Assembly (NCBI GenBank): GCA_023229485.1
Contig: JALNZJ010000004.1
Location: 3,775 to 18,346 of the forward strand
From: a bacterium
GTDB taxonomy: Bacteria; Patescibacteriota; Minisyncoccia; Minisyncoccales; Minisyncoccaceae
Reading direction: 5' to 3'
DNA: 14,572 nucleotides
How positions within the stretch are numbered: the first letter of the stretch is position 1; each line of letters opens with the position of its first letter. This document shows, in pieces, positions 1 through 14,572 of the stretch. The position numbers and the translations under genes were made by a program. Below the pieces are notes generated by a model. That model searched no databases. It saw only the letters and a list, made by a program, of their open reading frames with translations, and was not told the origin of the DNA.

Positions 1-599
1 TAGATAATAAGAAAATATTTTTAGTTAACTTGAGCAAAGGGAGGTTAGGAGAAATGAATAGTTCTTTAATTGGATTAATCGTAACGGGAAAATTGACCAT
101 AGCAGCTTTTTCGCGTGTCGATACCCCAGAAGAAAAAAGGAATAATTTTTATCTTTATATTGATGAGTTTCAGAATTTTGCTACTAATAGTATTTCTACT
201 ATTCTTTCGGAGGCAAGAAAGTATAAGCTATGCTTGACTATTGCACATCAATTTATAGGGCAGTTACCACAATTAATTAGAGATAGTGTATTTGGAAATG
301 TGGGTACGGTAGTTGCTTTTAGGATTGGAGCTGACGATGCGGAGTTTTTAGAGAAACAATTTCAGCCAACTTTTTCGGCTCATGATTTGATAAATATTGG
401 TAATTTTAATTTTTATACAAAATTAATGATTGACGGAGAAGTTTCTAAGCCATTCAATGTTATTGCTAATCCTCCATCATTTTCTGACGTAAATAGGGCG
501 GCTGACATTAAACAGTATTATTTTTTAGTTTATGGTCGTGATAGGTTTTTTGCAGAAAAAGACATCAAGGAAAGGCGAATGTTTATTGACTTAATGTAA
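1..599 (+). CDS. TraG/VirD4-type conjugation ATPase, C-terminal part (5' end outside window)
   Basis: The frame is open from the first base of the window, so only the last 198 residues are seen; the TTG at 30 and the ATG at 54 are internal. The visible part carries the family's NLSKGRLGE strand-turn region, then a hydrophobic strand ending in the Walker B motif YLYIDEFQNF, then a sensor-like LTIAHQFIGQLP segment and GNVGTVVAFRIGADDAEFLE, as in type IV secretion coupling ATPases (TraG/VirD4/TraD, HerA-related). Such proteins form hexamers at the inner membrane and drive DNA or protein substrates into a type IV secretion channel. The Walker A motif must lie upstream of the window. The next gene starts about 22 nt downstream, suggesting one operon. 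A VirB4-like role cannot be fully excluded, but the Walker B region fits coupling ATPases better. Confidence 0.8.
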   Translation, partial: DNKKIFLVNLSKGRLGEMNSSLIGLIVTGKLTIAAFSRVDTPEEKRNNFYLYIDEFQNFATNSISTILSEARKYKLCLTIAHQFIGQLPQLIRDSVFGNVGTVVAFRIGADDAEFLEKQFQPTFSAHDLINIGNFNFYTKLMIDGEVSKPFNVIANPPSFSDVNRAADIKQYYFLVYGRDRFFAEKDIKERRMFIDLM

Positions 600-621
600 T
601 ATTTATTTTATAGTAATATAT

Positions 622-3170
622 ATGGAAGAAGGTTTTTTAAAAGGTATTAAAAAGAAGGGGGGAACGATATTCCTCCTGATTTTGATCTTGTAAAAGCTAA
701 AAGAGAGTTAGCATTAGCTTATCATCCAGACATTGGTGGAGATGGGGAAAAGATGCAGAAAGTTAATAATGCGTTTGATAACGGAGATATTGAATTTTTG
801 TATGAGGAAGTGAAGAATTTGAGAATTTCTAAGGCAATAACCGAAGATCAAGAACAAATCTTACGTGATAAGATTTGTAATATACAGGAGATATATGATT
901 TTCCTGAAGAAGTTGAGGCGTTATCGACTAAGCTTAAAAAAGGAGAATACTTTGAAGTTGTTAATGAAATTATTAAAAGGGCAAGAGAAAAAGGCATATT
1001 TCATACCGTAATAGTTCCCGATAGTTCTAAAAAAATTTTAGGAATAAAAATGATTCCTTATAAGGCAACAGTTGACCCTGGTGATATTTATGAAGATGAA
1101 AAAAATGTTTCGGGTAGTAATGATGAGCGTAAGGAGCGTGGTGATATTGGAAAGCGTGAAAATAGTTCGATAAATGATCGACTTCGTGATATTGAGAGAA
1201 TGATGACAAAAATTAATGAAAGGAAAGAAAAAAGTTTCGATGATATGCAAACTGGAGTTGAGACTGAAAGAAAGATGCCAGCAGTAGAGGAAAAAGTTAC
1301 TACAGCAAGAGGAAAACTTTTGAAATCTCAGCAAATGATGGAAGAAATAAAAAGAGTGCAGGAAATTAGTAATCTGGATTTTCCTGTTAATGTAGTGTCT
1401 TTCGGTTCTAAGCAACAAGCTGAAAATGTTTTAAAAAAAGATGAAAAAAATATTGAGTTCATGCATCGTAGATTAAAAGAATGGACTGCTAGCGAAGTTA
1501 AGAACGATCCAATTTCTTTTATTTCTGATGTTTTGAATAACATTAATCGTCAAATTGAATTAAAGAGAGAAATAAAACTGCCCAAAAGGGCACTGGGCGT
1601 TGTTTTTCAATTACTTCAACGTGAGTATTCTAAAAATGAAGAATATAGCGATCGTAAAAGTAATAGAGATATTTTGGACGAGGCACGAGAAAATTTATTG
1701 GGAGGAGATGTTGAAAAAATATTAAATGAATTAAAAAATGCAGAGGATTTATTTAGAATTGATAGTATTTTTAGAGCCTATATAAAAGGTAGTGGAGTCG
1801 GTGATGGTAAAAAGAGTACCGAGGGGGAAATAGGCGATACGATACTTTTGGGAGATAGCAAGAAAGGAGATGGTACCTTTGTTGACAATAAGGTTAGTGA
1901 TAATAAGAAAGAATTTTATTTTGGAGGAGAGATTCCTTTGAGTGAAATAATAAGAACTGGAGCAAAAGGTAAAAATAAAAAAGCGGAAGGTTCTGGTAAA
2001 AAATTAAATATTATTGGGACTACTCCTTTAACGGAAAATGTTTTTGGAGATAATGAGCCTAATGTGGGAGTGAATAAAGTAGTTCGAGGTGGCACTATAC
2101 CTGTTGGTGAGGGCAATGAAATCAAAGAAACATCTAGCTTTAGAAATTCTGAGTTATTAGAAAAAAAGAGAAATGATATTATAAGAATGCAAGATGCTTT
2201 GAAGAATATTCCGCTTTCCGATAATGGAATTAAGGCTGAGGATGTTGCTCGATATTCAGGAAGTATTGAGGATAAAGGCGAGAAGAGTGATAATATTGAG
2301 AAGTTGGGCGTAGAGGGTGAAGGTGCCGAGAGTGGTAAATTGTTTAATGAAGGGGATGAGTTAAGGCTAGAAGCTAAACAGATTTATTTTGAAATGATTC
2401 GAGATCTAGTTGATTTGGATATTAAAATAGAGGATATAAAAAAAGAGAGGATAAGGCAGGAAAGAGTTTCAGTTCGTTTGGGAATAAGAAAAAGCAAAGA
2501 ATCAGAATTAGAAAATGAGTATCGAAAAACTCAAGATGATTATAGAAACCTAAGAAAAAAGATTGTAGAAAAAAGTGGCCTTGGTGAAGATGAAATAGAT
2601 GAAAAAATTATTTCAATGAGGCGGGAACTTGGGCAAATGAAGTCAAGGTTTAACAAGGAAAAGGCTGGGGAGTATATACAACATTTAAAAAAAATAGTTG
2701 AGTATCAAAAAGATTCCTTGCCTGAAAAGAAAAAAATTCTTTTTGAAAAAATAGTGACAACAATAAAGGATAAACGAGCTCAGATAATAATAAGTGCTTT
2801 ATTGCTGGGGATTTCTATTGCTATTCCTGCGACAGGTGGTGCTTCATGGCTTACCCATGGGATTGTGTCGGGTTTCCTTCCTGAAGAATTGGGAATGCCT
2901 TTGAAATATCTTGGCACAGCTACTGGTGGATATTTGTTTGGAAACGATCTTAAACCGATGCTTGAAGCAAGAAAATTGAAAATTGTTGAAATTGAGAAAA
3001 GGATAGTTGAAAAAATTAACAATTTTGTATATCCTAAAGTAAATAGCATTAATGATTTTAGTGTAGATGATGATTATGTGATTAAGAATGCAACTTTTTT
3101 TAATAAGTTTCAAAAATTGGAAGCGAAGAATAATTTTATAAAAGCAAAAAAGCAAATAATAGAATCATAA
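622..3170 (+). CDS. Coiled-coil membrane protein with N-terminal J-domain; apparent frameshift near 657-662
   Basis: The long open frame has its first ATG at 753, but that ATG falls inside a J-domain. Translating upstream in the same frame gives KRELALAYHPDIGGDGEKM, helix II plus the HPD signature, followed by the helix III-like QKVNNAFDNGDIEFL. This frame has a stop at 648-650 and no ATG, GTG or TTG before 753. ATG 622 opens a second frame (MEEGFLKGIKKKGG) that runs into the same J-domain if one base is added in the G6 run 657-662, giving about 849 residues. The body is very charged and coiled-coil-like. Counting from 753, residues about 676-740 are hydrophobic, with IIISALLLGISIAIP and glycine-rich segments suggesting one or two membrane spans. 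HPD J-proteins stimulate Hsp70 ATPase; what this one recruits is unknown. It lies between the conjugation ATPase and small acidic genes, so a role at that membrane machine is inferred. Confidence 0.72.
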
Positions 3171-3182
3171 CGAAAAAACAAT

Positions 3183-3491
3183 ATGAACCCAAAAGAAAAA
3201 ATTTCAATTCATTGTAAAGATATAATAAGTGAACTTAATCTAGAAAATCTTTCAGAGGATGAACAAGTGAAAATGATTTCTGAGATGAGTGATGTTGTTT
3301 ATGAAAAGATTATCCTTAGAGTTCTCGATAAATTAAGTATTGAAGATTCTGTTGCTTTGACTAATTTACTTAATTTAGAAAAGCATGAGGAATCTACAGC
3401 TTTTTTAAATGAAAAAATTCCAAATTTTGAAAAAATTATAGATGAGGAAGTTACAGATTTTCAAGAAGAACTAATTAAATTTTCAAAATAA
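3183..3491 (+). CDS. Small acidic protein, DUF5663-like
   Basis: A 102-residue acidic, all-helical-looking protein. It contains LSEDEQVKMISEMSDVVYEKIILRVLDKLS, then FLNEKIPNFEKIIDEEV and a helical tail. This 'E.q...M......v..ri..rvl..L.....FL.ekiPnfe.ii.eE' pattern resembles the small DUF5663 proteins common in CPR genomes; the family assignment is from memory of the pattern. No signal peptide or membrane segment is visible. It starts 12 nt after the J-domain gene, and its TAA overlaps the next ATG (TAATG at 3489-3493), so translational coupling in one operon is likely. Function is unknown; association with the secretion or conjugation cluster is inferred only from position. Confidence 0.7.
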   Translation: MNPKEKISIHCKDIISELNLENLSEDEQVKMISEMSDVVYEKIILRVLDKLSIEDSVALTNLLNLEKHEESTAFLNEKIPNFEKIIDEEVTDFQEELIKFSK

Positions 3492-3910
3492 TGATAAATA
3501 GTACTGATGACCAGAATATCGGTCCATTGGAAGAAGACATGGTAGTAGAAGAAGAGAAAGAAGAAACTGCTCCTGTTTCCGAAGCAGATATTTTGGAAAG
3601 AGAAAAGACTTTAGAAGAGGAAAAAAAGTTACTTGATCCAGTGACTAAATTTGTTAATTATTTTTTTAAAAAAAAGAGTATTGAAAAAGATGAACGTGAG
3701 GAGGTCGCTCATATTGAACAATTAAGTTCCAAGAAAGAAGATGCTCCCATAAAGACCGAAAAGGATGAAATTGACGAGCTTGTTGCTATCGCTTTATCGA
3801 AAGGGATTGAGGTAGCTGGTAATTTGGCGAAACATAAGAGTCCTTATGTTATTGACGCTTTTCATGATAGACTAATAGAAGAGATGAAAAAAGGAAAAAC
3901 CGACGAATAA
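3491..3910 (+). CDS. Hypothetical acidic protein, last gene of the conjugation-type operon
   Basis: 139 residues. The first half is extremely rich in Glu and Asp (runs such as EEDMVVEEEKEE and a KTLEEEKKLLD helix) and probably disordered or coiled-coil. A short lysine patch (FKKKS) follows a hydrophobic FVNYFF. The C-terminal about 45 residues (DEIDELVAIALSKGIEVAGN, then LAKHKSPYVIDAFHDRLIEEM) look like a small folded helical domain. The start ATG overlaps the previous stop by one base. An intrinsic terminator follows 5 nt after the stop, so this closes the transcription unit. I do not recognise a named family. The conserved-looking C-terminus with an acidic tether would suit a protein-protein adaptor, but that is speculation. 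Confidence 0.65.
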   Translation: MINSTDDQNIGPLEEDMVVEEEKEETAPVSEADILEREKTLEEEKKLLDPVTKFVNYFFKKKSIEKDEREEVAHIEQLSSKKEDAPIKTEKDEIDELVAIALSKGIEVAGNLAKHKSPYVIDAFHDRLIEEMKKGKTDE

Positions 3911-3915
3911 AAAAT

Positions 3916-3937
3916 AAACCGCATAATAGCGGTTTTT
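3916..3937 (+). terminator. Intrinsic terminator after the conjugation-type operon
   Basis: A perfect 7-bp stem AAACCGC (3916-3922) / GCGGTTT (3929-3935) with a 6-nt loop and a T tract that continues as TTTTTGATTTTT. It lies 5 nt after the stop at 3910. Confidence 0.85.
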
Positions 3938-4018
3938 GATTTTTAAAGAAGGAGTGGCGAGAATTTAAAAAATGAGATAGCATTTAAGAAAGACTGATTT
4001 TAAAGAACGAATGAAGAT

Positions 4019-7000
4019 ATGAACAAAGATTTGCTTAAAAAACTTAATAAAGAGCAAAAGGAAGCTACAATTTTTGGCAATGGACCCTTGATGGTGGTTG
4101 CTGGGGCTGGAACTGGAAAAACAACAGTTTTGACCAATAGGATAGCTTATTTAATTGAGAGAAAGAATATAAAACCTCAAGAAATTTTGGCTTTAACTTT
4201 TACTGAAAAGGCAGCACAAGAAATGCAGGATAGAGTAGAAAAATTACTTCCTTTTGGTTATTATGATTTTTGGATTTCGACATTTCATTCTTTTGCGGAT
4301 AAGCTATTAAGAACACACGGACTCATTATTGGAATACCGACTGACTATAAGCTTTTAGAGCAGACCGGAAGTTGGATAATGGTAAAGAAGAATTTTGGCA
4401 AATTCAGTTTTTTAAAAGAATATCGTCCCTTGGGTAATCCAACTAAATTTATTCATGCTTTAATTTCACATTTTAATCATTGTAAGAATGAGGGGATTTA
4501 TCCTGAAAATTATCGAGAGTATGCCGAAACTTTAAAGATGGATACTGATAGTTTTTTATTGAAAAAAAGTAAGAAAAAAAAGATAGGTGAGGAAAATGAG
4601 GATGAATTAAAGTTAGCAGAGCGAGCAAGAATAGAAGAGCTAGCAATGGCTTATGAAACATATCAACAATTATTATTGGATAATAGTTGTCTTGATTTTG
4701 GTGATTTGATAAATTATGCAATTAAATTACTTGAAAAAAAACCAGAGATACTTGAAAAAATGAGAATGCAATTTAAATATGTGCTTGTTGATGAATTTCA
4801 GGATACAAATTGGGTTCAATATGAACTTGTGAAAAAAATTGCTTTTCCTAAAAATAATATAAATGTTTTTGCTGACGACGATCAAAGTATTTTTTCTTTC
4901 CAAGGAGCATCATTTAATAATGTTCTTCGTTTTAAGAAGGATTATCCGAATTCAAAAGATACTGTTTTGATTCAGAATTATCGTTCTCCGCAGAATATTC
5001 TTGACTTAGCATATAATTTTATCCAGTATAACAATCCTAATAGGCTTGAATATCAATTGAATGAAATTGAGGAAATAAGAAAAAGGGCCGAGGAGAGAGG
5101 AGTTGATCTTGATAATTTTAAAAAAATTGATAAGAAGGGGGCATTGGAGCTTTTAAGTTTTGAATCAGCTGATGAAGAGATAACTGGTGTTGTTGGTAAG
5201 ATATGGGAAATTAAAGAGATGGATGATAATGTTAGTTTTTCTGATTTTGCAATCTTAACTAGAACAAATGATTCAGCGAATAATTTTAGTCGAGCTATGG
5301 ATAGGGCTGGAATACCTTATCAGTTCTATTCTTCAAAGGGGTTGTATACTCATCCTTTAATATTGGATATGATTTCGTATTTTAAGGTATTGATTGATTT
5401 TTATGATTCAGCAAGTTTTTATAGAATACTCAGAATGTTACCTTTGGATTTACCACCCGAAGATGTAGCTAAAATAACTCAATATAGCAACAAAAAAGGA
5501 CTTCCAGTTTTTGAGGCTATTCAGCAAGATGATTTACTGGATACGATAACACAAGTAAATAGGAAAAAACTTCAAGATCTAATTTTGTTCATAAGGAAGC
5601 ATTATCGATTATCTCGAGAAAAAAATGTGGCTGAAGTTTTTGTTAATATCCTTGAGGATGTTGGTTATTCGAGAGTGTTGTCGGCGGCTACCGAAGAGAA
5701 TTTGCATAATTGGGAGGTTATATATCAGTTCTATGAAAAGATAAAAAATTTCGAAAATACACATATAGACGGAAAGTTAATTTCATTTACCGAGCAAATG
5801 CAGATGGAATTAGATTCAGGAGAAGAAGGTAATTTTAAAATTAGCCTTGATGATGCTTTTGATTCGGTTAAAATAATGACGGTTCATTCTGCAAAAGGAC
5901 TAGAGTTTGATTATGTATTTTTGACAAATTTGGTGCATAGGAAATTTCCCTCTGACCAAAGAAAGGAACCAATAGAGATACCTGATAAGCTAGTTAAAGA
6001 AGTTTTACCTGAAGGAGATGCACATATCCAGGAAGAGAGAAGACTTTTTTATGTGGGATTAACTAGGGCAAAAAAGGGATTATTTCTAACATGGGCTTCT
6101 GATTATGGTGGAAAGATATTAAAAAAACCATCACGATTTTTACTGGAAAGTAAGTTGATAAGCGAAGAAGCTTTGGAAAAGCAAAAATTAACTAGAGGCC
6201 ATGGCAGTAGTTCTTATGGGAAAAATTTTGGATTCAAATTAGAATCGAATGAAACCATAAAGAATGATAATATTAAAAGATTTTTACCCGACCATTTTTC
6301 TTTTTCACAGCTTGCTTCTTTTGAAAATTGTCCCTTGCAGTATAAGTTTATGCATATTTTGAAAATTCCAACTAAAGGAAAGTCTAATTTTAGTTTTGGC
6401 AAGAGTATCCACAATTCTTTATATAAATTTGTATATGATTCGCAAAATGGTCTTAAAAATGAGTATCCGACATTAGGTGATTTAATGCGTACTTATGAAA
6501 AGGAATGGATTAATGACTGGTATGAGGATGCTCAGGAGCAGCAAGAATTTTTTAAAAACGGAGAAAAAATATTAAAGAATTTTTATAATAATTTTATTTT
6601 AGATAAACCAAAGGTGTTCACTTTTGACGACGTTCTTGCACTTGAAAAAACTTTTTCATTAAAAATTGTTGGCAATAATGTCATTGGGGCCATTGATAGA
6701 ATTGATGATCTTGGTGATGGTGTTGAAATTATTGATTATAAAACTGGTAATCCAAAAACAAGCTTAGGAACTGATGAACGATTTCAGCTATTAATTTATC
6801 ATTTAGCGGCAAAAAAAATATTTAATTTGGAAGTTAAAAAGCTAACATTTTTCTATGTTGAAAATGGATCAAAATTTTCTTTTGAACCAAAGGATGGGGA
6901 TGAAGATAAGACGGAAAAAAAGATAGCTGATATAATAGATAAATTAAAGAGAAGTAGTTTTAAGCCAACAGCTGGTTGGCATTGTCAGTTTTGTGATTTT

Positions 7001-7030
7001 AAGAACATTTGTTCTCATAAAAAGAGTTAA
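4019..7030 (+). CDS. UvrD/PcrA-type DNA helicase fused to RecB-like PD-(D/E)XK Fe-S nuclease
   Basis: 1003 residues. SF1A helicase motifs occur in order: I GAGTGKTT (29-36), Ia LALTFTEKAAQEM, Ib STFHSFADKLL, II VDEFQD (D258-D262), III FADDDQSIFSFQGA, IV QNYRSPQNIL, V TVHSAKGLEFD (621-631), VI YVGLTRAKK (from 678). The C-terminal nuclease begins at SFSQLASFENCPLQYKF, with C771, then FGKSIHNSLYKF, GAIDRIDD (D893) and IIDYKTG (D906, K908). It ends with C989, C992 and C998; with C771 these make the four ligands of an AddB/Cas4-like iron-sulfur cluster. The activity expected is ATP-driven 3'-5' unwinding coupled to strand degradation, in recombination repair or foreign DNA processing. No second AddA/B or RecC/D subunit lies beside it, so it may act alone. 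gpsA follows after 10 nt. No strong SD or promoter is seen; ATG 4019 is the only start that keeps the N-terminal Q motif region. Confidence 0.93.
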   Translation: MNKDLLKKLNKEQKEATIFGNGPLMVVAGAGTGKTTVLTNRIAYLIERKNIKPQEILALTFTEKAAQEMQDRVEKLLPFGYYDFWISTFHSFADKLLRTHGLIIGIPTDYKLLEQTGSWIMVKKNFGKFSFLKEYRPLGNPTKFIHALISHFNHCKNEGIYPENYREYAETLKMDTDSFLLKKSKKKKIGEENEDELKLAERARIEELAMAYETYQQLLLDNSCLDFGDLINYAIKLLEKKPEILEKMRMQFKYVLVDEFQDTNWVQYELVKKIAFPKNNINVFADDDQSIFSFQGASFNNVLRFKKDYPNSKDTVLIQNYRSPQNILDLAYNFIQYNNPNRLEYQLNEIEEIRKRAEERGVDLDNFKKIDKKGALELLSFESADEEITGVVGKIWEIKEMDDNVSFSDFAILTRTNDSANNFSRAMDRAGIPYQFYSSKGLYTHPLILDMISYFKVLIDFYDSASFYRILRMLPLDLPPEDVAKITQYSNKKGLPVFEAIQQDDLLDTITQVNRKKLQDLILFIRKHYRLSREKNVAEVFVNILEDVGYSRVLSAATEENLHNWEVIYQFYEKIKNFENTHIDGKLISFTEQMQMELDSGEEGNFKISLDDAFDSVKIMTVHSAKGLEFDYVFLTNLVHRKFPSDQRKEPIEIPDKLVKEVLPEGDAHIQEERRLFYVGLTRAKKGLFLTWASDYGGKILKKPSRFLLESKLISEEALEKQKLTRGHGSSSYGKNFGFKLESNETIKNDNIKRFLPDHFSFSQLASFENCPLQYKFMHILKIPTKGKSNFSFGKSIHNSLYKFVYDSQNGLKNEYPTLGDLMRTYEKEWINDWYEDAQEQQEFFKNGEKILKNFYNNFILDKPKVFTFDDVLALEKTFSLKIVGNNVIGAIDRIDDLGDGVEIIDYKTGNPKTSLGTDERFQLLIYHLAAKKIFNLEVKKLTFFYVENGSKFSFEPKDGDEDKTEKKIADIIDKLKRSSFKPTAGWHCQFCDFKNICSHKKS

Positions 7031-7040
7031 TGTTAAAAAT

Positions 7041-8051
7041 ATGAAAAACAGTAAATTAGAAAAAATAGTAATTCTTGGCGATGGTGCATGGGGAACAACT
7101 TTAGCGGGAGTAGCCAGCAAGAATGGATATGATGTTGTTTTGTGGAGTAATTTTCCAGAATATTTAGAAGAGCTTAATAAAAAAAGAGAGAATAGAATAT
7201 ACATGCCTGGAATTAAAATTCCAAAAGAGATTGTTTTTGAAAATGACTTAGAGAAAGCTATTTCCGGACGAGATATTATAATTTTTGCTATTCCTTCAAA
7301 ATTTTTTCGGGAGGTTGTGGTGAAAATAAAAAAGTCAAAAATTTCTTTAAAAGGTAAAGTGTTTGTTAATGTTGCAAAAGGCATTGAGCAAAAAACCTTG
7401 AAGAGAATGACTGAGATATTCAAAGATGAACTTGGAAATATAAAAGTGGCAGTGTTGTCTGGCCCAACAATCGCAATTGAAGTTGCAAAAGAATTACCAG
7501 CACTTATAGTAGCTGCTTCAAGGGATAAAAAAGTTGCTCAACGAATTCAAGATATTTTTTCTAATGAGTATTTTCGTGTTTATACTAGTAGGGACGTTAT
7601 TGGTGTTGAATTGGGCGGTCCGCTTAAGAATATTATTGCTGTTGTGGCTGGAATTTCTGATGGACTTGGCTATGGTTCTAATGCTAAAGCAGCAATTTTA
7701 TCAAGGGGTATTGTGGAAATTCAGAGATTAGGACAATTAATGGGGGCTAAGAAAAAAACTTTTGCTGGTCTTGCTGGGTTGGGAGACTTATCGACTACTT
7801 GCATAAGTCCTGACAGTAGAAATAGAACTTTTGGGGAAAGGATAGGTAGGGGAGAAAGAATGAAAGATATTGTAAATTCTACTTCGGCAATAATTGAAGG
7901 AGCTACAACAACTGAAGCGATTTATGAGCTTAGTCAAAGATATAAAATAGAAATGCCGATTACGGAACAAGTGTATTTAATACTTTATAAAAATAAGCAT
8001 CCTAAGCAGGCAATGATAGACTTAATGACTAGGGAGAAAAGGGCAGAATAA
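7041..8051 (+). CDS. gpsA: Glycerol-3-phosphate dehydrogenase [NAD(P)+]
   Basis: 336 residues, normal length for GpsA. It reduces dihydroxyacetone phosphate to sn-glycerol-3-phosphate in the cytoplasm, the entry step for glycerophospholipids. Visible motifs: Rossmann GDGAWGTTLAG at the N-terminus, IIFAIPSKFFREVV, VNVAKGIEQKTL, VLSGPTIAIEVA, the catalytic lysine region GGPLKNIIAVVAGISDGLG (K196), NAKAAILSRGIVEIQRLG, the substrate loop GLAGLGDLSTTC followed by SRNRTFGERIGRG, and EGATTTEAIYEL. The start at 7041 places the nucleotide-binding loop at the usual distance from the N-terminus; the longer GTG reading from 6993 would overlap the helicase gene and adds no conserved sequence. It lies 10 nt downstream of the helicase and is probably co-transcribed. 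No terminator is visible before 8109. Confidence 0.97.
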   Translation: MKNSKLEKIVILGDGAWGTTLAGVASKNGYDVVLWSNFPEYLEELNKKRENRIYMPGIKIPKEIVFENDLEKAISGRDIIIFAIPSKFFREVVVKIKKSKISLKGKVFVNVAKGIEQKTLKRMTEIFKDELGNIKVAVLSGPTIAIEVAKELPALIVAASRDKKVAQRIQDIFSNEYFRVYTSRDVIGVELGGPLKNIIAVVAGISDGLGYGSNAKAAILSRGIVEIQRLGQLMGAKKKTFAGLAGLGDLSTTCISPDSRNRTFGERIGRGERMKDIVNSTSAIIEGATTTEAIYELSQRYKIEMPITEQVYLILYKNKHPKQAMIDLMTREKRAE

Positions 8052-8108
8052 TTTTTGTTTGCATTAATATTTGAAGATGATATCATTATATAAAATAAAC
8101 AATTTATT

Positions 8109-11100
8109 ATGTCTAAAATAAAGGCTTTTACTCTTGTTGAAATAATTATCACGATTGCAATTATTGGTATTATGGCTTCGATAATATATATTAATTATAT
8201 TAACGAATCTTCTTATCAATCCACGTTAACAAAAGCAAAAACTTTTGCTGTTTCTGTTCCGTTATCTATTCTGACAAGTTTTGTATCAACGTGGAAATTT
8301 GATGGCTCAACAGCGATTAGTAGTCCAGCGACTACTGCTGATTTATTTGATTCGTGGGGTGATGCCAGTGGAACAAGTGTTTCGGGAACAGTTGTTTTGG
8401 GTGAAGATAGTTGCATATTTGGAAAATGTATTTATTTTAATGGAACGAGTGATGTCATCTCAACAGGTTCTTCAGAGGGTATTTTAAATAAAAAATCCAA
8501 TTGGACAATTTCTGCTTGGGTAAAGCCAGATGCTAATGGTGGTAAGGATTGTTTTTATTCGGAAGGAGAAGGGTCTAATACTATTTTTAATGCCTGTATT
8601 ACTGCTGATAATAATATTTCAGTTTCTATTTATAGAGGAGGTGTACTCGAGGAGATTACTACTAGTGCCTCTGTGAATAAGATTAATCGAGGAAAATGGA
8701 ATTATATCGTGATTAGTTTAATGAATGGTGATTCTAGTGGAATTTTAAAGTTTTGGTTAAATGGTGATTTAATATTTTCTACTAATAATCAATCGAAAAT
8801 TGATTACACTTCTAGTGCTATTCAGGGGAATATTGGAGCAAGCGTTAATGGAGCGGATTATTTTAAGGGGGCAATAGATGATATTCAGATATATAGTGAT
8901 TATGTTTCTTCTGCTGCTATCTCAAGCACCACAAGAGAATTAGTCAGTATTGCAATCACAAGTCCAGCCTCAAAAACAAGCTATGCCATTAATGATACTT
9001 TGGATATTAATGGATTGATTGTTACTGGCACTTATACTGATTCAACAACTAATATTGAAACGATAACAACTTCAAATATTACTGGATTTAATAGTAGTAG
9101 TCCTGTTGAAAATCAAGTCTTAACTATAACTTTTAATGGAAAGACGACGACATATAATATAAGCGTTGTTCCAACTATTCCTACTAACTTGGCTTGTTAT
9201 GGTTCTTCTGCCACAACCGTCAGTTGCTCATGGACAGCTGTCAGTGGTTCTGGAATTACCTATAGATTAAGAGTTGACTCTAGTGATTCTAATATTATTA
9301 GCTCTTCTACTATTCCGGCTTATAGTTCAGGCCTTACCTGTAATACTAATCATAATTATGAAATCAAAGCCTGTAGTGGTAGTGCCTGTTCTAATTATTC
9401 GGCTACTGTTTCTGCTAGTACTCTCGTTTGTCCTCCTGTAGCTCCCGCGAGCCTAACTTGTAGCACGAATTCGAAAACTGCTATTACTTGTAGCTGGCCA
9501 ACCTCGACAGGTGCAACCGCCTACGATCTTGAAAGGAATGGGTCGTCTGCAGAATTATTGACTAATACAAGAGCAGATACGGACTTGACTTGTGGTACTT
9601 CATATACTTATCGTGTTCGGGCTAAGAATGCTGGCGGTAATTCTGGCTGGGTGGCAACTAGCCCAGCAACAACCACAACAGCTATTTGTGCCCCCATAGC
9701 TCCTACTAGTTTGACCTGTACTCCTGCTTCTGGCACATCAATGAACTGTTCATGGACAGCCTCGGAAGGTGCTACTAGTTATGTCCTTAAAAGAGGACTT
9801 TCGACTGTTTATAATAATTCCGGAACGTCATTTACTGATTCGTCATTAATTTGTGGTACTTCTTATAATTATCAAGTACAAGCTTGCGATGGAACAGATT
9901 GTTCTGGATCAACAACGACTTCAGCGACTACGGTTGTTTGCCCTCCTGCTATTCCAGCTACTTTGACTTGTACGGGTGCCTCCGCTTCATTAATTAATTG
10001 TTCTTGGTCTAGTGTTTCTGGCACTACTTTATACCAGCTTCAAAGAGACGGGACGACTATCCAAAATTCTTCGGCCACCTCAAAGGCAGATTCCGGAATT
10101 TTATGTGATACTTATGCATATCAGGTAAATGCATGTAATGCTGGTGGATGCTCTGGATGGAAAACTGCGACTGGGTCTACTATTCAGTGTTATGCAGTAA
10201 AAAATTTGAATATTTCTACTGGTATACAAATAGCATCTTCTAGTGATTTTTCTAGGATTTATTATCATGGAGGGACTGGGAGTAATACTATTTATGGTTC
10301 ATCTGATTTTGGGACTACTTGGTCAACAGCTTCTCAGCCGCAAGGAAGTGCTACGAGTTATTATTTTGAGGGATTGGCTGCGTCTGGTAATGGCTCTAGA
10401 CTTTTAGCTGGAAGCAGTTCGGGAATTGACCTTGATCTTGGAAGATTGTTTGTGTCATCAGATTACGGTGCTACATGGACCGAGACACAACCGTCTGGAA
10501 ACGTAACAGTAGTATGGAGTAGACTTGCTATTTCTAATGATGGTTCTAAAATGTATGCGGCAGGATATAATGGGCCGGGTTATAGTGGTTGGCATATATA
10601 TTTATCTACTAATTACGGTACTACTTGGACAGAGCTTACGGGCATACAACGATGGCTTTCGTTTGATATTTCGACAAATGGAGCTTATGTTTATGCTTCA
10701 AATGCTACTGAAAATAAGTTATATAAGTCATCAGATTACGGCACTACTTGGGCAGAAATTGGCAGTTATGCTAATGATTTAAGTGTTTCTGGAGATGGGG
10801 CTCGTATTATTTATAGCAATACGAAATGGTCAGGTAGTACAATTGTTTCAGGTGGCAATTTGTACCTATCTTCAAATTATGGAGCAACGATTACCGAAAT
10901 TTTTCCTGCTGGTTCTGGAATAAAAGGTTGGCGTACACAAGGGATGTCTTCAAATGGAGCTCGTATGATTGCTGGAATAAGATCTGGTAGAATATACATG
11001 TCTCTTGATTATGGCTCTACTTGGAGTGAAATAAGGCCACTTGGAGATGTGAACACTACTCTTAGTGGTGTGAGATTTTCTACTGATGGCTCTCGTGTTC

Positions 11101-11147
11101 TTCTTATTATAGATGGTGTGTTGTATTTGGGAACGTTTCTTCCCTAA
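8109..11147 (+). CDS. Giant type IV pilin-like adhesin: LamG, Ig-like, 4 Cys-rich FN3, Asp-box propeller
   Basis: 1012 residues. The N-terminus is a class III prepilin signal, MSKIKA/FTLVE, with Glu at +5 and the hydrophobic helix IIITIAIIGIMASIIY. A prepilin peptidase would cut after A6 (Ala rather than the usual Gly). Then follow a LamG/concanavalin-like domain (about 60-270, with CIYFNGTSDV, WTISAWVKP, KGAIDDIQIY), a bacterial Ig-like domain (about 277-354, GLIVTGTYTD...TTYNISV), four fibronectin III domains starting near 355, 442, 528 and 612 (period about 85), and a beta-propeller-like tail with six Asp-box motifs (S-x-[DN]-[YF]-G-x-[TI]-W-like, from about 731, 783, 833, 874, 921, 965). 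The layout predicts a pseudopilin or minor pilin exposing carbohydrate- or protein-binding modules, for attachment to a host cell or matrix. It is a single gene with 57 nt upstream of it and no terminator evident after it. Confidence 0.9.
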   Translation: MSKIKAFTLVEIIITIAIIGIMASIIYINYINESSYQSTLTKAKTFAVSVPLSILTSFVSTWKFDGSTAISSPATTADLFDSWGDASGTSVSGTVVLGEDSCIFGKCIYFNGTSDVISTGSSEGILNKKSNWTISAWVKPDANGGKDCFYSEGEGSNTIFNACITADNNISVSIYRGGVLEEITTSASVNKINRGKWNYIVISLMNGDSSGILKFWLNGDLIFSTNNQSKIDYTSSAIQGNIGASVNGADYFKGAIDDIQIYSDYVSSAAISSTTRELVSIAITSPASKTSYAINDTLDINGLIVTGTYTDSTTNIETITTSNITGFNSSSPVENQVLTITFNGKTTTYNISVVPTIPTNLACYGSSATTVSCSWTAVSGSGITYRLRVDSSDSNIISSSTIPAYSSGLTCNTNHNYEIKACSGSACSNYSATVSASTLVCPPVAPASLTCSTNSKTAITCSWPTSTGATAYDLERNGSSAELLTNTRADTDLTCGTSYTYRVRAKNAGGNSGWVATSPATTTTAICAPIAPTSLTCTPASGTSMNCSWTASEGATSYVLKRGLSTVYNNSGTSFTDSSLICGTSYNYQVQACDGTDCSGSTTTSATTVVCPPAIPATLTCTGASASLINCSWSSVSGTTLYQLQRDGTTIQNSSATSKADSGILCDTYAYQVNACNAGGCSGWKTATGSTIQCYAVKNLNISTGIQIASSSDFSRIYYHGGTGSNTIYGSSDFGTTWSTASQPQGSATSYYFEGLAASGNGSRLLAGSSSGIDLDLGRLFVSSDYGATWTETQPSGNVTVVWSRLAISNDGSKMYAAGYNGPGYSGWHIYLSTNYGTTWTELTGIQRWLSFDISTNGAYVYASNATENKLYKSSDYGTTWAEIGSYANDLSVSGDGARIIYSNTKWSGSTIVSGGNLYLSSNYGATITEIFPAGSGIKGWRTQGMSSNGARMIAGIRSGRIYMSLDYGSTWSEIRPLGDVNTTLSGVRFSTDGSRVLLIIDGVLYLGTFLP

Positions 11148-11222
11148 TTAATCAAGGAATAGAGTTGATGAAAGCTAATTTTTAAGGTAAGTTTAATTTA
11201 TAATAATAATGATTTTAGAAAG

Positions 11223-11702
11223 ATGAAAGTAAATATTTTTATTGAAAATCCAAAAGGTAGTCACAATAAGTATGAGCTTGATAAAGAGACAAACAAAATA
11301 ATGCTCGATAGGGTTTTACATTCTGCTGTATATTGGCCATTTGAATATGGATTTTTGGAAGATACCTTGGCGGATGATGGCGATCCTTTAGATGTTTTAG
11401 TCTTGTCTGAGAGTCCTACGTTTCCTGGATGTGTTGTGCCATGTAGGGTAATTGGAATGCTTAATATGGAAGATGAGGCTGGTCTTGATTATAAGATTAT
11501 TGCGGTTCCAGATGATAAAATAGATCCTCGTTTTAAAGAAATACAGGATATTTCTGATGTTAGCGAACATCAACAAAAAATGATTCAGGAATTTTTTGAA
11601 ACGTATAAAAGATTGGAGGTTGGGAAATGGGTAAAAATTACTGGTTTTGAATCCAGAGAGATTGCCGAAAATATTATTGAGAAGTCGCGTATTAATAAAT
11701 AA
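11223..11702 (+). CDS. ppa: Family I inorganic pyrophosphatase
   Basis: 159 residues, slightly shorter than the 176-residue E. coli enzyme. It hydrolyses cytoplasmic PPi to two phosphates, pulling nucleic acid and aminoacyl-tRNA synthesis forward. Family features: IENPKGSHNKYELDKETN with the substrate-binding K and E, LDRVLHSAVYWPFEYGF (active-site R and Y), the metal signature D52-G-D-P-L-D57, YKIIAVPDDKIDPRF, and the C-terminal YKRLEVGKWVKITGF. All expected catalytic positions appear kept. A TATAAT box at 11199-11204 (inside TATAATAATAAT) may be its -10 element; no good -35 is seen at normal spacing. The ferredoxin gene starts 18 nt downstream, then a terminator, so the two probably form one transcript. 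Confidence 0.96.
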   Translation: MKVNIFIENPKGSHNKYELDKETNKIMLDRVLHSAVYWPFEYGFLEDTLADDGDPLDVLVLSESPTFPGCVVPCRVIGMLNMEDEAGLDYKIIAVPDDKIDPRFKEIQDISDVSEHQQKMIQEFFETYKRLEVGKWVKITGFESREIAENIIEKSRINK

Positions 11703-11720
11703 ACAAATAAAATATAAAAA

Positions 11721-11918
11721 ATGGAATATTCAGTTGATAAAGAAAAGTGTATTGGTTGTGGAAGTTGTAATTTAGCTTGTCCGAGTGGTATGGGCATGGG
11801 AAATGATGGAAAAGCTAGTGTAATATCTGCTAATGAGGTAGAAAGTTGCGGAGGCGTTGATTTGTGTCCTTATGACGCAATCGTAGAAGTGACACAAAGT
11901 AACGATGAAGAAGTTTAA
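11721..11918 (+). CDS. Small ferredoxin, probably one [4Fe-4S] cluster
   Basis: 65 residues. CIGCGSCNLACP (C10, C13, C16, C20) is followed by a 22-residue insert and SCGGVDLCPYDAI (C43, C49). In monocluster ferredoxins with this spacing the ligands are usually the first three cysteines plus the C-terminal CP cysteine (here C49). That leaves C20 and C43, which pair as a disulfide in some family members. C20 and C43 could instead reflect a degenerate second cluster site. The tail is acidic, as expected for a soluble electron carrier. It is downstream of ppa and closed by a terminator 15 nt after the stop. Its redox partner is not identifiable here; the next transcription unit starts with another cysteine-rich redox-type protein. 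Confidence 0.92.
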   Translation: MEYSVDKEKCIGCGSCNLACPSGMGMGNDGKASVISANEVESCGGVDLCPYDAIVEVTQSNDEEV

Positions 11919-11932
11919 TTACAAGAAATTAG

Positions 11933-11955
11933 AAACTCGCATTCGCGAGTTTTTT
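11933..11955 (+). terminator. Intrinsic terminator after ppa-ferredoxin
   Basis: An 8-bp stem AAACTCGC (11933-11940) / GCGAGTTT (11945-11952), loop ATTC, running into TTTTTTATT. Confidence 0.88.
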
Positions 11956-11965
11956 ATTAGACTAC

Positions 11966-11994
11966 TGGACAATAATTTTTTTTAATTATAGTAT
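11966..11994 (+). promoter_or_regulatory. Candidate sigma70-type promoter for the 12021 unit
   Basis: TGGACA (11966-11971) stands 15 nt before TATAGT (11987-11992), or 17 nt before the overlapping TAGTAT (11989-11994). It sits just after a terminator and about 27-34 nt before the ATG at 12021. Two other candidate promoters in the window have the same -35 to -10 offset. Confidence 0.45.
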
Positions 11995-12020
11995 TATTTT
12001 GTTGAAATAAATGAAAAAGT

Positions 12021-12230
12021 ATGAAAATTACAAAAGAAACAAAACTTGATAAAATTTTAGAAATTGAGGGAGCAGAGGAGGTATTGTTTAATTATGAAGT
12101 GCCTTGTCTTTCTTGTCCTTGTGCCAAATATGAATTGGCAGAGCTTGATATTGGCTTTGTTTGTGAGAAATATGATATTGATTGCGATAAATTAATTGGT
12201 GAGTTAAATAAGAGAATTGAAGAAAAATAA
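12021..12230 (+). CDS. DUF1858-type (hybrid-cluster-associated) redox disulfide protein
   Basis: 69 residues. The pattern is ITKETKLDKILEIEGAEEVL, then the cysteine centre VPCLSCPCAKYELAEL (C29, C32, C34), then VCEKYDIDCDKLIGELNKRI. This matches the small DUF1858 domain ('hybrid cluster protein-associated redox disulfide domain'), also found at the N-terminus of ScdA/RIC-type iron-sulfur repair proteins. The family normally has a CxxC-like pair; here there is an extra cysteine inside it (CLSCPC), plus C48 and C55. A redox or metal-cluster-related role is inferred; the partner is unknown. The MBL-hydrolase gene starts 5 nt after its stop, so both are read from the promoter at about 11966. Confidence 0.8.
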   Translation: MKITKETKLDKILEIEGAEEVLFNYEVPCLSCPCAKYELAELDIGFVCEKYDIDCDKLIGELNKRIEEK

Positions 12231-12235
12231 GATAA

Positions 12236-13105
12236 ATGAAAAAGACTGCTTATATTATTTTAACTGTTTTGGTTATTATTAATATCATTAGTTGGTCATT
12301 TTTATTTTCAACAAAAGATAACTTGCTTAAGGTTATCTTTTTTGATGTTGGGCAGGGGGATGGAATTTTTATAGAAACTTTAGATAAAAAACAAATAGTA
12401 ATTGATGGTGGTCCTGATTATAATTTAATGGCTGAAAAGATTTCTGAAGAATTACCTTTCTGGGATAAGGAGATTGATGCAATTATTTTAACTCATACCG
12501 ATAGCGATCACATGAATGGGCTTTTGGGTGTTTTAGAAAAATATAAGGTTGATAATATTTTATGGACTGGAGTAAAAAAAGAAGGGATGGAAAAGAAAAT
12601 AGAAAATTGGGAAAATATAGTAAATAAGGAAGTAGAAAATAATGGGGCTAAAGTTTTTTTAGTTAAAAATACTAATACCATATTGACTAGCAATATGAGT
12701 TTAAATTTTCTTTGGCCAGAAAAAATTAATGAGAAAATTAATAGTAACGATTCTAACGATTATTCCTTAGCTTCAAGATTATGTTATTTAAAAACATGTT
12801 TTTTATTTATGGGTGATATGTCTTTTAATGAAGAAAAAAATGTCATTCGAGATGAGGATATAAAGGGCGATATTTTAAAGGTTGCTCATCATGGTTCAAA
12901 ATATGCAACGTCTAATGAATTTATATCCGCGGTTTCTCCAAAGTTGGCAATAATTGAAGTGGGTAAAAACAGTTATGGGCATCCAGCTTTAGAAACGATA
13001 AAAAGATTAGAGGATTATGGGGCTAAGGTAGTGAGAACGGACACGCAGGGGGATATTACTGTTTTCTCGGACGGGCAAGATTATAAGATAGTTTATGAAA
13101 AATAG
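12236..13105 (+). CDS. ComEC/Rec2-type metallo-beta-lactamase-fold hydrolase, membrane anchored
   Basis: 289 residues. Residues about 4-26 are a single hydrophobic signal or anchor, so the catalytic domain is probably outside the membrane. The domain begins LKVIFFDVGQGDGIFIE, typical of the ComEC C-terminal domain, with VIDGGPD, the metal motif ILTHTDSDHMNG (H87, D89, D91, H92), FLFMGDMS (D194), LKVAHHGS (H218, H219) and a final SYGHPALETIKRLEDYGAKVVRTDTQGDI. All metal ligands expected for two zinc or manganese ions are present. Full ComEC has a large competence channel in front, which is absent here. CPR genomes often carry such stand-alone forms, which are thought to be DNA-uptake or extracellular nucleases, but the substrate is not shown by sequence. 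It is in an operon with the DUF1858 gene (5 nt gap). Confidence 0.9.
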   Translation: MKKTAYIILTVLVIINIISWSFLFSTKDNLLKVIFFDVGQGDGIFIETLDKKQIVIDGGPDYNLMAEKISEELPFWDKEIDAIILTHTDSDHMNGLLGVLEKYKVDNILWTGVKKEGMEKKIENWENIVNKEVENNGAKVFLVKNTNTILTSNMSLNFLWPEKINEKINSNDSNDYSLASRLCYLKTCFLFMGDMSFNEEKNVIRDEDIKGDILKVAHHGSKYATSNEFISAVSPKLAIIEVGKNSYGHPALETIKRLEDYGAKVVRTDTQGDITVFSDGQDYKIVYEK

Positions 13106-13121
13106 GCGGCGGATTCAAGTA

Positions 13122-13150
13122 TTAACATATATGCGAAAGGATGATATAAA
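13122..13150 (+). promoter_or_regulatory. Sigma70-type promoter of the structured RNA
   Basis: TTAACA (13122-13127), 17-nt spacer, TATAAA (13145-13150). Each box matches consensus at 5 of 6 positions. The expected start, about 13156-13158, coincides with the first base of the closing stem of the RNA below. Confidence 0.65.
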
Positions 13151-13155
13151 TTAAG

Positions 13156-13310
13156 TGGTTCTATGTTTTAAATTTCCTAACAAATTTATATAGGGAGCCT
13201 ACTTTTTTTGACTACCGTGGTAGTTGAAATCGGTGCCCACTTCAAAAGTGGTTAGGACTTCTTAAAATCGTAGAACCATAAATAGCGCCCGATGGACGCT
13301 ATTTATTCTA
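13156..13310 (+). ncRNA. Structured non-coding RNA, 6S-like rod with central bubble
   Basis: No ORF fits this gap, but it folds end to end. The closing stem TGGTTCTA (13156-13163) pairs with TAGAACCA (13271-13278) and continues through GU and AU pairs. A second stem TCCTAAC (13175-13181) pairs with GTTAGGA (13251-13257). GGGAGCC (13193-13199) pairs with GGTGCCC (13232-13238), with one mismatch and one GU. The tip is ACTAC-CGTG-GTAGT (13211-13224), extended by AU and GU pairs. Between the second and third stems lies an asymmetric bubble: 13182-13192 is A/T-only on the 5' side, and 13239-13250 on the 3' side can form a small hairpin. A promoter ends exactly at its 5' end and an inverted repeat follows. 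This matches the plan of 6S RNA, which binds RNA polymerase by mimicking an open promoter. Sequence alone cannot confirm the family; it could be another CPR-specific RNA. Confidence 0.55.
13278..13306 (+). terminator. Inverted repeat, possible terminator or processing hairpin of the 13156 RNA
   Basis: A 10-bp stem ATAAATAGCG (13278-13287) / CGCTATTTAT (13297-13306) with a 9-nt loop. The T tract after it is poor (TCTATG), so it may be a weak terminator or a 3'-end stabiliser. Confidence 0.5.
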
Positions 13311-13376
13311 TGAAAAAGAGAGTGGTTCGGGAGATGCTTATAAACATGTTTGAGAAATTGTGGAAAATAAAAAAAG

Positions 13377-13450
13377 GGGCGTTTAGCTCAGTTGGTTAGA
13401 GCGTTGCGTTCACATCGCAGAGGTCACAAGTTCGAATCTTGTAACGCCCA
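13377..13450 (+). tRNA. tRNA-Val (anticodon CAC)
   Basis: A full cloverleaf. Acceptor GGGCGTT (13377-13383) / AACGCCC (13443-13449), D-stem GCTC/GAGC, anticodon stem TTGCG/CGCAG with loop TTCACAT (CAC at 13411-13413), variable loop AGGTC, and T-arm ACAAG-TTCGAAT-CTTGT. The discriminator is A13450, and CCA is not encoded. It reads the GUG codon. It is a normal gene and a useful contrast with the interrupted tRNA at 14315. Confidence 0.96.
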
Positions 13451-13468
13451 CATTAAGAATTTAAAGTA

Positions 13469-13498
13469 TTGGCATTATATTACAAACGAGAGTATAGT
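13469..13498 (+). promoter_or_regulatory. Sigma70-type promoter for the 13526 gene
   Basis: TTGGCA (13469-13474), 18-nt spacer, TATAGT (13493-13498), both 5/6 to consensus. Predicted start is about 13505, 9 nt before the SD. Confidence 0.6.
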
Positions 13499-13525
13499 GG
13501 ACTCAGTAAGTTTGGAGGACGAGGG

Positions 13526-13813
13526 ATGTTACTTAATCAAAAAGATTGGTATTTGTATGTTCGGGACAGATGCACTGATAGTCGTATGAGGGGTGTATAT
13601 GGAAGAACATTGCCTTATGGCGAATTTAGCTTTGACGGCTTGACTAGCTATAGGTTGTTTAGAATTTCCAGCATGATAACTAATGAGATGTGCTGGGGAA
13701 GAACTTATCCTATTGGTCGCATGTGGAAGATAAGGAGAAAAATTGGGAAGTTTTTCTTTATTCTGGGTTGTTATTTTTGGAATAAAGAATTTTATAGAAG
13801 TGAGATGTGGTAA
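13526..13813 (+). CDS. Orphan 95-residue basic aromatic protein
   Basis: I do not recognise this protein. ATG 13526 is chosen because GGAGG (13514-13518) sits 7 nt upstream, one of the few good SD sites in the window; a TTG reading from 13469 would begin inside the promoter. The product is basic and unusually rich in Trp, Tyr, Phe, Arg and Gly. It contains a twice-occurring G-R-T-x-P-x-G motif (YGRTLPYGEF near residue 25 and WGRTYPIGRM near 57), and ends with KIRRKIGKFFFILGCYFWNKEF, a positively charged then hydrophobic stretch that could touch the membrane. Its own promoter, SD and a terminator 5 nt after the stop make it a complete transcription unit directly behind tRNA-Val. Such orphans behind tRNA genes can be acquired genes; no integrase or attachment repeat is seen. 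Confidence 0.6.
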   Translation: MLLNQKDWYLYVRDRCTDSRMRGVYGRTLPYGEFSFDGLTSYRLFRISSMITNEMCWGRTYPIGRMWKIRRKIGKFFFILGCYFWNKEFYRSEMW

Positions 13814-13818
13814 ATTTT

Positions 13819-13840
13819 AGTGCTCTTTGGGGCACTTTTT
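13819..13840 (+). terminator. Intrinsic terminator after the 13526 gene
   Basis: AGTGCTC (13819-13825) / GGGCACT (13830-13836), one GU pair, loop TTTG, followed by TTTTATTTT. Confidence 0.8.
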
Positions 13841-13857
13841 ATTTTGATAATTTTGAA

Positions 13858-13886
13858 TTGACTTATGAATTATAAGGTTATAGTAT
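13858..13886 (+). promoter_or_regulatory. Candidate promoter of the small 13890-13983 unit
   Basis: TTGACT (13858-13863), then TATAGT (13879-13884, 15-nt spacer) overlapping TAGTAT (13881-13886, 17-nt spacer). The likely start is near 13891-13893. Confidence 0.45.
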
Positions 13887-13888
13887 TA

Positions 13889-13983
13889 ATTATGGATATA
13901 AAAATATATCATAATTTAATAGGATCGAATTTTATCAATTTAGATACCGATTAGGCACATCATTTTTGATGTGTTTATTTTTT
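13889..13983 (+). ncRNA. Candidate small RNA or leaderless 20-codon ORF between promoter and terminator
   Basis: A unit of about 90 nt bounded by a promoter-like sequence and a terminator. Its 5' part is a near-perfect inverted repeat: ATTATGGATATA (13889-13900), loop AAAA, TATATCATAAT (13905-13915), 11 pairs with one bulged G. An ORF of 20 codons (13892-13954, MDIKIYHNLIGSNFINLDTD) begins at the predicted transcription start, and its TAG ends one base before the terminator begins. If translated it would be leaderless, and its ATG would lie within the hairpin. It may therefore be an sRNA, a micro-peptide, or chance in AT-rich DNA. Confidence 0.3.
13955..13983 (+). terminator. Intrinsic terminator
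   Basis: CACATCA (13956-13962) / TGATGTG (13967-13973), loop TTTT, followed by TTTATTTTTT. It is 140 nt after the previous terminator, which implies that a separate short transcript ends here. Confidence 0.8.
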
Positions 13984-13991
13984 ATAAAACT

Positions 13992-14018
13992 TTGACTTTT
14001 AAAAATAGTGGTTATAAT
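13992..14018 (+). promoter_or_regulatory. Promoter for the 14068 gene
   Basis: TTGACT (13992-13997) and a perfect TATAAT (14013-14018), 15-nt spacer. Predicted start is about 14025, leaving a 40-nt leader before ATG 14068. No terminator is seen before 14315, so the interrupted tRNA may be on the same transcript. Confidence 0.55.
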
Positions 14019-14067
14019 ATCCTCATTCTAGGGTTATTAGTATTTATTAATTAAATATTAAAAATAT

Positions 14068-14283
14068 ATGAAATATTATATAGATATTAAAGCTCAGCCC
14101 AATGGTGATTATGAAATTCATACAAAAGAATGTACGCATTTACCTATACATAAAAATATAAAATATCTTGGGGAGTTTCCGAATTGCAAGGAGGCCTTAA
14201 GGGAGGCAAAAAAATATTATACTGAAGCGAACGGATGTTATTATTGTTCAAGTGATTGCCACGAAGAAAATTTTGATATTTAA
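14068..14283 (+). CDS. Small Cys/His-rich protein, putative zinc-binding
   Basis: 71 residues. The N-terminus MKYYIDIKAQPNGDYEIHT looks like a beta hairpin. Then come C22, H24 and H28 in ECTHLPIH, the segment YLGEFPNCKEALREAKKYY (C40), and a dense metal-site-like NGCYYCSSDCHEE (C57, C60, C64, H65). Small proteins with 'NGDyEvH...C..lP...YLGeF..C.eA..eAkk.y...nGCyyC...CH' occur widely in bacteria as uncharacterised proteins. Similarity to the Cys-rich modules of Ada-type or zinc-ribbon proteins is only suggestive. Its gene has its own promoter at 13992. It lies 31 nt upstream of the interrupted tRNA-Gly and may share a transcript with it; whether that means anything functionally is unknown. 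Confidence 0.8.
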   Translation: MKYYIDIKAQPNGDYEIHTKECTHLPIHKNIKYLGEFPNCKEALREAKKYYTEANGCYYCSSDCHEENFDI

Positions 14284-14333
14284 ATAGGTTTGTGGTAAAT
14301 ATTAGTTATTGTATGCGGGAGTAGCTTAGGTGG

Positions 14334-14410
14334 CTTGCGAAGCAAGGCCGGAAGTTTGACTGAAACTGAGGCGGGCCCCGAAACATTTTCGGCAGAAAAT
14401 GATTGAGGGG
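14334..14410 (+). repeat. Structured tRNA insert, copy 1 (D-loop)
   Basis: Three hairpins in 77 nt. H1 is CTTGC-GAA-GCAAG (14334-14346). H2 is GCC (14347-14349) with GGC (14370-14372), an internal loop GGA/GA, and inner helix AGTTT/AAACT around loop GACTG (14358-14362). GGG follows (14373-14375). H3 is CCCC (14376-14379) with GGGG (14407-14410), a GAAA/TTGA zone, and inner helix CATTTTC/GAAAATG around loop GGCA (14391-14394), with one unpaired A at 14402. The flanks are GG on the left and GA on the right, as for copy 2. From 14347 on, it aligns with copy 2 without gaps over 64 nt. Confidence 0.75.
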
Positions 14411-14442
14411 GAGCGTTTGCTTCCCAAGCAAAAGATCGCGGG

Positions 14443-14529
14443 ATTGATTCGTGAAGCGAATCAATGACGGAGGCCTGTCTGAGGCCGAGTCGGGTTGCTA
14501 AAATTTTTCAGCAGAAAAATATTTAGCAA
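14443..14529 (+). repeat. Structured tRNA insert, copy 2 (T-loop)
   Basis: The same three-hairpin plan in 87 nt. H1 is ATTGATTCGT-GAA-GCGAATCAAT (14443-14465), twice as long as in copy 1 but with the same GAA loop. H2 is GAC (14466-14468) with GTC (14489-14491), the same GGA/GA internal loop, and GGCCT/AGGCC around loop GTCTG (14477-14481). GGG follows (14492-14494). H3 is TTGCTAAA (14495-14502) with TTTAGCAA (14522-14529), inner helix ATTTTTC/GAAAAAT around loop AGCA (14510-14513), and the unpaired A at 14521 in the same place as in copy 1. The exact left border is ambiguous: ATTGA at the left and GAAT at the right share GA. Confidence 0.75.
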
Positions 14530-14572
14530 GAATCCCGTCTTCCTTTAAAAAACTAGAGTATGTGGTTATTAT

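Follow-up and report, generated by a model that had tools for sequence, protein, structure and literature searches.

A tRNA-Gly(CCC) gene in the window (the whole stretch of 14,572 nucleotides that was analysed) is split by two copies of a structured repeat that is linked to tRNA genes in Patescibacteria, a very large group of bacteria with tiny genomes. On balance, the best explanation is that the repeat is a likely non-autonomous mobile mini-element, which would fold as single-stranded DNA and copy its target into its 5′ arm. As such, it would be a new kind of mobile element, and not a new kind of intron. This structured repeat, absent from Rfam 15, adjoins 39 of 111 tRNA genes, or about one in three, in three genomes. 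If movement occurs as proposed, target-templated arms would be a novel means by which mobile DNA selects and marks its site. This would account for interrupted tRNA genes that are overlooked by standard finders, and would offer a natural tRNA-based capture site for seeking cargo genes.

The features of the locus are listed below, with coordinates, strand, identity and basis.

12236..13105, + strand, MBL-fold (ComEC-like) gene, used to locate the uninterrupted tRNA-Gly of L016 (domain and homology searches)
13377..13451, + strand, neighbouring intact tRNA-Val(CAC) (ARAGORN, Rfam)
14315..14333, + strand, 5′ part of tRNA-Gly(CCC): acceptor 5′ strand GCGGGAG, D-stem 5′ strand, and D-loop to GGTGG (sequence; compared with L016 11087-11160)
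14334..14346, + strand, 5′ arm of the D-loop copy, CTTGC-GAA-GCAAG (repeat search and fold)
14347..14410, + strand, 64-nt core of the D-loop copy: helix P2 14347-14372, GGG linker, helix P3 14376-14410 (fold; R2 63.3 bits)
14411..14442, + strand, middle part of the tRNA: D-stem 3′ strand, anticodon arm 14416-14432 (CCC), variable region, and T-stem 5′ strand 14438-14442 (sequence)
14443..14465, + strand, 5′ hairpin of the T-loop copy, ATTGATTCGTGAAGCGAATCAAT (sequence; fold)
14466..14529, + strand, 64-nt core of the T-loop copy: helix P2 14466-14491, GGG linker, helix P3 14495-14529 (fold; R2 70.5 bits)
14530..14546, + strand, 3′ part of the tRNA: T-loop remnant GAAT (without TTC), T-stem 3′ strand CCCGT, and acceptor 3′ strand CTTCCTT (sequence)

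The gene extends from 14315 to 14546. The first-pass annotation had described a tRNA-Gly(CCC) with all canonical segments present and in order and with an insertion in each of two loops, and this description was confirmed: the segments are complete, and both inserts, one of 77 nt in the D-loop (14334-14410) and one of 87 nt in the T-loop (14443-14529), are real. It had also expected standard finders to miss such a gene, and ARAGORN and Rfam indeed reported the tRNA-Val at 13377 and not the tRNA-Gly. ARAGORN found no intact tRNA-Gly upstream of the inserts within the window. In the related locus L016, an uninterrupted tRNA-Gly(CCC) (11087-11160) follows a homologous MBL gene, and the order of tRNA-Val beside tRNA-Gly differs between L016 and the window. 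The named close matches of the window MBL and gpsA proteins were from Paceibacterota, Pacebacteria and Minisyncoccus, which places the contig in Patescibacteria. A large ORF at 8109-11147 of the window encodes a type IV pilin-like N-terminus together with LamG, fn3 and BNR/sortilin-like domains.

Comparison of the two inserts shows, beyond what the first-pass annotation had noted, that they belong to one repeat family. The inserts share a 71-nt direct repeat with 70% identity. The 64-nt cores match without gaps at 42 of 64 positions, whereas the best of 2000 dinucleotide shuffles reached 32; chance likeness was ruled out, as none of the shuffles reached 42. Both inserts had better predicted folds than shuffled sequences (z = −3.5 for 14334-14410 and z = −5.2 for 14445-14533), in agreement with the earlier claim that they are structured, and the same helices were predicted in each. 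The first core helix has the pattern (GCC or GAC)-GGA-stem-GA-(GGC or GTC), and is followed by a GGG linker and then by a hairpin, which has GGCA or AGCA as its loop and carries a single bulged base. The window cores are not recent duplicates of each other: their mutual identity is 0.66, and each has a closer match, at 0.72 and 0.70, in a copy from a different genome.

Two covariance models were used. Model R1 was built from the two window cores only, and model R2 includes copies from the genomes G002, G006 and G024, which therefore match it by construction. Within the window, R2 matched solely the two inserts at E values up to 0.1. The family has a predicted three-helix fold that covaries: in an alignment of twenty copies and the two window cores (A5, n = 22), 29 of 34 pairs vary on both sides, with a covariation score of 0.509 compared with 0.186 in shuffles, and 85.7% of the cells are paired, compared with 67.7% in shuffles. 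A one-column shift of the partners lowered the paired cells to 53.8% or 44.2%.

A search of the whole window against Rfam 15 at the gathering threshold returned tRNA-Val alone, and a search of 13300-14572 at E values up to 10 returned no match to the inserts. When six copy-bearing loci were searched against Rfam at E values up to 1, the gathering score was reached by tRNA and 16S rRNA alone; the other matches were scattered and weak, mostly to microRNA families, and far under their thresholds. Tandem Repeats Finder gave no result on L200, a single-copy locus. No description of the repeat was found in the literature searched.

Genomes were searched with both models. A search of 8 genomes with R1 revealed 10 copies in G002 and 6 in G006 (E below 1e-6). 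Within the family, R1 matches were present in 3 of 21 genomes and absent from the other 18 (E up to 0.01). With R2, matches were present in at least 15 of 247 genomes of the order (E up to 1e-3), at least 75 of 383 sampled genomes of the class (E up to 1e-5) and at least 40 of 379 sampled genomes of the phylum (E up to 1e-6); these samples overlap, with G002 in each, and their copy counts are lower bounds, with 11-17 candidates scored per genome under stricter filters. Weaker relatives were detected in G230, G231, G235, G243 and G085 (E 1e-10 to 1e-5), and 11 of 12 such loci inspected have no ARAGORN tRNA, while L150 has two on the opposite strand. By eye, the weaker relatives in G235 (L126, L142, L150, around 1501-1585) show outer stems longer than 30 bp, the middle part of which varies from copy to copy yet remains paired. 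A loose DNA pattern search of viral contigs gave 15 matches, none of them element-like on inspection.

Linkage to tRNA genes was examined in G002, G006 and G024, with 55 listed copies and 111 tRNA genes. A tRNA gene on the same strand lies within 350 nt upstream of 49 of the 55 copies, and these involve 39 tRNA genes. The six exceptions comprise one copy located 16 nt before a tRNA-Arg, one G002 copy without a same-strand tRNA, and four G024 copies on contigs without a listed upstream tRNA. For the class sample, the best match was inspected in 51 of the 74 match-bearing genomes other than G002. Nine of the first 11 lie 3′ of an ARAGORN tRNA; L226 has no tRNA, and in L228 a group I intron lies directly before a tRNA-like T-arm, which in turn precedes the element, so that the intron probably hides the tRNA. 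Among the next 40 genomes, 26 have the match 3′ of a tRNA. For the phylum sample, 15 of 20 matches are 3′ of a tRNA, one of these being a tmRNA; the 20 are from 39 genomes other than G002, omitting 12 that the class tally had covered and 7 with weaker matches, and the second-best match was used for G805.

In the usual layout, an intact tRNA is followed by an inverted copy of its T-arm, then by the core, and then by the 3′ end of the tRNA repeated in direct orientation. The spacing from tRNA to core is mostly tens of nucleotides, and tandem units occur at several tRNAs. A hairpin with a run of T, probably a terminator, is often seen by eye between the tRNA and the element (uncounted). The flanks were compared with tRNA sequences for 47 copies, which are 51 R2 matches minus 4 without an upstream tRNA in the stretch taken; three of the 54 matches of L183-L222 were left out (L218, L221 and the second in L194). 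The match of the 5′ arm begins at TTC (T54) in 39 of the 47 copies and elsewhere in 8, and the match of the 3′ flank begins at C56 in 37. The copy's own tRNA gave the best or tied fit to the 5′ arm in 32 of 47 and to the 3′ flank in 39 of 47. Another tRNA fitted better in 15 and 8 copies, respectively, and several such arms look decayed. The element also occurs at the 3′ end of rplK (Pfam Ribosomal_L11) in two genomes, at L236 and L245 (L279, L280), in the same layout, where the gene end is repeated in both inverted and direct orientation.

This anatomy suggests a mechanism, in which the element would fold as a single-stranded DNA site, a recombinase supplied in trans would join the folded site between T55 and C56, and the 5′ arm would be synthesised by fold-back copying of the target. 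Two cores of G024, one at Lys(ctt) and the other at Arg(tcg), share 98% identity and have different arms, each fitting its own tRNA best. The cores at Ser(tga) and Ser(gct) are identical, and again each 5′ arm fits its own tRNA best. From these sequences, the cores appear to have moved between tRNAs. By sequence identity, grouping of cores by tRNA type is absent: in a comparison of 40 of the 51 R2 matches and the two window cores, the 12 pairs between genomes that sit at the same tRNA had a mean identity of 0.606, and the 589 pairs at different tRNAs one of 0.611. Most copies are old, because core identity within genomes (0.63) is hardly above that between genomes (0.61). With one genome analysed per species, neither excision nor a pair of empty and filled sites in a single species was observed.

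A bolder form of this proposal is possible, and we offer it tentatively. The family may constitute phylum-wide target-copying mobile DNA, in which a protein-free core of ~64 nt would home to tRNA T-loops, join at T55|C56, and on every insertion equip its 5′ arm with a reverse complement of the target that takes in 2 nt on the upstream side of the joint, as a self-made guide to its own tRNA; it might further collect cargo in the manner of an integron. The rplK copies bear on the two additional nucleotides. The 5′ arm of L245 matches 12 nt of the intact gene end and 10 nt of the downstream copy, and the arm of L236 fits target and downstream copy equally, so that L245 is the single case that discriminates copying of the target from copying of the flank. 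The arm of L183 matches 16 nt of its tRNA and 8 nt of the downstream flank, a difference that decay of the flank could explain. At tRNAs, the extra two arm bases are AA, either a copy of T54-T55 or the element's own.

The element could instead have a host function, given its wide and old distribution. It could, for example, be a host-useful structured RNA, a tRNA 3′ trailer acting in tRNA maturation or regulation, which has spread mainly through local duplication. The strong covariation is in line with such an RNA, as is the location of 49 of 55 copies on the strand of the tRNA. Moreover, element copies in G006 lie between tRNA-Ile and tRNA-Ala, 3′ of a 16S rRNA 3′ end (L097 / L192, C6), and are presumably transcribed. 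We nevertheless regard a trailer RNA as rather unlikely. Of 1210 standard pairs in the two core helices, 22 (1.8%) are G-U, compared with 78 of 1197 (6.5%) in the tRNA stems of the same loci, and this scarcity favours folding or correction at the DNA level. Because the copies are related to one another, the nominal P value of this contrast does not stand as a real probability. A tRNA trailer would also not be expected at rplK, in the weaker relatives at loci without an ARAGORN tRNA, in a sporadic subset of the family genomes, or behind the probable terminator that often separates tRNA from element.

The arms themselves might be explained without target copying. An ordinary palindromic mini-transposon could acquire a perfect outer stem after insertion, by strand-switching (quasi-palindrome correction). 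The long outer stems of the G235 relatives, with their copy-specific middle parts, would fit this process, as would the predominance of Watson–Crick pairs with few G-U steps and the equal fit of the L236 arm to target and downstream copy. We consider it unlikely that this accounts for the family, since the arm of L245 fits the intact gene end 2 nt further than the downstream copy, and the arm of L183 fits its tRNA over twice the length of its flank, subject to possible decay of the latter. The choice of the T-loop would also be left unexplained.

A third alternative is that the copies are attR scars of tyrosine-integrase elements at tRNA T-arms. Such elements form their joint within a tRNA, so that an intact gene borders one side and the displaced 3′ end borders the opposite one. 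The copies described here resemble these scars in having an intact upstream tRNA and a direct duplication of its 3′ end from within the T-loop, and L277 has a possible 2.8-kb cargo at tRNA-Glu. We find this alternative very doubtful. A tRNA-specific attP does not explain a single conserved core at many tRNAs with re-matched inverted arms, and the tyrosine-integrase elements differ in having no such inverted target copy. The usual unit is too small for an integrase gene, the tens of nucleotides between tRNA and core leave no space for genes, and Phage_integrase domains are equally common in non-carriers.

In L277, tRNA-Glu(CTC) (25-99) and the element (2882-2978) are 2.8 kb apart, and the flank repeats the last 14 nt of the tRNA-Glu. 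The ORFs in between include an MvdD-type pre-ATP-grasp protein (Pfam MvdD) and a Peptidase_C39-like protein. L277 may be a cargo-bearing unit captured at a tRNA, and is a single case.

Two further alternatives concern the window gene alone. It is extremely improbable that it encodes a functional tRNA-Gly that tolerates structured expansions: the anticodon stem and T-stem are each paired at 5/5 positions (one G-U counted), but the acceptor stem is decayed, with one mismatch and two G-U pairs between GCGGGAG and CTTCCTT, and a normal elbow is not expected because the T-loop has lost TTC (T54-T55-C56 are absent in comparison with L016). The new tRNA intron type raised in the first-pass annotation is scarcely credible as a pair of introns that are spliced out: the inserts do lie in loops, with the anticodon stem and T-stem still paired, but none of 5760 excision products, obtained by shifting all four insert ends over 8-10 positions each, restored a TTC T-loop. 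This outcome also makes moot an archaeal-type intron, which would have a bulge-helix-bulge at each of its splice sites. The same annotation had judged that the known tRNA intron classes do not fit, and rightly so: no group I or II match was present at the inserts in the Rfam search, which recovered the group I intron of L228 (1109-1398) as a positive case. The repeat family is mostly located outside tRNAs, and splicing has no object at most copies because these sit 3′ of intact tRNAs (49/55 in the three genomes).

Under the mobile-element reading, the T-loop copy in the window is at the usual place of the family. Its downstream flank starts at G57, and its outer stem is formed by the tRNA's own T-stem strand GCGGG. 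At the 5′ arm of the D-loop copy, 14333-14345 complements 14417-14429 in the anticodon arm, with 12 of 13 positions matching; this arm is itself a hairpin, and is also identical to 14419-14431 at 11 of 13. The D-loop arm is the weaker evidence, because it and the anticodon arm are both hairpins. Most likely, the window records either two insertions, or an insertion and the collapse of a duplicated tRNA piece, resulting in a dead tRNA-Gly copy. The T-loop copy could have originated by direct insertion, or from a tRNA-plus-element array that collapsed between two nearly identical sequences, the T-stem strand and the 5′ arm. The interrupted tRNA-Gly is probably dead or a decoy. In L250 and L252, the element lies inside a duplicated 5′ half of tRNA-Ala, beside its anticodon arm, and the intact tRNA-Ala begins 139 nt (L250) or 110 nt (L252) after the start of the element match. 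Because this placement is alike, an intact tRNA-Gly may lie just beyond the end of the window.

Candidate mobilising enzymes were searched for in the 21 family genomes. None of the five searched tracks the carriers, which number three only and whose genomes may be incomplete. Y1_Tnp was present in 1 of 3 carriers (G006, E 1.2e-7; none in G002 and G024) and 1 of 18 non-carriers, with the same reservation about completeness. Phage_integrase was not enriched (2 of 3 carriers, 15 of 18 non-carriers). TIGR guide arrays were considered because TIGR has been reported from CPR bacteria (PMC12045711), and were rejected on account of the wrong unit size and the absence of Nop proteins, a Nop-domain protein being found in 0 of the 21 genomes. 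IS110 transposase was found in 0 of 3 carriers and 1 of 18 non-carriers, and an IS110 bridge RNA was rejected because the carriers lack the transposase. Reverse transcriptase was found in 2 of 3 carriers and 11 of 18 non-carriers (13 of the 21 genomes of the family of G002). A retro-mechanism was rejected, as reverse transcriptase is common in the family and not tied to carriers.

The element was compared with known systems of similar appearance. REP/RAYT and IS200/IS605 hairpins are small, dispersed, folded repeats with presumed single-strand mobility, and the element resembles them in all these respects; it differs in that GTAG occurs near the 5′ end in 2 of 59 copies, and the Y1 transposase was not found in two of the three carriers. 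Rickettsia palindromic elements are short palindromic inserts within genes, like the copies described here, but they are not known to show targeting of tRNA T-loops or target-matched arms. The E. coli rtT/tyrT repeats likewise follow a tRNA and contain its 3′ end, rtT being a tRNA 3′ trailer RNA, but they are not known to have a conserved three-helix core or inverted T-arm.

Integron attC sites are palindromic, conserved in structure with little conservation of sequence, and used as a folded single strand (PMC4792948). The element shares with them a palindromic site, a conserved structure (here seen as covariation), a fixed insertion point and tandem units (PMC4792948). In contrast to attC, RYYYAAC/GTTRRRY boxes were present in 0 of 59 element copies (first and last 30 nt), the target is a tRNA T-arm and not attI, no IntI was identified, and the arms vary from copy to copy and mostly match the local tRNA. 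The attP site of CTXphi consists of two dif-like sites in inverted orientation, is used by host Xer recombinases and gives tandem copies, and so resembles the element, which would likewise act as a single strand, in its inverted target-like arms and tandem occurrence (PMC4246890). CTXphi differs in being a phage genome with dif as its target, whereas the element is about 100-150 nt long and has many tRNA targets. Val et al. in 2005 reportedly described the single-stranded CTXphi genome as the integrating form. attC and the CTXphi attP, both of which employ single strands with inverted target-like arms, are relatives of the element in behaviour, not in membership.

The insertion sequences described in CPR rRNA genes, over half of them group I-like, were also considered and rejected, as they are located in rRNA and mostly group I-like, and tRNA is unmentioned in the main text of that report (PMC11270868). 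In three G002 loci (L185, L191 and L205), a second repeat, starting CCACTTCGCTC, was observed after the downstream copies of the tRNA 3′ end.
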